This document shows, piece by piece, positions 1 to 64,000 of a stretch of DNA of 64,000 nt. The translations under genes and the position numbers were made by a program. Within the stretch, counting starts at the first letter, position 1; every line of letters starts with the position of its first letter. Below the pieces are notes generated by a model. The model ran no database searches. It had not been told where the DNA came from and was given only the letters and a program-made list of their open reading frames with translations. This stretch comes from Rhizobium terrae (GTDB taxonomy: Bacteria; Pseudomonadota; Alphaproteobacteria; Rhizobiales; Rhizobiaceae), in contig NZ_QJKM01000002.1 in NCBI RefSeq assembly GCF_003425685.1, positions 1-64,000 on the forward strand. Direction: 5' to 3'.

Positions 1-1157
1 TGGAAAACAACATCAACCACTACGAAGCCGGCCATACGGGAGCGCCGCGTAAGGGCGCTGCATTGCTGCAGGGCATCGCTGTCTGCGGGCGGTGCGGCCG
101 GCGGATGAGCTTGCGCTATAGCGGCCCGGCAGGGAACTATCCCGTCTACACCTGCCGTGCTGATCGCGGTCACGATGGAGGGCCGTTATGCCAGGAGGTG
201 CGCGCTCTGCCCGTCGACGCACGCATCGAAGGCATTCTACTTGAGGCTCTGACGCCGGATAGGATCGCTATCGCCATCGCCGCACTGGGCCAGATCGAAG
301 AGGAAGCACGTCAACTTGAGCGTCAATGGGCATTGCGGCGTGAACGGGCGCGCTACGAGGCGGAAAGGGCACGACGCCAATACGACGTAGTCGAGCCCGA
401 GAACCGCCTGGTGGCCCGGTCGCTGGAGCGGGGATGGGAAGAGAAGCTGCGTGCAGCTGAGGCCATCGAGCAGGATTACGAGCGATGGCGGGCTGACGAA
501 CCCCTCGTTCTCAGTGAGGCAGATCGCGACGGGCTACTGGCACTCGGGGAAGACCTGCCCCGCATCTGGCATGCCTCATCGACTTCGTCTCCCGAACGAA
601 AGAGCATCCTGCGCCTCATCATCTGCGAAGTCGTTCTCGACCAAAAGCGGCTGCGGGGCCAGGTCTGGGTCAAGATCCTGTGGCAAACAGGCGCGACAAG
701 CGAGCACTCTGTCCAAAGGCGCGTTCACACCTACGGTGACTATATCGATGTCGATAGGCTACGAGCGCGCGTGACGGAGCTGAACGCCGCTGGCAAAATG
801 GATAAGGAAATTGCCTTGGCGCTGAACGCGGAAGGCTTTCTTGCGGCAAGGAATTGCGCCTTCAAGGGTGAAAATGTCTGGCTCTTGCGTAGACGGTGGG
901 GCATTCCAACCGTCAAAATCAACGGCACGAGCTCCAATCCCGCCAGGTGGTCGGACGGAACATACTCCGTTCAAGGTGCCGCAGCAGCCCTAGGCATTAC
1001 ACCTCAGGTCATCTTTGATTATCTCGCCCGCGGATGGCTTAACGGACACCAACTCGCCAAGGGTCAGCCGTGGCAGATCGATTTGACGCAGGACCAGATC
1101 GACATTCTGCGCGCTCGCGCTCAACGTAATAGACGATCGAGGAAACAGGCATCATGA
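1..1157 (+). CDS. Large serine recombinase, C-terminal part (5' end outside window)
   Basis: The reading frame is already open at the first base, so the catalytic serine domain lies upstream of the window. The visible part begins in the recombinase domain (around HYEAGHTG) and continues into a zinc ribbon: a CxxC pair (CGRCG, from base 84) followed by two more cysteines. A long charged helical segment, probably the coiled coil of large serine recombinases, comes next. The last 130 residues contain two helix-turn-helix-like stretches. Proteins of this type integrate or excise mobile elements by cutting and rejoining DNA through a phosphoserine link. The stop codon abuts an IS21-type fragment, so the 3' end may not be the original one. 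The family call is secure; the element it serves is not visible. Confidence 0.85.
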   Translation, partial: ENNINHYEAGHTGAPRKGAALLQGIAVCGRCGRRMSLRYSGPAGNYPVYTCRADRGHDGGPLCQEVRALPVDARIEGILLEALTPDRIAIAIAALGQIEEEARQLERQWALRRERARYEAERARRQYDVVEPENRLVARSLERGWEEKLRAAEAIEQDYERWRADEPLVLSEADRDGLLALGEDLPRIWHASSTSSPERKSILRLIICEVVLDQKRLRGQVWVKILWQTGATSEHSVQRRVHTYGDYIDVDRLRARVTELNAAGKMDKEIALALNAEGFLAARNCAFKGENVWLLRRRWGIPTVKINGTSSNPARWSDGTYSVQGAAAALGITPQVIFDYLARGWLNGHQLAKGQPWQIDLTQDQIDILRARAQRNRRSRKQAS

Positions 1158-1326
1158 AATCATTGGTGACCCCGTCGTCGCCACGGCAATATTGGACCGC
1201 CTGCTTCACCACTCGACGGTGATTACCATCCGCGGCGACAGCTACCGGCTTCGCGAAAAGCGCCGCTCCGGCCTTCTGCAGAAGGCCGGAGCGGCGCTTG
1301 AAACCAACGAAACGACAAACCAGTGA
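1156..1326 (+). pseudogene. Truncated IstB (IS21-family transposition helper), C-terminal tail
   Basis: From base 1156 one frame reads 56 codons to TGA and matches the C-terminus of IstB-type helper ATPases: GDPVVATAILDRLLHHS, then TIRGDSYRLREKRRSGL. Everything upstream, including the Walker motifs, is missing and is replaced by the recombinase gene, whose stop overlaps this fragment by two bases. It has no start codon of its own and is not expected to make a working protein. With the repeats just downstream it marks the right end of a decayed IS21-family element. It was recognised from the conserved IstB tail pattern. Confidence 0.8.
1258..1299. repeat. Perfect 42-bp palindrome inside the istB remnant
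   Basis: Bases 1258-1299 equal their own reverse complement without a mismatch. The centre is the CTGCAG at 1276-1281. The sequence encodes the EKRRSGLLQKAGAALE part of the IstB tail, so it lies inside former coding sequence. It could form a cruciform or a 21-bp hairpin in RNA and could act as a terminator-like barrier after the recombinase gene, although no T-run follows. Confidence 0.9.
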
Positions 1327-1380
1327 AAGGGGTCAATTCCTGATGTCGGCAAAGGGGTCAATTCCTCGTGTCGCTTGACA
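1326..1380. mobile_element. Right end of an IS21-family element with terminal direct repeats
   Basis: The 16-base string AAAGGGGTCAATTCCT occurs at 1326-1341 and again at 1351-1366. It is followed by TGTCGCTTGACA ending at 1380. Multiple terminal repeats of this style next to an istB tail are typical of IS21-family ends. The matching left end is not in the window. Bases 1381-1490 show no gene. Confidence 0.65.
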
Positions 1381-1490
1381 CTGCATCCGGGCATGGTAGT
1401 TTTGAAGCGCCGCCTTCATCATTCCGTCCTCCGTGGCAGCACCAGCTAAGCGCATGCAGACCTGACGCGCTCGACCGATCTTGCGGTATG

Positions 1491-1835
1491 CTAGGCAGAC
1501 GGCCCGACGACCTCGAAAAGGCCGGTCACGTCGTCGGTTTCCAGTTCGACGAGCCACAGATCCGGATCGAAGCGCAGTTCGCGGGCAAGCAGATCGCGGA
1601 CCGCATCCGGCTCCGCCCTTTCCACCCTCGCCTCGAACTTGCGGCCGCCCTCCTCCTCGCCGAAAAAGCTCTGGGGGGCCGGGCCATAAAGCGTCTCCAG
1701 CCCATCGCGGAACCGCTGGCGGATGAAGATCGCCCCGGCGGTATCCGAACCCTTTCTTTCAATCGCGGCAAAACCGCCGAGCCCAAAGACGCGGCGGATC
1801 AGGGCGGAAACGAAGATATCGGACTTGAGGCGCAT
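1491..1835 (-). CDS. DUF1491 family protein
   Basis: A 114-residue soluble protein whose sequence follows the DUF1491 family of alphaproteobacteria: it opens with MRLKSDIFVSALIRRV, has a central AGAIFIRQRFRDG segment, and ends in an acidic part with the RELRFDPDLWLVE motif. No function is established for the family and no catalytic motif stands out. It is convergent with the decayed IS21 end on its left and divergent from the GIY-YIG gene on its right. The 117-base gap to that gene contains an AT-rich stretch that probably holds both promoters. Length is normal for the family. Confidence 0.85.
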   Translation of the reverse strand: MRLKSDIFVSALIRRVFGLGGFAAIERKGSDTAGAIFIRQRFRDGLETLYGPAPQSFFGEEEGGRKFEARVERAEPDAVRDLLARELRFDPDLWLVELETDDVTGLFEVVGPSA

Positions 1836-1952
1836 GGTCCCTCATACGCGCTTCGTGGCGGAGCGCAAAGGGTCACCCATTATATCCGGATAAAATCCTT
1901 GCCATAATATTACCCGGATGATATTTGCCTCTCACCGAACGAGGACATCACC

Positions 1953-2288
1953 ATGCAGACGATCGACAGAAAGGCGGCGATCGCCGCCTACAAGGAACGC
2001 AAGGCACCGGCCGGCATCTATGTGATCCGCCGCCTTTCGACGGGGCAGCGATGGGTCGGCCGCGCGCCGGATCTCGACAAGATCCAGAACCGCATCTGGT
2101 TCACGCTGCGCCACGGCAGCCATGTCAGCACGACGCTGCAGGCGGCCTGGAGCGGCGGCGTGCCGGAGGATTTCGCACTGGAGCGGCTGGAGGCGATCGA
2201 CGAGGACCTGACCGGCTACCTGCGCGACCGGACGCTGAAGGACCGCCTCCTCCACTGGGCCTGGGAACTCGGGGCGGAAGCAGTCTGA
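1953..2288 (+). CDS. GIY-YIG nuclease family protein
   Basis: A 111-residue protein carrying a single GIY-YIG-like core: PAGIYVIRRL near residues 19-28, then RWVGRAPDL, then an arginine-containing helix (NRIWFTLRHG). Stand-alone GIY-YIG proteins of this size are common in rhizobia and their substrate is usually unknown. The second motif reads WVG rather than the classical YIG, as often seen in this subfamily, so nuclease activity is inferred from the fold. The start codon is the ATG at 1953, after GAACGAGGAC. Confidence 0.75.
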   Translation: MQTIDRKAAIAAYKERKAPAGIYVIRRLSTGQRWVGRAPDLDKIQNRIWFTLRHGSHVSTTLQAAWSGGVPEDFALERLEAIDEDLTGYLRDRTLKDRLLHWAWELGAEAV

Positions 2289-2315
2289 CGCCGGCCTTCT
2301 GCACGGGACGGCGGA

Positions 2316-2708
2316 TCACAGTGCCAGATCGGCGTTGCGGCGGTATTCCTGCGTCACGCCGTCATAACCCCAGGCCTCCGCCTGCACTTCGCGGATGACG
2401 ACATAGGTGGCGATCGACAGGTCTCCCAGGTTCTCCTTGAGCGCCGCATTCATCGCGGCGATGAAGCGCTGTTTTTCCTCGTGCGTATTGGTGCCGGTAG
2501 TGACGCTCGCTTCCACATGCGCGGCGGCAGCGAGCGGTTCGCCGCCGACCGTCCAGCCGGAGAGATCGACTTCCTCCACCAGCACCGCGGTGACTTCGCG
2601 ACGCTTGCGCATGATGGTGTTCATCAGCGTCGTGGTCTCCTGCTGCAGGCGGCACCTGGACGCCGGTTCCAACCTGGCGCCGGCGATGATGACGTGAACA
2701 AAAGGCAT
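2316..2708 (-). CDS. Tautomerase family protein (4-oxalocrotonate tautomerase-like)
   Basis: A 130-residue protein beginning Met-Pro-Phe. Removal of the initiator Met would expose Pro1, the catalytic base of the 4-oxalocrotonate tautomerase superfamily. The segment HVEASVTTGTNTHEEKQRFIAAMNAAL fits the helix of that fold. At 130 residues it is about twice the length of classical 4-OT subunits, so it may be a fused or cis-3-chloroacrylic acid dehalogenase-like version. It is divergent from a LysR regulator, a usual arrangement for a regulator and its target. The substrate is unknown. Confidence 0.7.
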   Translation of the reverse strand: MPFVHVIIAGARLEPASRCRLQQETTTLMNTIMRKRREVTAVLVEEVDLSGWTVGGEPLAAAAHVEASVTTGTNTHEEKQRFIAAMNAALKENLGDLSIATYVVIREVQAEAWGYDGVTQEYRRNADLAL

Positions 2709-2853
2709 GGAAAATCTCCTTCGAGCAAGGCCGGCAGCTTTTCAAGCTCCCGAGGCCGCGGGTTGACGAGCAGATCATCCTCCGTCACAATCGTTTTGAA
2801 AATCGCGAAGTTTAAAACGGATACTTTTGCAGAACTCAACGATTATGCTGCAC

Positions 2854-3711
2854 ATGAATCTCGACATGGATCTGCTGCGCAGCTTCGCGCTCGGCATGGA
2901 ACTCGGCAGTTTCGCGCGCGCCGCAGACCGGCTCGGCCGATCGCCTTCGGCCGTCAGCCTGCAATTGAAGAAGCTCGAAGAGCAGGTCGGCGAAACGCTG
3001 CTGCAGAAACAGGGCCGCGGGCTGGTGCTGACCGAAGCCGGGGAGATCCTGCTGGGTTATGCCCGGCGCATCCTGGAACTCAACGACGAGGCGCGGACGG
3101 CGGTGCGCGGGGCGGCGAAGCTCGAGGGCTGGGTGCGGATCGGCGTGCCGCAGGATTTCGCCGAGACCTGGCTGCCCGGCCTGCTGGGACGGTTTTCCAG
3201 GGTCCATCCGAAAGTGAGGGTGGAAGCCCATGTCGACCGGGGCAACGAGATGGTCCAGGCAGTCGGGCGCGGAGAACTCGACGTGGCGCTCGCCTGGGGG
3301 TCGTTCGGCAACCCACGGGCCGAGATCATCGCCCGCCGCGAAGTCGCCTGGATCGGCTTGCCGGATTTTCAGCGGGACGCGGGCGAACCGCTGCCGATCA
3401 TCGCCTTCGATGCGCCCTGCGCTTTCCGGAAGGCGGCGATCGAGGCGCTCGACCGGCAGGGCATCGCCTGGCGGCACGCTTTCGCCAGCCCCAGCCTCGC
3501 CGGGCTCTGGGCCGCCGTCACCGCCGGGCTCGGCGTCACGCCCCGCATCGCCGAAGGCAAGCCGGAGCACCTCGCCCTACTCGATCCGAGGGACACCGGC
3601 CTGCCGCCGCTCGGAGCGATCGAACTCGCGCTGCATGCCGCCGAAAACCGCCTCACCCCGCCGGCGGAAGAATTGAAGCGTCTCGTCACGGAGGCTGCGC
3701 TCATGCGGTGA
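2854..3711 (+). CDS. LysR-family transcriptional regulator
   Basis: A 285-residue protein with an N-terminal winged helix (FARAADRLGRSPSAVSLQLK) and a C-terminal substrate-binding domain, the full LysR layout. In-frame ATGs lie at 2845, 2854 and 2866 and a TTG at 2827. I chose 2854 because MNLDMDLLRSF is the usual way this family begins; none has a strong ribosome site. It is transcribed away from the tautomerase gene, which is its most likely target. The effector is unknown. Confidence 0.85.
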   Translation: MNLDMDLLRSFALGMELGSFARAADRLGRSPSAVSLQLKKLEEQVGETLLQKQGRGLVLTEAGEILLGYARRILELNDEARTAVRGAAKLEGWVRIGVPQDFAETWLPGLLGRFSRVHPKVRVEAHVDRGNEMVQAVGRGELDVALAWGSFGNPRAEIIARREVAWIGLPDFQRDAGEPLPIIAFDAPCAFRKAAIEALDRQGIAWRHAFASPSLAGLWAAVTAGLGVTPRIAEGKPEHLALLDPRDTGLPPLGAIELALHAAENRLTPPAEELKRLVTEAALMR

Positions 3712-4046
3712 GGCTTGCGCATGAAGCATATGATAAGACGAAGAAAACTAAGCCCGAAGCGCTCCCAGCCCCTAACCGAAATGTGGAATCCAAGTAGATA
3801 CTGGTGCCGACCCCCCCTTGCGGCATGGGTGTCTGGGGTGGTTTATCTTGCCGGAAATATCTTCGTGAAGCATTCTGCGCACTCACCTGTCGCGAAACGT
3901 TGGTTTTTGCGACGTCGAAAAATTTAGTCGCAAAACTGTCGCTTTAATTGGGCAGACCGTCTCAAAACACGCGACTTAGCGCGTGCAGGGAATTTCGCGA
4001 CCGATCGGCCGGCTTTAGGAACGGATCGTGCATCACTGGCGAGTAG
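3712..4046. other. Intergenic region, AT-richer, with TGTCGCGAAAC-type repeats
   Basis: No convincing gene is present; a 70-codon open frame here has no family features and poor codon use. The region holds one TGTCGCGAAAC motif at 3888-3898 and related TTGCGAC and GTCGC strings up to 3952, matching motifs that recur at 6235-6335. Around 3953 a sequence resembles the inverted complement of the candidate IS1182 right end (AGACxGTCxCAAAA). Confidence 0.5.
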
Positions 4047-4532
4047 TTACCGCCAAAATCCCTCATGCACCTGCGCAGCTTCGTCCTCAAGCAAAGGACC
4101 AACGATTTCGACTGCGCGGCTGGCAAGCTTGAACATTTCACGGCAAGAGAAATCATTCGGAGGCAATCTCGGACCTCCGTTGCCGGTATTCCGCAGCCTT
4201 GCCTGCGAAAGGCCATAGACGATCCGTCCCACTCCGACCCAACGCGCGGCGGTCGCACACATCGAGCATGGCTCGGTACTGGCATACATGGTCGCCTTCG
4301 ACAACATTTCTTGATCAAAACGCGTTGAGGCAAGCGACAGGAGATTTCTCTCTGCATGAGCAGTCAGATCGCCGGAGAGAACGACTGTGTTTTCAGCTTC
4401 CAGAAGCAACTCTCCAGTGACGGAAATCAAGACCGCTCCGAACGGGTGATTTCCCTTTTCTCTTGACGTGCGTGCAAGTCCAAATGCCTTGCGAAGATCT
4501 CGTGCATCGTTCTCATCAGTCCAGCAGGGCAT
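4047..4532 (-). CDS. Nucleoside deaminase (CMP/dCMP-type zinc fold)
   Basis: A 161-residue protein with the cytidine deaminase-like zinc site: HAE at residues 59-61 (zinc His and catalytic Glu) and PCSMC, whose Cys89 and Cys92 complete the site. The layout suits guanine deaminase or related nucleoside deaminases; the substrate cannot be read from sequence. I chose the ATG at 4532 because GAAGGG sits 9 bases upstream. A longer frame reaches 4634, but its extra 34 residues run into the IS1182 start region. Base composition is lower in GC than the neighbours, suggesting acquisition with the mobile patch. Confidence 0.8.
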   Translation of the reverse strand: MPCWTDENDARDLRKAFGLARTSREKGNHPFGAVLISVTGELLLEAENTVVLSGDLTAHAERNLLSLASTRFDQEMLSKATMYASTEPCSMCATAARWVGVGRIVYGLSQARLRNTGNGGPRLPPNDFSCREMFKLASRAVEIVGPLLEDEAAQVHEGFWR

Positions 4533-4569
4533 CGAATTATTCCCTTCGCAGAGCTTTTCGTAAAACCCC

Positions 4570-6232
4570 GGAGACCATCCAAAATCTCTCTGGGCGATTC
4601 CTGATGGCGATCTTACATGATAGATTTCTGCCATGGCACATCTTTCAGGAACGGATCGTTCGCAACTGCTGCTTCTGCCCGAGGCGGTTGACGACTATGT
4701 GGGGCCGGACAACCCAGTTCGCTTCATCGAGGCTTTTGTCAACGGCCTCGATCTTGCCGCCGCCGGCTTCGAGCGGGTGGCGGCGAAGGAGACGGGGCGA
4801 CCGGGCTTCGATCCGGCCGACATGCTGAAGCTCTACATCTATGGATACGTCAACCGGGTGCGCTCCAGCCGCCGTCTGGAGGTCGAGGCGCATCGCAACA
4901 TCGAGGCGATCTGGCTGCTAAGGAACCTGAAGCCAGACTTCCGTACCATAGCCGCCTTTCGGAGGGTGAACCGCTCGGCCTTCAGGAAGGTATTCCGCGA
5001 GTTCGTCATCTTGTGCCGGCAACTCGACCTATTCGGCCGCGAACTGCTAGCGGTGGACGGCACGCGCATCAAGGCGGTGAACAACAAGGACCGCAACTTC
5101 ACCCGCGCTGCGCTGTCGAAGTTCATCCGCGAGGCCGACGATAAACTGGCCGACTACATGAAGCGTCTCGACGATGGCGATGCCGAGGAGGAGCGCGTTG
5201 GCGGCAACAGCGACGGTGGCAAGCTCGCCGAGAAGATCGCGGCGATCAGGGACAAGCGCGCCCGCCACAAGGCGCTGCTGGAAGAACTGGATCGCACCGG
5301 CGAGGACCAGATATCGCTGACCGATCCGGATGCTCGCGCCATGGCGCGCATGACGAAGGTAGGTGTCGGCTACAACGTCCAGCTTGCCGTGGACACAATG
5401 CACAAAATGATCGCCGAGCAGGAGGTTTGCAATCAGGTAATCGACCTTGGCCTTCTGACCCCTACGGTCGAGGCGGCGATGGAGACGCTCGGCGTCGAGC
5501 GGATCGAGGCTGTCGCCGACCGAGGTTACTTCAAGATAGAGGACATCGAAGCCTGCGAGGCGGCCGGCATCACCGCCTATGTGCCGCGGCCGATCCGAGG
5601 ACTGGCGGTCCGTGAGGGATACTTCGCCAAGGAGTTGTTCCGCTACGATCCGGACAAGGACGTTTATGTCTGCCCCAGCGGCGCGACGCTTTATCCGCGC
5701 TACGAGGGCAAGGTGCGCGACAACCGCAAGATCGAATATTGCGACCGCGCGGCCTGTAAGGAATGCGCTCTCAAGCCGCGCTGCACCGGCAACACCTATC
5801 GTCGGGTCTCGCGGCTGGAGAACGAGGCGATCCTTGACCGCATGGCCGCCCGCCTCGATGCCCGGCCCGACATCCTCGACCGACGGCGCGAGAGCGTCGA
5901 GCATCCCTTCGGCACCATCAAGCAGTGGATGAACCAGGGCGCTTTCCTGATGCGCGGGCTCGACAACGTCCGCGGCGAGTTCAGCCTGACCGCGCTCGCC
6001 TACAACATCAAAAGGGCCATCACCCTTATCGGCGTGCAGGGCCTCATCGCCGCGCTGAGGGCGTGACCGACGAAAATGCGCCTTATAGGCGTACAAAAGC
6101 CGTCTGGAAGCGTCCTGTTGAGGCCACATACCGCCCAGAGTGCGATGATAGGAAAATCTTCGGAAAAACCCTCATCGATCGAGCACTAATATGTTCAGGA
6201 GCGCGGGTCTTCAGAATTTTGGGACAGTCTCC
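4570..6232 (+). mobile_element. IS1182-family insertion sequence (limits tentative)
   Basis: The right end is placed where GTTTTGGGACAGTCTCC-like sequence occurs (about 6216-6232), the typical terminal string of this family. A partly matching left end, GGAGACCATCC followed by AAAA, lies at 4570, 63 bases before the transposase. That gives a conventional IS of about 1.66 kb. An alternative left end near 3953 matches about equally well and would enclose the deaminase. No clear target duplication was found for either choice. Confidence 0.5.
4633..6066 (+). CDS. IS1182-family transposase
   Basis: A full-length 477-residue DDE transposase. It starts with the family's N-terminal region (DRSQLLLLPEAVDDYVGPDN) and the helix rich in Arg (YGYVNRVRSSRRLE). 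Candidate acidic catalytic residues lie in AVDGTRIKAVNNK, in VADRGYF, and in the Glu before HPFGTIKQWM. A cysteine cluster (CDRAACKECALKPRC) precedes the last motif, as in other IS1182 members. No frameshift or stop interrupts it, so it may be active. The start overlaps the extended frame of the deaminase on the other strand. Confidence 0.9.
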   Translation: MAHLSGTDRSQLLLLPEAVDDYVGPDNPVRFIEAFVNGLDLAAAGFERVAAKETGRPGFDPADMLKLYIYGYVNRVRSSRRLEVEAHRNIEAIWLLRNLKPDFRTIAAFRRVNRSAFRKVFREFVILCRQLDLFGRELLAVDGTRIKAVNNKDRNFTRAALSKFIREADDKLADYMKRLDDGDAEEERVGGNSDGGKLAEKIAAIRDKRARHKALLEELDRTGEDQISLTDPDARAMARMTKVGVGYNVQLAVDTMHKMIAEQEVCNQVIDLGLLTPTVEAAMETLGVERIEAVADRGYFKIEDIEACEAAGITAYVPRPIRGLAVREGYFAKELFRYDPDKDVYVCPSGATLYPRYEGKVRDNRKIEYCDRAACKECALKPRCTGNTYRRVSRLENEAILDRMAARLDARPDILDRRRESVEHPFGTIKQWMNQGAFLMRGLDNVRGEFSLTALAYNIKRAITLIGVQGLIAALRA

Positions 6233-6234
6233 CT

Positions 6235-6326
6235 GAGTTTCGCGACAAAATCGGGAACACCGACTTTTCAGGGGAATATCTGTCGCGAAACTCATTCGCA
6301 AAAGTCGCAGTTTCGCGACAGATATT
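6235..6326. repeat. Cluster of inverted repeats built on TTTCGCGACA
   Basis: GAGTTTCGCGACA at 6235-6247 is mirrored by TGTCGCGAAACTC at 6281-6293. Bases 6275-6292 and 6309-6326 are perfect 18-bp inverted arms (AATATCTGTCGCGAAACT and its complement) around a 16-bp spacer. A further TTTGCGACAG follows. The same core occurs at 3888-3898 on the other side of the IS. The arrangement resembles binding sites of a site-specific recombinase or a dimeric regulator. The rest of 6067-6455 shows no gene. Confidence 0.8.
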
Positions 6327-6455
6327 TGCGACAGAAAATATTCCACTTTTAAGTTAGGGCTGGCGGAGCGCTCCCTCCCTTTCCTTTCTCCCGCGCCCGC
6401 ATAATTACCGTCAGGTGCCGCACGGCATATCGCCTGTGAAAAAGGAGTTGGGGCT

Positions 6456-6623
6456 TTGGGTACTTCCGTCTTGGTCAGCATTCTGATCACCTTCCTGGTG
6501 ATCGTCCTGGTTCTCTATCTCGTCGCCCGCCTGCCGATCGATGCTCGCGCCAAACAGATCGCGCGGATCATCATCATTATCATCGGCATCGTATCGCTCC
6601 TGAAATATCTCGCCGTGTTCTGA
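6456..6623 (+). CDS. Small Thivi_2564-like membrane protein
   Basis: A 55-residue protein with two hydrophobic helices: residues 4-24, then a short polar link (RLPIDARAKQIAR), then an isoleucine-rich helix to the end. The polar link and the second helix follow the small membrane proteins named Thivi_2564, whose role is unknown. Translation starts at TTG 6456, supported by AAAGGAG at 6441-6447 with an 8-base spacer; no ATG is available in frame. It is probably a single-gene unit beside the inverted repeats. Confidence 0.65.
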   Translation: MGTSVLVSILITFLVIVLVLYLVARLPIDARAKQIARIIIIIIGIVSLLKYLAVF

Positions 6624-6699
6624 AATCCGGCTCCCGGCCGGTCACGAAAGCCCGTGCGCCCGATCGGATGCACGGGCCGATCCGGCGGCATGGCGCAGG

Positions 6700-7680
6700 T
6701 TACAACGCGCCGATCGATTTCAGCTTCTTCAACACCATCTCGTCCGGCTCGCCGGTTTCGGGCAGGCGATAGTGCTTCTGGAACCGGCGGATCGCCGCCT
6801 TCGTCTGGCTGCCGGCGACGCCGTCGACCTCGACATCCGCATAGGCGATGTTGGAGAGACCGCGCTGGATCTGCAGCACGAGGCTGGAAGGCTTGGCATC
6901 CGGCGCAGACGACAGGGGCGCGGCGGGCTTCTGTGCGGAAGGCGGCACGGAACGGCCGGGGTTCGAGCCCGTGCTGTTCGGGATATCGGCCGGCGGCGTC
7001 ATGAACGGCTTGCGGTCGGCGGCGCGGATTGCCGCCGCGACGGCGTCTTCGCCACGCGCGCTGGCATTTTCCACCGGGCGGCTTGCCGGAACCGGCTTGG
7101 GCGGCATGGGCTGCGCGCCCCTTGCCGGAGCGGAGGGAGCGGTCCTCGCCGTCTCGGCCTGAACAGGTTTCGATACCGGAGGCGCGGCCGGCGGAGCGGC
7201 CGAAGGCGCGGGCGCCGGAGCCGGATGGGCGGCCGTCTGCTGGGGCGCCGCTTGCGGCGGCGCGGGGCGCTGCGCCGGCGACGCAGCCGGGATACCCGCC
7301 GGCAGCGGCGCTGCGGCGGGCGGCGAAACCGGGGCCGGCGTCACCGCGGGCGGCGCGGCCGCAGGGGCGGCGCGCTCGATGCGGAAAGTCGTCACGTCGT
7401 CGGGGGCGATGCGGCGCATCGGGCGATAGCCGGCGATACGGTTCGGGTCGGTGGCGTCACGCGTCGCGAGGAAGGGCGAAGGATGGCCGCCCGGCTGGTA
7501 CCAGAGCGCATTGGCGGCCACGAAACTGAAGACGATGCCGAAGGTCGCGACGCCGAACAGGGTTTTCGGATGGCGCGCAGCCGCACGCCCCGCGCCCATT
7601 GCGAGGCTCGATACAAGGCCCGGCTGCCTGACATTCTTCTTCCTGTCAGGCGATTTTCGCTTCCGCGCGGTCATCGACAT
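6700..7680 (-). CDS. Membrane-anchored peptidoglycan-binding domain protein
   Basis: A 326-residue protein with a basic N-terminal tail, one membrane helix near residues 41-58, a long Pro/Ala-rich linker (about 100-230), and a C-terminal peptidoglycan-binding type-1 domain (LQIQRGLSNIAYADVEVDG, then TKAAIRRFQKHYRLPETGE). It is expected to span the periplasm and hold cell wall glycan. Its start lies 35 bases inside the 3' end of the upstream histidine kinase gene, so the two are probably co-transcribed and translationally coupled. The domain call is firm; the physiological role is unknown. Confidence 0.8.
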   Translation of the reverse strand: MSMTARKRKSPDRKKNVRQPGLVSSLAMGAGRAAARHPKTLFGVATFGIVFSFVAANALWYQPGGHPSPFLATRDATDPNRIAGYRPMRRIAPDDVTTFRIERAAPAAAPPAVTPAPVSPPAAAPLPAGIPAASPAQRPAPPQAAPQQTAAHPAPAPAPSAAPPAAPPVSKPVQAETARTAPSAPARGAQPMPPKPVPASRPVENASARGEDAVAAAIRAADRKPFMTPPADIPNSTGSNPGRSVPPSAQKPAAPLSSAPDAKPSSLVLQIQRGLSNIAYADVEVDGVAGSQTKAAIRRFQKHYRLPETGEPDEMVLKKLKSIGAL

Positions 7681-9196
7681 AGTCCTGCTGGCCCATGGCC
7701 TGTTCGCCCATCATGGCGGTTTGCCGGGCCGATTTGAGCCGCGGCGGGAATTCGACTTTTTCCTCCCGGGTTTCATCCCGTCCATTCCCCACCCCCGACC
7801 CGTCGGCCGGGAGCGAGATCGTCACCACCGTCCCCTCGCCCGGACGGCTGGAAATGGCAAAATGGCCGCCATGCAGCGCCACCAGCCCCTTGACCAGCGA
7901 AAGGCCGAGGCCGGTGCCCTCGTAGGAGCGAGTATAGGCATTCTCCACCTGCATGAAAGGCTGACCAATGAATTGCAGCTTTTCAGCGGCAATGCCGATG
8001 CCGGTGTCGCTGACCGAGATCACCAGGTCGTCGCCCGACAGCATGGCGTCGATCGAGACGACACCGCCGGCTTCCGTGAACTTGATGGCGTTGCCGGCGA
8101 GATTGATGAGGATCTGCTGCACGGCGCGGCGGTCGGCGACCACCTCCCCCAAACCGCGCGAGGCGCGGCTCGTCAGCGTTATCCCCTTTTCGCGGGCGGT
8201 GAGGTCGAGCATGGCGCGGCAGGCCTCCATCGCCTCGGCGATCTGGAAGGGCTCGGCCAGAAGTTCGTAACGGCCCGCCTCGATCTTCGACATGTCGAGC
8301 ATGGTGTTGACGACGGAGAGAAGATGGGCGCCCGACTGGCGGATCAGCCCGACATATTCCCGCTGGCGATCGTTTTCGAGCTTGCCGAAATATTCGCCGG
8401 CGAGCACGTCGGAAAAACCCAGAATGGCGTTGAGCGGCGTGCGCAGCTCATGGCTGACAGCGGCGAGGAAGCGCGACTTCGCCTCATGGGCGGAGCGGGC
8501 CTCGGCCAGATGCGCGGCGGCCTCGGAACGCAGTTCCTGCTCCTCGGACAAGTCGCGCGCCTGGGCGAAGACGGAGACGAGTTCGCCTTCAGCATCGCGG
8601 ATCGGGGTCATGTCGAGGCGGATCGGCATGAACTGCCGGCCGGCCGCCGAAAACGGCCGCTCGATGCGGATATCGACGGTGGCGCTCACGGCGCCCTGGC
8701 GCAGGACGTCGAGGGCCTGGACGAGGCCGATCCGGTCCGACACGTGGACGATCTCGGCCAGCGGCTCGCCGGCGCAGGCGCCGAGGCTTGCAGGAAAGGC
8801 GTCGCGATCGCGCCCGCCGGTCTTCACCACCTGACCGAGCGGATCGAGGATGAGCGACAGGCCCGGGCAGGCGTGAAATGCCTGATCCTCCGGCTGCGGC
8901 ATCGCCGCAGGAGCGGCGGCGCGGCGCGGCAGGGCGAAGAAGGCGGCCGTCACGAGCAGGAAGAAGGAGACGACGAGTGCGGCACCGACCGGCAAAGCCA
9001 GCGCCGGCGTGAAGACGGCGGCCAGCGCCGCAGGCACGAGGACGAGCGCTGCGAAGAAGGCGAAGGCAAGGCGGCGGAAGAGCGCGATCTCGCCGGCACG
9101 CGCCATCTCGCCTTCTCCAAGGCGGAACAGCCAGCGGCCGGCGGTCTCGTCGACCACCTGAACCGCCTTACCGGCAATGTGACTCAATACGTGCAC
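7646..9196 (-). CDS. PAS-domain sensor histidine kinase (DivJ/PleC-like)
   Basis: A 516-residue membrane kinase. Two membrane helices lie near residues 41-60 and 67-88, a PAS-like sensor near 103-220, then the phosphoacceptor helix with His249 (SHELRTPLNAILGFSD). The ATPase domain shows the N box (INLAGNAIKFTE), G1 (DTGIGI) and G2 (GTGLGLSL). The short N-terminal membrane hairpin and catalytic core resemble cell-cycle kinases of the DivJ/PleC group in Rhizobiales, which act on DivK. That subfamily placement is an inference. The 3' end overlaps the peptidoglycan-binding gene, and no response regulator is adjacent. Confidence 0.85.
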   Translation of the reverse strand: MHVLSHIAGKAVQVVDETAGRWLFRLGEGEMARAGEIALFRRLAFAFFAALVLVPAALAAVFTPALALPVGAALVVSFFLLVTAAFFALPRRAAAPAAMPQPEDQAFHACPGLSLILDPLGQVVKTGGRDRDAFPASLGACAGEPLAEIVHVSDRIGLVQALDVLRQGAVSATVDIRIERPFSAAGRQFMPIRLDMTPIRDAEGELVSVFAQARDLSEEQELRSEAAAHLAEARSAHEAKSRFLAAVSHELRTPLNAILGFSDVLAGEYFGKLENDRQREYVGLIRQSGAHLLSVVNTMLDMSKIEAGRYELLAEPFQIAEAMEACRAMLDLTAREKGITLTSRASRGLGEVVADRRAVQQILINLAGNAIKFTEAGGVVSIDAMLSGDDLVISVSDTGIGIAAEKLQFIGQPFMQVENAYTRSYEGTGLGLSLVKGLVALHGGHFAISSRPGEGTVVTISLPADGSGVGNGRDETREEKVEFPPRLKSARQTAMMGEQAMGQQDYVDDRAEAKIA

Positions 9197-9657
9197 GCGA
9201 GACCCTGAACAAACTCGTTTACGGGGCCGACAATAGGCCCCCGCGGCTTAAAGAAAGGATAAAAGAACCTCCCGGAGAACCCTCGCAAGACCCCAAAATC
9301 CGGGTTTGAGACATAATCCGGGCGCCATCTCCGCTTGTGGTTAATGGCGCGTAAGCGACGGAATTACTTGAATTTTTCGAAAACCATTAACCAATGTGGC
9401 AGGACGCCCCGCAAGAAACCCAACGCATTCGGGCACGCTGCCGCAATTATGCTTAACATCGACCGCTAAAATTCGATGCAAATGCCCTGAAGCAGTCGTC
9501 CCAAATCGGGATCATTCAAATTTGATGCAAATTTTCCGAAAATCCGAGCGGACGCGTCAAAGCGGCGTTCGCTTCCGCCCGGTACAACCATGTTCAAGAC
9601 CGGCACAGACCCGGCGGCCCGCAGAATGACCGCGGGAAAAAACAGGTGGACAGGACG
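9197..9657. other. Intergenic region upstream of the histidine kinase and DUF5330
   Basis: This holds the promoters of two divergent genes. Two TTAACC motifs in opposite orientation occur around 9340 and 9388 (GGTTAATGG and CCATTAACC), similar to CtrA half-sites. A nearly repeated string, AATTCGATGCAAATG and AATTTGATGCAAATT, occurs at about 9470-9484 and 9518-9532. No gene was found. Confidence 0.45.
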
Positions 9658-10089
9658 ATGTGGTTTCTCATCAAGGGAACATTCTGGTTCGCGGCCGTGC
9701 TGGTGGTGCTCTCCTATTTCGGCGCCAAGCCCGCAGCGCAGAACGACGGCGCCTCGGCGCTGGAAGTCGCGAGCGCCTTTTCCGCGGCGACCGAAGCCTA
9801 TCAATATGTGAGCGCCATCTGCTCGGAAAAGCCGGAAGTCTGTGAAAAGGGCGCCGAAACCTTCTCCGCACTCGGTGTCAGGGCCAAGGACGGCGCCCGT
9901 GTCGCCTTCGAACTGCTCGACAGGCAGTTCGGCGCGAAGGAGGCGGAGACCGCCGTGCGCGCCGACCCGAATCCTACCCCTTTCCCGGCCCCTTTCCCGG
10001 CCAGACAGGCCGAAACCGCCGGCACCGCCGCCTCCGACACGATCTTCACCGGCACTGTGCCGGTGCCGCAGAAGCGGCCCGCCCACTGA
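9658..10089 (+). CDS. DUF5330 family membrane-anchored protein
   Basis: A 143-residue protein with an N-terminal hydrophobic helix (FWFAAVLVVLSYFGA) and a short domain with two cysteines (AICSEKPEVCEKGAETFSALG), followed by a Pro-rich tail. It matches the DUF5330 pattern of Rhizobiales. I chose the ATG at 9658 over an upstream GTG at 9646 because AGGTGG at 9644-9649 sits 8 bases before it. A strong intrinsic terminator follows the gene. It is probably secreted or membrane-bound and its function is unknown. Confidence 0.7.
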   Translation: MWFLIKGTFWFAAVLVVLSYFGAKPAAQNDGASALEVASAFSAATEAYQYVSAICSEKPEVCEKGAETFSALGVRAKDGARVAFELLDRQFGAKEAETAVRADPNPTPFPAPFPARQAETAGTAASDTIFTGTVPVPQKRPAH

Positions 10090-10192
10090 GCCTGCGCTCC
10101 CGCCTGCCCACGGAATTCAAAAGCTTGCGCCAGGCCCGATTGCCTCGGTTCCCGGCGCCGGACTGCCTGCCCTGCCATTCAGCATCTGCTGA

Positions 10193-10228
10193 CGCCGTGA
10201 GGAATGAAGTCCTCACGGCGATTTTTTT
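10193..10228 (+). terminator. Rho-independent terminator after DUF5330
   Basis: CGCCGTGAGG at 10193-10202 pairs with CCTCACGGCG at 10211-10220 around an 8-base loop. The stem is followed by A and seven T residues. It separates the DUF5330 gene from sufE. Confidence 0.9.
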
Positions 10229-10388
10229 GCTTTTATCGCGGCCGCAAGTGCCTATATGGAGCGCAAGGAGATACGCCGCGCGCAGCAATCCCCTGGATGT
10301 GCCGGCCGCGGTTCGTGTCCAAACTTTCTCGCATGTCGCCATCGCAAAGCCCGGAACACGTTTGCGCGGCATGCTCCATGGAGCGCCT

Positions 10389-10811
10389 ATGGCCAACCTC
10401 GACCAGATCATCGACGATTTCGCCTTCCTCGACGAATGGGAGGATCGCTACCGTTATGTGATCGAGCTCGGCAAGGCGCTGCCCGACCTGCCAGACGACA
10501 AGAAGACCGCCGAAAACAAGGTGCAGGGCTGTGCAAGCCAGGTCTGGCTGGTCAGCCACATCGAGGACGGCGGCGCCGATCCGGTGATGACCTTCGAAGG
10601 TGATTCGGACGCGCATATCGTGCGCGGTCTCGTCGCCATCGTCCTCGCCACCTATTCCGGCAAACGCGCCTCGGAAATCGCCGCCACCGACGCGATCGAG
10701 ATCTTCGACCGCATCGGGCTCGTCGAGCACCTTTCCTCGCAGCGCGCCAACGGGCTGCGCTCGATGGTGAAGCGTATCCGGGCGGAAGCAAGCCTGCGGG
10801 TGGCTGCGTAA
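10389..10811 (+). CDS. sufE: SufE family sulfur-acceptor protein
   Basis: A 140-residue protein matching SufE: DFAFLDEWEDRYRYVIELGKALP at the N-terminus and the conserved cysteine in NKVQGCASQVWL (Cys50). SufE takes persulfide sulfur from the cysteine desulfurase SufS on that cysteine and stimulates Fe-S cluster assembly in the cytoplasm. The suf operon itself is not in the window, so this is a solitary copy, as is usual in rhizobia. The start at ATG 10389 gives the standard length; a longer open frame upstream contains the DUF5330 terminator and is not coding. Confidence 0.9.
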   Translation: MANLDQIIDDFAFLDEWEDRYRYVIELGKALPDLPDDKKTAENKVQGCASQVWLVSHIEDGGADPVMTFEGDSDAHIVRGLVAIVLATYSGKRASEIAATDAIEIFDRIGLVEHLSSQRANGLRSMVKRIRAEASLRVAA

Positions 10812-10830
10812 AAATCCAGGTTCGCGACTA

Positions 10831-10881
10831 CGCCCCTCATCCGCCCTGCCGGGCACCTTCTCCCCGCGGGCGGGGAGAAGG
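10831..10881. repeat. Rhizobial intergenic hairpin repeat
   Basis: Sequence of the form CCTCATCCGCCCTGCCGGGCACC followed by a perfect 10-bp stem, CTTCTCCCCG at 10857-10866 and CGGGGAGAAG at 10871-10880. Relatives of this unit recur at 16340-16539, 20440-20465, about 58208-58250 and about 61575-61625. It lies between convergent genes, where it may also end transcription. Confidence 0.65.
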
Positions 10882-11021
10882 AAACATGCCGCGCCCGGTT
10901 TCCTCCCCGGCGGACGTTGCGTTAGGCACGTCCCCTCGCCCATCCACGGGGCCGGAGGACGGGTTGAGACAAACGGCCCAACCCCGGCAAAGGGTCACGG
11001 CAAGGCCATTCAGGCAACGGA

Positions 11022-11855
11022 TCACAATACCGGCCGATAATCCTCGGCGCCCCAATGATGGCTGCGGCGTCCTCTTGCCGGTGGCGGCGCATAATGCCGT
11101 GCCAGTGCCATCAGCGCCGTGCGCAGCATGAGCTTGGCCGAACGCGCCGGCCATTGCCGTTCGCGCTCCACCGTCTCCAGACCCTTCGAAAAGCAGCAGA
11201 CGTCCACTGCCACGCCGGCAAGTTCCGGCCCCATGGCCTCGACGGCATTCGAAAAGCGTCTGCGGGCGGCCATGGCGCTGTCGGCGATCTCCGCCTGACC
11301 GCCGGCGTGACCCCAGCCCTGCCCCCTGGCGCGACTTGCGAGGCGAGGCTCCCAGGAGGCGGTGACGCGCGGCTGCAACTGGCCGCGGGTGAAATCGGCG
11401 GCAAGCCGCTCGCCCGCCTCCAGCGCTTCGAGCGGCAGGAAAGCCTTGCCGTCCCGGTCCTTCATGCGGGCAACGGCGCCGAGCGGCGATTCGGCGAGAT
11501 TGCGGCGCACCGGCCGGCGTTCGCCTTCCACCTCGGCCGTCGTGACGACGATTTCTCCATGCTGCTCGGCGAACCCCTCCTCGCCCTCCACCAGAGCCCG
11601 GCGCAGGAAGGCGGAGGCCTCGGCGCTCGCCGTGACCCGGCCGTCGGCGAGACGCACCAGCCCAAGCGCCTGCGCCTCGGCGATGACGGCTTCCGGATAG
11701 GTGCGCTCCCCGGCACCGACCGCGAGACCGGTGAGGCGGATCGCATCGCCCCCCACGCGCGTCGCCGAACATTCGCCCCGCGCCAGCTGGCGGATCAGCC
11801 GCAGGAGGTGCCTTCTCGGCGCCTGAGGTTTCCTGTCATTCATGCCGCTATTCAT
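11022..11855 (-). CDS. DUF6456 domain protein
   Basis: A 277-residue protein. An N-terminal helical part (RRHLLRLIRQLARGECSATR) leads into a winged-helix-like section. The C-terminal half matches DUF6456: ESPLGAVARMKDRDGKAFL, then a FSNAVEAMGPELAGVAVDVCCF stretch, then RSAKLMLRTALMALARHY. The family is found in alphaproteobacteria and is thought to bind DNA, but has no proven role. The start overlaps the end of the DnaA-C-like gene by 8 bases, so the two form a coupled pair. The last 30 residues are variable and basic. Confidence 0.8.
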   Translation of the reverse strand: MNSGMNDRKPQAPRRHLLRLIRQLARGECSATRVGGDAIRLTGLAVGAGERTYPEAVIAEAQALGLVRLADGRVTASAEASAFLRRALVEGEEGFAEQHGEIVVTTAEVEGERRPVRRNLAESPLGAVARMKDRDGKAFLPLEALEAGERLAADFTRGQLQPRVTASWEPRLASRARGQGWGHAGGQAEIADSAMAARRRFSNAVEAMGPELAGVAVDVCCFSKGLETVERERQWPARSAKLMLRTALMALARHYAPPPARGRRSHHWGAEDYRPVL

Positions 11856-12270
11856 GAGCCGAGACCTCCGACAGGCCGAAGACGGCGATGACGATGCGCT
11901 CCACCGCGGAAACGAAATCGTCGAAGGTCACGTCGTCGCGGCGATCCTCGACGACGTGGCAGGTATGGCCGACCGTGGTGCGGTCGCGGCCGAGCGCGTC
12001 GCCGATATCGCTCATCGATATCTGCAGCGATACGTGGCAGACATACATGGCGATCTGCCGCACATGACAGGCCAGCCGCCGGCGGTCGCGCCGCAGCATC
12101 ACCCGGTCATCGAAAAGCAGGACGAGTTCGTACACCATCTGGCGAACGATGCGGCAGGCCATCCTGAGCGGCAGGCCGGCGGGAAGCCGGCCGGGGCGGG
12201 ATTCCTCGTATAGGACCGGCAGTTGGAGCAGCGGCAGAGCGAAGGGCTCGAAATGACGTTGGAACGGCAT
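11848..12270 (-). CDS. Helix-turn-helix protein related to DnaA domain IV
   Basis: A 140-residue protein whose C-terminal half carries the DnaA domain IV signature: ACHVRQIAMYVCHVSLQ, then SMSDIGDALGRDRTTVGHTC. In DnaA this domain recognises origin boxes. There is no AAA+ ATPase part here, so the protein may compete for DnaA-type sites or serve as an ordinary DNA-binding partner. It is the upstream member of an overlapping pair with DUF6456. Conservation of the GRDRTTVGHTC segment makes the domain call strong. Confidence 0.8.
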   Translation of the reverse strand: MPFQRHFEPFALPLLQLPVLYEESRPGRLPAGLPLRMACRIVRQMVYELVLLFDDRVMLRRDRRRLACHVRQIAMYVCHVSLQISMSDIGDALGRDRTTVGHTCHVVEDRRDDVTFDDFVSAVERIVIAVFGLSEVSAHE

Positions 12271-12628
12271 GACAACTCCTCAATAGATAGGAATTAATTC
12301 ACATACCATAGAGCATGAAGGGCGACGCAAGAAGCCCGCTGTCATCAATTTTTCGCTGAAAATGTTGGAGAATTTGACAAGTTACGGAAAAATCAAAGGA
12401 TTTTTTTCCTATATCATCTCCACTGTGGAAAAGAGAAAACCGGGCACCAGGCCCGGTTCTTGTCCACATTCACATTCTTTCAGTGCAAAAGACCAGCGTT
12501 TCAGAGCAAAAGACCAAGCTCCCGCCGCTTTCGCGATCGGTTCATTCTGATCGTCCTGGCCCGTCTCGCGAGTCTGTGCTTGCAAACCGGCACTGATCTG
12601 CGCGCGGCGCGTCTTGCCGCAACCGGCT
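12271..12628. other. Gap downstream of mucR with terminator and short tandem repeat
   Basis: No gene was found. An 18-base unit, TTTCAGxGCAAAAGACCA, occurs at 12478-12495 and 12499-12516 with one difference. An AT-rich stretch at 12285-12420 probably contains the promoter of the DnaA-C-like gene, which reads leftward. Confidence 0.5.
12431..12460 (-). terminator. Intrinsic terminator of mucR
   Basis: AACCGGGC at 12438-12445 pairs with GCCCGGTT at 12451-12458 around a 5-base loop. Read on the minus strand the stem is followed by TTCTCTT. It lies about 170 bases after the mucR stop. Confidence 0.65.
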
Positions 12629-13060
12629 TTACGCCTTGCCGCGCTTGCGACGCTGTCCGAGACCCATTTCCTTGGCGAGCCGCGAACGGGCTTCCGCATA
12701 GGCGGGGGCCACCATCGGATAGTCGGCCGGCAGGCCCCACTTCTCGCGATATTCTTCCGGCGTCATGTTGTAATGGGTCATCAGGTGCCGCTTCAGCGAC
12801 TTGAACTTCTGGCCGTCCTCCAGGCAGATCAGATAGTCGTCTTCGATCGACTTCTTGATCGGAACCGGCGGCTTCGGCTTTTCGATCGTCGTAACGACCG
12901 GGGCCGGCGACGATGTATTGCTCAGCGCCGAATGCACGTCCGCGATCAGATTGGAAAGATCGCCGACGGGAACCACGTGGTTGCTCACATAGGCTGCCAC
13001 GATATCTGCGGTCAGTTCCACCAGCAGATCCTGGCCTTTGCCCAATGCGATTTCTGTCAT
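12629..13060 (-). CDS. mucR: MucR/Ros family zinc-finger transcriptional regulator
   Basis: A 143-residue protein, the exact usual size for MucR. It has the N-terminal oligomerisation region ([20 protein letters not shown]) and a prokaryotic zinc finger with Cys in [18 protein letters not shown] and two histidines in [14 protein letters not shown]. In rhizobia MucR/RosR controls exopolysaccharide, motility and symbiosis genes and represses its own gene by binding AT-rich DNA. The start at 13060 has GGAGACAGGAA just upstream; a longer frame to 13189 has no family similarity. The 430-base AT-rich leader fits autoregulation. Confidence 0.93.
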
Positions 13061-13491
13061 TTCCTGTCTCCTGTTCGACTGCATGGCGAGCCCGCGACCT
13101 CCGCGGCACCCGTCCATTTGTAGAGTCTGCCGGATAAAACCCTCGAAACCCGTGCCGTCCTTGGACCGAAGCCTACCCCTAAGCTTCACACGGGAGAAAA
13201 GCAGTTTTTACCGGATGCCGGCTCGATCGAACCTTCTCCCGGGAATCATGCATCGTTCTTCTGCTGAAAAACATGCCGATTTATTGAATTGGCGGGAGAA
13301 CACTTAATCTAGAACAACATCTGCACTCTACTTGCAATGAAGTACCACCGCTTCGCTGAATGTCCAAGTGCGAATTTTGATAATCATCAACCTTTCTGGC
13401 GGCTATAGGAAAGCCATCTCAGCGTTACTGATGAATAAAAGAAAATTTCCTCAATTGTGACAAGCTTATAACTCGTTTTTGAAGGCTATAT
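13061..13491. other. AT-rich mucR upstream region
   Basis: A long leader between mucR and mnhG without a supported gene. The part from 13290 to 13490 is clearly AT-rich relative to its surroundings and contains T-rich runs of the kind MucR/Ros proteins bind. It also receives the 3' end of the antiporter operon. Confidence 0.5.
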
Positions 13492-13830
13492 TCAGCTTTC
13501 GTAATCCTTCAACTCGTCCCGCGTGGAATGGCTGGAAAGCCGGTAACCCACCTTGTGGGCCGCCATGGCGAGGAGGTGTGCCGATATCGGCGCCGTCAGA
13601 ACGAAGAAAAAGAAGCCGGCGATCGCCCGCGCGAAGATCGAAAGATCGCCGGCATGCAGGCCGACGGCGAGCAGCAGCAGGCCCGATCCGACGGTGCCGG
13701 CCTTGGATGCCGCATGCATGCGCGTATAGATGTCCGGGAGCCGGTTGAGGCCGATCGCGGCCACGAGCGCGAAGCCGGCGCCGGCAAGGATCAGGCATGC
13801 GGTGAGGACGGCGACGAGAATGTCCATCAT
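13492..13830 (-). CDS. mnhG: Mrp-type cation/proton antiporter subunit G
   Basis: A 112-residue protein with three membrane helices. It carries the subunit G signature: [27 protein letters not shown], then [17 protein letters not shown]. It is the last gene of a seven-gene minus-strand operon and overlaps the subunit F stop by 4 bases. Mrp (also Mnh or Pha) antiporters exchange Na+ or K+ for protons across the inner membrane and need all subunits for activity. Which cation this one carries cannot be read from subunit G. Confidence 0.92.
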
Positions 13831-14234
13831 TTTCCCGCCTTTCGCCGCACGGCCGGCCTGCTGCCGGCCGACCGCCTGCCCGCCTGCTTGCGGCGGGGAC
13901 CGGGCGGCGGGGTCAGAAGCGCCCTGGCGATATCCGGCTTCGGGGCCTTGCCGCCATCGCCGTCCGACAGGATGAAGCGGGCAAAGGCGACGGTCGCCAG
14001 GAAACCGACGAGGCCGAGCGAAATGGCGATATCGATATAAAGCGTGAAGCCGGTGCGAATCGCGATGAGCGCGATGAACCCGATGACGATGCCGGTGAGC
14101 ATGTCGAGCGCCACGACCCGGTCGGCGAGCGTCGGCCCCTTGATGACCCGCCAGACGGTCATCAGGAAGGCGATGCCGAGGATGACGAAGGCCAGCCAGA
14201 TCGCCGAGGAGAGAATCACGTCAGCCGCCGTCAT
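13827..14234 (-). CDS. mnhF: Mrp-type antiporter subunit F
   Basis: A 135-residue membrane protein with the subunit F pattern: [20 protein letters not shown], then [27 protein letters not shown]. Three helices occupy the first 95 residues. The C-terminal 40 residues are an unusual Pro/Arg/Lys-rich extension not expected in typical F subunits of about 90-95 residues. Four-base overlaps join it to E and G, so it is translated as part of the operon. Confidence 0.92.
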
Positions 14235-14704
14235 CGAAACGCCTCCATGATCTTGCGTTCGAAACCCTGGGCGATGTCGCGTCTGGTGGCCTCGATGTCC
14301 GAGCAGTCGATCGCATGCACGAACAGCATCCTGCGGTCCTCCGAAACGTCGACGGAAAGCGTTCCCGGCGTCAGCGTGATCAGGTTGGCGAGAAGCGTGA
14401 TCTCGAAATCCCGGTCGACGGTCAGCGGAAAGGCGAAGATGCCCGGCTTCAAGTCCATGCGCGGGCTGGTGACCAGCACCGCCACCTTCCAGGCCGACAG
14501 CGCCAGTTCCCTGAAGAACAGGATGAGCAGCGACAGGATGCGGCCGAGCCGCCGCCAGTATCCTCGGGCGTTCATCTCACCGCGGACGATCCACAGCGAC
14601 AGCGTCGAGAGCGCGAAGCCGAAGATCAGGTTGTGCGGCGTGGCGCTGCCGGTGACGGCGACCCAGATGACGGCGAAGACAAGCGACAGGATGAAGGTGA
14701 TCAT
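14231..14704 (-). CDS. mnhE: Mrp-type antiporter subunit E
   Basis: A 157-residue protein with two or three N-terminal helices and a soluble C-terminal part. It matches subunit E by [19 protein letters not shown] and by [20 protein letters not shown]. The ATG at 14704 overlaps the subunit D stop by 4 bases. The same frame stays open for over 900 codons upstream, antisense or out of frame to D and C, but only this segment shows protein similarity. Confidence 0.92.
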
Positions 14705-16290
14705 GGCACGCCTCCCTTTTGCGCCGAGGTCGGAAAGACCGACTGCACGTAGGCGGCCGGATCGGCAAGCCCCGTCGCGGCGCGCTGGGTAAGATCGAGG
14801 AGCGGTTCGGGCATGAGGCCGAAGAAAACCACGAGCGCCGTCAGAAGGCCGAGCGGAAGAGACATCCGCCAGCCGCCGGCCGCGGCACTCCCGTCGGCGC
14901 CGGCACCGGTCAGGCCGGGCTGCGGCCGCCAATAGGCCAGCAGGAAGACGCGGGCGAGCGAGACGGTGACGAGGAAGGCGGAAACGAGGATCGCCGCACC
15001 GAGCCACCAGGCGCCGATATCGAGCGAGGCCTTGAGCAGCGCCACCTTGGGCCAGAGGCCGGACAGCGGCGGGAGGCCGGCGGCGGCGAGAAACAGCAGG
15101 AAGGATGCGGCCGAAAACCACGGCGCCCGGCGATAGATCCCGCCGAGCGCGGCGAGCGACCAGGAACCGCCGCCAAGCCGCGCCGCTTCGCCGGCGACGA
15201 AATAGAGCGCCGTCATCGTCGCCATGGAATGCAGCGCATAGAGGATCGCGCCGCTGACGGCGGCCGGCGTGCCGATCGCGACGCCGGCGAGCATGTTGCC
15301 GATGCCGGCGATCACCAGGTAGCCGACGAGACGGCGGATATCGTCCTGCGCCAGGGCGCCGAGCGCGCCCGCCATCATGGTGAGCGCCGCGGAAACCGCG
15401 ATCACCAGGCTCAGCGCCTCGCGCTCGACCGGAAAGAGCATGATCGCGACGCGGATGAGCGCATAGATGCCGACCTTGGTCAGCAGGCCGCCGAACAGCG
15501 CCGAAACGACGATGCGCGGCGTGTGGTAGGAGGCGGGCAGCCAGAAATTCACCGGGAAGGCGGCGGCCTTCATGGCGAAAGCGAGGACGAACAGCGCCGT
15601 CAGCGTCACGAGCGGCGCGGTGTCGCGCAGGCCCACCGCCTTTCGGGCGATATCGGCCATGTTGAGCGTGCCGAACACGGCATAGAGATAACCGATCGCG
15701 ATCAGGAAGAGCGTCGTGCCGACAAGGTTGAGGATCGCATATTTCAGCGCGCCGTCGATCTGTTCCGGCTCGGAGCCGAGGATGATCAGCCCGAAGGAGG
15801 AGATCAGCAGCACCTCGAACCAGACGTAGAGGTTGAAGATGTCCCCCGTCAGGAAGGCGCCGGAGACCCCGGCCATCAGCAGCATGAGAAAGGGAAAGAA
15901 GCCGTAGCGGCGACCGCCGGCATCGATGTCGGCGAGCGCGAAGATGCCGGCCGCAAGCGCCGCGACGGCTGCGGCAAGCGCCATCGCCGCGCCGAGAAGA
16001 TCGGCGGTGAAGGCAATGCCGAACGGCGGCAGCCAGCGGCCCATGACCATGGTCACCGGACCGTGCACCGAGACGCGCCACAGAAGGCCCAGATCGAGGA
16101 GGACGAGAAGGACGAGGCCGGAGATGGCGATCGGCCCGTGCCAGCGGACGGACTTGCGGATCATCATCAGAGCCGCGCCGAGAGCGATCATCAGGGCGAC
16201 GGGAAGCACGACCAGCCAGTCTGCCAGCGGCGGCGGCGTGAGGACGAGGGCGGCGGAGAGGTCTGCGGGGGTGGAGGACGGGGCGGCCAT
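14701..16290 (-). CDS. mnhD: Mrp-type antiporter subunit D
   Basis: A 529-residue polytopic protein of the NADH-quinone oxidoreductase subunit family (proton-pumping type). Diagnostic parts are GDIFNLYVWFEVLLISSFGLI, the lysine-containing AMKAAAFPVNFWLPASYHTPR, and HSMATMTALYFVAGEAARL. About 14 helices are expected. The start is ATG 16290. A frame extension upstream runs through an inserted repeat element and is not coding. It is separated from subunit C by 282 bases, an unusual gap inside this operon. Confidence 0.93.
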   Translation of the reverse strand: MAAPSSTPADLSAALVLTPPPLADWLVVLPVALMIALGAALMMIRKSVRWHGPIAISGLVLLVLLDLGLLWRVSVHGPVTMVMGRWLPPFGIAFTADLLGAAMALAAAVAALAAGIFALADIDAGGRRYGFFPFLMLLMAGVSGAFLTGDIFNLYVWFEVLLISSFGLIILGSEPEQIDGALKYAILNLVGTTLFLIAIGYLYAVFGTLNMADIARKAVGLRDTAPLVTLTALFVLAFAMKAAAFPVNFWLPASYHTPRIVVSALFGGLLTKVGIYALIRVAIMLFPVEREALSLVIAVSAALTMMAGALGALAQDDIRRLVGYLVIAGIGNMLAGVAIGTPAAVSGAILYALHSMATMTALYFVAGEAARLGGGSWSLAALGGIYRRAPWFSAASFLLFLAAAGLPPLSGLWPKVALLKASLDIGAWWLGAAILVSAFLVTVSLARVFLLAYWRPQPGLTGAGADGSAAAGGWRMSLPLGLLTALVVFFGLMPEPLLDLTQRAATGLADPAAYVQSVFPTSAQKGGVP

Positions 16291-16339
16291 CAGAGAAGGC
16301 CTCCTGACCGCAACGCAGCCGCCTGGGCCGAGATAACCT

Positions 16340-16539
16340 CCTCTGCCCTGCCGGGCGTCTCCCCCACAAGCGGGGAGATCGGCAGGAAGCATGCTCCTCG
16401 CCTCTCGGCAAGCGACATGTCCCGGCTCTTGCGGCGGCGCACGAGCCGGTCTTCGTCCAACTTTCCGCGTCGATCCGGGCAGCGCGCCTGCCCCATCCGC
16501 TCTCCCCCCTTGGGCGCGAGATGCCCGGCAGGGCAGAGG
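16340..16539. repeat. Inverted-repeat intergenic element (RIME-like) within the antiporter operon
   Basis: CCTCTGCCCTGCCGGGCGTCT at 16340-16360 is matched in reverse complement at 16519-16539 with a single mismatch (20 of 21). Between them lie hairpin-forming stretches such as CTCCCCCACAAGCGGGGAG. The core GCCCTGCCGGGC is shared with the repeat at 10831. This fits the mosaic palindromic elements known from rhizobial genomes and fills the gap between subunits D and C. Confidence 0.75.
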
Positions 16540-16572
16540 GGGGTGCTCTTTCTGAAACCCAAGACCATTCCC

Positions 16573-16950
16573 TCAATATCCCACAGGCGGAAGCGGTTCG
16601 TCCCGCGGCTCCGCCAGCCGCATCCCGTCGGTGTCGTCGGTGCCGAGCTCCTGGTAGGCGCGATAGGTCAGCACCAGGAGAAAGGCGAAGAAGGAAAAGG
16701 AGATGACGATCGCCGTCAGGATCAGCGCCTGCGGCAGCGGATTGGCGGCGCCGGCGGGCAAGGCCTGCATGCCCGCCGGGATGATCGGCGGCACTTCGCG
16801 CGTCAGCCTGCCGGCGGTGAAGAGGAGCAGGTTCACCGCATTGCCGAGCAGCGCCACGCCGAGCAGGATGCGCACCGTGTATTTCGACAGCATGAGATAG
16901 ACGGCGGCGGCGAAGAACAGGCCAATCAGGATGGCGAACAGCGTTTCCAT
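16573..16950 (-). CDS. mnhC: Mrp-type antiporter subunit C
   Basis: A 125-residue protein of the NuoK-like family with three helices: [19 protein letters not shown], then VRILLGVALLGNAVNLLLF, then LPQALILTAIVISFSFFAF. These are the classic subunit C segments. The start at 16950 overlaps the stop of subunit B by one base (TGATG). The acidic, proline-containing tail is typical. Confidence 0.93.
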   Translation of the reverse strand: METLFAILIGLFFAAAVYLMLSKYTVRILLGVALLGNAVNLLLFTAGRLTREVPPIIPAGMQALPAGAANPLPQALILTAIVISFSFFAFLLVLTYRAYQELGTDDTDGMRLAEPRDEPLPPVGY

Positions 16951-17405
16951 CAGTCTTCGCCTCCTGTTTTTCCATCCGACCGTTCCGGCAGCCCCGGTTC
17001 CTGCTCGAGGGCGAGAGCGATCGAGATGATGGCGCCGACCACCACGAGATAGACCCCGACATCGAAGGACATGACGGTGGCGAGCGGCACCTCGACGCCG
17101 AGGATTTCCGGATAGATCCACAGTCCCGTCATGAAGGGCACGCCGAAAAGGATCGATACGAGGCCGGAGACGGTGGCGAGCATCAGGCCGCATCCGGCGA
17201 TCGCCATCGGATGGAAGCGCAGCGCCCGGCGCACCGCGCCGACCCCGAAGGCGATGCCGTAGATCGCCAGCGCCGACGCGGCGATCAGCCCGCCGATGAA
17301 CCCGCCGCCCGGCTCGTTATGGCCGCGCAGCAGAACGAAGACCGAGAAGAGCAGCATCAGGGCGGTGAGGACGGGGGCGACGGTGCGCAGGATGAGAGTG
17401 TTCAT
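16950..17405 (-). CDS. mnhB: Mrp-type antiporter subunit B
   Basis: A 151-residue protein with four helices and the subunit B signature [21 protein letters not shown] near residue 30. The start ATG at 17405 gives [18 protein letters not shown], the usual beginning. Presence of a separate B gene together with a long A subunit indicates the seven-subunit form of the antiporter. It is followed with one-base overlap by subunit C. Confidence 0.92.
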
Positions 17406-17490
17406 AAGCGGCCCCCTTGCGTTGCGCACGGCATCGCCTGTGGGTGAGATGGCCGGCAGGCCAGAGGAGTGCTTGCGTCAAATGCCATCA

Positions 17491-19836
17491 TCACTGCCCC
17501 TCCTCCCCAACGGTCTTTTTCCCCGCCCGCACCCGGATCAGCGCCAGAACCGCGAGCCCGGTGATCATCACCACGGCGATCTCGCCCAGCGTATCGGTGC
17601 CGCGGAAATCGACGATGATGACGTTCACCACGTTGGCGCCGTGGGCAACCACCTTGGAATAGGCGTTGAAGAAATCGGTCAGCACGGGGTCGAAGGGCGT
17701 CTCGACGGATTTCAGCAGGAGGGCGGTGAAACCCAGACCGCAGGCCACGGCGATGGTGCCGTCGAGAAGTTTTTGCCCGAGCAGGCGGTGGTCGCGATTG
17801 GAAAGCCTCAGCCGCGTCATGACCAGCGTCAGGATGACGACGGAAAGCGTCTCCACCATAAACTGGGTGAAAGACAGGTCCGGGGCGCCGAGGAGCAGGA
17901 AGATCACCGCGACCGCGAAACCCTGGATGCCGAGCGAGACGATCGCCGTCAGCCGGTCCCTGGCGCGCAGCACGGCCGCTATGCCGATCGCGGCGATGAT
18001 CAGGAACGCGGCCTCCTGCACCAGCACGCCGTCCGGCCAGACGGGAATGGCGGGCAGTTCGCCGAACAGGAAGGGCGGCAGGAGCAGGGTCGTGCCAAGC
18101 AGAACGAAGGTGGCGGTGAGATAGACCTCCAGCCGGCCCGGCTGTACGAGACGGGTCACGGCGGCGGACAGCCGCACGAGGCCCGCGACGAAATGGTCGA
18201 AACCGCGGTCTGGACCGGGACCGAGATTTTCCAGGAAGCGCGCGACCAGCGCACGGGCGGCGTCGAGCCGCCAGTAGACGAGCGCGCCGAGCGCCATGGT
18301 GGCGACCGAAAGCAGCAGCGGCATGCCGGGATGCGGCACGGCGGTGATGTCGATCACGACCCTCTCGTCGGCGATGGCGCTTGCCATGGGCGAAGAGACG
18401 TAACGATGGGCGATGCCGGGAAACAGCCCGCCGAGCAGGCCGAGGACGGCGAGATAGACGGGGCCGAGCAGCAGCACGACCGGTCCTTCGTGCACATGCC
18501 TCACCGCCTCGGTTCGCGGCCCCAGGAACGGCTTCAGCGCCACGGCGAAGGCGAGCGCGAACATCAGCGCGTTGCCGGTCACCGCCAGGATGGTGAAGAA
18601 GACGGCACGCGGATTGCCGGCAAGGAGCGCGGCATAGACCTCTTCCTTGGCGAGGAACCCGAAAAAGAGCGGCAGGCCGCCCATCGACAGGGCAGAGAGC
18701 AGCGCCGCGCCGAAGGTGATCGGCATGGCGGTGCGCAGCCCGCCGATCTGCGTCACGTCGCGGATGCCGGCCTCGTGATCGACGGCGCCGGCCACCATGA
18801 AGAGCGCGCCCTTGAAGAGGCAGTGGGCGATGAGATAAAGCACCGCCGCCTCCACCGCATGCGCGGTGCCGAAGCCGGTCAGCAAAACGAGCAGGCCGAG
18901 CGACGCCATGGTCGTATAGGCGAGAATCAGCTTCATATCCGTCTGGCGCAGCCCGAGCAGGGTGCCGGCAATCAGCGTGATGCCGCCGAAGAAGGGCAGC
19001 AGGATTTCCCAGGCAGGGGTATTCCCCATGACCGGGTTCAGCCGCATCAGCAGATAGACGCCGGCCTTCACCATGGTCGCCGAATGCAGGTAGGCGGAAA
19101 CCGGCGCCGGCGCCTCCATGGCATTCGGCAGCCAGAAATGGAAGGGAAACTGCGCCGACTTGGTGAAGGCACCGCCGAGAACCAGAACGAGCACCGCAAG
19201 ATAGAACGGGCTTTCGCGCAAGCTCCCTTCCAAATGCACCAGCAGCGAAAGCTGGGTGACGCCGGTGATGTTCCAGATGAAGATGAGGCCGGCGAGAAGC
19301 GCAAGCCCGCCTGCGCCCGTCACCACCAGCGCCTGCAGCGCCGCGCGCCGCGCCGCCTCCCGCTCGTGATCAAAGCCGATCAGCAGGAAGGAGGTTATGG
19401 AGGTGAGCTCCCAATAGACGAACAGCATCAGGAAACTGTCGGAAACGACGAGGCCGAGCATGGCGCCCATGAAGAGAAGGATGAAGGCGAGGAACCGCCC
19501 CTGCCCCGGATGGCCCTTCATATAACTGCCGGAATAAACGACGATCAGCGCGCCCATGCCAGTGATCAGCAGCGCGAAGCTGAGCGACAGGCCGTCGAGG
19601 AACCAGGAAAAGGAGAGGTTGAAGCTCGGCGCCCAGGCATAACCGCCGGTCACCGCTTCGCCCGCGGCGACTTCTGGGAGAAAGCCGCAGAAATGCAGGA
19701 AGACGAGTGTCGGCGCCAGCGCCAGAATCCAGGCCGCCTTGTCGCCGAGCCGGCGTGTGAGAGCCGGTGCGAGCACCGCGCCGAGGAACGGCAGGAAGAG
19801 CGCAACGAACGTCAATGCCGGCGCATTGGCAGACAT
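17491..19836 (-). CDS. mnhA: Mrp-type antiporter subunit A
   Basis: A 781-residue polytopic protein, first gene of the operon. The N-terminal two thirds is the NuoL-like antiporter core: [18 protein letters not shown], then [34 protein letters not shown]. The C-terminal part from about residue 610 is the extra MrpA domain ([20 protein letters not shown]). Acidic and lysine residues in the core helices are those expected for ion movement. An 85-base gap separates it from subunit B. The promoter should lie in 19837-20007, shared with the divergent msrB. Confidence 0.93.
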
Positions 19837-20007
19837 GTCACCTCCTCGTTTCTAGAACCGGAACCGCCCCCGCCTTTCGCAAGGAAGTGGCCTTTCTATG
19901 GGAAAGAACCCCCCGCCTCAAGCAAAAGTGGCCGAAGTGCACAGAAACGCGACTTTTCCTCCGCAGGCCGCATGCCTATCTATGGGAAAAACGAAAGGAA
20001 TCCCGCG

Positions 20008-20418
20008 ATGTCCGAAGTCGTCACCCCGAAAATCCAGAAATCCGATGCGCAATGGCGCGAAGAGCTTTCGCCCGAACAGTACCGCATCCTGCGCCAGGCC
20101 GGCACGGAACGCGCCTTTACCGGGCCTTTCTGGAACAGCAAGGAAAAGGGCCTCTATCGCTGCGCCGGCTGCGGCGAGGAGCTTTTCATCTCCGATACCA
20201 AGTTCGATTCGGGCTGCGGCTGGCCGAGCTATTTCGAGCCGGTGAAACCCGGCGCGGTGACCGAACACCGCGACATGACCCACGGCATGATCCGCACCGA
20301 GGTGCGCTGCGCCAATTGCGGCGGCCATCTCGGCCACGTCTTCCCGGACGGCCCGCCGCCCACCGGCTTGCGCTACTGCATCAACGGCCATTCGATGACC
20401 TTCGAGCCGCTGAAGTAA
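20008..20418 (+). CDS. msrB: Peptide-methionine (R)-S-oxide reductase MsrB
   Basis: A 136-residue enzyme that reduces methionine-R-sulfoxide in proteins. It has two zinc-binding CxxC pairs (CAGCG and CANCGG), the [11 protein letters not shown] signature with a cysteine at the resolving position, and the catalytic C-terminal cysteine in [11 protein letters not shown]. The start at 20008 follows GAAAGGAA with a 7-base spacer. A much longer open frame upstream is only the antisense of mnhA. It stands alone, divergent from the antiporter operon. Confidence 0.95.
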
Positions 20419-20439
20419 ACATCCGCCCCTTGTCTCAAG

Positions 20440-20465
20440 CCCTCTCCCCGCACGCGGGAAGAGGG
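20440..20465. terminator. Hairpin between convergent msrB and lysE
   Basis: CCCTCTCCCCGC at 20440-20451 pairs with GCGGGAAGAGGG at 20454-20465 with one mismatch and a two-base loop. It sits between convergent genes and may stop transcription in both directions. It also belongs to the intergenic hairpin repeat group. Confidence 0.45.
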
Positions 20466-20500
20466 TCCGCAGGGCGCAGCCGGATGCGGGGAGACCGTTC

Positions 20501-21109
20501 CTATTTCCCCGCCACGAGCCCGATCGCCAGCCCGCCCATCATGATGCCGATCAGCGTTTCCAGGATGCGCCAGGAGACCGGCCTTGCAAAAAGCGGCCGC
20601 AGCCACCGGGCGCCATAACCCAGCGAGAAGAAGAACAGGAACGAGCCCGTTACCGCGCCTGCGGCGAACGACACCCGACCGCCCGGAAACTGGGTGGAGA
20701 CGGTGCCGAGCAGCACGACCGTATCGAGATAGACATGCGGGTTGAGCCAGGTGAGCGCCAGGCAGGTGAAGAGCGTGCGGCGAAAGCCCTCGCCTCCCGC
20801 TTCCCCGACGACAAGCGTCTGCGAGGAAAGGAAGGCGGAACGCAGGCTGCGCAAGCCGTACCAGGCGAGGAAGGCCGCCCCGCCGTAACGCATCACCGGA
20901 TCGAGCCAGGGCAAGAGGTCAGCCACCTGGCGAAAACTGCTGACGCCAAGCGCGATCAGAATCGCATCCGACAGAGCGCAGGTGAGGCAGACGGCGAAGA
21001 CGTGCTCCCTGCGGATGCCCTGCCTCAACACGAAGGCATTCTGGGCGCCGATCGCCACGATCAGGCTGAGCCCCATGGTGAGGCCCGCCGCGTAAACCGA
21101 AAAATCCAT
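20501..21109 (-). CDS. LysE/ArgO family amino-acid exporter
   Basis: A 202-residue membrane protein with six helices and the family motif GAQNAFVLRQGIRREH near residue 22. A conserved NPHVYLDTV segment lies mid-protein. Members export basic amino acids such as lysine or arginine. It is divergent from an ArgP-type regulator, the classical lysE-lysG or argO-argP arrangement, which supports export of arginine or lysine under ArgP control. Canavanine export is another possibility in this group. Confidence 0.9.
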   Translation of the reverse strand: MDFSVYAAGLTMGLSLIVAIGAQNAFVLRQGIRREHVFAVCLTCALSDAILIALGVSSFRQVADLLPWLDPVMRYGGAAFLAWYGLRSLRSAFLSSQTLVVGEAGGEGFRRTLFTCLALTWLNPHVYLDTVVLLGTVSTQFPGGRVSFAAGAVTGSFLFFFSLGYGARWLRPLFARPVSWRILETLIGIMMGGLAIGLVAGK

Positions 21110-21142
21110 GATCCAACCTGCCGGGAGAAGACTTGCAGGGTT

Positions 21143-21164
21143 TTCGCTAATGCCATAAAGCGAA
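21143..21164. promoter_or_regulatory. Inverted repeat, candidate ArgP binding site
   Basis: TTCGCT at 21143-21148 and AGCGAA at 21159-21164 form an inverted repeat with a 10-base spacer, in the 100-base gap between the exporter and argP. LysR-type regulators bind interrupted dyads of this size. AT content is higher than around it. Confidence 0.5.
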
Positions 21165-21209
21165 TTAGACCAGTTAATTTTCCTCCTACCGGTTAAGTCA
21201 GGCTAAATT

Positions 21210-22115
21210 ATGTTGGACTATGCCGCGCTGAAAGCCGTCGCCGCCGTCGTCGAGACTGGCAGTTTCGAAAAGGCCGCCGCAAGGCTGAACGTGACGCCAT
21301 CGGCCGTCTCGCAGCGGGTAAAACAGCTCGAGGAGCGGCTGGGCACGGTGCTGATCGCCCGCGGCAGTCCGTGTGCCGCGACCGAGAAGGGAGAATGGCT
21401 GTGCCGCCACATCGAACATGTCGGCATGCTGGAGGCCGAGCTTTTCACCCACCTGCCGGCGCTTGCCGAGACGGGAGCCGCCGAACAGACCGTGACGCTG
21501 CATATCGCCGCCAATGCCGACAGCCTCGGCACGTGGTTCCTGGAAGCAATCGCCAGCTTTGCCCGCAGTTCGAACTACATGCTGCACGTGGCGGTGGACG
21601 ACCAGGACCATACGGCGGACTGGCTGCGGCAGGGACGCGTGACGGCGGCGGTGACCGGCCTCGGCAAGGCGGTGCAGGGCTGCCGGGTCTCGAGCCTCGG
21701 GGCGCTGCGTTATCACGCCACCGCCAGCCCGGATTTCTTCGCGCGGTATTTTCGGGACGGCGTGACGCTGGAAGCGCTCGCCCGGGCGCCGGCGATCACC
21801 TTCAACCAGAAGGACCAGCTGCAGGCTCAGTGGGTGCGCCAGAATTTCGGCCGCACGACACGCCATCCGACCCATTGGCTGCCCTCGACACAGGCCTTCG
21901 TGGACGCAAGCCTTGCCGGCATGGGCTGGGGCATGAATCCGATCAACCTCGTGCGGGACCACCTTCGCTCCGGCCGGCTGCTGGAACTCCTGCCGGATAC
22001 GCCGCTCGACATCCCGCTCTTCTGGCAAATCAACCGGCTGACCGCGGACCGGCTGTCAAACCTCACCCGCCAGATCGTCGAGGTGGCCAAACGTGAACTC
22101 GTGCCGCCGGCTTAG
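21210..22115 (+). CDS. argP: LysR-family regulator ArgP
   Basis: A 301-residue LysR-type regulator of the ArgP (IciA/LysG) branch. The N-terminal helix-turn-helix reads SFEKAAARLNVTPSAVSQRVKQLEERLG, almost the family consensus. The effector domain ends with the DIPLFWQINRL segment characteristic of ArgP. Members sense lysine or arginine and activate the divergent exporter. The exporter gene lies next to it, which makes the pairing convincing. Confidence 0.9.
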   Translation: MLDYAALKAVAAVVETGSFEKAAARLNVTPSAVSQRVKQLEERLGTVLIARGSPCAATEKGEWLCRHIEHVGMLEAELFTHLPALAETGAAEQTVTLHIAANADSLGTWFLEAIASFARSSNYMLHVAVDDQDHTADWLRQGRVTAAVTGLGKAVQGCRVSSLGALRYHATASPDFFARYFRDGVTLEALARAPAITFNQKDQLQAQWVRQNFGRTTRHPTHWLPSTQAFVDASLAGMGWGMNPINLVRDHLRSGRLLELLPDTPLDIPLFWQINRLTADRLSNLTRQIVEVAKRELVPPA

Positions 22116-22124
22116 AGTGTTTCC

Positions 22125-22532
22125 TCAGGCGGGGTCCCGGTCGTAAACCGTCACTCCCGCCGGCAGTTCGACCCAGGGGTGACGGCGACAGTCATAAACC
22201 GAATCCTGCGGCGGCGGGAAGTCCGGATCGGCGAAGGCGCCGACCGCGACGGCAACCGACAATTGCTCGTAACCGTCTTCGGTATGGAAGACCGTCGAGC
22301 CGCAGACGGGACAGAAGCGAAACCGGAAGCGGGCGCCCTGATCCCCTTCCCGGACATATTCGGTGGCGAGGCCGGAGACTTTGTAAGGAGCGGCAAAGGC
22401 GGCGAGCGCGGCGAACACGCTGCCGGTGCGGCGTTGGCAGGCAAGGCAGTGGCAAACGCCGACGCCGAGCGGCGCGCCGCTGACTTCGATCGACAGCTGG
22501 CCGCAGCAGCAGGAGGCTATTCTGGACGACAT
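22125..22532 (-). CDS. GFA/CENP-V family zinc protein
   Basis: A 135-residue protein with the zinc-binding cysteine pattern of the Gfa family: CCCGQL near residue 8, CHCLACQRRTGSVF, and CPVCGS. Gfa was first described as a glutathione-dependent formaldehyde-activating enzyme, but most members are of unknown substrate. It is convergent with argP with only 9 bases between. A second, different GFA protein lies at 24978. Confidence 0.9.
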   Translation of the reverse strand: MSSRIASCCCGQLSIEVSGAPLGVGVCHCLACQRRTGSVFAALAAFAAPYKVSGLATEYVREGDQGARFRFRFCPVCGSTVFHTEDGYEQLSVAVAVGAFADPDFPPPQDSVYDCRRHPWVELPAGVTVYDRDPA

Positions 22533-22621
22533 GCGGGACCTCGCGACATAGGGGCCGGCAGGCAGGCCGTGTTTGCGGACAGGTTAGGCCGGCAGCCGCC
22601 GCCTGGCCAGCATGACCTTCG

Positions 22622-23500
22622 TCATAGGACCTGAACCGGAAGCTCGACGGCAAAGGCGAAACGCGCCGTCCCGCCCGGCTGCAGGACGAGGCCATAAGGG
22701 CGTTGCGTCAGCTCGGCGGAACCACCGAGTTCGGCGGCCGTGCCGTGCCAGGGCTCGATGCAGACGAAGGGCGCGCCGGGTTTCTGCCAGAGCGCGAGGT
22801 TCGGCAGGTTCTCGAAGGAGAACTTCAGGCTTGGCCCGCCTTCGGCGGCATAGGTCAGGCCGGTGCCGGCGCCTTCGGCGAAGATCATCGCATCTTCCTC
22901 GAACATCGAACGGTCGAGCGTCAGCCTGCCCGCCTTGAAGGGCGAGGCAAGCCTTTGCGGCTTCACGAGCCCGCCTTCCAGGCGGGTCAGCGCCGGTTCG
23001 GCGCCGTTATCGAGGGTCACGGTATGGGCGCGGCCTTCCGCGCCCGGCAACGGCCAGAGGAAGGCCGGGTGGAAACCGAGGCCGAAGGGCATGGGCTTTT
23101 CATCGCGATTTTCGACGTCTGCGGCGACCGTGAGCCGGCCGCCATCGAGCGAATGCGTCAACGCCAGGAGGAATTCGAAGGGATAGACGGCCCGGGTGGT
23201 GTCGGAAGCCCGAAGTTCGTAACGGCACATGGTCTCGCTCGATGCGGCGAGCGAAAATTCGCTGCGGCGGGCAAAACCGTGCTGCCCCATCTCATAGGAC
23301 CGGCCATCGACGGCGATGCGGTTGTCCGGCGCCTTGCCGACCATCGGGAAGAGAACCGGCGAACGGCCGTTCCAGAAGGCGGCGTCGCCATTCCACAGCC
23401 ATGCCTTTCCATCCGCCGAGGTGAGCGCCTGCATCTCGGCGCCGAGCGAGGAGATTTCGGCGGTGAGCTGCTGGTTCGAAATACGGGTGATCTCTGGCAC
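22622..23500 (-). CDS. Aldose 1-epimerase family protein (LacX-like)
   Basis: A 292-residue protein of the galactose mutarotase-like fold. Recognisable parts are the N-terminal SLGAEMQALTSADGKAWLW, a histidine in GQHGFARRSEF, FGLGFHPAFLWPLP with the second catalytic-type His, and CIEPWHGTA near the C-terminus with the acidic residue. Members interconvert sugar anomers, though LacX-like proteins have no proven substrate. It is a single gene. Confidence 0.88.
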   Translation of the reverse strand: MPEITRISNQQLTAEISSLGAEMQALTSADGKAWLWNGDAAFWNGRSPVLFPMVGKAPDNRIAVDGRSYEMGQHGFARRSEFSLAASSETMCRYELRASDTTRAVYPFEFLLALTHSLDGGRLTVAADVENRDEKPMPFGLGFHPAFLWPLPGAEGRAHTVTLDNGAEPALTRLEGGLVKPQRLASPFKAGRLTLDRSMFEEDAMIFAEGAGTGLTYAAEGGPSLKFSFENLPNLALWQKPGAPFVCIEPWHGTAAELGGSAELTQRPYGLVLQPGGTARFAFAVELPVQVL

Positions 23501-23624
23501 CGGGTGTCCTCCTGAAATGGCTGCGGCGGCAAGCTTCCGTCACAAGCATTGCCATTCGATGACCAAAGCGGGAATGCCGCTCCGAGACCGCGAAATTTTC
23601 GCGGCCGGCAAGGCCGCATCGGCG

Positions 23625-23993
23625 TCAGGCGCGCAGGGCGACCGCCCGATATGCTGCCTCTTCAGTCTTTTCCGCCATGCGGATCTCATAGGCCTTGCCC
23701 CAGTCCGCCATGACGGTGACGGCATGGTTGAGGCTGCGGCCGAATTCGGTGGCGGAATATTCCACCCGCTGCACCCTGCCCGGAAACACCTCGCGGCGGA
23801 TGAGATCGTCGGCCTCCATCTCGCGAAGCTGCTGGGCAAGCACCTTCTCGCTGACGCCGGCCAGGATGCGCCGCAATTCCCCGAACCGGCGCGGCGCGAT
23901 GTTGATCTCCCAGAGGATATCGGTCTTCCATTTTCCGCCGATCACATTGAGGGCACTCGCGAAACCGCAATCGTCGTCCGGCAGGCGCTTCAT
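23625..23993 (-). CDS. HxlR-family transcriptional regulator
   Basis: A 122-residue winged-helix protein with the HxlR signature: GGKWKTDILWEI, FGELRRIL, VSEKVLAQQLREMEADDLI, then YSATEFGRSL. I chose the ATG at 23993 because GGGGAG lies 7 bases upstream and the extra N-terminus of the longer frame is not family-like. It is divergent from an NAD-binding oxidoreductase, the usual target arrangement. A cysteine at residue 9 (DDCGF) is in the position used as redox sensor in YodB-type members. Confidence 0.88.
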   Translation of the reverse strand: MKRLPDDDCGFASALNVIGGKWKTDILWEINIAPRRFGELRRILAGVSEKVLAQQLREMEADDLIRREVFPGRVQRVEYSATEFGRSLNHAVTVMADWGKAYEIRMAEKTEEAAYRAVALRA

Positions 23994-24102
23994 TTTCGTT
24001 CTCCCCTTACCGCAGAGCAACCGCTTACCCAAAGGTGCGTAATTTACCGTCTCCGATCGCTCATTCTATCACATGGCGTCTCAGATATCGGAGTTCAAAT
24101 CG

Positions 24103-24981
24103 ATGACCGCAATAGGATTTTTCGGCGCCGGCCGGATGGGAACCGCGCTCGTCCGCACACTTTTGAAGAACGGCCACGACGTGCATGTCTGGAACAGGAC
24201 GGCGGAAAAGGCGCAGGCGCTCGGCGCTTTCGGAGCGCAACCGCAGCCGACGCCCGAGGCGGCGTCAGCCAGAGCAGAGATCGTGATCGTCAACCTGCTC
24301 GACTACGACGCTTCCGACGCGCAGCTGAGGCGGCCCGAGGTCGCCAGCGCGCTGCAGGGCAAGCTTCTGGTACAGCTTACCTCCGGTTCGCCGAAGACGG
24401 CACGCGATACCGGCGCCTGGGCGGCGGCGGAAGGAATCGCCTATCTGGACGGGGCGATCATGGCGACGCCGAACTTCATCGGCGAGCCCGACACGCTGAT
24501 CCTCTACAGCGGATCGCGCACGGCTTACCGGAAATACGAGACGGTGTTTGCGGCGCTTGGCGGCAAATCCGCCTTCGTCAACGAGGATTTCGGCGCCGCC
24601 TCCGCGCTCGACAGCGCGCTTCTGAGCCAGATGTGGGGCACGCTGTTCGGCACGCTCCAGGCGCTCGCCGTCATCGAGGCGGAAGATATCGATGCCGAAA
24701 CCTATGCGGCCTATCTCAGGCTGGTGCAGCCGGTCATCGACCTGGCCGAACAGGACCTGATGCGGCGGGTGCGGGACGGACGCGACGGAGGCGACGCGGA
24801 AACCTTCGCGACGATCGCCGCCCACAACGCCGCCTTCCAGCATCTGAAGCATATCAACGCCGAACGGGGCCTCAACCCGACGATCGCCGATGCCTTCGGC
24901 ACGCTCTTTGCCGCCGCCATCCAGAACGGTCATGCAGAGGACGATTTCGCGGCGCTGGCGCGCTTCATGGTGACGCGATGA
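24103..24981 (+). CDS. NAD(P)-dependent oxidoreductase of the beta-hydroxyacid dehydrogenase / imine reductase type
   Basis: A 292-residue protein with an N-terminal Rossmann fold (IGFFGAGRMGTALVRTLLKNG) and an all-helical C-terminal domain. The middle contains DGAIMATPNFIG, resembling the substrate loop of 3-hydroxyisobutyrate dehydrogenase and imine reductases. The Asn in HVWNRTAEKA favours NADP. Start ATG 24103 follows CGGAG. The next gene overlaps by 4 bases. It is probably regulated by the divergent HxlR protein. Confidence 0.85.
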   Translation: MTAIGFFGAGRMGTALVRTLLKNGHDVHVWNRTAEKAQALGAFGAQPQPTPEAASARAEIVIVNLLDYDASDAQLRRPEVASALQGKLLVQLTSGSPKTARDTGAWAAAEGIAYLDGAIMATPNFIGEPDTLILYSGSRTAYRKYETVFAALGGKSAFVNEDFGAASALDSALLSQMWGTLFGTLQALAVIEAEDIDAETYAAYLRLVQPVIDLAEQDLMRRVRDGRDGGDAETFATIAAHNAAFQHLKHINAERGLNPTIADAFGTLFAAAIQNGHAEDDFAALARFMVTR

Positions 24982-25403
24982 ACGGGGCGGAAGCGCGAGG
25001 CATACAAAAGGCCCGCACCGCCGCATGTTCCTGCGGCTGCCTGAAGCTGACGCTCGAGGGCGCCCCGGAGCGGGTCTATGCCTGCGCCTGCCTGGAATGC
25101 CAGAAGGCAACGGGATCGGCCTTTTCCTACCGGGCGCGATATCTCAAACAGTCGATCGTCGCCGACGAGGGCGAAAGACGGCGCTTCCGGCGCATCACCG
25201 AGGCAGGGCGTTGGATGGACCAGGTCTTCTGCCCGACTTGTGGCACGCTCGTCTACATGGAGGCGGAGGTGCTGGGCGCGCAGATCGTCGTTTCGGTCGG
25301 CTGTTTCGGCGAACCGGATTTCGCGCCGCCGGCCGCGATCTTCTGGTCGCGGCGCCGCCATGGATGGTACGAGCCGGATGCGGAGATCCGGCTGTTGGAT
25401 TAG
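24978..25403 (+). CDS. GFA family zinc protein, second copy
   Basis: A 141-residue protein with cysteines in CSCGCLKLTL, CACLECQKATGSAFSY and FCPTCGTLVYM, the Gfa zinc-binding set. It starts inside the stop of the oxidoreductase (ATGA), so the two are co-translated and may act on the same compound. It differs clearly from the copy at 22125, so this is not a recent duplication. Confidence 0.88.
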   Translation: MNGAEARGIQKARTAACSCGCLKLTLEGAPERVYACACLECQKATGSAFSYRARYLKQSIVADEGERRRFRRITEAGRWMDQVFCPTCGTLVYMEAEVLGAQIVVSVGCFGEPDFAPPAAIFWSRRRHGWYEPDAEIRLLD

Positions 25404-25407
25404 GCGC

Positions 25408-25818
25408 TCAGTCGCCGGCGGTCTCGCCCGCATATTGCAGGTCGGTCACCGGGCCGAACCATTCGGCGGTCGTGCCGTTCAGCGATTCCTGGATGGCGAT
25501 ATGGGTCATGGCGGTGGTGGCCGAAGCGCCGTGCCAGTGTTTTTCGCCCGGCGGGAACCAGACGACGTCGCCGGGGCGGATGACCCGGATCGGCTCGCCC
25601 CAAACCTGGGCGAGCCCGAGGCCGGCGGTGACGACCAGCGTCTGGCCGAGCGGATGGGTGTGCCAGTCGGTACGGGCACCCGGCTCGAAGGTGACGGACA
25701 GCGCCCGCACGCGGGCCGGCTCCGGCGCGTCCTCGATCAGCGGATCGAGCCTGACCCTGCCGGTAAAATATTGCGTTGGCGTGCGGGACGGCTGCGATCC
25801 GCTGGGCTTGATTTCCAT
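25408..25818 (-). CDS. Cupin-domain protein
   Basis: A 136-residue single-domain cupin. Motif 1 is seen in [14 protein letters not shown] with two histidines and motif 2 in [16 protein letters not shown]. It resembles the (R)-mandelonitrile lyase / carboxymuconolactone-type cupins often found beside oxidoreductases. The ATG at 25818 follows GAGGAG; the extension to 26025 runs into a repeat element. It is convergent with the GFA gene, 4 bases apart. Confidence 0.88.
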
Positions 25819-25854
25819 GGGCCTGCTCCTCGTGTTCCGATGATTTTCCTTCAT

Positions 25855-25955
25855 AGAGCATTTCCGGCGAAAACGGAGTCGCCTCCAATGCTCCATCTCT
25901 TTGTCGACGCAATTCCGGACGCAAAACCGGTTCCCACTTTTGCTGGAATTGCTCG
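25855..25955. repeat. Dispersed rhizobial inverted repeat (GAGCA-TTCC type)
   Basis: Arms of the form GAGCATTTCCGGCGAAAA (25856-25873) and the reverse complement of GAGCAATTCCAGCAAAAG (25937-25954) enclose a GGAATTGCG / CGCAATTCCGG core. This sequence family is dispersed between genes in many Rhizobiales genomes. It lies upstream of the cupin gene. Confidence 0.65.
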
Positions 25956-26342
25956 TATAGGCCGCAATCGTCTCAAACGAGTGGCAGGCCCTTGCTTTTC
26001 TTGCCAGCCTGGTTATCCATTGCACTCACAAGCGTCGGCTCTTGAGGTTCATTTTGCCTAAGTAATCCCCGGTCTCGACAGGTTCACCCTTCCACGCGGA
26101 GAGGCAGTGCCCCCGTGTGGAGACATCTGTTCATCGGGGTGGCGGCTTGAGACCGGTTTGGCATTGACCGTGCCAGTGCGGACCGTGCCAGTGCGGCCTC
26201 AGCGTGCCTGAAACCGCCCTGAACCATCCGACGCTTCGCTTGCCCCTTTCACGTCCGGACCTTCGCCACGCCGCGCGCCCCTATCGGGCTTCTTCAAGTG
26301 CCGTTTCCCGCATGAACTTCCTGACCGGAAGATCAAAACGGC
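25956..26342. other. Intergenic region with a tandem 15-bp duplication
   Basis: No gene was found. ACCGTGCCAGTGCGG occurs twice in tandem at 26167-26181 and 26182-26196. The promoter of the DUF1062 gene should be within the last 150 bases. Confidence 0.6.
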
Positions 26343-26969
26343 ATGTGCGACATCCTGCATATCGAATGGACCCTCACACCCAAAAACCCGCCCAGACCGA
26401 TCCTTGCCTGCAGCGGCTGCGGCGGACAGAAACCCTATCGCTCCGCCGGGCGCATCCGCCTCAACGCCAACGGCAAAAGGCTCGACGCCTGGCTCATCTA
26501 CAAATGCACGACCTGCGACGGCACCTGGAACCGCACGATCTTCGAACGGCAGAGCGTCCGCTCGCTCGATCCGGCCGTGCTGGAGGCGGTGCAGGCGAGC
26601 ACGCCGGATTTCGTCGCCCGGCTCGAATTCGACGCCGAGGCGCTGAAGGCCAGGGCGGGACGGGTCGAGGAAGACCCGGAATTGGAGGTCCGCAAGCGAA
26701 TGGTCTCCTCGATGTCGGGCTGGCGGCGGATCGAGATCGCATTCGTCCTCCCCTACCCGACAACCCTGCGGCTCGACCGGCTGCTCGCGGCCGAACTCGG
26801 GCTTTCCCGCAGCCGGCTGCAGAAACTGTTCGAGGCGGGCGAGATCAGGGCCCGGCCGGAGCGGAAGGACGTGTTGAAACGCACGGTGCGTGACGGGGCG
26901 GCGATCACCCTCGACCTCTCAGACGAGGCAGAGCGGATGGCGGTCGGACGGATGGCGATGGGTGGCTAA
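26343..26969 (+). CDS. DUF1062 family protein
   Basis: A 208-residue protein. It has two CxxC pairs in its N-terminal third (CSGCGGQK and KCTTCDGTWN), a probable zinc site. The C-terminal part has LRLDRLLAAELGLSRSRLQKLFEAGEI, resembling an S4-like RNA-binding fold. This combination defines DUF1062, which is widespread but uncharacterised. By fold one could guess an RNA-related role; that is inference only. It is a single gene. Confidence 0.85.
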   Translation: MCDILHIEWTLTPKNPPRPILACSGCGGQKPYRSAGRIRLNANGKRLDAWLIYKCTTCDGTWNRTIFERQSVRSLDPAVLEAVQASTPDFVARLEFDAEALKARAGRVEEDPELEVRKRMVSSMSGWRRIEIAFVLPYPTTLRLDRLLAAELGLSRSRLQKLFEAGEIRARPERKDVLKRTVRDGAAITLDLSDEAERMAVGRMAMGG

Positions 26970-27145
26970 AGATCGTTCGCCGGCCGACTTTTCGCAACGC
27001 CTCATCCGCGCCCTGCCGGACAGCTTCTCCCCGATGTCGGGCGGGCGGGGCCTTCAACCCGCCACAGCCTTGCCTCGGTGCCGCACTTGCCCCTTGCCCT
27101 GTCACCCTCTAGGATTTTCCTCGGCGGACAATAGGAGGGGCGAGG

Positions 27146-27355
27146 ATGATAGTTCCCTATCAGCAACTGATCAGCTGTGTGAACGAAAAGGGAACGGTGG
27201 TGACGGTTATCAGGGCTTCGCGCCAACCTGACAGACCTCTTACCGGTGAAGAACCTTCGGTTGTCTACTATACCTCCGATGGTTACCTCGTGGAGCGTAT
27301 ATCAGATGACACCTTTCGGATCATCCTTACCGGGGAAAAGCTGATCCGCGGCTGA
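27146..27355 (+). CDS. Small hypothetical protein, 69 residues
   Basis: A 69-residue soluble protein (MIVPYQQLISCVNEKG at the start) with no motif I recognise. GGAGGGGCGAGG lies directly upstream, so translation from the ATG at 27146 is likely. It contains alternating beta-like stretches (TVVTVIRASR, VVYYTSDGYLVERI). It stands alone between DUF1062 and a gene-poor region. Confidence 0.55.
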   Translation: MIVPYQQLISCVNEKGTVVTVIRASRQPDRPLTGEEPSVVYYTSDGYLVERISDDTFRIILTGEKLIRG

Positions 27356-27702
27356 GGATCGACCAGCAACAGAGTGCGATCCCTTCGCATTGCACCATCG
27401 TCACGTGCGGGAAGACTTTAACCAGCCGGAACCCAAAAGCTGACTTTGGTCGGGGCGGCTGCCGGGCTGATCCTGCTGGTCATCGGGTCATTCATATCAA
27501 GCATGATGATTGGCTTCATCCAGGCTCAGCTTCAGACACCTTACCCAAGCCACGGCTGTTTTAGCTGGACTCCGCTCCCTTAAAGAGTATGCTTACCCCA
27601 TCAAAGAGTATGCTTACCCCATCGTCACCCAGTTAACCCGTGAGCGGTGACGGCTGAGGGTTATTACGTGCTCCCGCCTGCTGAACGCCAGGAGGTGCCG
27701 TC
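27356..27702. other. Gene-poor region with a 21-bp tandem duplication
   Basis: The unit AAAGAGTATGCTTACCCCATC occurs at 27582-27602 and 27603-27623 without a mismatch. A 45-codon frame from a TTG at 27446 to 27583 encodes a hydrophobic helix but lacks a ribosome site; I do not count it as a gene. Confidence 0.6.
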
Positions 27703-27966
27703 GTGCCCGTTCTCTCGCAATCATCTATTTCACTGAATTCAGACCTGCATGTCCTTCTGACGTGGGCCGGTAGGTTCAGCGCCGACGAACGATGCCAGCA
27801 AATGCTAATCAAGCGGACGATCGCGATGATTGGCGACAATCCGGATCTCATTGAAGATGGCCCGCTCGAATACGCACTGTTTCGAGTGATGCGCCGCTTG
27901 GTGATAGAAGATCTGGCGCCTCCTCGGGGCCAGATACCGGCCGAGCGTTTAGACCGCGTCCTTTAA
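27703..27966 (+). CDS. Small hypothetical protein, 87 residues
   Basis: An 87-residue helical, slightly acidic protein. It begins with GTG at 27703, strongly supported by AGGAGG at 27690-27695 with a 7-base spacer. No known domain is recognised; the segment IEDGPLEYALFRVMRRLVIEDL looks like an amphipathic helix pair. Lower GC than the neighbours hints at acquisition or rapid change. Confidence 0.6.
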   Translation: MPVLSQSSISLNSDLHVLLTWAGRFSADERCQQMLIKRTIAMIGDNPDLIEDGPLEYALFRVMRRLVIEDLAPPRGQIPAERLDRVL

Positions 27967-28006
27967 ATATCAAAGCCCCTTTTGCCGGGAAGTCTGTCGT
28001 ACGGCT

Positions 28007-28038
28007 GGGCTCGCGCCTTGGCGGACCGGCGCGAGCCC
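28007..28038. terminator. Strong GC hairpin after the 87-residue gene
   Basis: GGGCTCGCGCC at 28007-28017 pairs perfectly with GGCGCGAGCCC at 28028-28038 around a 10-base loop. No T-run follows, so it may be a Rho-independent-like stop or part of a repeat. It lies between convergent genes. Confidence 0.5.
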
Positions 28039-28205
28039 GCATGCGGAGAAAGGGTGAGGGGCAAGGCGGCGTATCGGTATCCTTTGGCATCGGCCGGCCG
28101 GCCCGCTTCCTGCACCTCCTCCAGATACCGCCAGCAATCCGGCCGGGAGCCCTCCACGTCGTCAAGCTCGTAAACCTCGGCAAGCCCGCCGCTCGACAGT
28201 CCGGC

Positions 28206-28709
28206 TTAGCCCGAGACCTTCAGCTCCATGCAGGTGAGGTCGAGCCAGCGGCCGAACTTGGTACCGACCTCGGAAAACCTGCCGGCGATGCGGAAGCCGA
28301 GCTTTTCGTGGAGCCGGATGGAGGCCGCGTTTTCCGATTCGATCGCGGCGATCATCACATGCACGCCGTTCGAGGCGGCGCGGGCAATCAGTTCCTGCAT
28401 CAGCAGCCGGCCGATGCCGCCGCCGCGGGCTTCGCGGTGAACATAGACCGAATGTTCGACCGTGTGGCGATAGCCGTCGAAGGCGCGCCAGTCACCATAG
28501 GAGGCGTAACCGGCTACCCGGCCGTCGATTTCGGCCGCCAGCACCGGAAAGCCGCGGGCCGTGCGGGCCGCGAACCAGTCCCTGCGGTTCGCCAGATCGA
28601 CCATAACCTCGTTCCAGATTGCCGTCGTGTTGGCGACCGCATCATTATAGATCTCCATGATGATCGGCAGATCGGCTTCGGTTGCGTCGCGAACGCGAAT
28701 TTCGGTCAT
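28206..28709 (-). CDS. GNAT acetyltransferase, phosphinothricin acetyltransferase type
   Basis: A 167-residue GNAT protein. The order of parts matches the Pat/Bar group: RDATEADLPIIMEIYNDAVANTTAIW, then the FDGYRHTVEHSVYVH strand, then the acetyl-CoA loop REARGGGIGRLLM, then IESENAASIRLHEKLGF. Such enzymes acetylate phosphinothricin, methionine sulfoximine or related amines. The start MTEIRVRDA at 28709 is chosen over an ATG six codons earlier because it fits family length. It is monocistronic. Confidence 0.88.
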   Translation of the reverse strand: MTEIRVRDATEADLPIIMEIYNDAVANTTAIWNEVMVDLANRRDWFAARTARGFPVLAAEIDGRVAGYASYGDWRAFDGYRHTVEHSVYVHREARGGGIGRLLMQELIARAASNGVHVMIAAIESENAASIRLHEKLGFRIAGRFSEVGTKFGRWLDLTCMELKVSG

Positions 28710-28938
28710 AGGGGTGTCCACTATCATGCTACTTCGTCTACTATAGCAGACGGCAAGGCGCTGTCCAGAAGTACCAAAGGCAGCATTATTCTCTACGTTC
28801 GGGCCATCCGGCTCTGCACGACGCGTCGGGCTTCATGATGCTGGAATCCCGCAGAACGGAGCTGAAGGTCTACGCGATCGTCAAGCGGCTGGTCGGAAGC
28901 TCAAATCCGCGGCATGTGCACCATGACGGGAAGCGGGA

Positions 28939-29607
28939 TCACAGGCTGCTGCCGGGCAGGCTGAAACAGGTGATCACAGCGCTGTAATGCACGGCTGCCG
29001 CGGCAACCACGAAACCGTGCCAGATGGCGTTCTGGAAACGCAGCCTTTCCCAGACATGGAAGATGACGCCGAGCGAGTAGATCAGCCCGCCGATGACGAT
29101 CAGCCAGACGGTGACGCCCGGCAGATATTGCGATACCGGCCCCATGACCATCACGCCGCTCCAGCCCATGGCCAGGTAGAGCAGGATCGCCAGCCGGTCG
29201 TACCGGCCGGGAAACAGGCATTTCAGCACGATGCCGAAGACGGCTGTGGCCCACATCGCGATCAGCATGCCGAAGATCCACGGGTCGTCGGCGCCCCGTT
29301 CCAGGAACGGCGTGTAGGTGGCGGCGATGAGGATGAAGATCGCCGAATGGTCCAGCCGCCTCAGGATCCACTTGGTGCGGGAATGCGGCCAGATATTGTA
29401 GGTGAAGGAGATGGACAGGCAGAGGACCAGGCCCAGACCGTAGATCCAGGCAGCGGCGATGCCTCCGTGGCTCGACCAGACGGTGGCATAAAAGATCAGC
29501 GCGGTCGCGCCGACCAGCGCAAACACAATGCCGACACCGTTGACGATGCCATCCGCGACGATCTCGTGGAAATCGTATCTGCGCCCGAATTTGAAAAGTT
29601 CGCTCAT
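28939..29607 (-). CDS. Hemolysin III family membrane protein (TrhA/PAQR)
   Basis: A 222-residue protein with seven predicted helices of the PAQR/hemolysin III family: IVNGVGIVFALVGATALI, then SFTYNIWPHSRTKWILRRLDHSAIFILIAATYTPF, and a conserved FHVWERLRFQNAIWHGFV with the late histidines. The His/Asp/Ser set fits a metal site in the membrane. Bacterial members affect membrane lipid balance. The ATG at 29607 follows GGGAAGG. It is the last of three genes reading left, after dksA-like and usp. Confidence 0.85.
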   Translation of the reverse strand: MSELFKFGRRYDFHEIVADGIVNGVGIVFALVGATALIFYATVWSSHGGIAAAWIYGLGLVLCLSISFTYNIWPHSRTKWILRRLDHSAIFILIAATYTPFLERGADDPWIFGMLIAMWATAVFGIVLKCLFPGRYDRLAILLYLAMGWSGVMVMGPVSQYLPGVTVWLIVIGGLIYSLGVIFHVWERLRFQNAIWHGFVVAAAAVHYSAVITCFSLPGSSL

Positions 29608-29691
29608 TCTGCCTTCCCGCCTGATCGTTCCAGAATGGGACCAGCCGCGACGGAAGACAAGAGAGCCGCGATTCACATTCGGTTTCCCGCG

Positions 29692-30024
29692 TTAACCTCG
29701 GCGGGAAACCTCTTCCGCGCAGGCTTGGCAGAGCGGTGCATGCGGCACGGTTTCGAGGCGTTTTTCGGCGATCGGCGCGCCGCAGCGGGTGCAGGTGCCG
29801 AACGTGCCGGCGGCGATGCGGCCAAGTGCCGCGTCGATCGCCACGAGCTCGCGTTCGCCGGTTTCTCCAAGCTCTTCCAGCACTTCGTCATTGTTGCGCT
29901 CGATGGCGCGGTCGTCGTCGTCGGGATTGCGGGGAGCGGTGAAATCCTGCTCGATGCGGTTCAGGCGGATTTCGAGCTCGTCCTTGCGGGCCCGGAGGAT
30001 GGTTTCGTATCTCGCCGTATTCAT
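29692..30024 (-). CDS. TraR/DksA-type zinc-finger protein
   Basis: A 110-residue protein with an N-terminal coiled-coil (ILRARKDELEIRLNRIEQDF) and a C-terminal four-cysteine zinc finger (CTRCGAPIAEKRLE, then CQAC). The pattern fits short DksA/TraR proteins that enter the secondary channel of RNA polymerase. The short coiled-coil distinguishes it from full-length DksA. It lies 13 bases after usp and 84 bases before the hemolysin III gene, so an operon is likely. Confidence 0.9.
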   Translation of the reverse strand: MNTARYETILRARKDELEIRLNRIEQDFTAPRNPDDDDRAIERNNDEVLEELGETGERELVAIDAALGRIAAGTFGTCTRCGAPIAEKRLETVPHAPLCQACAEEVSRRG

Positions 30025-30037
30025 GATGATTTCCTCC

Positions 30038-30448
30038 TCAGCGGTCGATCAGCACTGAACAGGTCGCATGCCTGACGATGCGGTCTGCCGTGGCGCCGAT
30101 AAAATAGTTCGAAAGATCGGGTACATGCGAGGCGATGACGATGAGGTCCGCCTCCCGCTCCAGCGAGGCGGCGAGGATTTCCCGCGCCGGAGACCCCTGA
30201 CGGATCTCGATCTCCGCGGCGGCGCCGACCTTCTCCATGAGGCCGACGAGGATCTGCTCCGCCTCCTGGCGTGCCTTGACGATCATGTCCACGGCAAGGT
30301 CGGAGACGAGGTATCCCGGCAGGTCCTCGACGACGTTCAGGAGCAGGAGCGTGCCACCCTGATCGAGCAGTGTGACCGCCTTGCGGTATATCCGCTCGCC
30401 CTTTTCCAGCTGGGCCGTGTCCACCGCGACGATAATCTTCCTGTACAT
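30038..30448 (-). CDS. Universal stress protein
   Basis: A 136-residue UspA-fold protein: MYRKIIVAVD at the start, REILAASLEREADLIVIASHVPDLSNYFIGATADRIVRHATCSVLI at the end. The GxxxG-like ATP loop (IGATADRIVRH) is close to consensus but has Ala where ATP-binding members have Gly. It is the first gene of a three-gene unit. A FixK/FNR-type box lies 54 bases upstream, so induction under low oxygen is likely. Confidence 0.9.
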   Translation of the reverse strand: MYRKIIVAVDTAQLEKGERIYRKAVTLLDQGGTLLLLNVVEDLPGYLVSDLAVDMIVKARQEAEQILVGLMEKVGAAAEIEIRQGSPAREILAASLEREADLIVIASHVPDLSNYFIGATADRIVRHATCSVLIDR

Positions 30449-30501
30449 GGTCTACCCTTTCCCTTTTCGGCCCTTCCTAGGCCGGCAGGCTTTTGCCGGC
30501 C

Positions 30502-30515
30502 TTGATCGCGGTCAA
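30502..30515. promoter_or_regulatory. FixK/FNR-type box upstream of usp
   Basis: TTGATCGCGGTCAA is a perfect match to the rhizobial FixK pattern TTGA-N6-TCAA and 9 of 10 to the FNR pattern TTGAT-N4-ATCAA. It lies 54 bases before the usp start codon. Confidence 0.7.
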
Positions 30516-30649
30516 GCCGGCACAAATCCACCGTCAACGGATATGAAACAATCCATCGCCGTTTCGGGGTCTTTCGTGAACGACGCGGCGAGCTCATATA
30601 CACGGCAACAGGTGCCGATCAGGACGCCCACGAGCCAAGAGGATTCCCA

Positions 30650-31513
30650 ATGTCCGCCGCTGCCCAACCTTTCGCACTCACCCGCCCCGCCCATGTGCGC
30701 GGTGCCCATCTCATCGTTGGCGACCTGCCGCTGGTGTCCGGCTTCTACCAGAAGATCATCGGCCTGCAGGTGATCGAGAAGACGGCGAGCGGCGAAGTGC
30801 TGGGCGTCGGAGGACAGCCGCTCCTGATGCTGACGACCGGCAACAATGTCGCCCGCGCGCCGCGCAATGCCGCCGGCCTGTTCCACACCGCTTTCCTGGT
30901 GCCGAACCGGCAGGAACTTGCCCACTGGCTTGCCCATGCCGCCCATAACGACATCCGGCTCGACGGCGCTTCCGATCATCTGGTCAGCGAGGCGATCTAT
31001 CTTTCCGATCCGGAAGGCAACGGCATCGAGATCTATCGCGACCGCAGGCCGGAGGAATGGAACTACCGTCCCGACGGGACCGTCAGCATGGCAACCGAAC
31101 GGCTGAACCTGCAGGAGCTCTACGGCAGCGCGCCGCAGACGAACTGGAACGGCATGGCGGAGGGCACGGCCGTCGGCCACATCCACCTCCAGGTCGGCGA
31201 CATTCCGCAGGCGGACGCCTTCTACCGCGACGTGCTGGGCCTCAAGGTGATGGCGCGCTATCCCGGCGCGAGCTTCTTTGCCACCGGCGACTACCATCAC
31301 CACATCGCCGCCAATATCTGGAACAGCCGCGGCGCCCGTGCCCGCGAAGGCAATTTGACCGGCCTTTCGGACTACACGGTGCGGTTCAACGACAAGGCGG
31401 CGCTCGACAGGGCGGTGAGCGCACTGGACGCCCAGGAGATCGCCACGCGCAAGACCGCCGAAGGCATCTCCCTCAAGGATCCGTGGGGCATCGGCCTGAC
31501 ACTCGCCGCCTGA
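30650..31513 (+). CDS. Two-domain VOC protein (catechol 2,3-dioxygenase CatE-like)
   Basis: A 287-residue protein with two vicinal-oxygen-chelate domains. Domain 1 has RGAHLIVGDLPLVSGFYQKIIGL and a metal-type His and Glu (FHTAFLV, DPEGNGIEIY). Domain 2 starts at VGHIHLQVGDIPQADAFYRDVLGL. The layout fits extradiol dioxygenase CatE or a glyoxalase relative; the substrate is unknown. The gene is divergent from usp. The ATG at 30650 follows AAGAGGA. Confidence 0.85.
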   Translation: MSAAAQPFALTRPAHVRGAHLIVGDLPLVSGFYQKIIGLQVIEKTASGEVLGVGGQPLLMLTTGNNVARAPRNAAGLFHTAFLVPNRQELAHWLAHAAHNDIRLDGASDHLVSEAIYLSDPEGNGIEIYRDRRPEEWNYRPDGTVSMATERLNLQELYGSAPQTNWNGMAEGTAVGHIHLQVGDIPQADAFYRDVLGLKVMARYPGASFFATGDYHHHIAANIWNSRGARAREGNLTGLSDYTVRFNDKAALDRAVSALDAQEIATRKTAEGISLKDPWGIGLTLAA

Positions 31514-31599
31514 TCTCCCTCAAGTCTCCCCGCCAGGGCGGCGTTCCGGAACCGGAGCGCCGCTTTCGCGTTGAGAGGCATCACGGGGACCCCTGACAC

Positions 31600-32760
31600 A
31601 TGGCCAGTATGAGCGCCCGCGCAAGCGACAAGCCGAAGAAACGCCTGATCGACATCGCCACGCCCCGCAAGGAGGCCGCACCGAATGCCGAGGAGTTGGA
31701 GCTCGGCGAACCCCATATCCTGGGGCGGGAGGCGCTCGACGTCGCCATGGCCTGGGCGGTGATCGGCATTTTCGCGATCGCGTTTTTCGCCATCGTCCAC
31801 ACCATGTCGCTGATCCTCATCCCGGTGACATTGGCGGTGGTGGTGGGCCTCATCCTCGGGCTGCTCGCCGACCGGCTCGGCCAAGCCGGGGTCCCGCGCT
31901 TCGGCATCGCGCTTGCCCTGTCGGCACTGGTCTTCGCGACCCTCTTCCTGATCGTCAACGCGCTCGCCGAACCGGTCGCCACCCTGGTCAAGGAAGCGCC
32001 GAACTTCATCGAGCGGACGATCGACCGCATCATGCCCTTCCTCGAAAGCCAGCACTGGCTCAACATCTCGCCCGCCACCTTCGAGACCGGGCCGATGTCG
32101 ATGCAGTCGCTGATCGAGAATTCCGGCAATATCCTCGGGGTCGTCACCGCCAACCTGACCCCGGCGATCATCCAGGGGATGATCTTCTTCGCCGCCCTGC
32201 TGCTTTTCCTCTACGGGCGCCTGAGGCTGCGGCGCACCATCATCCTCGCCTTCCCGACCAGGCGCCAGCGGCTGATGACGATCCGCGTCCTCAATTCGAT
32301 CGATCGGGTGCTCGGCTATTATTTCGCGACCGCCAGCGTGCTCTATTTCGGGCTGGGCGTCATCATGACGCTGATCGCCTATTTCGGCGGCCTCGCCATG
32401 CCGGTGCTCTGGGGCCTGTTCGCCTTCCTGTCGAGCTTCATTCCCTTTCTCGGCATCACGCTGATGACGATCTCGGTGGCGGCCGCCGGCATCCTCACCC
32501 ATGATGCGCTGATCCTCGGCCTCATCCCGGCCGTCGTCTTCTTTTCGGTGCACCTCGTCATGGAGAACCTGGTCTTCCCGGCGATCATGGGACGGCAGTG
32601 GGAGATCAATCCCTTCATCGTCTTCATTGCCATCCTGTTCTGGACGTGGATGTGGGGTGCGGTCGGCGCGATGCTGGCGCTGCCGCTGTCGCTGATCATG
32701 ATGACCGTGCTTTCCGAGCTCTTCCCCGAACGAAAAGCCACGCCGCACCTGCCCGGCTGA
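31600..32760 (+). CDS. AI-2E family transporter
   Basis: A 386-residue membrane protein of the AI-2E (PF01594-type) family with about eight helices. After a 50-residue basic soluble start it shows the family pattern in LILIPVTLAVVVGLILGLLADRL and in GLFAFLSSFIPFLGITL, with ENLVFPAIMGRQWEINPFIV near the end. Members export small compounds or act as Na+/H+ antiporters; autoinducer-2 export is only one example. It is not linked to neighbouring genes. Confidence 0.88.
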   Translation: MASMSARASDKPKKRLIDIATPRKEAAPNAEELELGEPHILGREALDVAMAWAVIGIFAIAFFAIVHTMSLILIPVTLAVVVGLILGLLADRLGQAGVPRFGIALALSALVFATLFLIVNALAEPVATLVKEAPNFIERTIDRIMPFLESQHWLNISPATFETGPMSMQSLIENSGNILGVVTANLTPAIIQGMIFFAALLLFLYGRLRLRRTIILAFPTRRQRLMTIRVLNSIDRVLGYYFATASVLYFGLGVIMTLIAYFGGLAMPVLWGLFAFLSSFIPFLGITLMTISVAAAGILTHDALILGLIPAVVFFSVHLVMENLVFPAIMGRQWEINPFIVFIAILFWTWMWGAVGAMLALPLSLIMMTVLSELFPERKATPHLPG

Positions 32761-32863
32761 ACGGAGTCCGGGGGGCGGACATCGCATCTTCCGGCCTCAG
32801 GCGCCGCCGAACCGGGATGAAGAACGGTCGACGGCCTGCCGCCGGCCGGCCGGAACGCGGGCG

Positions 32864-33256
32864 TCAGTCGTAGAGATAATATTTCTCCCACTGCTCCTTC
32901 GGCACTTTCGAGCCGATCTTGTAGTCGAAGGACATGATCTTCAGGCCCTTGTCGCCGGTCTCGCACTGGTATTTGAGACGATACCAATCGCCGCCGGACC
33001 GGAAGACGGCGCCCGGCGCGCGGATCTCGTTGCCGGCCTCGATCGGATCGGCGAAGGTGTAGGCGATCACCTTGTCCGGCTTGAACTCGCCCTTTGCATC
33101 CTCCTTGATGCGGTCCATCGCCTCGATATCGCAACGCTGCTCGCGCCGCTCATCGGGTGCGAGTGCATCGAGCTGCTTGACGATGCGGGCGTCGAGCGCA
33201 TGCGCGGTTGAAACGGAAATCAGCGCGAAAACCACCAGCGGCAGCGTTTTCTTCAT
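32864..33256 (-). CDS. DUF930 family secreted protein
   Basis: A 130-residue protein with a signal peptide (MKKTLPLVVFALISVSTAHA). The mature part matches DUF930: LDARIVKQLDALAPDERREQRCDIEAMDRI, then WYRLKYQCETGDKGLKIMSFDYKIG, ending KEQWEKYYLYD. Two cysteines probably form a disulfide. It is periplasmic and of unknown role. The start at 33256 fits the signal peptide better than an ATG five codons earlier. Confidence 0.85.
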   Translation of the reverse strand: MKKTLPLVVFALISVSTAHALDARIVKQLDALAPDERREQRCDIEAMDRIKEDAKGEFKPDKVIAYTFADPIEAGNEIRAPGAVFRSGGDWYRLKYQCETGDKGLKIMSFDYKIGSKVPKEQWEKYYLYD

Positions 33257-33374
33257 GTCGTTCCCATCCAAGATGACTCAAGGGAGGGCGATAACTAGGA
33301 GATGGTCGGACAATTGACCACCTACCACAACGGGAAATAGGATGATGTGATCGGGTGGGGTAAAAGATCGGACC

Positions 33375-33518
33375 ATGGCGGACGCGACGCTTTCGGATGC
33401 GAAGAAAGAGCAAATTAAGCTGCGAGCGACGTTCGTCAACAATATCGCGATCGGGGTGATATTAATCGGCGTTTTTACGCCGGTTACCCGGTTGATATAT
33501 GGCGATATCAACGCATAG
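33375..33518 (+). CDS. Small membrane protein, 47 residues
   Basis: A 47-residue protein with a charged N-terminal helix (MADATLSDAKKEQIKLRATF) and one membrane helix (NNIAIGVILIGVFTPVTRL), ending near YGDINA. It is followed by another tiny membrane protein at 33616. The polar-then-hydrophobic pattern and clean codon use suggest a real gene. The ribosome site is weak. Confidence 0.55.
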   Translation: MADATLSDAKKEQIKLRATFVNNIAIGVILIGVFTPVTRLIYGDINA

Positions 33519-33615
33519 ATCAGCAGCTTTTGGTTTATCGGTTCGCCGATGGGTTGTTTCCATTAGGTGTAGCATTACATTTTGTGGCAACGAGGTTGCT
33601 AGGAAAGCTTGGCAA

Positions 33616-33729
33616 ATGACCGAGGAAATCATCATTGCCCTGACGCCGGTCATTGGATTGGCAATGGTCGTCGCCTTCGTCTGGTGGCAGAACGAACGAG
33701 ACACGCGACCACATAACGATAGGAAGTAA
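33616..33729 (+). CDS. Small membrane protein, 37 residues
   Basis: A 37-residue peptide with one membrane helix (IIIALTPVIGLAMVVAFVWW) and a polar C-terminus. AGGAAAG at 33601-33607 lies 8 bases before the ATG. It lies just before the oligopeptidase gene. It may form a unit with the small gene at 33375. Confidence 0.5.
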   Translation: MTEEIIIALTPVIGLAMVVAFVWWQNERDTRPHNDRK

Positions 33730-33804
33730 CCGCCTCTCCCGCTTGCCTCCGGCCCAAGCGCCGCCTATCTCTGGCACTCCTCTCATTGTTCCCGGAGTGC
33801 TTCC

Positions 33805-35913
33805 TTGGCCCCCTCCCGCAAGCCGCCATTCGCCGATCTTCCCGCCGCTCCCGTCGCTGCCAGAAAACCGATGACGGACACCCGTCACGGCATCACCCGC
33901 ACCGACGACTATGCCTGGTTCCGGGCCGACAACTGGCAGGCGATGTTCAAGGACCCGACGCTCCTCGATCCGGAAATTCGCGCCCATCTGGAGGCCGAAA
34001 ACGCCTATATGGAAGCGGCGATGGGCGATACCGCCGGGCTGCAGAAGACGCTGTTTGCCGAGATGCGCGGACGCATCAAGGAGGACGACAGTTCCGTGCC
34101 GGTGAAGGACGGCCCCTTCGCCTACGGCACGCTCTACGTGACGGGCGGCGAGCAGCCGCATTATTTCCGCACCCCGCGCGACGGCGGGGACAAGCAGGTG
34201 CTGCTCGACGGCGACAAGGAAGCGGCCGGCAAGGATTATTTCCGCCTGTCCGGCATCGACCATACGACCGACCACTCCACAGGCATCTGGGGTTACGACG
34301 ACAAGGGGTCGGAATATTTCACGCTGCGGATCCGCGACCTCGTGACCGGCGAGGACCTCGCGGACGTGGTGGAAAATACCGGCGGCGGCGGTGTCTGGGC
34401 GCCGGACGGCAAGAGCTTCTTCTATACGCTGCAGGACGAAAACCACCGGCCCTCCAAGGTCTTCCACCATATTGTCGGCACGCCGCAATCGGAAGATCGA
34501 CTGGTTTACGAAGAAGAGGATCCGGGCTTCTTCATGGGCGTCGGCGGCTCGCTGCTCGACGACTTCATCTATATCGACATCCATGACCACGAGACGTCGG
34601 AATACCGGCTCATCTCGACGAAGGACCTGACGGCCGAGCCGATGCTCGTCGCGGAGCGCCAGGAAGGCATCGAATATTCGATGACCGAGGGCGGCGACGT
34701 CTTCTACATCCTCACCAATGACGGCGGCGCCAAGGATTTCAAGATCGTCGAGGCGCCCGTCACCGCGCCGGGCAAGGAGAACTGGCGGCAGGTCGTGGCG
34801 CACGAGCCGGGCCGGCTGATCATCTCCCACATGGCGTTTGCCAGGCATCTCGTGTGGCTGCAGCGCAAGGACGGCCTGCCGCAGATCATCATCCGCGACC
34901 GCAGGACGGGAGAGGAACACGCGATCGCCTTTGCCGAAGAAGCCTATTCGCTCGGTCTTTCGGGAGCGGCGGAATACGACACCGACGTCATCCGCTTCTC
35001 CTATTCGTCGATGACGACGCCGTCGCAGCTCTTCGACTACGACATGGCGACCCGCGAGCGGGTGCTGCTGAAGACCCAGGAAGTGCCGTCCGGCCACAAT
35101 CCCGACGACTACGTCACCCGCCGAGTAATGGCGCCGGCGCATGACGGCGAACTGGTGCCGGTCTCGCTGCTCTACCGGAAGGACACGCCGCTCGACGGGT
35201 CGGCACCCTGCCTCCTCTATGGCTACGGCGCCTACGGCATCACCATCCCGGCCTCGTTCTCCACCAACAACCTGTCGCTCGCCGACCGCGGTTTCGTCTA
35301 TGCCATCGCGCATATCCGCGGCGGCAAGGACAAGGGGTTCGCCTGGTACGAAAGCGGCAAGATGGAGCACAAGCCGAACACGTTCAAGGACTTCATCGCG
35401 GCGGCCGACTATCTGAATCAGGAGAAGTTCACGTCATACGCGAAGATCATCGCCGAGGGCGGCTCGGCGGGCGGCATGCTGATGGGCGGCATCGCCAACA
35501 TGGCGCCGGAAAAATTCGCCGGCATCATTGCCGCCGTGCCCTTCGTCGACGTGCTCAACACCATGCTCGACGACACGCTGCCGCTCACCCCGCCGGAATG
35601 GCCGGAATGGGGCAACCCGATCGAAAGCCTCGAAGAATACCGGTGGATCGCCGCCTACTCGCCCTACGACAATATCGCGGCCAAGCCCTATCCGCCGATC
35701 CTCGCCATCTCCGGCCTCACCGATCCGCGCGTCACCTATTGGGAACCGACCAAGTGGATCGCCAAGCTGCGGGAGACCTCGCCCGAGGCCGGACCGTATC
35801 TCCTCAAAACCAACATGGCGGCGGGTCACGGCGGAAAATCGGGACGCTTCCAGCGGCTGGAAGAGATCGCCTTCGAATATGCGTTCGCGATCAAGGTGGC
35901 GGGGAAGATGTGA
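33805..35913 (+). CDS. ptrB: Oligopeptidase B (S9A serine peptidase)
   Basis: A 702-residue prolyl-oligopeptidase family enzyme with an N-terminal beta-propeller and a C-terminal alpha/beta-hydrolase domain. The nucleophile Ser lies in AEGGSAGGMLMGG, an acidic residue in SGLTDPRVTYWEP and the His in AAGHGGKSGR, as in oligopeptidase B, which cuts after Arg or Lys in short peptides. Translation seems to start at TTG 33805, supported by CGGAG 7 bases upstream; the N-terminal LPAAPVAARKPMTDTRHG is family-like, so the later ATG at 33871 would lose conserved sequence. Confidence 0.92.
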   Translation: MAPSRKPPFADLPAAPVAARKPMTDTRHGITRTDDYAWFRADNWQAMFKDPTLLDPEIRAHLEAENAYMEAAMGDTAGLQKTLFAEMRGRIKEDDSSVPVKDGPFAYGTLYVTGGEQPHYFRTPRDGGDKQVLLDGDKEAAGKDYFRLSGIDHTTDHSTGIWGYDDKGSEYFTLRIRDLVTGEDLADVVENTGGGGVWAPDGKSFFYTLQDENHRPSKVFHHIVGTPQSEDRLVYEEEDPGFFMGVGGSLLDDFIYIDIHDHETSEYRLISTKDLTAEPMLVAERQEGIEYSMTEGGDVFYILTNDGGAKDFKIVEAPVTAPGKENWRQVVAHEPGRLIISHMAFARHLVWLQRKDGLPQIIIRDRRTGEEHAIAFAEEAYSLGLSGAAEYDTDVIRFSYSSMTTPSQLFDYDMATRERVLLKTQEVPSGHNPDDYVTRRVMAPAHDGELVPVSLLYRKDTPLDGSAPCLLYGYGAYGITIPASFSTNNLSLADRGFVYAIAHIRGGKDKGFAWYESGKMEHKPNTFKDFIAAADYLNQEKFTSYAKIIAEGGSAGGMLMGGIANMAPEKFAGIIAAVPFVDVLNTMLDDTLPLTPPEWPEWGNPIESLEEYRWIAAYSPYDNIAAKPYPPILAISGLTDPRVTYWEPTKWIAKLRETSPEAGPYLLKTNMAAGHGGKSGRFQRLEEIAFEYAFAIKVAGKM

Positions 35914-35955
35914 GATGCCGGGGGCTTGCATGGTACGGCCCGAGAGGATGAAACG

Positions 35956-36468
35956 ATGACCGTTTACATCGCGCTGCTCCGCGCCGTGAACGTCGCCGGC
36001 ACCGCATTGCCGATGAGCGAGCTGAAGAGCATCTGCGAAAGGTTAGGCTTTGCCGATGTGAAGACCTATATCCAGAGCGGCAACGTCTTGTTCCGTTCAG
36101 ATGGCGAGGAGCAGGCAATCGCGGAGAGGATCGACGAGGCGCTCGCCAGGAAGTTCGGCAGCAAGCCGGGCGTGATGGTGCGCAGGACGCAGGAACTGGA
36201 AGAGATCGCCGCCAGGGTGCCCTTCCCCGATGCCAAGCCGAATTTCCTGCTGGTCCATTTCCTGCCGGACGAAGCGCCCGCCGAGGCGCTTGACGGCATG
36301 GTGGCGCCGGATGGCGAGGAGGCCGTCGTCGCCGGGCGCGAGATCTATGTGCATTATCCGATCGGTTCCGGAAAATCGAAGCTGAAACTGCCGGCGTTGA
36401 AGCCCGGCACGTCGCGCAACCTCAATACCGTTCGCAAACTCGCCGAGATGGCGCGGGCGATGGAATAG
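35956..36468 (+). CDS. DUF1697 family protein
   Basis: A 170-residue protein matching DUF1697: TVYIALLRAVNVAGT at the start, LGFADVKTYIQSGNVLF, then FPDAKPNFLLVHFL and KLPALKPGTSRNLNTVRKL. The family has a two-domain alpha/beta fold without known activity. The start is ATG 35956 after GAGAGGATG. It is followed after 4 bases by an unknown membrane-anchored protein. Confidence 0.88.
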   Translation: MTVYIALLRAVNVAGTALPMSELKSICERLGFADVKTYIQSGNVLFRSDGEEQAIAERIDEALARKFGSKPGVMVRRTQELEEIAARVPFPDAKPNFLLVHFLPDEAPAEALDGMVAPDGEEAVVAGREIYVHYPIGSGKSKLKLPALKPGTSRNLNTVRKLAEMARAME

Positions 36469-36472
36469 CCAG

Positions 36473-37024
36473 ATGGCGGAGATGGCGGGCATCATCATTC
36501 CGATCGTCTGCTACGCCATTATCATCGCCCTGATCGGCCGGCTTTCGTGGTCGATCTGGCGGGAGCGCCGCAACCGGGGCAAGGCCGCAGGACCGCCCTA
36601 CCCCCTCATCAACGCCACCGAGGCGGAGATGGTGCGACGGCACGAAGAACTGCGCGGCAGGCTTTCGCACGATGCGCTCGGTGCCGAGCGGGCGCGGCGG
36701 CTCTGGGAAAAACTGCAGCGGGCCAAGATCGGCGAAGGCCTGATCCATCAGTTCCACCGGGATTTCTGCGGCCACGGCCTGATCCGCACGGCAGACGGCG
36801 TGATCCTCTGCGATATCCTGGACGGTTTTCATCCCGGCGCTGCGATCGCAACCTGGGCGACGGAAGCGGCATTCGTCGCCTTCTTCTCCCGGCAGAGCGA
36901 CTTTTCGATGAGCGGCTGGGATCCGGACGAGCCGGTCTTTTTCACGGAAGACAGCTGGTATCGCGACAACCAGCGGCTCACCGCCGCCCTTATGGACCGT
37001 TTTATCTCCGACAAGAACGGATAA
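36473..37024 (+). CDS. Hypothetical membrane-anchored protein
   Basis: A 183-residue protein with an N-terminal helix (GIIIPIVCYAIIIALIGRL) followed by a basic stop-transfer segment (WRERRNRGK) and a cytoplasmic domain of about 140 residues. That domain is aromatic-rich (FFSRQSDFSMSGWDPDEPVFF) and not of a family I recognise. It begins 4 bases after the DUF1697 gene, so it is probably co-transcribed with it. Confidence 0.7.
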   Translation: MAEMAGIIIPIVCYAIIIALIGRLSWSIWRERRNRGKAAGPPYPLINATEAEMVRRHEELRGRLSHDALGAERARRLWEKLQRAKIGEGLIHQFHRDFCGHGLIRTADGVILCDILDGFHPGAAIATWATEAAFVAFFSRQSDFSMSGWDPDEPVFFTEDSWYRDNQRLTAALMDRFISDKNG

Positions 37025-37119
37025 GGAACGGCAACAAGGCCTTGATCAATCCGGGTTTTTGTCAAGCCCCCGTCATCAAACCGACATGCGCGACGCAAGC
37101 TTCGCGCAAGGTTCGGGCG

Positions 37120-37134
37120 TTAACCATTTGTTAA
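37120..37134 (+). promoter_or_regulatory. CtrA-type box upstream of a small gene
   Basis: TTAACCATTTGTTAA is an exact match to the CtrA pattern TTAA-N7-TTAA. It lies 25 bases before the ATG at 37160. Confidence 0.6.
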
Positions 37135-37159
37135 CTATTTTGAGGACGGGCGTGCTCCC

Positions 37160-37429
37160 ATGAAGATCGACAGCGGCCTCAACGGCTATCATTACCCGAA
37201 CCGGACCCAGGAACCGGACCGGAAGACCGAAGAAACGCAGCAGCGCGAAACCCCGAGGTTTCAGCGTTCCCCCAATGCGCTGACGGGCAGCAGCACCCTG
37301 CTCTCGTCTTCGCTCGCCAATGCGCTCTGGGCGGTGGAAGCCGGCGACACGGCATCCTCCGAAGTCTCGATGCCCACCCTTTCACAGGACTGGGTCGAAG
37401 ACCGCTACCAGGAATTCGCCGAATTCTGA
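37160..37429 (+). CDS. Hypothetical protein, paralogue of the protein at 38895
   Basis: An 89-residue, polar, probably disordered protein that starts MKIDSGLNGYHYPNR. The segment TGSSTLLSSSLANALWAVE matches TGSGTVFGAKLADALWSME in the protein at 38895, and both continue to an acidic VED motif. The two genes flank the dmeRF pair. A CtrA-type box precedes this copy. No function is known. The small size and lack of signal peptide suggest a cytoplasmic adaptor or a protein exported by its N-terminus. Confidence 0.65.
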   Translation: MKIDSGLNGYHYPNRTQEPDRKTEETQQRETPRFQRSPNALTGSSTLLSSSLANALWAVEAGDTASSEVSMPTLSQDWVEDRYQEFAEF

Positions 37430-37436
37430 GATGACG

Positions 37437-38450
37437 CTACGCCGCCTCTGCCGGCGTGACCTCCACCGTGACATGCGACAGATTGCCGATGCCCTGCAGC
37501 TTTTCCTTGTAGAAGGACGGCGCGCGGGGTTTTGACGTGACCAACGCCACGATCGCCGCGTGATGCCCCGGCCCGAGCTGCCAGACATGCAGGTCGGAAA
37601 TCCGGTCCCCGTCCGCCTCCATTTCCTGCCGAATCCGCAGGGCGAGGTCGCCGTCGGCGGCCTGCGCATCCAGAAGCACGGTCGCCGTGGCGCGAATCAA
37701 CCCAAAGGACCAGCGGGCGATCACCAGGCCACCGATCACGCCCATGAGGGGGTCGAGCGCATTCCAGCCATAGACGCGGCCGAGCAGCAGGGCGAAAATG
37801 GCCAGAACCGAAGTCAGCGCATCGGCCAGAACATGCAGATAGGCGGCGCGCAGATTGTGATCCTCTGCGGGACGGGCATCGTCGTGTCCGCCATGGTGCC
37901 CGGAATGCTCCGCCGCATGATGGCCGCCGTCATGGGAATGCGAGCCGTGATGCGCATGGGCGCCGTGATGACCATGATGGCCGCCGTGATGATGATGATC
38001 TTCCCGCAGCAGCCAGGCGCTCAACAGGTTGACCGCCAGTCCCAGCACCGCAACAAGAATTGCCTGATCGAAATCGATCGCCACAGGATTGGCGAGGCGC
38101 AGGACGCTTTCCCAGCCGATCAGCAACGCGATCAGCGCCAGCACGATGGCGCTTGCAAAACCCGCAAGGTCGCCGAGCTTGCCGGTGCCGAACGTGTAGC
38201 GCGGATTGTGCGCCTGCCGCCGGGCATAAAGATAGGCGAAGGCCGCGATCAGCATGGCGCCCGCATGGGTAGACATATGCCAGCCGTCCGCCGTCAGCGC
38301 CATCGAGCCGAAGAGGGATCCGGCGACGATCTCCGCCACCATCATCGCCGTGGTGAGCGCGATCACCAGCCAGACCCTGCGCTCGTTGCGCTCATGATCG
38401 GTCCCGAGGAAAACGTGGTCGTGCTTCAGCTCTTCGACGACATCCATCAT
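37437..38450 (-). CDS. dmeF: Cation diffusion facilitator DmeF (Ni/Co efflux)
   Basis: A 337-residue cation diffusion facilitator. Six helices carry the metal-site residues in MALTADGWHMSTHAGAM and in YLHVLADALTSVLAI (the DmeF-type HxxxD pair). A very long His/Asp-rich loop between helices IV and V, about 50 residues with His clusters, should bind metal in the cytoplasm. It belongs with DmeR, 28 bases upstream, whose rhizobial relatives control Ni and Co export. The ATG at 38450 follows AGGAG. Confidence 0.92.
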   Translation of the reverse strand: MMDVVEELKHDHVFLGTDHERNERRVWLVIALTTAMMVAEIVAGSLFGSMALTADGWHMSTHAGAMLIAAFAYLYARRQAHNPRYTFGTGKLGDLAGFASAIVLALIALLIGWESVLRLANPVAIDFDQAILVAVLGLAVNLLSAWLLREDHHHHGGHHGHHGAHAHHGSHSHDGGHHAAEHSGHHGGHDDARPAEDHNLRAAYLHVLADALTSVLAIFALLLGRVYGWNALDPLMGVIGGLVIARWSFGLIRATATVLLDAQAADGDLALRIRQEMEADGDRISDLHVWQLGPGHHAAIVALVTSKPRAPSFYKEKLQGIGNLSHVTVEVTPAEAA

Positions 38451-38478
38451 GGTTCTTCTCCTTCGACTGCCGAATCGC

Positions 38479-38751
38479 TCAGCGGATATAGGTCCTGAGC
38501 GCTTCGGCGAGCTCGTCCACCGCCTGCGCCCTTTGCTTCTCATCCTCGGCATGCAGCACGTGTTCATGGAGGTGATCCTCCATGACCTCGCCGGTAAGCC
38601 CGGCAAGCGCGCCGCGGATCGAGGCGAGAAGCTGCAGGACCTCGCCGCAGGGCGCTTCCGCCTCCAGCGCCCGCTCAACCGCCTCCATCTGCCCCTTCAG
38701 CCGGCGCACCCGCGCCAGAAGCTTGGCCTTTTCCCGTATCGTATGCGCCAT
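38479..38751 (-). CDS. dmeR: Metal-sensing repressor DmeR (RcnR/CsoR family)
   Basis: A 90-residue all-helical protein of the CsoR/RcnR family: LLARVRRLKGQMEAVERALEAEAPCGEVLQLLASIRGAL. Cys35 and His residues in EDHLHEHVLHA form the metal site expected for Ni/Co sensors. It represses itself and dmeF and releases DNA on metal binding. A G-tract operator lies immediately upstream. The family and context agree. Confidence 0.92.
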   Translation of the reverse strand: MAHTIREKAKLLARVRRLKGQMEAVERALEAEAPCGEVLQLLASIRGALAGLTGEVMEDHLHEHVLHAEDEKQRAQAVDELAEALRTYIR

Positions 38752-38764
38752 ATCCGCCTCGATT

Positions 38765-38787
38765 TACCATAGGGGGGTATGCTATAT
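38765..38787 (-). promoter_or_regulatory. RcnR/DmeR-type operator
   Basis: TACCATAGGGGGGTATGC is a tract of six G flanked by AT-rich inverted sequence (TACCATA and TATGCTATA). RcnR-family repressors bind this type of site. It lies 14 bases before the dmeR start codon. Confidence 0.75.
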
Positions 38788-38894
38788 GAACCGTCAATCC
38801 TCTGCAAAGGCGGATTTGACGCAGGCCAAACCGAAAGCTCCGGACAGGTTTCCAAACCTAAGCCGGATCCGGTCTCATAACGAGGAGAGTCGCG

Positions 38895-39470
38895 ATGACG
38901 ACGATTGGCAGCACCAAACCATATTATGCATCCCTCCATACCATCTACGGCAGGAACGGCGGCGACAAGGGCGACACCGGGACCGGCGGCGATACGACCT
39001 TGCCGCGCCAGACCCAATCGGGCGGCATGACCGGCAGCGGCACGGTGTTCGGCGCCAAGCTTGCCGACGCCCTCTGGTCGATGGAAAGCCAGGGCGTCGA
39101 GATCGATCAGAATACCGGCGACACATGGCTCGGCGAGCCTCCCTCGACCGCGGTCGAGGACGAGTTCATGGCTCTCGCCAAGAAGACGTACGCCGAACGC
39201 ATCCGTGAACAGTATCTCGACGCGCACGGCCTGACCGAGGAGGACCTCAAGGCAATGTCGCCGGAAGATCGCGAGGCGATCGAGGCGGAAATCCGCAAGG
39301 CGATCCTGGAGGCCATGGGCGTCAACGGCCAAAAGCAGGAAACCGCCATGACCATGGGCGGCGATCCGGCCGCCGCCGGCGGTCAGACGGATGGCGGCCA
39401 GACGGGTGGCGCACCGGCCGGCACCGCCGGGCGGAAGAACGGCAAGGACGATCCCCTGCTCTCCATGTAA
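38895..39470 (+). CDS. Hypothetical protein, paralogue of the protein at 37160
   Basis: A 191-residue protein. The first 80 residues resemble the 37160 product, sharing the TGSxT and LAxALWxxE motifs. A helical middle (EDLKAMSPEDREAIEAEIRKAILEAMG) follows, then a Gly/Gln/Thr-rich tail. The start ATG 38895 has GAGGAG upstream. It is probably cytoplasmic or surface-associated; no family is recognised. It is transcribed away from dmeR, so the dmeR operator lies in its 5' gap. Confidence 0.65.
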   Translation: MTTIGSTKPYYASLHTIYGRNGGDKGDTGTGGDTTLPRQTQSGGMTGSGTVFGAKLADALWSMESQGVEIDQNTGDTWLGEPPSTAVEDEFMALAKKTYAERIREQYLDAHGLTEEDLKAMSPEDREAIEAEIRKAILEAMGVNGQKQETAMTMGGDPAAAGGQTDGGQTGGAPAGTAGRKNGKDDPLLSM

Positions 39471-39520
39471 GCCTTACCGGCTGCGGCCCCGCCGGCCGCA
39501 GCCATCCTTCGCCGGCAACA

Positions 39521-39727
39521 TCAACCGTTGTCGTTGGCGATCGGGATGGAAGCGCGGCCCTTCGGTTCCGCCTCGCGCTTCCACTCCGGACCTGACCGTC
39601 TCAGCATTTCCAGCGCCACCGCCAGCCACAGGCGGGCGACAAGCGCGACGGCTGTCCAGAAGAGTTCCCTGATAGTGCCTGAATTCGCATCGAACCCATC
39701 GTGGCAATGGCCGCAATATGCACGCAT
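39521..39727 (-). CDS. Small single-pass protein with a CXXCH motif
   Basis: A 68-residue protein beginning MRAYCGHCHDGF, with a CXXCH motif at residues 5-9, then one membrane helix (LFWTAVALVARLWLAVALEML), then a basic C-terminus ending IANDNG. GAGGAAG sits 8 bases upstream of the ATG at 39727. A MerR-type promoter with a 19-bp spacer points at it from 39832 to 39802. It could bind a metal or haem; no family is recognised. It may be a metal-responsive membrane peptide. Confidence 0.55.
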   Translation of the reverse strand: MRAYCGHCHDGFDANSGTIRELFWTAVALVARLWLAVALEMLRRSGPEWKREAEPKGRASIPIANDNG

Positions 39728-39801
39728 GACGTCATCTTCCTCTCGCTACCCCGCGACCTTGTGCGATTACCTGGCCGCTTGTTTCCTGTCCGATGACGCA
39801 T

Positions 39802-39832
39802 TAGATAAATGCTCTAGTTACTAGAGCTTCAA
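39802..39832 (-). promoter_or_regulatory. MerR-type promoter and operator
   Basis: On the minus strand TTGAAG (39832-39827) and TATCTA (39807-39802) are separated by 19 bases. The spacer holds the perfect dyad GCTCTAG-TTA-CTAGAGC (39811-39827). The long spacer with a centred dyad is the hallmark of promoters activated by MerR-family metal sensors. Confidence 0.75.
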
Positions 39833-39847
39833 GGAGAATCTTCAGCC

Positions 39848-40264
39848 ATGCTGTCGATCGGCGATCTTTCGCGGCGCACCGGCGTCAAGGTGCCGACCAT
39901 CCGCTATTACGAGCAGATGGGCCTGATCGAGGCCGCGGAACGTTCCGAGGGCAACCAGCGGCGCTACGAACGGGACGATCTCGAACGGCTCGCCTTCATC
40001 CGCCACGCCCGCGACCTTGGCCTCGACATTCCGGCGATCCGTGAGCTGATCGCGCTCAGCCAGCACCCGAGCGAACCCTGCGCCGATGCCGACCGGATCG
40101 CCGCCGACCATCTTGCGGCGGTGCGCGAAAAGATCCAGAGGCTGAAGAAACTCGAACAGGAACTCGAACGCATCGTCTCCCACTGCGACGGCGGCCATTC
40201 GATCGAGGAATGCTACGTGATCCGGGCACTCTCGGACCATAGGCTGTGCGAAGGGGAGCATTGA
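39848..40264 (+). CDS. MerR-family metal-responsive regulator (ZntR/CadR/PbrR-like)
   Basis: A 138-residue MerR protein. The N-terminal winged helix reads MLSIGDLSRRTGVKVPTIRYYEQMGLI, then the dimerisation helix. Cys78, Cys113, His117 and Cys122 (CDGGHSIEEC) correspond in spacing to the Zn/Cd/Pb ligands of ZntR and PbrR, so a divalent metal is the probable signal. It is divergent from a small CXXCH protein and shares with it the MerR-type promoter. No transporter is adjacent, which is unusual for this subfamily. Confidence 0.88.
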   Translation: MLSIGDLSRRTGVKVPTIRYYEQMGLIEAAERSEGNQRRYERDDLERLAFIRHARDLGLDIPAIRELIALSQHPSEPCADADRIAADHLAAVREKIQRLKKLEQELERIVSHCDGGHSIEECYVIRALSDHRLCEGEH

Positions 40265-40282
40265 CGCCACTGACCCAATGGG

Positions 40283-40645
40283 TTGGTTTTCTCCCATGAA
40301 GAAGCTGCAGACGGTCCCGAACTGCCGACATTTACAAATCAAGCGGCTGCTATTTTCTCACCGGAAGAGAAGGAAGACGTTATTTCCTTCCTCGCGTCCA
40401 ATCCGTTGGCAGGCGACGAGATTCCGGGCACCGGTGGGGTACGAAAGGTCCGTGTGGCGGCCAAAGGCAGAGGCAAACGCGGCGGCGCGCGGGTGATCTA
40501 TTACTGGTACAGCGAGGATGCCCCGCTTTACGCACTGCTGGTATACGCCAAGAACCAGAAGATCGATCTTTCCTCCGGTGCGGCGAAAACGGTTGCGGCC
40601 CTGGCAAGGGCGATCAAGGATCGCTACAGGACAAGGACGAGGTAA
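40283..40645 (+). CDS. RelE/HigB-like toxin (possible frameshift at its start)
   Basis: A 120-residue frame with RelE/HigB-2 features: PELPTFTNQAA, EEKEDVISFLASNPLAGDEIPGTGG, then RVIYYWYSEDAPLYALLVYAKNQKIDL. Such toxins cleave mRNA on the ribosome. The only start in frame is a TTG at 40283. An ATG at 40296 lies in another frame and encodes MKKLQTVP, which would join perfectly to ELPTFT if one C in CCC at 40317-40319 had been lost. The gene may therefore be frameshifted. The antitoxin gene follows 1 base later. Confidence 0.7.
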   Translation: MVFSHEEAADGPELPTFTNQAAAIFSPEEKEDVISFLASNPLAGDEIPGTGGVRKVRVAAKGRGKRGGARVIYYWYSEDAPLYALLVYAKNQKIDLSSGAAKTVAALARAIKDRYRTRTR

Positions 40646-40646
40646 C

Positions 40647-40955
40647 ATGCCGAAGAAATCCAATTTTGGTGCCGAATTGATCCAAGCCATGTCCGAAGCG
40701 CTTGCGCATGCCGACGGCGAGAGTGCAGGTGCGACCATCGTTCGTGAGATTGAAGTGGACACTCCCGATCCGAAGCAGATTCGCCGACGGCTGGAACTTA
40801 CCCAGGACCAGATGGCGAGGGTGCTTGGCATCAGCGTGTACGGCTATCGGAAATGGGAACAGGGACACCGGCGGATGAGCGGGCCGGCGGCAAATCTTCT
40901 GCGCGTGATGGAGAAGGAACCCGAAGCTGTGTTACGGGCTCTCTCTGCCGCGTAG
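40647..40955 (+). CDS. HigA-type antitoxin (Xre helix-turn-helix)
   Basis: A 102-residue protein. A helix-turn-helix of the Xre/HigA type is seen in RRRLELTQDQMARVLGISVYGYRKWEQGHRRMSGPAANLL. The N-terminal 40 residues probably bind the toxin. Order toxin then antitoxin with one base between is the normal HigBA layout. It is expected to repress its own operon. Confidence 0.85.
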   Translation: MPKKSNFGAELIQAMSEALAHADGESAGATIVREIEVDTPDPKQIRRRLELTQDQMARVLGISVYGYRKWEQGHRRMSGPAANLLRVMEKEPEAVLRALSAA

Positions 40956-41019
40956 TATTCAAGGCCTTCTGATGGCGCTTGGGCGCGGCGGACCTGTGCG
41001 TTTATTAGCGGGAATCGAC

Positions 41020-41982
41020 ATGGCCTCTCTCTTCCCTCCCTTCGCACCCCACGAAACCGGCTTCCTCGATACCGGCGACGGCAATCGTATCTTCTTTGCG
41101 CTCTCCGGCAATCCCGCGGGGCGTCCGGCGCTTCTGCTGCATGGCGGGCCGGGATCGGGAATGTCGGAGAGTGCGCGGCGGCATTTCGATCCAACTGTCT
41201 GGCGGATCATCCAGTTCGATCAGCGGGGTTGCGGAAAGAGCACGCCGAGCGCGGCGGAGTTCGAAAATACGCTTGCCGACAACACGACCCGCCACCTGAT
41301 CGGCGATATCGAAGCGTTGCGGGTGCTGCTCGGCATCGGGACATGGCTGGTATTCGGTTCGTCCTGGGGCGCGACGCTGGCGCTGGCCTATGCCGAGGAG
41401 TTTCCCGAGCGCGTGGACGCGATGGTCCTCGCCGGCGTCACCACGACGCGTTGGAGCGAAATCGACTGGCTCTACAGCGGCTTGGCGCTTTTCCTGCCCG
41501 AGGCTCACGAGCGGTTTGTCGCGGCGCTCCCCGGGGATCTGCGCACCAGGCATCCCGTCGAGGCCTATCGCGCGCTGCTCGATGATCCCGATCCCGGGAT
41601 ACGGCAGAAGGCGGCCTTCGACTGGCATGCCTGGGAGGCCGGCTCGGTTTCCGCCGATCCCAAGACGGATATGCCGGCGCGATGGCAGGATCCGCATTTC
41701 GCGCTCGCCCGGGCACGGCTCTGCGCCCACTACTTCCACCACCGCGCCTGGCTGGAAGACGGGCAACTGCTGCGCGACGCCTATCGGCTGGAAGGCATTC
41801 CCGGCGTGCTGATCCAGGGGCGGCTCGACCTGCAGGGACCGCCCGCCACGGCTTATGCACTGTCGAAAGCGTGGCCGGGCAGCGAGCTGGTCATGATCGA
41901 CGATGCCGGCCATTCGACCGGTGATCAGGGCATGGCCGAGGTGATCGTTGCGGCTACGAATCGATTCGTAAATCGCGCTTGA
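41020..41982 (+). CDS. pip: Proline iminopeptidase (S33 peptidase)
   Basis: A 320-residue alpha/beta hydrolase. HGGPGSGMSESARRHFDP and DQRGCGKSTPSAA are the classic proline iminopeptidase oxyanion and loop motifs; the nucleophile elbow is FGSSWGATLALAYAE and the catalytic His is in DDAGHSTG. It removes N-terminal proline from peptides in the cytoplasm. ATG 41020 has GCGGGA upstream; the longer frame to 40972 lacks family sequence. The stop overlaps the -35 of the next promoter. Confidence 0.93.
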   Translation: MASLFPPFAPHETGFLDTGDGNRIFFALSGNPAGRPALLLHGGPGSGMSESARRHFDPTVWRIIQFDQRGCGKSTPSAAEFENTLADNTTRHLIGDIEALRVLLGIGTWLVFGSSWGATLALAYAEEFPERVDAMVLAGVTTTRWSEIDWLYSGLALFLPEAHERFVAALPGDLRTRHPVEAYRALLDDPDPGIRQKAAFDWHAWEAGSVSADPKTDMPARWQDPHFALARARLCAHYFHHRAWLEDGQLLRDAYRLEGIPGVLIQGRLDLQGPPATAYALSKAWPGSELVMIDDAGHSTGDQGMAEVIVAATNRFVNRA

Positions 41983-42007
41983 CAAGGCAAAAGATCGGGA
42001 GCATCTA
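41979..42007 (+). promoter_or_regulatory. Sigma-70 promoter for the attenuator/GNAT unit
   Basis: TTGACA at 41979-41984 and CATCTA at 42002-42007 are separated by 17 bases. Transcription would begin about 42014, at the ATG of a 17-codon leader frame, so that frame would be leaderless. Confidence 0.75.
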
Positions 42008-42013
42008 AACGCC

Positions 42014-42067
42014 ATGATGAACACGCGCACCACCACCGCCTGCTCGTATTTTTGGGCCTACCTCTAA
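42014..42067 (+). CDS. Attenuator leader peptide, 17 residues
   Basis: The frame reads MMNTRTTTACSYFWAYL and ends with TAA. It has Tyr, Phe, Trp, Ala, Tyr in a row before the stop. It begins at the predicted transcription start, like known leaderless attenuator peptides in rhizobia. Three alternative RNA pairings lie across and after it (see next entry). It is most likely a translated sensor, not a functional product. Shortage of charged aromatic tRNAs would stall the ribosome over the segment that forms the first stem. Confidence 0.7.
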   Translation: MMNTRTTTACSYFWAYL

Positions 42068-42068
42068 G

Positions 42069-42124
42069 AGGCGGCCCGACAGTTCTTCATGTCAACAAGC
42101 CGCCGTCAGGCGGCTTAGTTGTTT
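42069..42124 (+). terminator. Attenuator: alternative antiterminator and terminator stems
   Basis: The terminator is AAGCCGCC (42097-42104) with GGCGGCTT (42109-42116), a 4-base loop, then AGTTGTTT. The antiterminator pairs GGCGGC (42070-42075) with GCCGCC (42099-42104). A competing first stem pairs CCGCCT in the leader frame (42036-42041) with AGGCGG (42069-42074). This is the 1:2, 2:3, 3:4 set of a ribosome-mediated attenuator. Confidence 0.7.
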
Positions 42125-42169
42125 AGACGGCACCTGACGGCACCCAAGACCGAAACAAGGATGCCGGAA

Positions 42170-42658
42170 ATGACCGAAGATACCGAGATTACCCTTCCCC
42201 GCCCGCCCGTCGTGACGATCCGCAGCGCCAAACCGCGCGACCTGCCGGAATTGAACGAGATGATCGCGCTGCTCGCGGCGCATCACAACGATCCCGCCGG
42301 CACGACGCCGGAAAAGCTGGAGCGCGACCTTTTCGGACCGATGCCGCGGATCACCACTCTCGTCGCCGATAGCGGCCCGGAGCTGATCGGCTATGCCATC
42401 CTCGTGCCGGTCTACCGGGTACAGGAAGGCAGGCGCGGCATGGACCTGCACCATCTCTTCGTGCGCGACGGCCATCGCGGCCACGGCATCGGCCAGCATC
42501 TCGTCACGCGTGCCCGCGAGATCGCCCGCAAGGCCGGCTGCGACTATCTCTCGGTCAGCGCCGCCACCGGCAACTTCGCCGCCCACCGCTTCTACGAACA
42601 GATGGATTTCGTGCCGCGCCCGGTCACCGGCATGCGCTACACGCAGGCCCTGGCTTGA
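42170..42658 (+). CDS. GNAT acetyltransferase under attenuator control
   Basis: A 162-residue GNAT enzyme. The N-terminal half has IRSAKPRDLPELNEMIALLAAHHND; the acetyl-CoA loop is VRDGHRGHGIGQHLV; the C-terminal half has SAATGNFAAHRFYEQMDF. The substrate is unknown. The gene is preceded by a transcription attenuator with an aromatic leader peptide, which suggests a link to aromatic amino acid supply. I chose ATG 42170 (AAGGA 9 bases upstream); an ATG at 42161 is also possible. Confidence 0.85.
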   Translation: MTEDTEITLPRPPVVTIRSAKPRDLPELNEMIALLAAHHNDPAGTTPEKLERDLFGPMPRITTLVADSGPELIGYAILVPVYRVQEGRRGMDLHHLFVRDGHRGHGIGQHLVTRAREIARKAGCDYLSVSAATGNFAAHRFYEQMDFVPRPVTGMRYTQALA

Positions 42659-42748
42659 GGATGTGAGGCGGACGGCCAAGGCCTATCCGGCGGCCTGGCC
42701 AAAACCTCTCCCTGCAATCCGGGGCATGCCGGCAATCTTGCAGGCGGT

Positions 42749-43666
42749 TCACTTCACCGAAGGCACCGCCTTCAGATAGGCAGCGATCGCCTCCAGGTCG
42801 CTCTTCGGCAGATGCGCGATATTCTGCTGCACCTCGACCATCGAACCGCCAGCGGAATCGAAGTCCGGGGTGAAGCCCGTTTCGAGATAGCCGGCGATAT
42901 CCGCCTCGCTCCAGGAGCCGATATCCGCGGAGCCGGGGGTGATGTTCGGGATCGTGCCCTTGCCTTCCGGATTCGGACCACCGGCGAGCCATCTGCCCGG
43001 CTGGAAGCCGCCCATCTGGTCACGCGGAGTGTGGCATTCGCCGCAATGGCCCGGCCCTTCCACCAGGAACTGGCCGCGCTTCACCTTTTCGTCGGCGGAT
43101 GCGAGCTGCACCCGCGGCCGGTCGTTCAGATAGAGATATTTCCAGACGCCGACGCCGAGCCGGACGTTGTAAGGGAACCGCAGTTCGTGCGGCGGTGCGA
43201 CATTGGCGCTTGCCGGCAATGTCTTCAGGTAGCCGAAGAGATCGCCGACGTCTTTGGCCGAAAGCCTGGTATAGGAGCCGTAGGGGAAGGAAGGATAGAG
43301 ATGCTCGCCATCGGCGCCGACGCCGCGGGTCATGGCGTCGCCGAACTGGGCGAGCGTCCACCTGCCGATGCCTGCATTCGGGTCCGGGGAGATGTTCGGG
43401 ATATGGAAGGTGCCGAAGGGGCTCGGCAGCGCCCGGCCACCGGACAGAACCTTGAGGGCATCGCCTTCGGCGCCCTGCGCCGCATGACAGCTTGCGCAGC
43501 CGCCGGCCCAGAAGAGTTGCTCGCCCTTTGCAAGATCAGGGGTGCCGGGACTGGCCCAATAGCCGGCGGGGTGAGGATCAGGCCTGGTCAGCGCCCAGGC
43601 CGTGGCTGCGCCGGCGGCTACCACCACGACACCTGCCAGCAGAATTTTGGACCACATCGAGGCCAT
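42749..43666 (-). CDS. Diheme cytochrome c
   Basis: A 305-residue periplasmic protein with an N-terminal membrane or signal helix (ILLAGVVVVAAGAATAWAL) and two c-type haem sites, CASCHAAQG and CGECHTPRD. Each half is a cytochrome c domain with its own distal Met-type loop. Proteins of this type pass electrons from alcohol or gluconate dehydrogenases or to peroxidases. The gene reads in the same direction as the cytochrome c' gene upstream, 75 bases away, so they may be co-transcribed. Confidence 0.88.
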   Translation of the reverse strand: MASMWSKILLAGVVVVAAGAATAWALTRPDPHPAGYWASPGTPDLAKGEQLFWAGGCASCHAAQGAEGDALKVLSGGRALPSPFGTFHIPNISPDPNAGIGRWTLAQFGDAMTRGVGADGEHLYPSFPYGSYTRLSAKDVGDLFGYLKTLPASANVAPPHELRFPYNVRLGVGVWKYLYLNDRPRVQLASADEKVKRGQFLVEGPGHCGECHTPRDQMGGFQPGRWLAGGPNPEGKGTIPNITPGSADIGSWSEADIAGYLETGFTPDFDSAGGSMVEVQQNIAHLPKSDLEAIAAYLKAVPSVK

Positions 43667-43741
43667 AGCCTTTTTCCCGTTCGATCATAAACGACAAGAA
43701 CGACCGCAGGGGCTGCGGCCGTCCCAACCCGAGGGGTTTGA

Positions 43742-44182
43742 TTACCGCAGACGGAAGTTCTGGTGGCAGGTGCTGCACTCGCCGCCAAGGGTCTTCAGGG
43801 CGGCGCCCACAGCCGCCTGATCAGCCGGGAGCGAAGCGAGAGCGGTATCGGAGGCGGAAGCCAGTTTCTGGGCTTCGGCGCGGAAATCGGCGTTCTTTTC
43901 CCAGATCGCCGGCGCAGCCTTGGTCTTGTCGCCGGTCTCGGAACCCGCTGGGAACTGATCCGGGAAGGCCTTGATATTGGTGCTGATCGTGGTCAGTGCG
44001 GTACGGACGGTAGCCTGATCGTAAGGTTTTTCACCCTTGGCGATGGCGCCTAGCGCGCCGGCCGCCCCGCCGATGCCCTTCATCAGCGCCTGGCGCTTGG
44101 CGATCGGCGTTTCCTGCGCGGTCACGCCAGTGAAGCCGAGACAGAGAATGGCCGCCGCTGCGGCGATCGTTTGAAACTTCAT
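43742..44182 (-). CDS. Cytochrome c'
   Basis: A 146-residue periplasmic protein with a signal peptide (MKFQTIAAAAAILCLGF) and a four-helix bundle. Haem attaches at the C-terminal CSTCHQNFR, the defining place for cytochrome c'. Members bind NO and protect against it. The Arg in the last residues and the KRQALMKGIGGAAGALGAI helix fit the family. It is the first of two cytochrome genes. Two palindromes lie about 120-160 bases upstream. Confidence 0.92.
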   Translation of the reverse strand: MKFQTIAAAAAILCLGFTGVTAQETPIAKRQALMKGIGGAAGALGAIAKGEKPYDQATVRTALTTISTNIKAFPDQFPAGSETGDKTKAAPAIWEKNADFRAEAQKLASASDTALASLPADQAAVGAALKTLGGECSTCHQNFRLR

Positions 44183-44302
44183 CCAACCTCTCCTGTTGAG
44201 CCGGGAAACCGGCGATTTGTTGCCCGCGCATGTTTGCCAGCTTATACGCTTGAAAAAAGTAACGTTTTTGTCAGAAGACCGCGAGCAGAGCAGGCACGGA
44301 AG

Positions 44303-44341
44303 TGAACACAGTGTTCAATACGGTGACACAATCCCTGTCAC
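44303..44341. promoter_or_regulatory. Two adjacent palindromes upstream of cytochrome c'
   Basis: TGAACAC-A-GTGTTCA (44303-44317) is a perfect dyad. GTGACA (44323-44328) and TGTCAC (44336-44341) form a second with a 7-base spacer. They lie between the cytochrome c' start and the end of the LysE-type gene and look like regulator sites. Confidence 0.55.
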
Positions 44342-44979
44342 AAACTCCATCCGGAAACGCCCTCCCACAGGGTCACCAGCGAAACGAGGATGAGAAGCAG
44401 GCCGGCGATGCGCCCGACCCAGATCGTCGCGGTACCATTGCCGACGAGGAGTTCGCGCGCCCGGCCGGCCGCTGCCGCCAGCCCGCCGTAGACGGCAAGC
44501 TGGGTTGCGGCGGTCATCGCCGCCATGATTGCCGCCTGCGGGGCGAGCGGACCGAAATCCGGGCGCAGGAACTGCGGATAGACCGCCAGCATAAAGAGAT
44601 AGGCCTTAGGATTGATCAGGCAGGTCGTCATGCCGCGGCGGAAGGCTTCCCAATTGGAGCGCGTGTCGGCGGGGCCGACGTGATCGACGGTGATCGAGCT
44701 GCGCATCAGGCTTATTCCGATCCAGGCCATGTAGAGCGCACCGACGACCAGAAGCGGCGTGAACAGCACCGGCACCAGACTGGCAAGCAGGCCGACGCCG
44801 ACCGCTCCATAAAGGGAATGCACGAGACCGCCCGCGATGATGCCGGCGGTGGCGGCAAGCCCCGCCGCGCGGCCGCGGGTCAGCGAGTTGGCCAGAACGA
44901 AGATCATGTCCATGCCCGGCACCACGATGATGCCGAATAGAAGCGTGAAGAAGAGCCAGAGGTTTTCCGTATAGGTCAT
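44338..44979 (-). CDS. LysE/RhtB family transporter
   Basis: A 213-residue membrane protein with six helices. It has the family opening LLFGIIVVPGMDMIFVLANSLTRGRAAGLAATAGI and the conserved CLINPKAYLFMLAVYPQFL segment. RhtB/LysE proteins export amino acids or small solutes. It is divergent from a WYL-type regulator with an operator in the 135-base gap, so the pair is probably regulator and target. The start ATG is at 44979; a longer frame to 45813 is antisense to the regulator. Confidence 0.88.
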   Translation of the reverse strand: MTYTENLWLFFTLLFGIIVVPGMDMIFVLANSLTRGRAAGLAATAGIIAGGLVHSLYGAVGVGLLASLVPVLFTPLLVVGALYMAWIGISLMRSSITVDHVGPADTRSNWEAFRRGMTTCLINPKAYLFMLAVYPQFLRPDFGPLAPQAAIMAAMTAATQLAVYGGLAAAAGRARELLVGNGTATIWVGRIAGLLLILVSLVTLWEGVSGWSL

Positions 44980-45065
44980 GTCAGTTCGCGAGCCTCGCAA
45001 TATCGGGCTTCGACCGTTCGAAGCCTTGTTTTTCAACCGGATATGCGGTCCTATACGGCAGACCA

Positions 45066-45085
45066 ACTGACAGCGTAGTGTCAGT
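45066..45085. promoter_or_regulatory. Inverted repeat operator between LysE-type gene and WYL regulator
   Basis: ACTGACA-GCGTAG-TGTCAGT is a perfect dyad with a 6-base spacer at 45066-45085, 30 bases before the regulator's start. It is the likely binding site of the divergent WYL-domain regulator. Confidence 0.7.
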
Positions 45086-45114
45086 AGCGATCGTATCGAG
45101 CTTGGGGAAACGGC

Positions 45115-45828
45115 ATGCGCAAGGCCTCGCGCCTGTTCGAGATCATCCAGATCGTCCGGCTCGCCAAGAAGCCGGTGACGGCGGCGGACATCGCCCGGCA
45201 GCTCGAGGTGACGCCGCGCTCCATCTATCGGGACATCGCGGCGCTGCAGGCGATGCGGGTGCCGATCGAAGGCGGGCGCGGTATCGGCTATATCCTGAGG
45301 CCGGGCTTCACGCTGCCGCCGCTGATGCTGTCGATCGAGGAGACGGAGGCGATCGTGCTGGCGCTGGCGCTCCTCGAACGCACCGGCGACACGGGCCTCA
45401 AGCAGGCCGCCAAACAGGTGAACCGCAAGGTCGCCGCCGCCTTGCCGCAGCCGCTCGCCCGCCTGTTCTCCGACAATGCCCTGCATGCCTGGGGGAGTGC
45501 CGCGCCCGCACCGGATGCGGTGGATCTCGCCATGGTGCGCCGGGCGATCCGCGACGAGCAGAAGCTGGTCCTCGACTATCGAGACGAATATGCCCGCGCC
45601 ACCGAACGGGTGATCCGGCCGGTCGCGCTCGTCTATTACTCGCAGACCGCCAATATCGTCGCTTGGTGCGAGCTTCGTCAGGCGATCCGCAATTTCCGCG
45701 CCGACCGGGTGGAGCATTGCGAGCCGGTCGACGACTTCTTCCTCGGCGAGGGCGAAAGGCTGCGCGGGCTGTGGGTGGAAGGTTGGGCGGCAAATGCGCG
45801 GGCGGCAGCGCAACCGGCGGCGTCATGA
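45115..45828 (+). CDS. YafY-type WYL-domain transcriptional regulator
   Basis: A 237-residue protein. The N-terminal HTH reads SRLFEIIQIVRLAKKPVTAADIARQLEVTPRSIYRDIAALQ, the usual DeoR/YafY type. The C-terminal part is a WYL domain (IRPVALVYYSQTANIVAWCELRQAIRNFRADRV). WYL domains bind small effectors or nucleotides. It is divergent from a LysE-type exporter and sits beside a strong dyad operator. The effector is unknown. Confidence 0.9.
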   Translation: MRKASRLFEIIQIVRLAKKPVTAADIARQLEVTPRSIYRDIAALQAMRVPIEGGRGIGYILRPGFTLPPLMLSIEETEAIVLALALLERTGDTGLKQAAKQVNRKVAAALPQPLARLFSDNALHAWGSAAPAPDAVDLAMVRRAIRDEQKLVLDYRDEYARATERVIRPVALVYYSQTANIVAWCELRQAIRNFRADRVEHCEPVDDFFLGEGERLRGLWVEGWAANARAAAQPAAS

Positions 45829-45966
45829 TTGATGCGGCTATTGTTTACGGTCGCTCCAAATGTGAAGCGGCGTGCCCCTCATCCGGTGACGGAGCACGTC
45901 CCCCTCCCCGTCAGAACGACAAGACCGGGCTGACGGAAGAGAATTAGCCGGGCCTCCGTAGCCCGT

Positions 45967-46809
45967 TCAAAGCGGCAGGGTGCGGCTTTCCTCGCGGCCA
46001 TGGCCGACGATCTCGATGCGGTCGGCATGCAGTTCGACGACGGCGAAGGTGTTCTGCCGTTCCGTATCGACCATGCCCCTGAAGTTCACGTACCAGGTCG
46101 AACCATGCCTGCCGAGATTGCCGGCGTGGTTGTGGCCATTCAGGTAGGCGATGACATTGCCGGAGTGCTCGAAGAGTTCCGTCAGCCGCTCGCCATCCCA
46201 CAGATTGTGCTCATTTTCCGGATGGAGTGGATAGTGACCCATGACGACCACCTTTTCATCCGCCGCCCTTGCCCGCTCCAGCACGGATGAGAGCCAGGCG
46301 AACTGTTCTTCGCCGATGCCGCCGTTCCACTCTCTGGCATTGATCGCGCCGGCGGCAACGAGCGCATCCAGCCGATTCTGCGCCTCGGCATGGCGCGGAT
46401 GGTCGTCCGGCGTCGAAAACAGGCTGACCTCGTTGCCGTCGACCACCACGAAGCGCACCCCGCCGCGGGAAAAATCGTGCCAGGCGGCGGGCATGCCGAG
46501 CTTCCCGCGCACATCGTCCAGCCGTTCCGGCGACACGAGGAAATCGTGGTTGCCGGGCATCAGGATGCTTTCGTGGCGCAGGCTCCCATAGACGGAAAGC
46601 ACGGGATCGAAACTCTCCCAGCCGCGGTCGACGAGATCGCCGAGCGTGACGACGAAGGCAAGGTCCTCGCCGTTCAGCACGACAATCGCCTCACGCAGCT
46701 TATCGAGGCTGTTCCGGTAATGGCGGTCCATCTCGAGCCACGGCTCGGCATCGGCATATTGCGGATCGGTCAAAACGCCGAAGCGGAGAAGCGGCTTTCC
46801 AGAGGGCAT
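45967..46809 (-). CDS. Calcineurin-like metallophosphatase (ADPRibase-Mn-like)
   Basis: A 280-residue cytoplasmic phosphoesterase. Metal-site motifs occur in order: LTDPQYADAEPW (D-x-Q/H replacing the usual DxH), TLGDLVDRGW (GDxxD), MPGNHDFL (GNHD), VVMGHYPLHPE and NGHNHAGN (GHxH). The DPQ first motif is typical of ADP-ribose/CDP-alcohol diphosphatases. It is a single gene convergent with the WYL regulator. Substrate remains an inference. Confidence 0.88.
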   Translation of the reverse strand: MPSGKPLLRFGVLTDPQYADAEPWLEMDRHYRNSLDKLREAIVVLNGEDLAFVVTLGDLVDRGWESFDPVLSVYGSLRHESILMPGNHDFLVSPERLDDVRGKLGMPAAWHDFSRGGVRFVVVDGNEVSLFSTPDDHPRHAEAQNRLDALVAAGAINAREWNGGIGEEQFAWLSSVLERARAADEKVVVMGHYPLHPENEHNLWDGERLTELFEHSGNVIAYLNGHNHAGNLGRHGSTWYVNFRGMVDTERQNTFAVVELHADRIEIVGHGREESRTLPL

Positions 46810-46935
46810 GGCGTGCAGATATGCGGGCGAGATGACAGGAACGTGACGACGGGCGCAGGCGTCTGATTCTGCAATTCAGATCATGGTCCTATCGATATCA
46901 CAAGCGCAGCTTTTCGCTCTCGGAAGGCCGGGCAC

Positions 46936-47306
46936 CTACGCAATCAACGTGCCCTGGTGGAAGACGATCTTCCAGCCGGCCGGCGTCATCCTCCAGAGCG
47001 TCGTCCGCCGCGTCGGACGCCGGGTTCGTCCAGGACGTAGGACAGCTGGTAGAGACCTTCGGCCAGGAGACGGATTGAGAACTCCCGGCACGGCCAGTCA
47101 TGCGGCTCGGGTTGCTTGTAGTGCTCGAGAAGGTTGTTGATGACGAAATCGCGATGGTAGATCCGGCCGCTCGCGCCGATCTCCCAGAAATTCTCCTCCG
47201 TCATCGCCTCCAGCGCCTCCCGGCTGGTACCGAATTCGCGGCGATGAAAGATCGGCTCGCGGACGGCAAGGTCCGCCAGGACGGTCTCGATCGAGGCATC
47301 ATTCAT
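46936..47306 (-). pseudogene. Frameshifted DUF4440 (SnoaL-like) protein
   Basis: From ATG 47306 the frame encodes IETVLADLAVREPIFHRREFGTS and so on to LSYVLDEPG, a DUF4440/SnoaL-like fold, then goes out of frame and stops at 46986. The missing C-terminus continues in the next frame: RPTRRTTLWRMTPAGWKIVFHQG, ending with a stop at 46936-46938. A one-base deletion near 47020-47024 (between GAACCCGG and CGTCCGACG on the minus strand) explains the break. The intact product would be about 123 residues. A sequencing error is also possible. Confidence 0.75.
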
Positions 47307-47342
47307 TGCGCTTCCCTCCGTTCCGGCCTGCGGCCATTCCAG

Positions 47343-47373
47343 ACAAAAACACCCGGCGTCTTCCGACACCGGG
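47343..47373 (-). terminator. Intrinsic terminator of sodB
   Basis: On the minus strand CCCGGTGTC (47373-47365) pairs with GACGCCGGG (47360-47352), one G-U pair, GGAA loop, followed by TGTTTTTGT. It lies 29 bases after the sodB stop. Confidence 0.85.
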
Positions 47374-47401
47374 CGCTTCGAAAATTCAACGAAACCGCGA
47401 A

Positions 47402-48004
47402 TTACTTGGTGGCGGCTTCGTAACGTTCGAGAACGTAATCCCAGTTGATCAGGCTGTCGACGAAGGCTTCGAGATATTTCGGCCGGGCGTTGCGGTAGTC
47501 GATGTAATAGGAGTGTTCCCACACGTCGACGCCGAGGATCGGGTCCGCGCCGTGAACCAGCGGGTTCTCGCCGTTCGGGGTCTTGGAAATGACGAGCTTG
47601 CCGTCCTTGACCGAGAGCCAGGCCCAGCCGGAGCCGAACTGGGTGGTGCCGGCGGCGATGAAATCGGCCTTGAACTTGTCGTAGCCGCCAAGGTCGGAAG
47701 CGACCGCGCTTTCCAGCTTGCCCGGCAGCTTGCTGCCGCCGCCGCCCTTCTTCATCCACTTCCAGAAATGAATGTGATTGTAGTGCTGGGCAGCGTTGTT
47801 GAAGAGGCCCTGGTTGGTACCGAAGGACTTCTTGACCACGTCCTCTACCGACAGGTCACCCATGCCGGCTTCGGCGGCAAGCTTGTTGCCGTTGTCGACG
47901 TAGGCCTTGTGGTGCTTGTCGTGATGATATTCGAGCGTCTCCTTCGACATGAAGGGGGCAAGGGCTTCGTAGTCGTAGGGAAGTTCGGGAAGTTCGAAAG
48001 CCAT
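47402..48004 (-). CDS. sodB: Superoxide dismutase (Fe/Mn type)
   Basis: A 200-residue SOD. Metal-binding residues appear in YHHDKHHKAYVD (His), AAQHYNHIHFWKWM (His), and GVDVWEHSYYIDY (Asp and His). Gly-Gly near LPYDYEALAPF is normal. Fe versus Mn cannot be told with certainty. It turns superoxide into peroxide and oxygen in the cytoplasm. The start at 48004 has AGGAG 7 bases upstream; a further 23 in-frame residues upstream are not conserved. Confidence 0.95.
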   Translation of the reverse strand: MAFELPELPYDYEALAPFMSKETLEYHHDKHHKAYVDNGNKLAAEAGMGDLSVEDVVKKSFGTNQGLFNNAAQHYNHIHFWKWMKKGGGGSKLPGKLESAVASDLGGYDKFKADFIAAGTTQFGSGWAWLSVKDGKLVISKTPNGENPLVHGADPILGVDVWEHSYYIDYRNARPKYLEAFVDSLINWDYVLERYEAATK

Positions 48005-48177
48005 AGGTCTACTCCTTTTCAGCAAACACCTTGGGTGAAAGGTTGAGCGGGAACATAGGAGGGGACCGGCCAAGAGGCAACGGTGAACTTGCCAAAAATC
48101 AAGCCGATAGGGTCAAGAACTTGCTGATTTTCGGGCATACAAGAAACGGGCCAGATTACTGATTCGGAGACCGCCTC

Positions 48178-48501
48178 ATGAAGACCGCCTTTGCATTCGC
48201 CGCACTCCTTGCCGCATCCGGCTTCACCGTCGCGCACGCTTCGTCGGACGACGCCTGGAGCGGGTTCCGGGCCGAAGTCTCCAAAGCCTGCATCGCCGCC
48301 GCAAAGGGGCTGATCCAGAACGGCAAGGCGCTGGTCGATCCCTTCGGCAGCGAAAATTATGGCCTGGCGGTCGTCTCAGGCAGGGCAGCGGGCGCCAAGG
48401 CAACGGTCAGCACCATCTGCGTCTTCGACAAGAAGACGAAAAAGGCCGAGATCGGCGGCGAGATTTCCGCCGGCGAACTGCTGGTCAAGACCGGCAAATA
48501 G
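48178..48501 (+). CDS. Small periplasmic protein of unknown function
   Basis: A 107-residue protein with a clear signal peptide (MKTAFAFAALLAASGFTVAHA). The mature part has two cysteines (SKACIAAAK and STICVFDKKTKK), probably a disulfide. It has no family I can name; a soluble periplasmic role is inferred. It is divergent from sodB. The next gene is the repeat protein at 48642. Confidence 0.7.
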   Translation: MKTAFAFAALLAASGFTVAHASSDDAWSGFRAEVSKACIAAAKGLIQNGKALVDPFGSENYGLAVVSGRAAGAKATVSTICVFDKKTKKAEIGGEISAGELLVKTGK

Positions 48502-48641
48502 GCCGACGGCCTGCCGCCGTGCGGCGTGCAGCCAGAAATCCGATTCCCGATCAGGTTGACGCAGGGTTCCGCTTCTAGCGTCCGGTCATTGTTTCGATTT
48601 CGTTTGCGATTTCAGATTTTGACCGATGAAAGGATAGGCTC

Positions 48642-49631
48642 GTGAGCGTCGACAACATCAACGGCCGGGTCAGCTATTTCTATCAATCACGCAGAACGCC
48701 CTATCGGCCGGACGCCGAGGGCGGGGCGACAAACAATCCCGGTTCCGGCGACGCCGGGCAGAAGGCGTCGCCCACCACCGGCAGCATCGGCACTTCGCCG
48801 CTGATCCAGGACGTGCTGAAACGGCTGGAGCTTGCCATGCAGCTGCAATCCGGCACGGATGGAGACGATACGATCGAGGGCTGGACAAGCAGCCTCGTCG
48901 ACGCGGGCAGCGGCAACGATACGATCAGCGTCTGGTCCGACAGCATCGTCGATGCGGGTGACGGCGACGACAAGATCTACAGCTGGTCGGGCAGCCGCGT
49001 GCACGGCGGCAACGGCAACGACCAGATCGATGCGTGGTCCGACAGCCATGTCGATGGCGGCAGCGGTGACGACGATATCAACGCCTGGTCCAACAGCCAC
49101 GTGGACGGCGGAGACGGAGACGACACGATCCAGGCTTGGTCGGAAACCACCGTCAACGGCGGAAAGGGTGACGACGTCATCAAGGCCTGGTCCGACAGCC
49201 GCGTCGACGGCGGCGAAGGCGACGACTGGATCGATACCCATACCCACAGCGTGGTTTCCGGGGGCAAGGGTGCCGACCAGATTCGCGTCGGCCTCGGCTC
49301 GACCGTCCGTTTCAACGCCGGCGACGGACAGGATTCCCTCACGGTGCTCGGTGACACGGTGCTGGAGCTTGGCTCCGGCCTGAAAGCCGAGGACATGACG
49401 GTGTCGGCCGAAGACGGCGAGACCGTCATTCGCTTTGCCGGCAATCCGGACGATACGATCACGATCCGCGGCAAGAGCACGCTCACCGTCAAGTTCGCCG
49501 ACGGCGGCACGACGGACCTCGACATCCATCACATGCCGTCCCTCCCTCCGCTCCAGCAATTGCCGGACGCGGCCATGTCGGAAATGCTGTCCCGTGTGCT
49601 GGCGCAGAACAGCGCAGGCGCCGGGTCATAA
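48642..49631 (+). CDS. Repeat protein with nine 17-residue RTX-like units
   Basis: A 329-residue acidic protein. Residues 72-224 consist of nine repeats of exactly 17 residues, each of the form GxGDDxIxAWSDSxVDG. The first nine residues of each unit fit the calcium-binding RTX nonapeptide; the other eight (AWSDSxVD) are an addition not seen in canonical RTX. The repeats are followed by a beta-rich part with FNAGDGQDSLTVLG. There is no signal peptide, so type I secretion is possible. GTG 48642 follows AAAGGA. Function unknown. Confidence 0.75.
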   Translation: MSVDNINGRVSYFYQSRRTPYRPDAEGGATNNPGSGDAGQKASPTTGSIGTSPLIQDVLKRLELAMQLQSGTDGDDTIEGWTSSLVDAGSGNDTISVWSDSIVDAGDGDDKIYSWSGSRVHGGNGNDQIDAWSDSHVDGGSGDDDINAWSNSHVDGGDGDDTIQAWSETTVNGGKGDDVIKAWSDSRVDGGEGDDWIDTHTHSVVSGGKGADQIRVGLGSTVRFNAGDGQDSLTVLGDTVLELGSGLKAEDMTVSAEDGETVIRFAGNPDDTITIRGKSTLTVKFADGGTTDLDIHHMPSLPPLQQLPDAAMSEMLSRVLAQNSAGAGS

Positions 49632-49861
49632 CCCAGCCGGAGATACCGTCCGCCTGCCGGCCTGCGCCGGCGGCGCAATGGGCCTTGGCATCAGTCCTGC
49701 CGAAACTGGCAACCGCGATCGCGACGAGGATCATGTTCGGCGGACGGGGTGACGGCGGAGACCAGCCATGCCCTCCCGCCGCCGTTATCGGCCGACGGCC
49801 GCGGAACCTTTCTCCGCAGCCGAGAATTGAAAGCGAGCGCCATCGGCAAAGAGGAGGCTCA

Positions 49862-50608
49862 ATGTCGCTCGACTTTCCGACGTCCGAATTCCTGGTCTTC
49901 GTCGCCATAGGTTTCCTGGCCCAGATCGTCGACGGGGCGCTCGGCATGGCATTCGGAGTGCTCACCACCACCAGCCTCCTTACCGTCGGCGTGCCCCCCG
50001 CGGCCGCGAGCGCCATGACGCATGTCACCGAATGTTTCACCACCGCCGCATCGGGGCTCTCGCATGTCTACCACCGGAACGTCGACTGGCGCCTCGTCGT
50101 CCGGCTTGCGCCGGCGGGCATGCTCGGCGGGGCGATCGGCGCCTACGCGCTGTCCAATATCGACGGCAAGGCGATCGAACCCTTCGTGTCGGCCTATCTG
50201 ATCGCCGTCGGGCTGTTCATCCTCTACAAGGCGTTCAGGCCGAAATGGCCGCGCGACGTGCATGATTGGATCGTGCCCTATGTGGGCGGCGCCGGCGGCC
50301 TGCTCGACGCGATGGGCGGCGGCGGATGGGGACCGATCGTCACCAGTTCGCTGCTTGGCCGCGGCCACGATCCCAAGAAGGTGATCGGCTCGACCAATCT
50401 CACGGAATTCACCGTCACCACGGTCATTTCCGCGACCTTCATCGCCGCGCTCGGCTGGTCGGAGCTTTCCTCCGCCATAGGGCTCATCCTCGGCGGCGTG
50501 CTGGCCGCCCCGTTCGGGGCGCTGATCGTCAAAAGGCTGCCGGTCAAGCCTCTGATGATCGCCGTTTCGATGATCATCATAGGGACTGCGGCCGTGCGGT
50601 TCGCGTGA
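49862..50608 (+). CDS. TSUP (TauE/SafE) family permease
   Basis: A 248-residue membrane protein of the sulfite exporter TauE/SafE family. The paired signature is seen in VDGALGMAFGVLTTTSLLTVG and in LLDAMGGGGWGPIVTSSLLGRG, with STNLTEFTVTTVISATFI. About eight helices are expected. Such proteins export sulfite, sulfoacetate or other sulfonates; the substrate here is unknown. AGAGGAGG precedes the ATG at 49862. Confidence 0.9.
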   Translation: MSLDFPTSEFLVFVAIGFLAQIVDGALGMAFGVLTTTSLLTVGVPPAAASAMTHVTECFTTAASGLSHVYHRNVDWRLVVRLAPAGMLGGAIGAYALSNIDGKAIEPFVSAYLIAVGLFILYKAFRPKWPRDVHDWIVPYVGGAGGLLDAMGGGGWGPIVTSSLLGRGHDPKKVIGSTNLTEFTVTTVISATFIAALGWSELSSAIGLILGGVLAAPFGALIVKRLPVKPLMIAVSMIIIGTAAVRFA

Positions 50609-50677
50609 GCAGCGGTTGGGAATGTCTATCGGATCGACTGCCGCTCATGCTAGTATAGGCTGAACAGGAGCTTCTCC

Positions 50678-50965
50678 ATGCGCCCGAACCGATCGATCAC
50701 CATCTCGCTTTCCGAAGACATGGCCGAACTCGTCGAGAAGAAGATCGCGTCTGGCGAATTCGCCACCGAGAGCGAAGTCGTTGAGGAGGGGTTGCGTTAT
50801 CTGGCCGATCATGATGCCGAGATCGAAGAGTGGCTGCGGAAAGAGGTCGTGCCGACGCTTCGTGCCTATGACGCCGACCCTTCCAGCGCCAAGACCGCCG
50901 ATGAAACGCGGCGGGAGCTTGAGGAATATATGCGGACGCGCGATCGCAAGTCGATCGGCGCATGA
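50678..50965 (+). CDS. parD: ParD-like antitoxin
   Basis: A 95-residue protein with an N-terminal ribbon-helix-helix (NRSITISLSEDMAELVEKKIASGEFATESEVVEEGLRYL) and an acidic tail that should wrap the toxin. It is followed by a RelE/ParE-type gene with a 4-base overlap. It probably represses the pair. Confidence 0.9.
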   Translation: MRPNRSITISLSEDMAELVEKKIASGEFATESEVVEEGLRYLADHDAEIEEWLRKEVVPTLRAYDADPSSAKTADETRRELEEYMRTRDRKSIGA

Positions 50966-51285
50966 CCTACACCATTGTCTACGCTCTCGAAGCGCGCTTG
51001 GATCTCGCGGACCTGTTCGAATACAATGCTGGCAAGAGAGGCGAAGATTTTGCGGGCGATTACATCCGTAAGATCATGGATCACTGCAACCGCTTCGATC
51101 TCTTCCCAAAGCGCGGGACATTACGAGACGACATAGAACCGGGCCTTCGGCTTGTGGGCTATCGCCGAAAGGCGACGATCGCTTTTCGTATTGATCACGA
51201 CACCGTTGTCATTACGCGAGTCCTCTATGGCGGCAAAAGCCTTGGCGGATCGGATGACATGGAAGACGATGACGACTTCTTCTAA
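50962..51285 (+). CDS. parE: ParE-type toxin
   Basis: A 107-residue protein of the RelE/ParE fold: YTIVYALEARLDLADLFEYNAGKRGEDFAGDYIRKI, then LFPKRGTLRDDIEPGLRLVGYRRKATIAFRI, ending with a run of Asp. ParE toxins poison DNA gyrase. The N-terminal start overlaps parD (ATGA). The two form a compact type II module. Confidence 0.88.
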   Translation: MTYTIVYALEARLDLADLFEYNAGKRGEDFAGDYIRKIMDHCNRFDLFPKRGTLRDDIEPGLRLVGYRRKATIAFRIDHDTVVITRVLYGGKSLGGSDDMEDDDDFF

Positions 51286-51392
51286 GCCTCCCAATATTGA
51301 ACGCTCCGGTCACCCTTCCTCATCTGGCCTCCACGCCTGACATGCCGTAACAGAACGGCCGTCATTTTCCCTTCCGCAAAGGCCCCCTCTCC

Positions 51393-52010
51393 ATGGCAGA
51401 CCCCCTCCCGAAGATTCTTGTGATCCTGCTGCACGGGGTCGGTTCGAACGGGGCGAGCCTGGCATCGGTCGGCAAGCGGCTGGCAGCCGTCCTGCCCGGC
51501 GCGGTCTTCGCAGCGCCCGATGCGCCGGAAGCTTCGAGCCTCGGCCAGGGCCGGCAGTGGTTCAGCACCGCGGGCATCACCACCGAAAGTCGGCCGGGCC
51601 GGATCGCTGCGGCGCGGCCGGGCTTCGATGCCACGGTGTCGGCGATCGTCGAGGAGAACGGCTTTGCGGGGCGGCTCGACCGCGTGGCCTTCGTCGGCTT
51701 CTCGCAGGGGACGATCATGTCGCTCGATGCGGTCGCCAGCGGGCGCTGGCCGGTCGGGGCGGTGGCCGGCTTTTCCGGCAGGCTGGCGGCGCCTCAGCCG
51801 CATGCGCCGAAAGGCACGACGCCGGTACTGCTGGTCCACGGCACCGACGATCAGGTCATTCCGGTCGAGGAAACTGAAAGCGCCGCCGAGCGGCTGGCGG
51901 CGCTCGGCCTGCCGATAGACATCCGGATCGAGCCGGGCCTCGGCCACACGATCTCCGGCAGCGGTGCTGCCTATGCCGGGAAGTTTCTGGCGAAGGCGCT
52001 GCTTCGCTGA
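51393..52010 (+). CDS. Phospholipase/carboxylesterase-type alpha/beta hydrolase
   Basis: A 205-residue small alpha/beta hydrolase. Motifs: VILLHGVGSNGAS at the oxyanion hole, FVGFSQGTIMSLDAV with the Ser nucleophile, HGTDDQVIPVEE with the Asp and GLGHTISG with the His. It fits the carboxylesterase/lysophospholipase family (YpfH type). Convergent with ilvE, 3 bases apart. Confidence 0.9.
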   Translation: MADPLPKILVILLHGVGSNGASLASVGKRLAAVLPGAVFAAPDAPEASSLGQGRQWFSTAGITTESRPGRIAAARPGFDATVSAIVEENGFAGRLDRVAFVGFSQGTIMSLDAVASGRWPVGAVAGFSGRLAAPQPHAPKGTTPVLLVHGTDDQVIPVEETESAAERLAALGLPIDIRIEPGLGHTISGSGAAYAGKFLAKALLR

Positions 52011-52013
52011 GGC

Positions 52014-52901
52014 TCAGACGTCGTCGCCGGTCCTCGAGCGGGCCCAGTCCATGTAGGCTTCCAGCGCCTTGCGGGCGACGGGGCCTTCCTGCATCTGGCG
52101 ATCCTCGAACCTGTTCACCGGCACGATCTTGGAATAGTTGCCGGAGGTGAAGATCTCGTCGGCATCCATGAAATCGCCCACCGTCAGCGTCGTCTCGCGT
52201 ACGTCGAAGCCGGCCTGGCGAAGCAGGCCGATGACGCGCGAGCGGGTGATGCCGGCGAGGAAGGTGCCGTTGGCGATCGGCGTCATCACCACGCCGTCCT
52301 TGACCATGAAGATGTTGGACGAGGCGGTCTCGGCGACATTGCCGTTCATGTCGCGGGCAAGCGCATTGTCGAAGCCGCGGCCTCGCGCTTCCATGATCAT
52401 GCGCCCGCTGTTCGGGTAAAGGCTGCCGGTCTTGGCGCCGGTCATCGCCACTTCCGGGTTCGGGCGGCGATAGGGAGACACGGTGAGGGACGAGGGCCGT
52501 GCGGTATGCATCGGCGCCTCGAAGAGGCAGAGCGCGAAACGGGTCGATTCCGGATCGGCGGTGACGACGCTGTAGGGCATGCCGTGCTCGGCCCAGTACA
52601 TCGGCTTGATGTAGATCGCCGTCTTGCCGTCGAATTTCTTGACGCCTTCCCAGGCGAGCGCCTCGATCTCCTCCGCCTTCATGACCGGCTGCATGCCCAT
52701 ATTCTTCGCCGAGCGGTTGACGCGCTGGCAATGCAGATCGAGATCCGGGGCGATGCCGTCGAACCAGCGGGCGCCGTCAAAGACGGTCGAGCCGAGCCAC
52801 ATGGCATGCGATGTGGGGCCGACGAGCTTAGGATTGCCCTCAAGCCATTCGCCATCCACGAAAGTCCAGGTGTTGGTGCGGGCGGCGGTATCGACGGCCA
52901 T
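52014..52901 (-). CDS. ilvE: Branched-chain amino acid aminotransferase
   Basis: A 295-residue fold-type IV PLP aminotransferase. GAKTGSLYPNSGRMIMEARGRGFDNAL contains the catalytic Lys, and TASSNIFMVKDGVVMTP the phosphate-binding region; TGDDV is the tail. It is of the rhizobial IlvE-like type that converts leucine, isoleucine and valine to their keto acids. The ATG at 52901 gives MAVDTAARTN; the 21 residues further upstream are outside the family. It is a single gene. Confidence 0.88.
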   Translation of the reverse strand: MAVDTAARTNTWTFVDGEWLEGNPKLVGPTSHAMWLGSTVFDGARWFDGIAPDLDLHCQRVNRSAKNMGMQPVMKAEEIEALAWEGVKKFDGKTAIYIKPMYWAEHGMPYSVVTADPESTRFALCLFEAPMHTARPSSLTVSPYRRPNPEVAMTGAKTGSLYPNSGRMIMEARGRGFDNALARDMNGNVAETASSNIFMVKDGVVMTPIANGTFLAGITRSRVIGLLRQAGFDVRETTLTVGDFMDADEIFTSGNYSKIVPVNRFEDRQMQEGPVARKALEAYMDWARSRTGDDV

Positions 52902-53070
52902 GACGGTCTCCTCGTTCTCGATGATTTTGCGGTGAGTGAAGTCCTGCTCGCTCCTGCAGGTCAAGCGATAATATGAGATGAGTCATCACAAAATTTGATG
53001 TTTTTATGCGTGGAGACCGGATCGAAGGAGTGGCATTTTCCTGCCATCGGAACAGGCGGGAGCGCGCGAC

Positions 53071-53841
53071 ATGGCATGGTCTGCAGAACAATATGTGAAG
53101 TTTGAGGACGAGCGGACGCGGCCTGCCCGCGATCTGATCGCCCAGGTGCCGCTAGCCTCAGCCATCCGGGCCTATGACCTCGGCTGCGGGCCCGGCAATT
53201 CCACCGAGCTTCTGGTGGAGCGCTTCGGCGAAGGCAGCGTGATCGGGCTCGACAGCGACGACAACATGCTGACGGCGGCGGCCAAGCGCCTGCCCGGCAC
53301 GCAGTTCATCAAGGCCAATCTCGACACATGGGTGCCGGAGGAACCGGCTGATCTGCTTTACGCCAACGCGGTGTTCCAATGGGTGCCGGACCATGTTTCG
53401 GTGCTTGCCCGGCTGATGGATCATCTGGAGCCCGGCGGCGTGCTGGCGGTGCAGATGCCCGACAACCTTTCCGAACCGAGCCACACGCTGATGGAGGAGA
53501 CCGGAGCGGCCGGCCCCTGGGCGCCGGCTTTCGCCGGCGGGCGGGTGCGCCGGCCGCTGCTGCCGGCGCCTTCCGTCTATTTCGACCGCCTGATGCCGAA
53601 ATCCGTCCGCGTCGAGGTGTGGCACACCGTCTATTACCATCCGCTCGCCGATGCGCCGGCAATCGCCGAATGGGTCAAGGCAACCGGGCTCCGGCCCTAT
53701 CTCGATGCGGCCGGCTCGAAATACGCGGAGGCCTTCACGGCAGACTACACGGCGCGGCTGGCGCATGCCTATCCGCCCATGGCGGACGGCCGCGTGCTCC
53801 TGCGTTTCCCACGGCTTTTCGTCGTTGCGGTAAAGGCTTGA
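53071..53841 (+). CDS. tam: Trans-aconitate 2-methyltransferase
   Basis: A 256-residue SAM-dependent methyltransferase. The opening [22 protein letters not shown] and [15 protein letters not shown] (SAM motif I) are diagnostic of Tam; the middle has [12 protein letters not shown]. It methylates trans-aconitate, an inhibitor of aconitase. It is divergent from ilvE. The only nearby gene on the other side is a 50-residue peptide. Confidence 0.93.
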
Positions 53842-53867
53842 GAGCCGTACTGCCCAAGCCGCGGTTC

Positions 53868-54020
53868 TCACGGAGTGCCGGGCGGCGAGGTCAGCGGCGC
53901 CTGCTGTTCCTGCGGCGGCCCGGCCCCGTCGAGCCGGCTGTCGCCGGGATCATTGAGCCATATGATGCTGAGCACGCAGCCGATGAGGATCAGCAGAATG
54001 CCGATAAAAAGCCAACGCAT
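53868..54020 (-). CDS. Small membrane peptide or lipoprotein, 50 residues
   Basis: A 50-residue frame beginning MRWLFIGILLILIGCVLSIIWL. The hydrophobic helix ends in a lipobox-like LIGC. A Pro/Gln-rich tail follows. AAGGAG lies 11 bases before the ATG at 54020. It is convergent with tam and lies upstream of the hydrolase gene on the same strand. Its size and codon use suggest a real small gene. Confidence 0.55.
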   Translation of the reverse strand: MRWLFIGILLILIGCVLSIIWLNDPGDSRLDGAGPPQEQQAPLTSPPGTP

Positions 54021-54068
54021 CGCTTCTTGATCTCCTTCGCTGACCGGTTACGCGAAACCCATCACCGC

Positions 54069-54968
54069 TCAGGCCGCATGGACGCGACCGAGGAAGTCGC
54101 GCATCAGCGACGCCACCTGGTCAAGATGGGTTTCCAGCAGCCAATGGCCGCCATCGAGAAGATGCAGTTCCGCCTTCGGCAGGTCACGCAGAAAGGCGCG
54201 GGCGGATTCTTCCGGCATGTAGCCGTCCTGCGGCCCCCAGACGATCAATGCCGGGGGCTGGTAGTCACGCAGATATTGCTGGTAGCGCGGAAACCACGCG
54301 ACGTTTTCGCTGAGACGTGCGATCACATCCACGGCGATCGCGCGCCGGCGGTCGTCCATCAACGACCAATGCAGCTTCCATAGGTCGGGTGAGATGCGTT
54401 CGGCGATTTCCGGTCGCACTTCGTTGAGGAATTCCTCCCGGAAACCCTCCTCGCTCACCGCATCGGCGATCTTCTGACGATTCCCCTCCGAGGGGTTGCG
54501 CCAGTATTCCTGCAGTCCGGCATATTTCGGGCCCAGCGCATCCTCGTAAATGTCACCGTTCTGAATGACCAGAGCCGCAACCCGCCGCGGGTGCCGGATC
54601 GCCAGGCGAAGGCCGATCTGCGAACCGAAATCATGCAGGTAGAGGGCAAACCGCTGGACGCCGAGCCTTTCGAGAAAGGCGTCCAGGAAATCCGCGAAAC
54701 CGTCGAATGTATAACGGAAGCCGTCGGGCGTGTCGGTGTAGCCGCTGCCTGGAAAATCCGGCGCCAGGAGATGCCACCGGTCGGCAAGCAGCGGCATCAG
54801 TTCGCGGAATTCATAGGAGGAGCAGGGATAACCGTGGGGCAGGAGCAATACCGGCGCGCCGACCCTGCCCGCCTCGCGATAAAATACTTTCATGCCGCCG
54901 AGATCGAGCCATCTATGCTTCACCCGAGTGAGACCCCAGCAGGCATTCCCCGTCGAATCCATGATCAT
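54069..54968 (-). CDS. Alpha/beta hydrolase with Asp nucleophile (haloalkane dehalogenase / epoxide hydrolase type)
   Basis: A 299-residue hydrolase. HGYPCSSYEFRELMPLLADRWHLLAPDFPGSGYTDTPDG matches the oxyanion and loop region. The nucleophile elbow YLHDFGSQIGLRLAI has Asp, not Ser, as in dehalogenases and epoxide hydrolases. The acid lies in WGPQDGYMP and the His in DGGHWLLET. Exact substrate unknown. The gene follows the small peptide gene on the same strand, 48 bases away. Confidence 0.85.
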   Translation of the reverse strand: MIMDSTGNACWGLTRVKHRWLDLGGMKVFYREAGRVGAPVLLLPHGYPCSSYEFRELMPLLADRWHLLAPDFPGSGYTDTPDGFRYTFDGFADFLDAFLERLGVQRFALYLHDFGSQIGLRLAIRHPRRVAALVIQNGDIYEDALGPKYAGLQEYWRNPSEGNRQKIADAVSEEGFREEFLNEVRPEIAERISPDLWKLHWSLMDDRRRAIAVDVIARLSENVAWFPRYQQYLRDYQPPALIVWGPQDGYMPEESARAFLRDLPKAELHLLDGGHWLLETHLDQVASLMRDFLGRVHAA

Positions 54969-55217
54969 GCCTCCTTGAACGCCGAGCCATCATGACCTCA
55001 AGAATGATTTCAGCTTGGAAATGATCCGTGACCATTTCTTGGCATGGCGGAGCGGACAGCCGGACGGCTGCCGCCCGCTCGGCGACGCAGTGCCGGTTTG
55101 CGGAATTGGACAAGGCCACGATATTCTCGCTGCGACCTGCCGGAGCGGGTTGACTCGCCAGGTCCGTTTCGCACTCTTTATGCCTGCCATCGAACCGTGT
55201 CGCCACTGGACCGCATC

Positions 55218-55958
55218 ATGCCGAAATCGCAAAGGACATGGAGATCCGCGCAACTGTCGCTCACGCAGGAACTGGTCGATCTTTGCTTTCGCGAGGAGGC
55301 CGATCCCGGCCCGCCGCCGTCCTGGACGCCGATGACCGAAGAGGATTACGTGCGGCTGACCGACCGGCTGACCGCCGAGATCGGCGACGAGCCGCTGTGG
55401 ATCTTCGCCTATGGTTCGTTGATCTGGAAACCGGGTTTCGATTCCGTCGATTCGCGGCGAGCGACCATCTACGGCTGGCATCGGTCCTTTTCCCTGAGGA
55501 TCGAGCGCGGCCGCGGCTCCCCGGCCCAGCCCGGCCTGATGATGATGCTGTCGCGCGGCGGCCGCTGCGACGGGGTGATCTATCGCGTCGCGGACGGGGA
55601 AAAGCGCGAGCAGATCGAAAAGGCGCTGCGCCGCGAGGTGAGCAACCGCGACAGCCTGTCGTCGATGCGCTGGCTGCAGGTGCGCACGCCGGCGGGCGAG
55701 ACGGTGCGGGCGCTGGTCTTCTGGGTCGGCGGCACCAGCCAGCGGATCGTCAAGCCGCTCCTGCCGCTCGATCAGGTGGCGCCGATCCTGGCGCGCGCCT
55801 GCGGGCACCGCGGCTCCTGCGCCGAATATCTCTACAATACCGTCGTGCATCTCGCCGAATTCGGCATCCGCGACCGCAATCTCTGGCGGTTGCAGGAGAT
55901 GGTGGCCGACGAAATCCGGGCACTGCATGCGCGGGCGGTTGAGAAGGTCGAAGCGTGA
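55218..55958 (+). CDS. ChaC-like gamma-glutamylcyclotransferase
   Basis: A 246-residue protein. WIFAYGSLIWKPGFDS (YGSL motif) and the catalytic Glu/Asp region fit ChaC, which cleaves glutathione to 5-oxoproline and Cys-Gly. The C-terminal DRNLWRLQEMV helix is typical of the bacterial members. The ATG at 55218 is chosen over a long GTG/ATG-less extension to 55044 that lacks family sequence. A GST gene follows, 156 bases later. Confidence 0.88.
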   Translation: MPKSQRTWRSAQLSLTQELVDLCFREEADPGPPPSWTPMTEEDYVRLTDRLTAEIGDEPLWIFAYGSLIWKPGFDSVDSRRATIYGWHRSFSLRIERGRGSPAQPGLMMMLSRGGRCDGVIYRVADGEKREQIEKALRREVSNRDSLSSMRWLQVRTPAGETVRALVFWVGGTSQRIVKPLLPLDQVAPILARACGHRGSCAEYLYNTVVHLAEFGIRDRNLWRLQEMVADEIRALHARAVEKVEA

Positions 55959-56114
55959 ACCGGCACGCCCCATAGCCGCCGCTCTCTTTCGTCCTGCCGC
56001 CCGCCCCGTGGGATGGATGTGGCGAACGCGGCGACAAACCAGTTGCAGAATTAAATCAGTTGACCTATCAATAAACCGATTTCAATTTGCAATCAGTCTA
56101 GGAGGCTTCCTGCC

Positions 56115-56774
56115 ATGCGTCCGATCCTCTATTCGCATCCGTTCTCGTCCTACTGCCAGAAAGTGCTGACGGCGCTTTACGACAACGATACCGGCTTCGA
56201 CACCCGCATGCTGGGTCCGGACGATCCGGCCGCCTGGGAGGAGCTCTGCAGCCTCTGGCCGGTGAAGCGCTTCCCGATGCTGATGGACGACGGACGGCCG
56301 GTCTTCGAGGCGACGATCATCATCGAATATCTGGACGTTCATTATCCGGGGTCGGTGAAGCTGATCCCGGCGGATCCCGACAAGGCGATCGAGGTGCGGA
56401 TGCTCGACCGTTTCTTCGACAATTACATTTCCACCCCGCAGCAGAAGGTGGTGTTCAACGCCCTGCGGCCGGAAGAGAACCGCGACCCCTACGGCGTCAA
56501 GGAAGCGCGCGACATGCTCGACGCCGCCTATGGCTGGCTCGACGAGCGGATGAAGACGCGCGAATGGGCGGCCGGCGACGGTTTCAGCCTTGCCGACTGC
56601 GCCGCCGCGCCCGCCCTCTTTTATGCCGACTGGACGCATCCGATCGGCGGCCGCTTCCCGAACGTCACGGCCTATCGCAACCGGCTGCTCGCCCGTCCGT
56701 CCTTCGCCCGCGCCGTGGACGAGGCCCGCCCCTACCGGCCGTTCTTCCCGCTCGGCGCGCCGGATCGGGATTGA
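56115..56774 (+). CDS. Glutathione S-transferase family protein
   Basis: A 219-residue GST. The thioredoxin-like N-terminal domain reads YSHPFSSYCQKVLTAL, with a Ser-Ser-Tyr-Cys active-site region, and VKRFPMLMDDGRPVFEATIIIEYLD has the cis-Pro and Glu-Ala glutathione residues. The C-terminal helical domain ends in RPSFARAVDEARPYRPFFP. The specific substrate is unknown. It follows the ChaC-like gene, both glutathione-related. Confidence 0.88.
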   Translation: MRPILYSHPFSSYCQKVLTALYDNDTGFDTRMLGPDDPAAWEELCSLWPVKRFPMLMDDGRPVFEATIIIEYLDVHYPGSVKLIPADPDKAIEVRMLDRFFDNYISTPQQKVVFNALRPEENRDPYGVKEARDMLDAAYGWLDERMKTREWAAGDGFSLADCAAAPALFYADWTHPIGGRFPNVTAYRNRLLARPSFARAVDEARPYRPFFPLGAPDRD

Positions 56775-56781
56775 GCACGGT

Positions 56782-57117
56782 CTAAAACGTGCTCTCGGTC
56801 GCCAGAACGTGGCCGTTCATGGCGGCCCAGATCATTCGCACCTCGCGGCGAAGCACGGCGCTGGGGCGAATGCCGCCGCTGCCGTAGTTCTTATACTTGT
56901 CACGATAAGCTGCGATGAAGACTTCGACGGCTTCGACAATTTCCGCGTGCTGCTCCGCCCGGCGGCGCAGCGCTTCCTTCTCCGCATGAAGGATTTCGAA
57001 GCTCTGGACGATGAGCCGCAGGTCTTCCATCGGCACGCTCACATGCGGGCGCTCGGACGCCTCGGCGATGATCTCCGCCCGCAGACGGACGATGATGTCG
57101 TTCAGTTGTTCACTCAT
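56782..57117 (-). CDS. Hypothetical helical protein
   Basis: A 111-residue all-helical protein. MSEQLNDIIVRLRAEIIAEASERPHVSVP is followed by a long helix (FEILHAEKEALRRRAEQHAEIV). No recognised domain. The start ATG 57117 follows a run of AGGAGAATCC; a longer frame to 57192 has a different, unlikely N-terminus. It is convergent with the GST gene, 7 bases apart. Confidence 0.65.
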   Translation of the reverse strand: MSEQLNDIIVRLRAEIIAEASERPHVSVPMEDLRLIVQSFEILHAEKEALRRRAEQHAEIVEAVEVFIAAYRDKYKNYGSGGIRPSAVLRREVRMIWAAMNGHVLATESTF

Positions 57118-57277
57118 GTGGGATTCTCCTGAACCCAGGATTTGGGTGCGGAAACCGGCCAAAGCAAGGCGAATCTGTGGCGCAGAAGACACGTTTCACG
57201 ATCAAAGTGATCGGGATTGTGGTCTTTGTTTTCGCATATCGCTACCGCAATACCGCTCGCTCATTGCGCGATGCGGT

Positions 57278-58171
57278 CTAAAGCCGCTCGGCCAGGAAAT
57301 CGATATAGGCACGGATGCGCACTGCGAGGTGCTCATGGCCCGCATAAACGGCGTGGATCTGCTCGATGTCTTCCGGGTTGAAATCCTCCAGGACCGGCAC
57401 GAGACGGCCTGCCTGGATGTCCGGCTCCACATGAAAACGCCCCACGCGGCCGATGCCGAGCCCTTCCAGGCAGAACTGCCGGATGATCGAGCCGCTGCTT
57501 GCCTTGAGGTTTCCGGAAACGGGCAGCAGGTCACGCCGGCCCGTTTCCGGATCACGAAAAGGCCAGCCTTCGACCGACCGGCGGAAGTTGAAATTGATGC
57601 AGTTGTGATGGATGAGTTCAGCCGGGGCCTTCGGGATGCCGTGCCGTTCCAGATAATGCGGCGAGGCGATCACCACCTGACGGCTCTCGCCGAGCTTTCG
57701 CGCCATCAGAGACGAATCGCGCAGCGGCCCATGGCGGATCGCGATATCCACCCGCTCGCGGATGAGGTCGACGGTGTCGTCGGTGAGCGTGATGTCGAGC
57801 TGCACGTCGGGATAAAGTGTCTGGAACTCGCAGGTGAGCGGCAGGACGTAACGCTCGCCGAAGCCGACCGAGGCGTTGATGGTGAGCGGGCCGCGCGGGC
57901 GCATCCTGCCGCCGCCGGAAACGACCTCCTCCGTATCGGCGATTTCCGCGAGGATGCGCCGGGCGCGGGCGAGATAGGTCTCACCCTCCGGCGTCAATTG
58001 CAGCAGGCGGGTGGAGCGCACGACGAGCCGGGTGCCGAGCCGGTTCTCCAGGCGGGTGACGAGCTTGCTGACGGCGGACGGCGAGAGCTTCAGCTTCCGC
58101 CCAGCGGCGGAGAAGCTCTTCAGCTCGGCGGCAAGCGCGAAGACTTCCATTTCTCCGGCGCGGTTGTCCAT
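57278..58171 (-). CDS. LysR-family transcriptional regulator
   Basis: A 297-residue LysR regulator. The helix-turn-helix reads SFSAAGRKLKLSPSAVSKLVTRLENRLGTRLV, and the effector domain has the pattern LPLTCEFQTLYPDVQLDI, then RHGPLRDSSLMARKL. It is divergent from an MFS exporter, with a TGTGA-N7-TCACA dyad in the gap. ATG 58171 was chosen; 26 more residues upstream are low complexity. The effector is unknown. Confidence 0.9.
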   Translation of the reverse strand: MDNRAGEMEVFALAAELKSFSAAGRKLKLSPSAVSKLVTRLENRLGTRLVVRSTRLLQLTPEGETYLARARRILAEIADTEEVVSGGGRMRPRGPLTINASVGFGERYVLPLTCEFQTLYPDVQLDITLTDDTVDLIRERVDIAIRHGPLRDSSLMARKLGESRQVVIASPHYLERHGIPKAPAELIHHNCINFNFRRSVEGWPFRDPETGRRDLLPVSGNLKASSGSIIRQFCLEGLGIGRVGRFHVEPDIQAGRLVPVLEDFNPEDIEQIHAVYAGHEHLAVRIRAYIDFLAERL

Positions 58172-58264
58172 GGATGCCTCTCCGATAGCTGCCGGCTTTC
58201 GGCACTGCTCCCTCCCTCCACCACAAGCAGGGAGAGGGGCAAGCGCCATGAAACGCGCACTATC

Positions 58265-58281
58265 TGTGATTTGATTTCACA
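58265..58281. promoter_or_regulatory. Candidate LysR operator
   Basis: TGTGATTTGATTTCACA carries the dyad TGTGA and TCACA around a 7-base spacer at 58265-58281, about midway between the LysR start and the MFS start. Confidence 0.55.
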
Positions 58282-58370
58282 AATGATTATCCACCTATCC
58301 CGCTACCCATACAAGTCCCTCGCGATGATATTGCGCCGCATCAATTCCTTCCAGGACAAGGACTCCTTCC

Positions 58371-59558
58371 ATGCCACTTGCACTCTATGCCCTGACGGCG
58401 GGCGCCTTCGGGATCGGCGTCACGGAATTCGTCATCATGGGCCTGCTTCTCGACGTCAGCGCCGATCTCGGCGTGTCGATCTCGGCCGCCGGCCTGCTGA
58501 TTTCCGGCTACGCGCTCGGCGTCGTGATCGGCGCGCCGATCCTCGGCGCGATCTCCGGCAAATGGTCGAAGAAGACGCTGCTGATGGCGCTGATGGTGGT
58601 GTTCACCATCGGCAATCTCGCCTGTGCGGTCGCGCCCGACTACTGGACGCTGATGGCCGCCCGGGTGCTGACGGCATTCGCGCATGCCTCCTTCTTCGGC
58701 GTCGGCTCGGTGGTCGCCACCAGCCTCGTCGCGCCCAACAGAAAGGCCTCCGCGATCGCCATCATGTTCACGGGCCTCACCGTCGCCAACATTCTCGGCG
58801 TACCCTTCGGCACCTGGCTCGGCCAGGCCTATGGCTGGCGCTCGACCTTCTTCGCCGTCACGCTGATCGGCATCGTCGCCTTTGCCGTGATCGGCTTGCT
58901 CGTGCCGAAGGACAACCCGGCCGACGACAGGCAGGAAGCATCCCGAGGCGTGCTGGCCGTGTTCGGCCGCCGGGCGGTCATGCTCGGCCTTCTCACCACG
59001 GTGCTCTCCTGGGTCGGCGTATTTGCGGGCTTCACCTATATCGCGCCGATCCTGACCGAGATCACCGGGTTTTCGGAGGCGGCCGTTTCGCCGATCCTGC
59101 TCGTCTTCGGCGGCGGTCTCGTCGTCGGCAATCTCGCCGGCGGCTGGCTGGCCGACCGGCGCCTGCTGCCGACCATGATCGGCAGCCTGCTGGCGCTGTC
59201 GGCCGTGCTTCTCGCCATGACCGCCGCCATCCACCAGCCCGTGCTGGCCGTGATCGCCATCGGCCTGTTCGGGGCAGCCGCCTTCGCCACCGTCTCGCCG
59301 CTGCAGATGTGGGTGCTGCAGAAGGCGGAAGGGGCGGGCCAGGGCCTCGCTTCCTCCTTCAACATCGCCGCCTTCAACCTCGGCAATGCGATCGGCGCCT
59401 GGCTCGGCGGCGCGGTCATCGACCATGGCCCCGGCCTCGGCTCGGTCACCTTCGTCGCCGGCCTGGTGCCGCTCGCAGCGCTCGCCGTGGCGATTGTCGC
59501 CATCCGGATCGACCGGCGCCGGGCGGACACCGCCGCCCTCGCCTGCCCGGCCGAATAA
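58371..59558 (+). CDS. MFS transporter (DHA1/AraJ-like exporter)
   Basis: A 395-residue permease with 12 helices of the major facilitator superfamily. LLDVSADLGVSISAAGLLISGYALGVVIGAPILG and SGKWSKKTLLMALM carry the A-motif-like loop. Its closest type by eye is the AraJ/YdhP group of sugar or drug exporters. It is divergent from LysR and followed 21 bases later by an aldo/keto reductase, with another reductase after it, so regulator, exporter and reductases look like one detoxification unit. Confidence 0.9.
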   Translation: MPLALYALTAGAFGIGVTEFVIMGLLLDVSADLGVSISAAGLLISGYALGVVIGAPILGAISGKWSKKTLLMALMVVFTIGNLACAVAPDYWTLMAARVLTAFAHASFFGVGSVVATSLVAPNRKASAIAIMFTGLTVANILGVPFGTWLGQAYGWRSTFFAVTLIGIVAFAVIGLLVPKDNPADDRQEASRGVLAVFGRRAVMLGLLTTVLSWVGVFAGFTYIAPILTEITGFSEAAVSPILLVFGGGLVVGNLAGGWLADRRLLPTMIGSLLALSAVLLAMTAAIHQPVLAVIAIGLFGAAAFATVSPLQMWVLQKAEGAGQGLASSFNIAAFNLGNAIGAWLGGAVIDHGPGLGSVTFVAGLVPLAALAVAIVAIRIDRRRADTAALACPAE

Positions 59559-59579
59559 CTGCAAAGAAGGACGATCATC

Positions 59580-60617
59580 ATGGACTATCGCAATCTCGGC
59601 GCATCCGGCCTCAAGGTACCGGTCCTGAGCTTCGGCGCCGGCACGTTCGGCGGCTCCGGGCCGCTCTTCAGCCACTGGGGCACGACCGATGTCGAGGAGG
59701 CCCGCCGCCTCGTCGACATCTGCCTCGAAGCCGGCGTTTATCTGTTCGACACGGCCGACGTTTATTCGGCCGGCGCCTCGGAAGAGGTGCTGGGCGAGGC
59801 GATCAAGGGCCGCCGCAACAGGGTGCTGATCTCCACCAAGGCCAGCCTGCCGACGGGCGACGGCCCCAACGAGTGGGGTTCGTCCCGCTCGCGGCTGATC
59901 GCCTCCGTCGAGGCAGCGCTGAAGCGGCTCGGCACCGACCATATCGACATCTTCCAGCTGCACGCATTCGATGCCTCGACGCCCGTCGAGGAGGTGGTCT
60001 CAACGCTCGACCGGCTGGTGCAGGACGGCAAGCTGCGCTACATCGGCGTCTCCAATTTTTCCGGCTGGCAGATCATGAAATCGCTCGCTGCCGCCGAGCG
60101 GCACGGCTGGACGCGTTACGTGGCGAACCAGGTCTATTATTCGCTGGTCGGCCGCGACTACGAATGGGAGCTGATGCCTCTGGGTCGGGACCAGGGGCTC
60201 GGCGCGCTGGTCTGGAGCCCCCTCGGCTGGGGACGGCTGACCGGCAAGATCAGCAGGAGCAAGCCCATACCCGCCGAGAGCCGCCTGCACGGGACCGCCG
60301 ATTTCGGTCCGCCGGTGGAAAACGAATTGCTCTACAAGGTCGTCGATGCGCTGGAAGACATCGCGGCGGAAACCGGCAGAAGCGTGCCGCAGGTGGCGAT
60401 CAACTGGCTTGTCAGCCGTCCGACGGTCTCTTCTGTCATCATCGGTGCGCGCAACGAGGAGCAGCTTCGCCAGAACCTTGGGGCGGTCGGCTGGTCGCTG
60501 ACGCAAGAGCAGATCGGCAGGCTCGACGCGGCAAGCGCGGTCACCGCGCCCTATCCGCATTTCCCCTATCGCCGACAAGAGGGTTTCGCCCGCCTCAACC
60601 CGCCGATCGCCGGGTGA
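59580..60617 (+). CDS. Aldo/keto reductase (YajO/GPR-like)
   Basis: A 345-residue TIM-barrel oxidoreductase. Catalytic Asp, Tyr, Lys and His occur in FDTADVYSAGASEEVLG, ISTKASL and FQLHAFDAS, and the NADPH loop in VSNFSGWQIM and GARNEEQLRQNLGAVGW. Length and beginning fit the larger AKR subfamily (AKR14-like). It starts 21 bases after the MFS gene, so co-transcription is likely. Confidence 0.9.
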   Translation: MDYRNLGASGLKVPVLSFGAGTFGGSGPLFSHWGTTDVEEARRLVDICLEAGVYLFDTADVYSAGASEEVLGEAIKGRRNRVLISTKASLPTGDGPNEWGSSRSRLIASVEAALKRLGTDHIDIFQLHAFDASTPVEEVVSTLDRLVQDGKLRYIGVSNFSGWQIMKSLAAAERHGWTRYVANQVYYSLVGRDYEWELMPLGRDQGLGALVWSPLGWGRLTGKISRSKPIPAESRLHGTADFGPPVENELLYKVVDALEDIAAETGRSVPQVAINWLVSRPTVSSVIIGARNEEQLRQNLGAVGWSLTQEQIGRLDAASAVTAPYPHFPYRRQEGFARLNPPIAG

Positions 60618-60732
60618 CCGGCAGCTTAAAAAACGGAGTTGATCCGTTGCAGAATCGGTCCATGTAGTAAGGGCCTCATTTCGCTCGGTCGGCATTTACG
60701 CAATCCGGCCGGGCTTCCCACAGGAGTTCACG

Positions 60733-61557
60733 ATGTTCACAGTCAGCGCCAATGGCGCCAATATTCCCGCACTCGGTTTCGGCACGTTCCGCATGCCCGA
60801 CGAAGACGTCGCCCGGGTGCTGCCGGAGGCGCTCAAACTCGGCTTCCGCCATGTCGATACGGCGCAGATCTACAAGAACGAGGCGGCGGTCGGCGAAGTC
60901 CTCGCCAATTCCGGAGTTCCGCGCGCCGACATCTTCCTCACCACCAAGGTGTGGGTCGATCGCGTCGGCCACAGGGATTTCCTCGCTTCCGTCGACGAGA
61001 GCCTCACAAAGCTGAAGACCGATTATCTCGATCTGCTGCTGCTCCACTGGCCGCAGAGCGAGATGCCGCTTGCCGACCGGATCGGCGCTCTCAACGAGCT
61101 GAAGAAAGCCGGCAAGGCGAGAAATATCGGCGTCTCCAACTTTTCCGTCGCGCTGATTGACGAAGCCGTGAAGCTTTCCGACGCGCCGCTTGCCACCAAT
61201 CAGGTGGAATACCATCCCTATCTCGACCAGACCAAGGTTCTGCTGGAGCTCCGCAAGCACGGCATGTCGCTGACCTCCTATTACCTGATGGCGAACGGGG
61301 CTGTGCCGAAGGACGAGGTGCTGAAGGACATCGGCGCCAAGCACGGCAAGACGGCCGCGCAAGTGGCGCTGCGCTGGGCGATCCAGCAGAAGGACGTGAT
61401 CGCGCTCTCCAAAACCGCGACCGTCTCGCGCCTGGCCGAAAACTTCGACGTCTTCGACTTCGCGTTGTCGCTCGAAGAAATGGAAGCGATCTACGCCCTC
61501 GCCAAGCCGAACGGCCGCATCGTCAGCCCCGGGCATCTAGCGCCGAAATGGGATTGA
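60733..61557 (+). CDS. Aldo/keto reductase (DkgB/2,5-diketo-gluconate reductase-like)
   Basis: A 274-residue aldo/keto reductase of the AKR5 type. FRHVDTAQIYKNEAAVGEVL (Asp and Tyr), FLTTKVWVD (Lys) and LLLLHWPQSE (His) form the catalytic set; GVSNFSVALIDEAV is the substrate loop. DkgB-type enzymes reduce methylglyoxal and 2,5-diketo-D-gluconate. It lies 115 bases after the previous reductase with its own AGGAG. Confidence 0.9.
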   Translation: MFTVSANGANIPALGFGTFRMPDEDVARVLPEALKLGFRHVDTAQIYKNEAAVGEVLANSGVPRADIFLTTKVWVDRVGHRDFLASVDESLTKLKTDYLDLLLLHWPQSEMPLADRIGALNELKKAGKARNIGVSNFSVALIDEAVKLSDAPLATNQVEYHPYLDQTKVLLELRKHGMSLTSYYLMANGAVPKDEVLKDIGAKHGKTAAQVALRWAIQQKDVIALSKTATVSRLAENFDVFDFALSLEEMEAIYALAKPNGRIVSPGHLAPKWD

Positions 61558-61574
61558 TCGGGCAGCATTGATCG

Positions 61575-61625
61575 GCGCTCCCTTTTCCCCGCAAGGGGAG
61601 AAGGGCCTGCGGCACGCGCAGGCAA
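61575..61625. repeat. Intergenic hairpin repeat after the reductase
   Basis: CTTTTCCCCGCAAGGGGAGAAGG forms a hairpin (TCCCC with GGGGA), and the stretch GCCTGCGGCACGCGCAGGC a second. It is a relative of the repeats at 10831 and 20440 and may terminate transcription. Confidence 0.5.
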
Positions 61626-61692
61626 GACTTGATTTGCCCGCTACCTACGCCATTTCCCGTCGGCGACAGTTGAAACAACGCGGGCGGGCGGA

Positions 61693-62994
61693 ATGTTTTA
61701 CACGTTTATCGACCGAACCGGCATGAGCTGGTTTGCCCTTGCTTTGATCATTCCCTTTTCGCTGCTTCTTTCCTCCCCTGCCGGGGCGCAGACAACCGAT
61801 ATCGGCGGCCTCACCGTAACCTTGCCGGCGCCCGTCTGGAAAAAGACCGGCAAGGGCGAGCTCTTCATGCTGCAGCGGGATTTTCCCGAGACGGACAAGG
61901 AAAAGCGGGGTTCGGCGCTGATCCAGATCTCCAAGCCGATCTCGGCACCGCGCAACTCCCTCCAGGCAGGGCTCAAGACCTTCGTCGCCACGCTGCCGGA
62001 CATGGTCAAAGAAGACCCTTTCATCAAGCACTACGGCGTGACGGTGAACGGCCACGACATGCGCGTGGAAGAACGCTGCTGCGCCCACATCAAGGGCGTG
62101 TCGGTCAGCCAGATCGTCGTCGGCATCGCCGGCGACAAGCGGCAGGCCTATCTGCAGCTCGTTCAGTTCAACATGCGCGACGAGCGCAGCCAGGAGGTGG
62201 AGAGGGATTTCGAAACCCTGGTACGCTCCGTGAAGCTCGACGCCTCCGACAGGGAATTCGAGATCGTGCCTGCCAGCGGCGACGGCGGAATCGACGGCGT
62301 CTTCACCTACCTGGATACCGGGCTTCGACCGAACGTCTTCGGCGGCATGGATTTCTACTCCGACAGCCTGATCCGGGTGTTCGACAACCGGGGCCTGTTT
62401 TCCACCGAATTGCCGAAGGGCGGCAGGACGATCGCCGAACATTGCAGGGAAAACCCGACCGACTGCGGCACCTATGACGTGAACGGCGGCGGTTTCTTTT
62501 CCGCTGGAAAGATCGAGATGCGCAGCGTCACGTCCGACTACGGAACGATTGAGATCGAGACGCAGGCATTCGCGAAGGACGGCGGCGACCTGCGGATCGG
62601 CGAGCGAAAGTATCGCGCCATCCCGCCGTTTAAGAACGGCGCGACGCTCAACGGCCAGTGGACCTACACCTTCGCCTCGAGCGGCATGACGGCGACATCC
62701 TCGGGATCGATCGCCTCCAGCCGGACGCTTACCCTGAAACCCGATGGCACGTTCCGGCGCACCGGCTGGCACGGCGCCTCGGCGACGAACGAGATCGGCG
62801 GCTCGCGCAGCGGCCTCACCACGACGGGCGATCGTGCCGCGGAAACCGGCCGCTATACGCTGTCCGGCTATCGGCTGGATCTCAACCACGCGAACGGGAT
62901 GACGGAAAGCATGAGTATTTTCGAGCCCGACATCGGTTCCGACGAACTGCTGGTGATCAACGGCAGCAACTACCTGAAGGATAAGGGCAAGTAG
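61693..62994 (+). CDS. Secreted hypothetical protein
   Basis: A 433-residue protein with a signal peptide (ALALIIPFSLLLSSPAGAQ). Two regions follow: a mixed alpha/beta half with a Cys-Cys pair (VEERCCAHIKGVS) and a beta-rich C-terminal half with repeating Gly/Ser/Thr strands. The N-terminus may start at Met11 (61723). No family is recognised. It lies alone, convergent with corA. A periplasmic or surface location is inferred. Confidence 0.75.
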   Translation: MFYTFIDRTGMSWFALALIIPFSLLLSSPAGAQTTDIGGLTVTLPAPVWKKTGKGELFMLQRDFPETDKEKRGSALIQISKPISAPRNSLQAGLKTFVATLPDMVKEDPFIKHYGVTVNGHDMRVEERCCAHIKGVSVSQIVVGIAGDKRQAYLQLVQFNMRDERSQEVERDFETLVRSVKLDASDREFEIVPASGDGGIDGVFTYLDTGLRPNVFGGMDFYSDSLIRVFDNRGLFSTELPKGGRTIAEHCRENPTDCGTYDVNGGGFFSAGKIEMRSVTSDYGTIEIETQAFAKDGGDLRIGERKYRAIPPFKNGATLNGQWTYTFASSGMTATSSGSIASSRTLTLKPDGTFRRTGWHGASATNEIGGSRSGLTTTGDRAAETGRYTLSGYRLDLNHANGMTESMSIFEPDIGSDELLVINGSNYLKDKGK

Positions 62995-63034
62995 CGGCGG
63001 CACGGGGTTCGTGACCGCCGCCCGGGGGCGTGCG

Positions 63035-63988
63035 TCACAGCCACCCTCTCCGCTTGAAGTAGAGATAGGGCAGCGCCATGGAGACGATCATCATGGCGAT
63101 TGCCATGTGGTAGCCGTAGTGCCATTGCAGTTCCGGCTGGAAGGCGAAGTTCATGCCGTAGATCGACGCGACCAGGGTCGGCGGCAGGAAGACCACCGAG
63201 GCGACCGAGAAGATCTTGATGATCTGGTTCTGCTCCAGGTTGATCAGCCCCAGCGTCGCATCGAGCAGGAAGTTGATCTTGCCCGAAAGGAACGCCGAGT
63301 GATCGCCGAGCGAGGTGGCGTCCCGCTGCAGGAGCTTCAGCCGCTGGCGCAGTTCCTTCGAAAGCTTGCGGTCGACGCCGTCGAGCGCCCCATAATAGGC
63401 GACGACGCGGGAGACGCTGACGAGGCTTTCGCGCACCACGGTGATGAACTCGCCCTTGGTACCGACCTCGCGGATCAGCTCCTGCAGGTCGCGGGTCTTC
63501 TTGTTGGCCTTCGTCCGCTTGGCGGAAAAGACTTCCTGGGAAATCTGGTCGATCTCGGTGCCGAGCCGTTCCAGCGTATCGGCCATGCGGTCGATGACGG
63601 CCTCGATCAGCCCGGTCATGATGAGTTCGCCATATCCGCAATGCAGGCCGGCCCCGTTCGGCTTGCGGGCGCGCGCCATGAACGCGTCGAAGGGACGCGG
63701 CTCGGCGTAGCGGACCGTGACGAGCACCTGGCCCTTGACGATGAAGGTGACGGGCACCTTGCGCGGCGTGCCGGCATCCGGCCGCGTCAACACGGTCATG
63801 GTCATGAACTCGGCCCCGTCCTCCTGGTAGAGGCGGGCAGAGAGTTCGATATCCTCCATTTCATCCATGGTCGGCACCACGATGCCAAGGCGTTCGCCGA
63901 CGGTGCGCTCCTCATCCGGCGTCGGATTGACGAGGTCGTACCAGACGACGGCCGGCTCAGCGGGAGCAGACACGGCTTCGGCCGGCAT
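63035..63988 (-). CDS. corA: CorA family magnesium/cobalt transporter
   Basis: A 317-residue protein. The C-terminal end has two membrane helices with the signature YGMNF (GMN) between them, and FLLDATLGLINLEQNQIIKIFSVAS is the preceding helix. The N-terminal part has the usual cytoplasmic beta-alpha domain. CorA pentamers import Mg2+ and Co2+. The frame stays open to the window's edge, so the start may lie a few codons further upstream, outside the window. Confidence 0.93.
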   Translation of the reverse strand: MPAEAVSAPAEPAVVWYDLVNPTPDEERTVGERLGIVVPTMDEMEDIELSARLYQEDGAEFMTMTVLTRPDAGTPRKVPVTFIVKGQVLVTVRYAEPRPFDAFMARARKPNGAGLHCGYGELIMTGLIEAVIDRMADTLERLGTEIDQISQEVFSAKRTKANKKTRDLQELIREVGTKGEFITVVRESLVSVSRVVAYYGALDGVDRKLSKELRQRLKLLQRDATSLGDHSAFLSGKINFLLDATLGLINLEQNQIIKIFSVASVVFLPPTLVASIYGMNFAFQPELQWHYGYHMAIAMMIVSMALPYLYFKRRGWL

Positions 63989-64000
63989 GTCCGCGACATC

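Follow-up and report, generated by a model that had tools for sequence, protein, structure and literature searches.

Attenuators of the trp type, as described for trp and pheA of Escherichia coli and for trpE(G) of Sinorhizobium meliloti, combine a leader peptide carrying control codons, three alternative stems between RNA segments (1:2, 2:3 and 3:4) and a terminator. Passages of PMC1183508 lead one to expect a sensitive choice among synonymous codons in such leaders, and the RNA of S. meliloti trpL is described as beginning at its ATG (passages of PMC10117765 and PMC7298713). The vmlR leader of Bacillus subtilis contains an upstream open reading frame (uORF), an anti-antiterminator, an antiterminator, a terminator and a hairpin sequestering the Shine–Dalgarno (SD) sequence, and an alternative pairing has been proposed to open the SD hairpin in the read-through RNA (passages of PMC9226507).

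Here we describe a leader that precedes a GNAT acetyltransferase gene in the window, the whole 64,000-nucleotide stretch of Rhizobium terrae DNA that was analyzed. It shares the control-codon peptide, the 1:2, 2:3 and 3:4 stems and the terminator with the trp-type attenuators but differs from them in combining control codons for three amino acids, in its GNAT target and apparently in two further segments, 5 and 6. With vmlR it shares the layout of a lock on transcription combined with one on the SD sequence; vmlR responds to antibiotics, has an SD sequence on its uORF and involves NusG pausing (passages of PMC9226507), whereas the sequence evidence for the GNAT leader points to the supply of aromatic aminoacyl-tRNA as the signal and to a leaderless frame. 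We consider it very probable that the element is a ribosome-mediated attenuator in which a low level of charged Tyr, Phe or Trp tRNA turns the GNAT gene on by a transcriptional switch. We further suggest that transcription and translation are both locked, in a manner resembling vmlR but driven by the supply of amino acids. The parts of the element are the following.

41979 to 42007, + strand: promoter TTGACA-N17-CATCTA (TTGACA at 41979–41984, CATCTA at 42002–42007), read in the sequence
42014 to 42067, + strand: small leader frame of 17 codons, MMNTRTTTACSYFWAYL and a stop codon, read in the sequence and kept in relatives
42047 to 42055, + strand: putative regulatory codons TAT TTT TGG (Tyr-Phe-Trp), from codon conservation and synonymous bias
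42052 to 42058, + strand: segment 1 (UUGGGCC), pairing with segment 2 according to the swap test
42070 to 42079, + strand: segment 2 (GGCGGCCCGA, with GGCGGC at 42070–42075), partner of segment 1 (anti-antiterminator) or of segment 3 (antiterminator)
42078 to 42093, + strand: inner hairpin GACA...UGUC of the antiterminator, from conserved alignment columns; unpaired in some divergent relatives
42097 to 42116, + strand: segments 3 and 4, the intrinsic terminator, with arms AAGCCGCC (42097–42104) and GGCGGCTT (42109–42116), loop GTCA and tail AGTTGTTT, the U tract being interrupted; from arm coupling
42103 to 42110, + strand: terminator loop with flanks (CCGUCAGG), pairing with segment 5 according to the paired alignment cells
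42128 to 42134, + strand: anti-SD strand CGGCACC, sharing CC with segment 5; from the swap test
42133 to 42140, + strand: segment 5 (CCUGACGG), complement of 42103–42110
42157 to 42166, + strand: SD region of the GNAT gene (AAGGAUGCCG, segment 6), pairing with the anti-SD strand
42170 to 42658, + strand: GNAT acetyltransferase gene, 162 amino acids (Pfam PF00583, 4.3e-17)

The −35 box contains the stop codon of an upstream alpha/beta-hydrolase gene (40972–41982), and 6 nucleotides separate CATCTA from the leader ATG at 42014. A pattern of the leader plus GGCGGC had a single occurrence in the 6.97-Mb genome, its backwards control having none. The RNA of 42014–42130 folds at −45.4 kcal/mol compared with −31.6 (SD 3.4) for shuffled sequences (z = −4.1), none of the 200 shuffles being as stable. 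An Rfam search of the window gave no match at the gathering score, the best weaker match at 41900–42200 being isrK with 14.5 of 50 bits. Neither a GNAT gene under aromatic attenuation nor this RNA was described among the full-text literature matches listed or in Rfam, and the leader was absent from the main-text passages of PMC2965389, PMC1273637 and PMC11109978. Control of an acetyltransferase is an unusual job for an attenuator.

The leader with a YFW run was found before the GNAT gene at all 30 loci examined in the genus, the window's own included, and at all 80 named loci, which are the best 80 of 216 confirmed relatives; the two sets overlap, as 20 of the 30 genus loci share an identical 200-nucleotide stretch with a named locus. 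All 36 genomes searched in the genus, the own genome included, had a GNAT match, and loci were taken from 30 of them. Among the best 80 of the 216 confirmed relatives, those closest to the window GNAT were from Neorhizobium and near relatives, the six top ones being 88–90% identical and five of these named Neorhizobium. Of 394 Rhizobiaceae genomes, 97 had a match to a covariance model of the leader (R1) at E ≤ 0.01 and 142 to a wider model (R2) at E ≤ 0.05; 107 sites matching R2 reached E ≤ 2.7e-6. We examined 40 divergent hits of the covariance models and found the leader in 39, L188 being false. By tblastn, a GNAT gene was present in 36 of the 40 at 49–77% identity, with YFW in 27 leaders and WYF in 9, and 3 of the 40 were leaders of tyrosyl-tRNA synthetase (TyrS) genes with YY. 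The reverse search found the GNAT at E ≤ 1e-30 in 75 of 317 Rhizobiaceae genomes, the own genome included, and in all 75 an R2 match was located on the same strand, 19–146 nucleotides upstream of the GNAT match. One of these matches was weak (genome G110, 0.0063), yet the leader there reads WFYY. Five more strong R2 matches in the 75 genomes lay away from the GNAT gene, and the three examined all belonged to TyrS (L167, L173 and L181). The first-pass annotation had proposed an attenuator with an aromatic leader before the GNAT gene, a reading that loss of the leader frame or stems in orthologues would speak against. The comparative evidence agrees with it: the frame is kept in the genus and named loci, the 2:3 and 3:4 stems are conserved, and the covariance-model search in Rhizobiaceae placed the element before the GNAT gene wherever the reverse search found one.

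For the following comparisons, we assembled 69 elements, each from the leader to the start codon of the gene: 35 of the 40 divergent hits, 5 class-level loci (below), the window, 27 of the 80 named loci and L030. The promoter and the 17-codon frame of the first-pass annotation can both be read in the sequence, and TTGACA was matched in at least five of six positions upstream of the ATG in 66 of the 69 elements, the remaining three being TyrS leaders. The −35 box lay 35–36 nucleotides from the ATG in 56 of these 66 elements and 34–39 in the other ten, as measured to an ATG chosen by script, which is the second of two in the window and several others. A simple promoter scan at the window locus returned no site and no consensus promoter. 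Judged from this spacing, transcription would start on or beside the leader ATG, giving a leaderless frame with the same layout as S. meliloti trpL (passages of PMC10117765 and PMC7298713).

That layout, and the finding that the core of the leader is strongly conserved at the nucleotide level, would also suit an element that works chiefly in trans, through its terminated RNA or the peptide, in the manner of rnTrpL and peTrpL of S. meliloti, with control of the GNAT gene being secondary. We regard this as very unlikely, as the R2 match stands directly before the GNAT gene in 75 of the 75 genomes that have one, covariation links the element to the gene's own SD sequence, and the N terminus of the peptide is variable.

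The peptide is variable throughout except for an all-aromatic run, which is YFW in the genus and the named loci, WYF in other genera and WFYY once (L230). Its N terminus varies among the 80 named loci (best 80 of 216), and the run is followed by residues as varied as AYL, LFR, TLLP and AYR. One GNAT leader lacks Trp (L231; YF without W in genome G127). The regulatory Phe codon was UUU in 63 of 63 distinct YFW/WYF leaders, compared with UUC for 25 of the 26 Phe codons elsewhere in these leaders; the regulatory Tyr codon was UAU in 60 of 63, with UAC for all 27 other Tyr codons, although these counts are nonindependent by descent and a constraint at the RNA level could contribute. The 38 long open reading frames of the window contain 108 TTT and 380 TTC codons. 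The bias for UUU over UUC points to the reading of codons and not to an action in the exit tunnel, and the leader most likely reads the supply of aromatic aminoacyl-tRNA, because the codons of related leaders fit the genes that they precede (below).

The codons of TATTTTTGG are identical in all 80 named loci (best 80 of 216), and such nucleotide constancy could also be expected if the leader arrested the ribosome through its nascent chain or sensed an antibiotic, as leaders of the vmlR or erm type do, with its aromatic residues acting in the exit tunnel and the GNAT serving as a resistance enzyme. Some GNATs inactivate antibiotics. The vmlR leader has the same layout of transcription and SD control (passages of PMC9226507). 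An arrest peptide should, however, have fixed residues at a fixed distance irrespective of codons, and we found a permuted run (YFW, WYF, WFYY), variable flanking residues and a codon-specific bias. In addition, the leaders of TyrS, tryptophanyl-tRNA synthetase (TrpS), prephenate dehydrogenase and DAHP synthase genes carry codons fitting the gene, and we consider an arrest peptide or antibiotic sensor to have little chance of being right.

Three mutually exclusive stems had been noted for the window, CCGCCT with AGGCGG, GGCGGC with GCCGCC, and the terminator. The latter two, 2:3 and 3:4, are conserved, but CCGCCT:AGGCGG had at least five of its six pairs in just 21 of 64 YFW/WYF leaders, and we rejected it as the anti-antiterminator. 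UUGGGCC:GGCCCGA (42052–42058 with 42073–42079) or its equivalent had at least six of seven pairs in 49 of the 64, a one-base register shift being permitted for this stem and not for CCGCCT:AGGCGG. Swap tests, comparing the own pairing of each element with that of swapped strands, gave z = −6.8 for 1:2, −7.8 for the 3:4 terminator arms and −3.0 for 2:3, the weakest of the signals, across the 69 elements; in hand-picked lineages (n = 33–36), 1:2 and 2:3 gave −6.3 and −2.9. The tests take out relatedness in part. By column counts, 73.4% of 1:2 was paired compared with 32–58% for slid alignments; there was one doubly changed pair only, and two of five column measures did not exceed the shuffles (499 and 491 of 500). 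The element thus has two of the features that mark an attenuator: a small frame, predicted to be translated, in which control codons cluster ahead of a terminator, and conserved, mutually exclusive 1:2, 2:3 and 3:4 helices.

The attenuator would work as follows. Transcription begins, by inference, at the leader ATG, and a ribosome stalled at UAU, UUU or UGG would cover segment 1 and leave segment 2 free; the antiterminator 2:3 could then form and RNA polymerase read through. After ribosome release, 1:2 would occupy segment 2. A ribosome footprint extends about 15 nucleotides past the first P-site base. Reasoning from the coordinates, a ribosome with a Tyr, Phe or Trp codon in its A site would cover segment 1 with GGCGGC remaining free, and one at the stop codon would cover GGCGGC. 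When the read-through RNA of 18 elements was folded at equilibrium with the leader masked, the terminator was favored in 17, and the probability of 2:3 was at least 0.4 in 2 of the 18 and 0.04 in the window; as equilibrium prefers the terminator, antitermination must be kinetic, taking place during transcription. Of this scheme, we infer the start site, the stalling, the kinetics, the SD release step described next and the role of the GNAT.

Additional to the three stems first noted are the pairing of the terminator loop with segment 5 and a lock on the SD sequence (42128–42166). In a read-through transcript with 2:3 formed, arm 4 and the terminator loop, no longer part of the terminator hairpin, would take segment 5, and this pairing would draw the anti-SD strand off and allow translation of the GNAT; otherwise the SD sequence would stay paired with 42128–42134. 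Taken alone, this release step seems to us somewhat more probable than not. Between loop and segment 5, the own pairs had −17.3 kcal/mol and the swapped ones −14.2 (0 of 20,000 permutations), with z = −11 for the 69 elements and −7.8 for a hand-picked set of one per lineage (n = 36). In 35 diverse sequences, the columns vary among G–C, A–U, U–A, C–G and G–U pairs, one being G–C 14, A–U 7, G–U 3 and U–A 2 times and the next U–A 14, C–G 7 and U–G 5 times. In total 84.6% of the cells were paired compared with 79.0% in shuffled (0 of 500) and 36–82% in slid alignments, and 23 cells were doubly changed compared with 11.7 in shuffles (1 of 500). There was no excess in the pairs with a double change (4 of 8 vs. 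3.4 shuffled; 230 of 500) or in pair types (10 vs. 10.6; 441 of 500).

The anti-SD and SD strands are similarly coupled, at −15.6 kcal/mol for own and −12.2 for swapped partners (0 of 20,000 permutations), with z = −11.2 for the 69 elements and −8.3 for the hand-picked set of one per lineage (n = 36). Examples are GCGUCC/GGACGC, GGCUCC/GGAGCC and ACUUUCCC/GGGAAAGU, as well as GGUCUCC/GGAGACC in a TyrS leader. Swap controls of equal relatedness stayed near zero, with z = −0.1 when the loop was set against the SD sequence, 0.0 for the reversed loop, and 0.7 and −0.2 when the start of the leader was set against either strand; the exception was the reversed anti-SD strand, at −2.1 and, in the hand-picked set, −0.9. 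A conserved hairpin thus covers the SD sequence of the gene, as a double lock entails.

The coupling of the two pairings is well shown, and the effect on translation that is predicted from them is modest. With 2:3 formed, the loop and arm 4 paired with segment 5 at a mean probability of 0.68, and the predicted openness of the SD sequence rose from a mean of 0.32 to 0.47 across the 69 elements, by more than 0.1 in 36 and with a decrease in 2; in the window the predicted rise was weak (0.26 to 0.39). This modest opening, with 33 of 69 elements not rising by more than 0.1 and L196 dropping from 0.67 to 0.18, is what one might see in a plain trp-type attenuator where segment 5 and the SD hairpin tune only mRNA stability or basal translation. 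We think such a restricted role rather unlikely, as segment 5 follows the terminator loop in several lineages (CCATCAGG/CCTGATGG, CCTTCGGG/CCCGAAGG and CCGCAAGG/CCTTGCGG) and the strand overlapping segment 5 follows the SD sequence.

Related leaders serve other genes in Alphaproteobacteria, with codons fitting each, the GNAT leaders having YFW or WYF. Class-wide searches found matches in 17 of 240 genomes with R2 and in 36 of 385 with a further model, R3. We read 24 class-level loci (12 + 12) and judged 12 true and 12 false (L195, L197, L198 and L214 at a single place, L199, L205, L207, L209, L215, L218, L223 and L227); since the models include the triplet columns and the leader was used in judging the hits, the class-level set leans to aromatic codons. 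The related leaders are these.

L167, L173, L181: YY leader before TyrS
L191: VYFARLP leader before TyrS
L194: IWWRSF leader before TrpS
L228: RWWRS leader before TrpS
L216: LYYAASH leader with a GTG start before prephenate/arogenate dehydrogenase
L219: SYFWYFSY leader before the DAHP synthase AroG
L192, L193, L196, L210, L211: WYF leaders before GNATs of another subfamily
L212, L213: YF and WYF leaders before small S4-domain proteins

The gene products reached the NCBIfam cut-offs at L191, L194, L216, L219, L228 and L173 and were identified by Pfam at L212, L213 and L181, that of L213 being under the Pfam cut-offs. The GNATs of L192, L193 and L196 are 25–31% identical to the window GNAT, and those of L210 and L211 are by eye like that of L196. 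The control codons fit the gene in all eight leaders of aromatic genes (L167, L173, L181, L191, L194, L216, L219 and L228), which match the same covariance models and, like the GNAT leader, have a leader frame and a terminator. All three codons stand before the enzyme of the common pathway and a gene's own codons before those of single pathways, as codon sensing predicts. Segment 5 and an anti-SD strand could be seen by eye in L167, L173, L181, L191, L194 and L216, as in the GNAT leader, whereas L219 and L228 had no clear anti-SD strand by eye. In L216 and L219, unlike the other leaders, the frame (25 and 26 codons) crosses segment 2 and has its stop codon past it; both score weakly against the model (0.0016 and 0.0054). 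Some of the synthetase leaders may reportedly be listed by Vitreschak 2004 and Lopatovskaya 2010. A pattern search for a trpE leader in the window's own genome gave 26 matches, of which 7 were read and none was convincing. The pattern of the DAHP leader was found in 0 of 9 in its genus, a count that carries no weight because the pattern missed its source genome too.

The S4-domain proteins of L212 and L213, 92 and 88 amino acids long, show a weak likeness to the C-terminal domain of TyrS. The TyrS frame after the YY leader of L181 (genome G314) ends at 190 amino acids with a domain match only at its start, and this copy looks broken or interrupted.

The window GNAT has an SSAT-type GNAT fold and is nearest in sequence and fold to spermidine/spermine and thialysine N-acetyltransferases (SSAT, SSAT2). 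Against the NCBIfam spermidine/spermine acetyltransferase model SpmdActasePaiA it scored 22.3 bits, below the curated cut-off of 250. An aromatic compound or a tRNA signal, suggested in the first-pass annotation, is a candidate target of the enzyme. More speculatively, the leaders may make up an RNA-controlled regulon of aromatic starvation that comprises synthetases, DAHP synthase and prephenate dehydrogenase and that has, on more than one occasion, taken in distant GNAT subfamilies under YFW/WYF leaders. A shortage of charged Tyr-, Phe- and Trp-tRNA might then signal an amine-bearing antimetabolite (an aromatic amino acid analogue or a poison of the shikimate pathway or the synthetases) that the GNAT acetylates, with the six-segment RNA acting as a true double lock until starvation; we offer this as a conjecture that is more doubtful than probable.

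The attenuator would connect an orphan acetyltransferase, conserved across many Rhizobiaceae, with one specific physiological cue, which would allow its substrate to be sought under defined conditions, and adds amino acid control to an RNA layout otherwise known to us only from an antibiotic-resistance gene. The leaders, with codons following the gene served, form a natural set useful for testing codon choice against attenuator sensitivity. Their tiny, apparently leaderless frames are easily missed in rhizobial genomes.

At 19 of the 80 named loci (best 80 of 216; e.g., L045, L051 and L079), a gene of the DJ-1/PfpI family directly follows the GNAT gene on the same strand, and from this arrangement the attenuator may control two genes where the two adjoin. 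Upstream of the hydrolase gene, the window contains at 40283–40952 (+ strand) a toxin–antitoxin pair consisting of a RelE-type toxin frame (PF06296, 2.4e-7) and then an HTH antitoxin-like frame (PF15731 MqsA_antitoxin, 6.5e-8), and a MerR-family regulator (PF13411, 5e-20) lies at 39848–40264 (+ strand).
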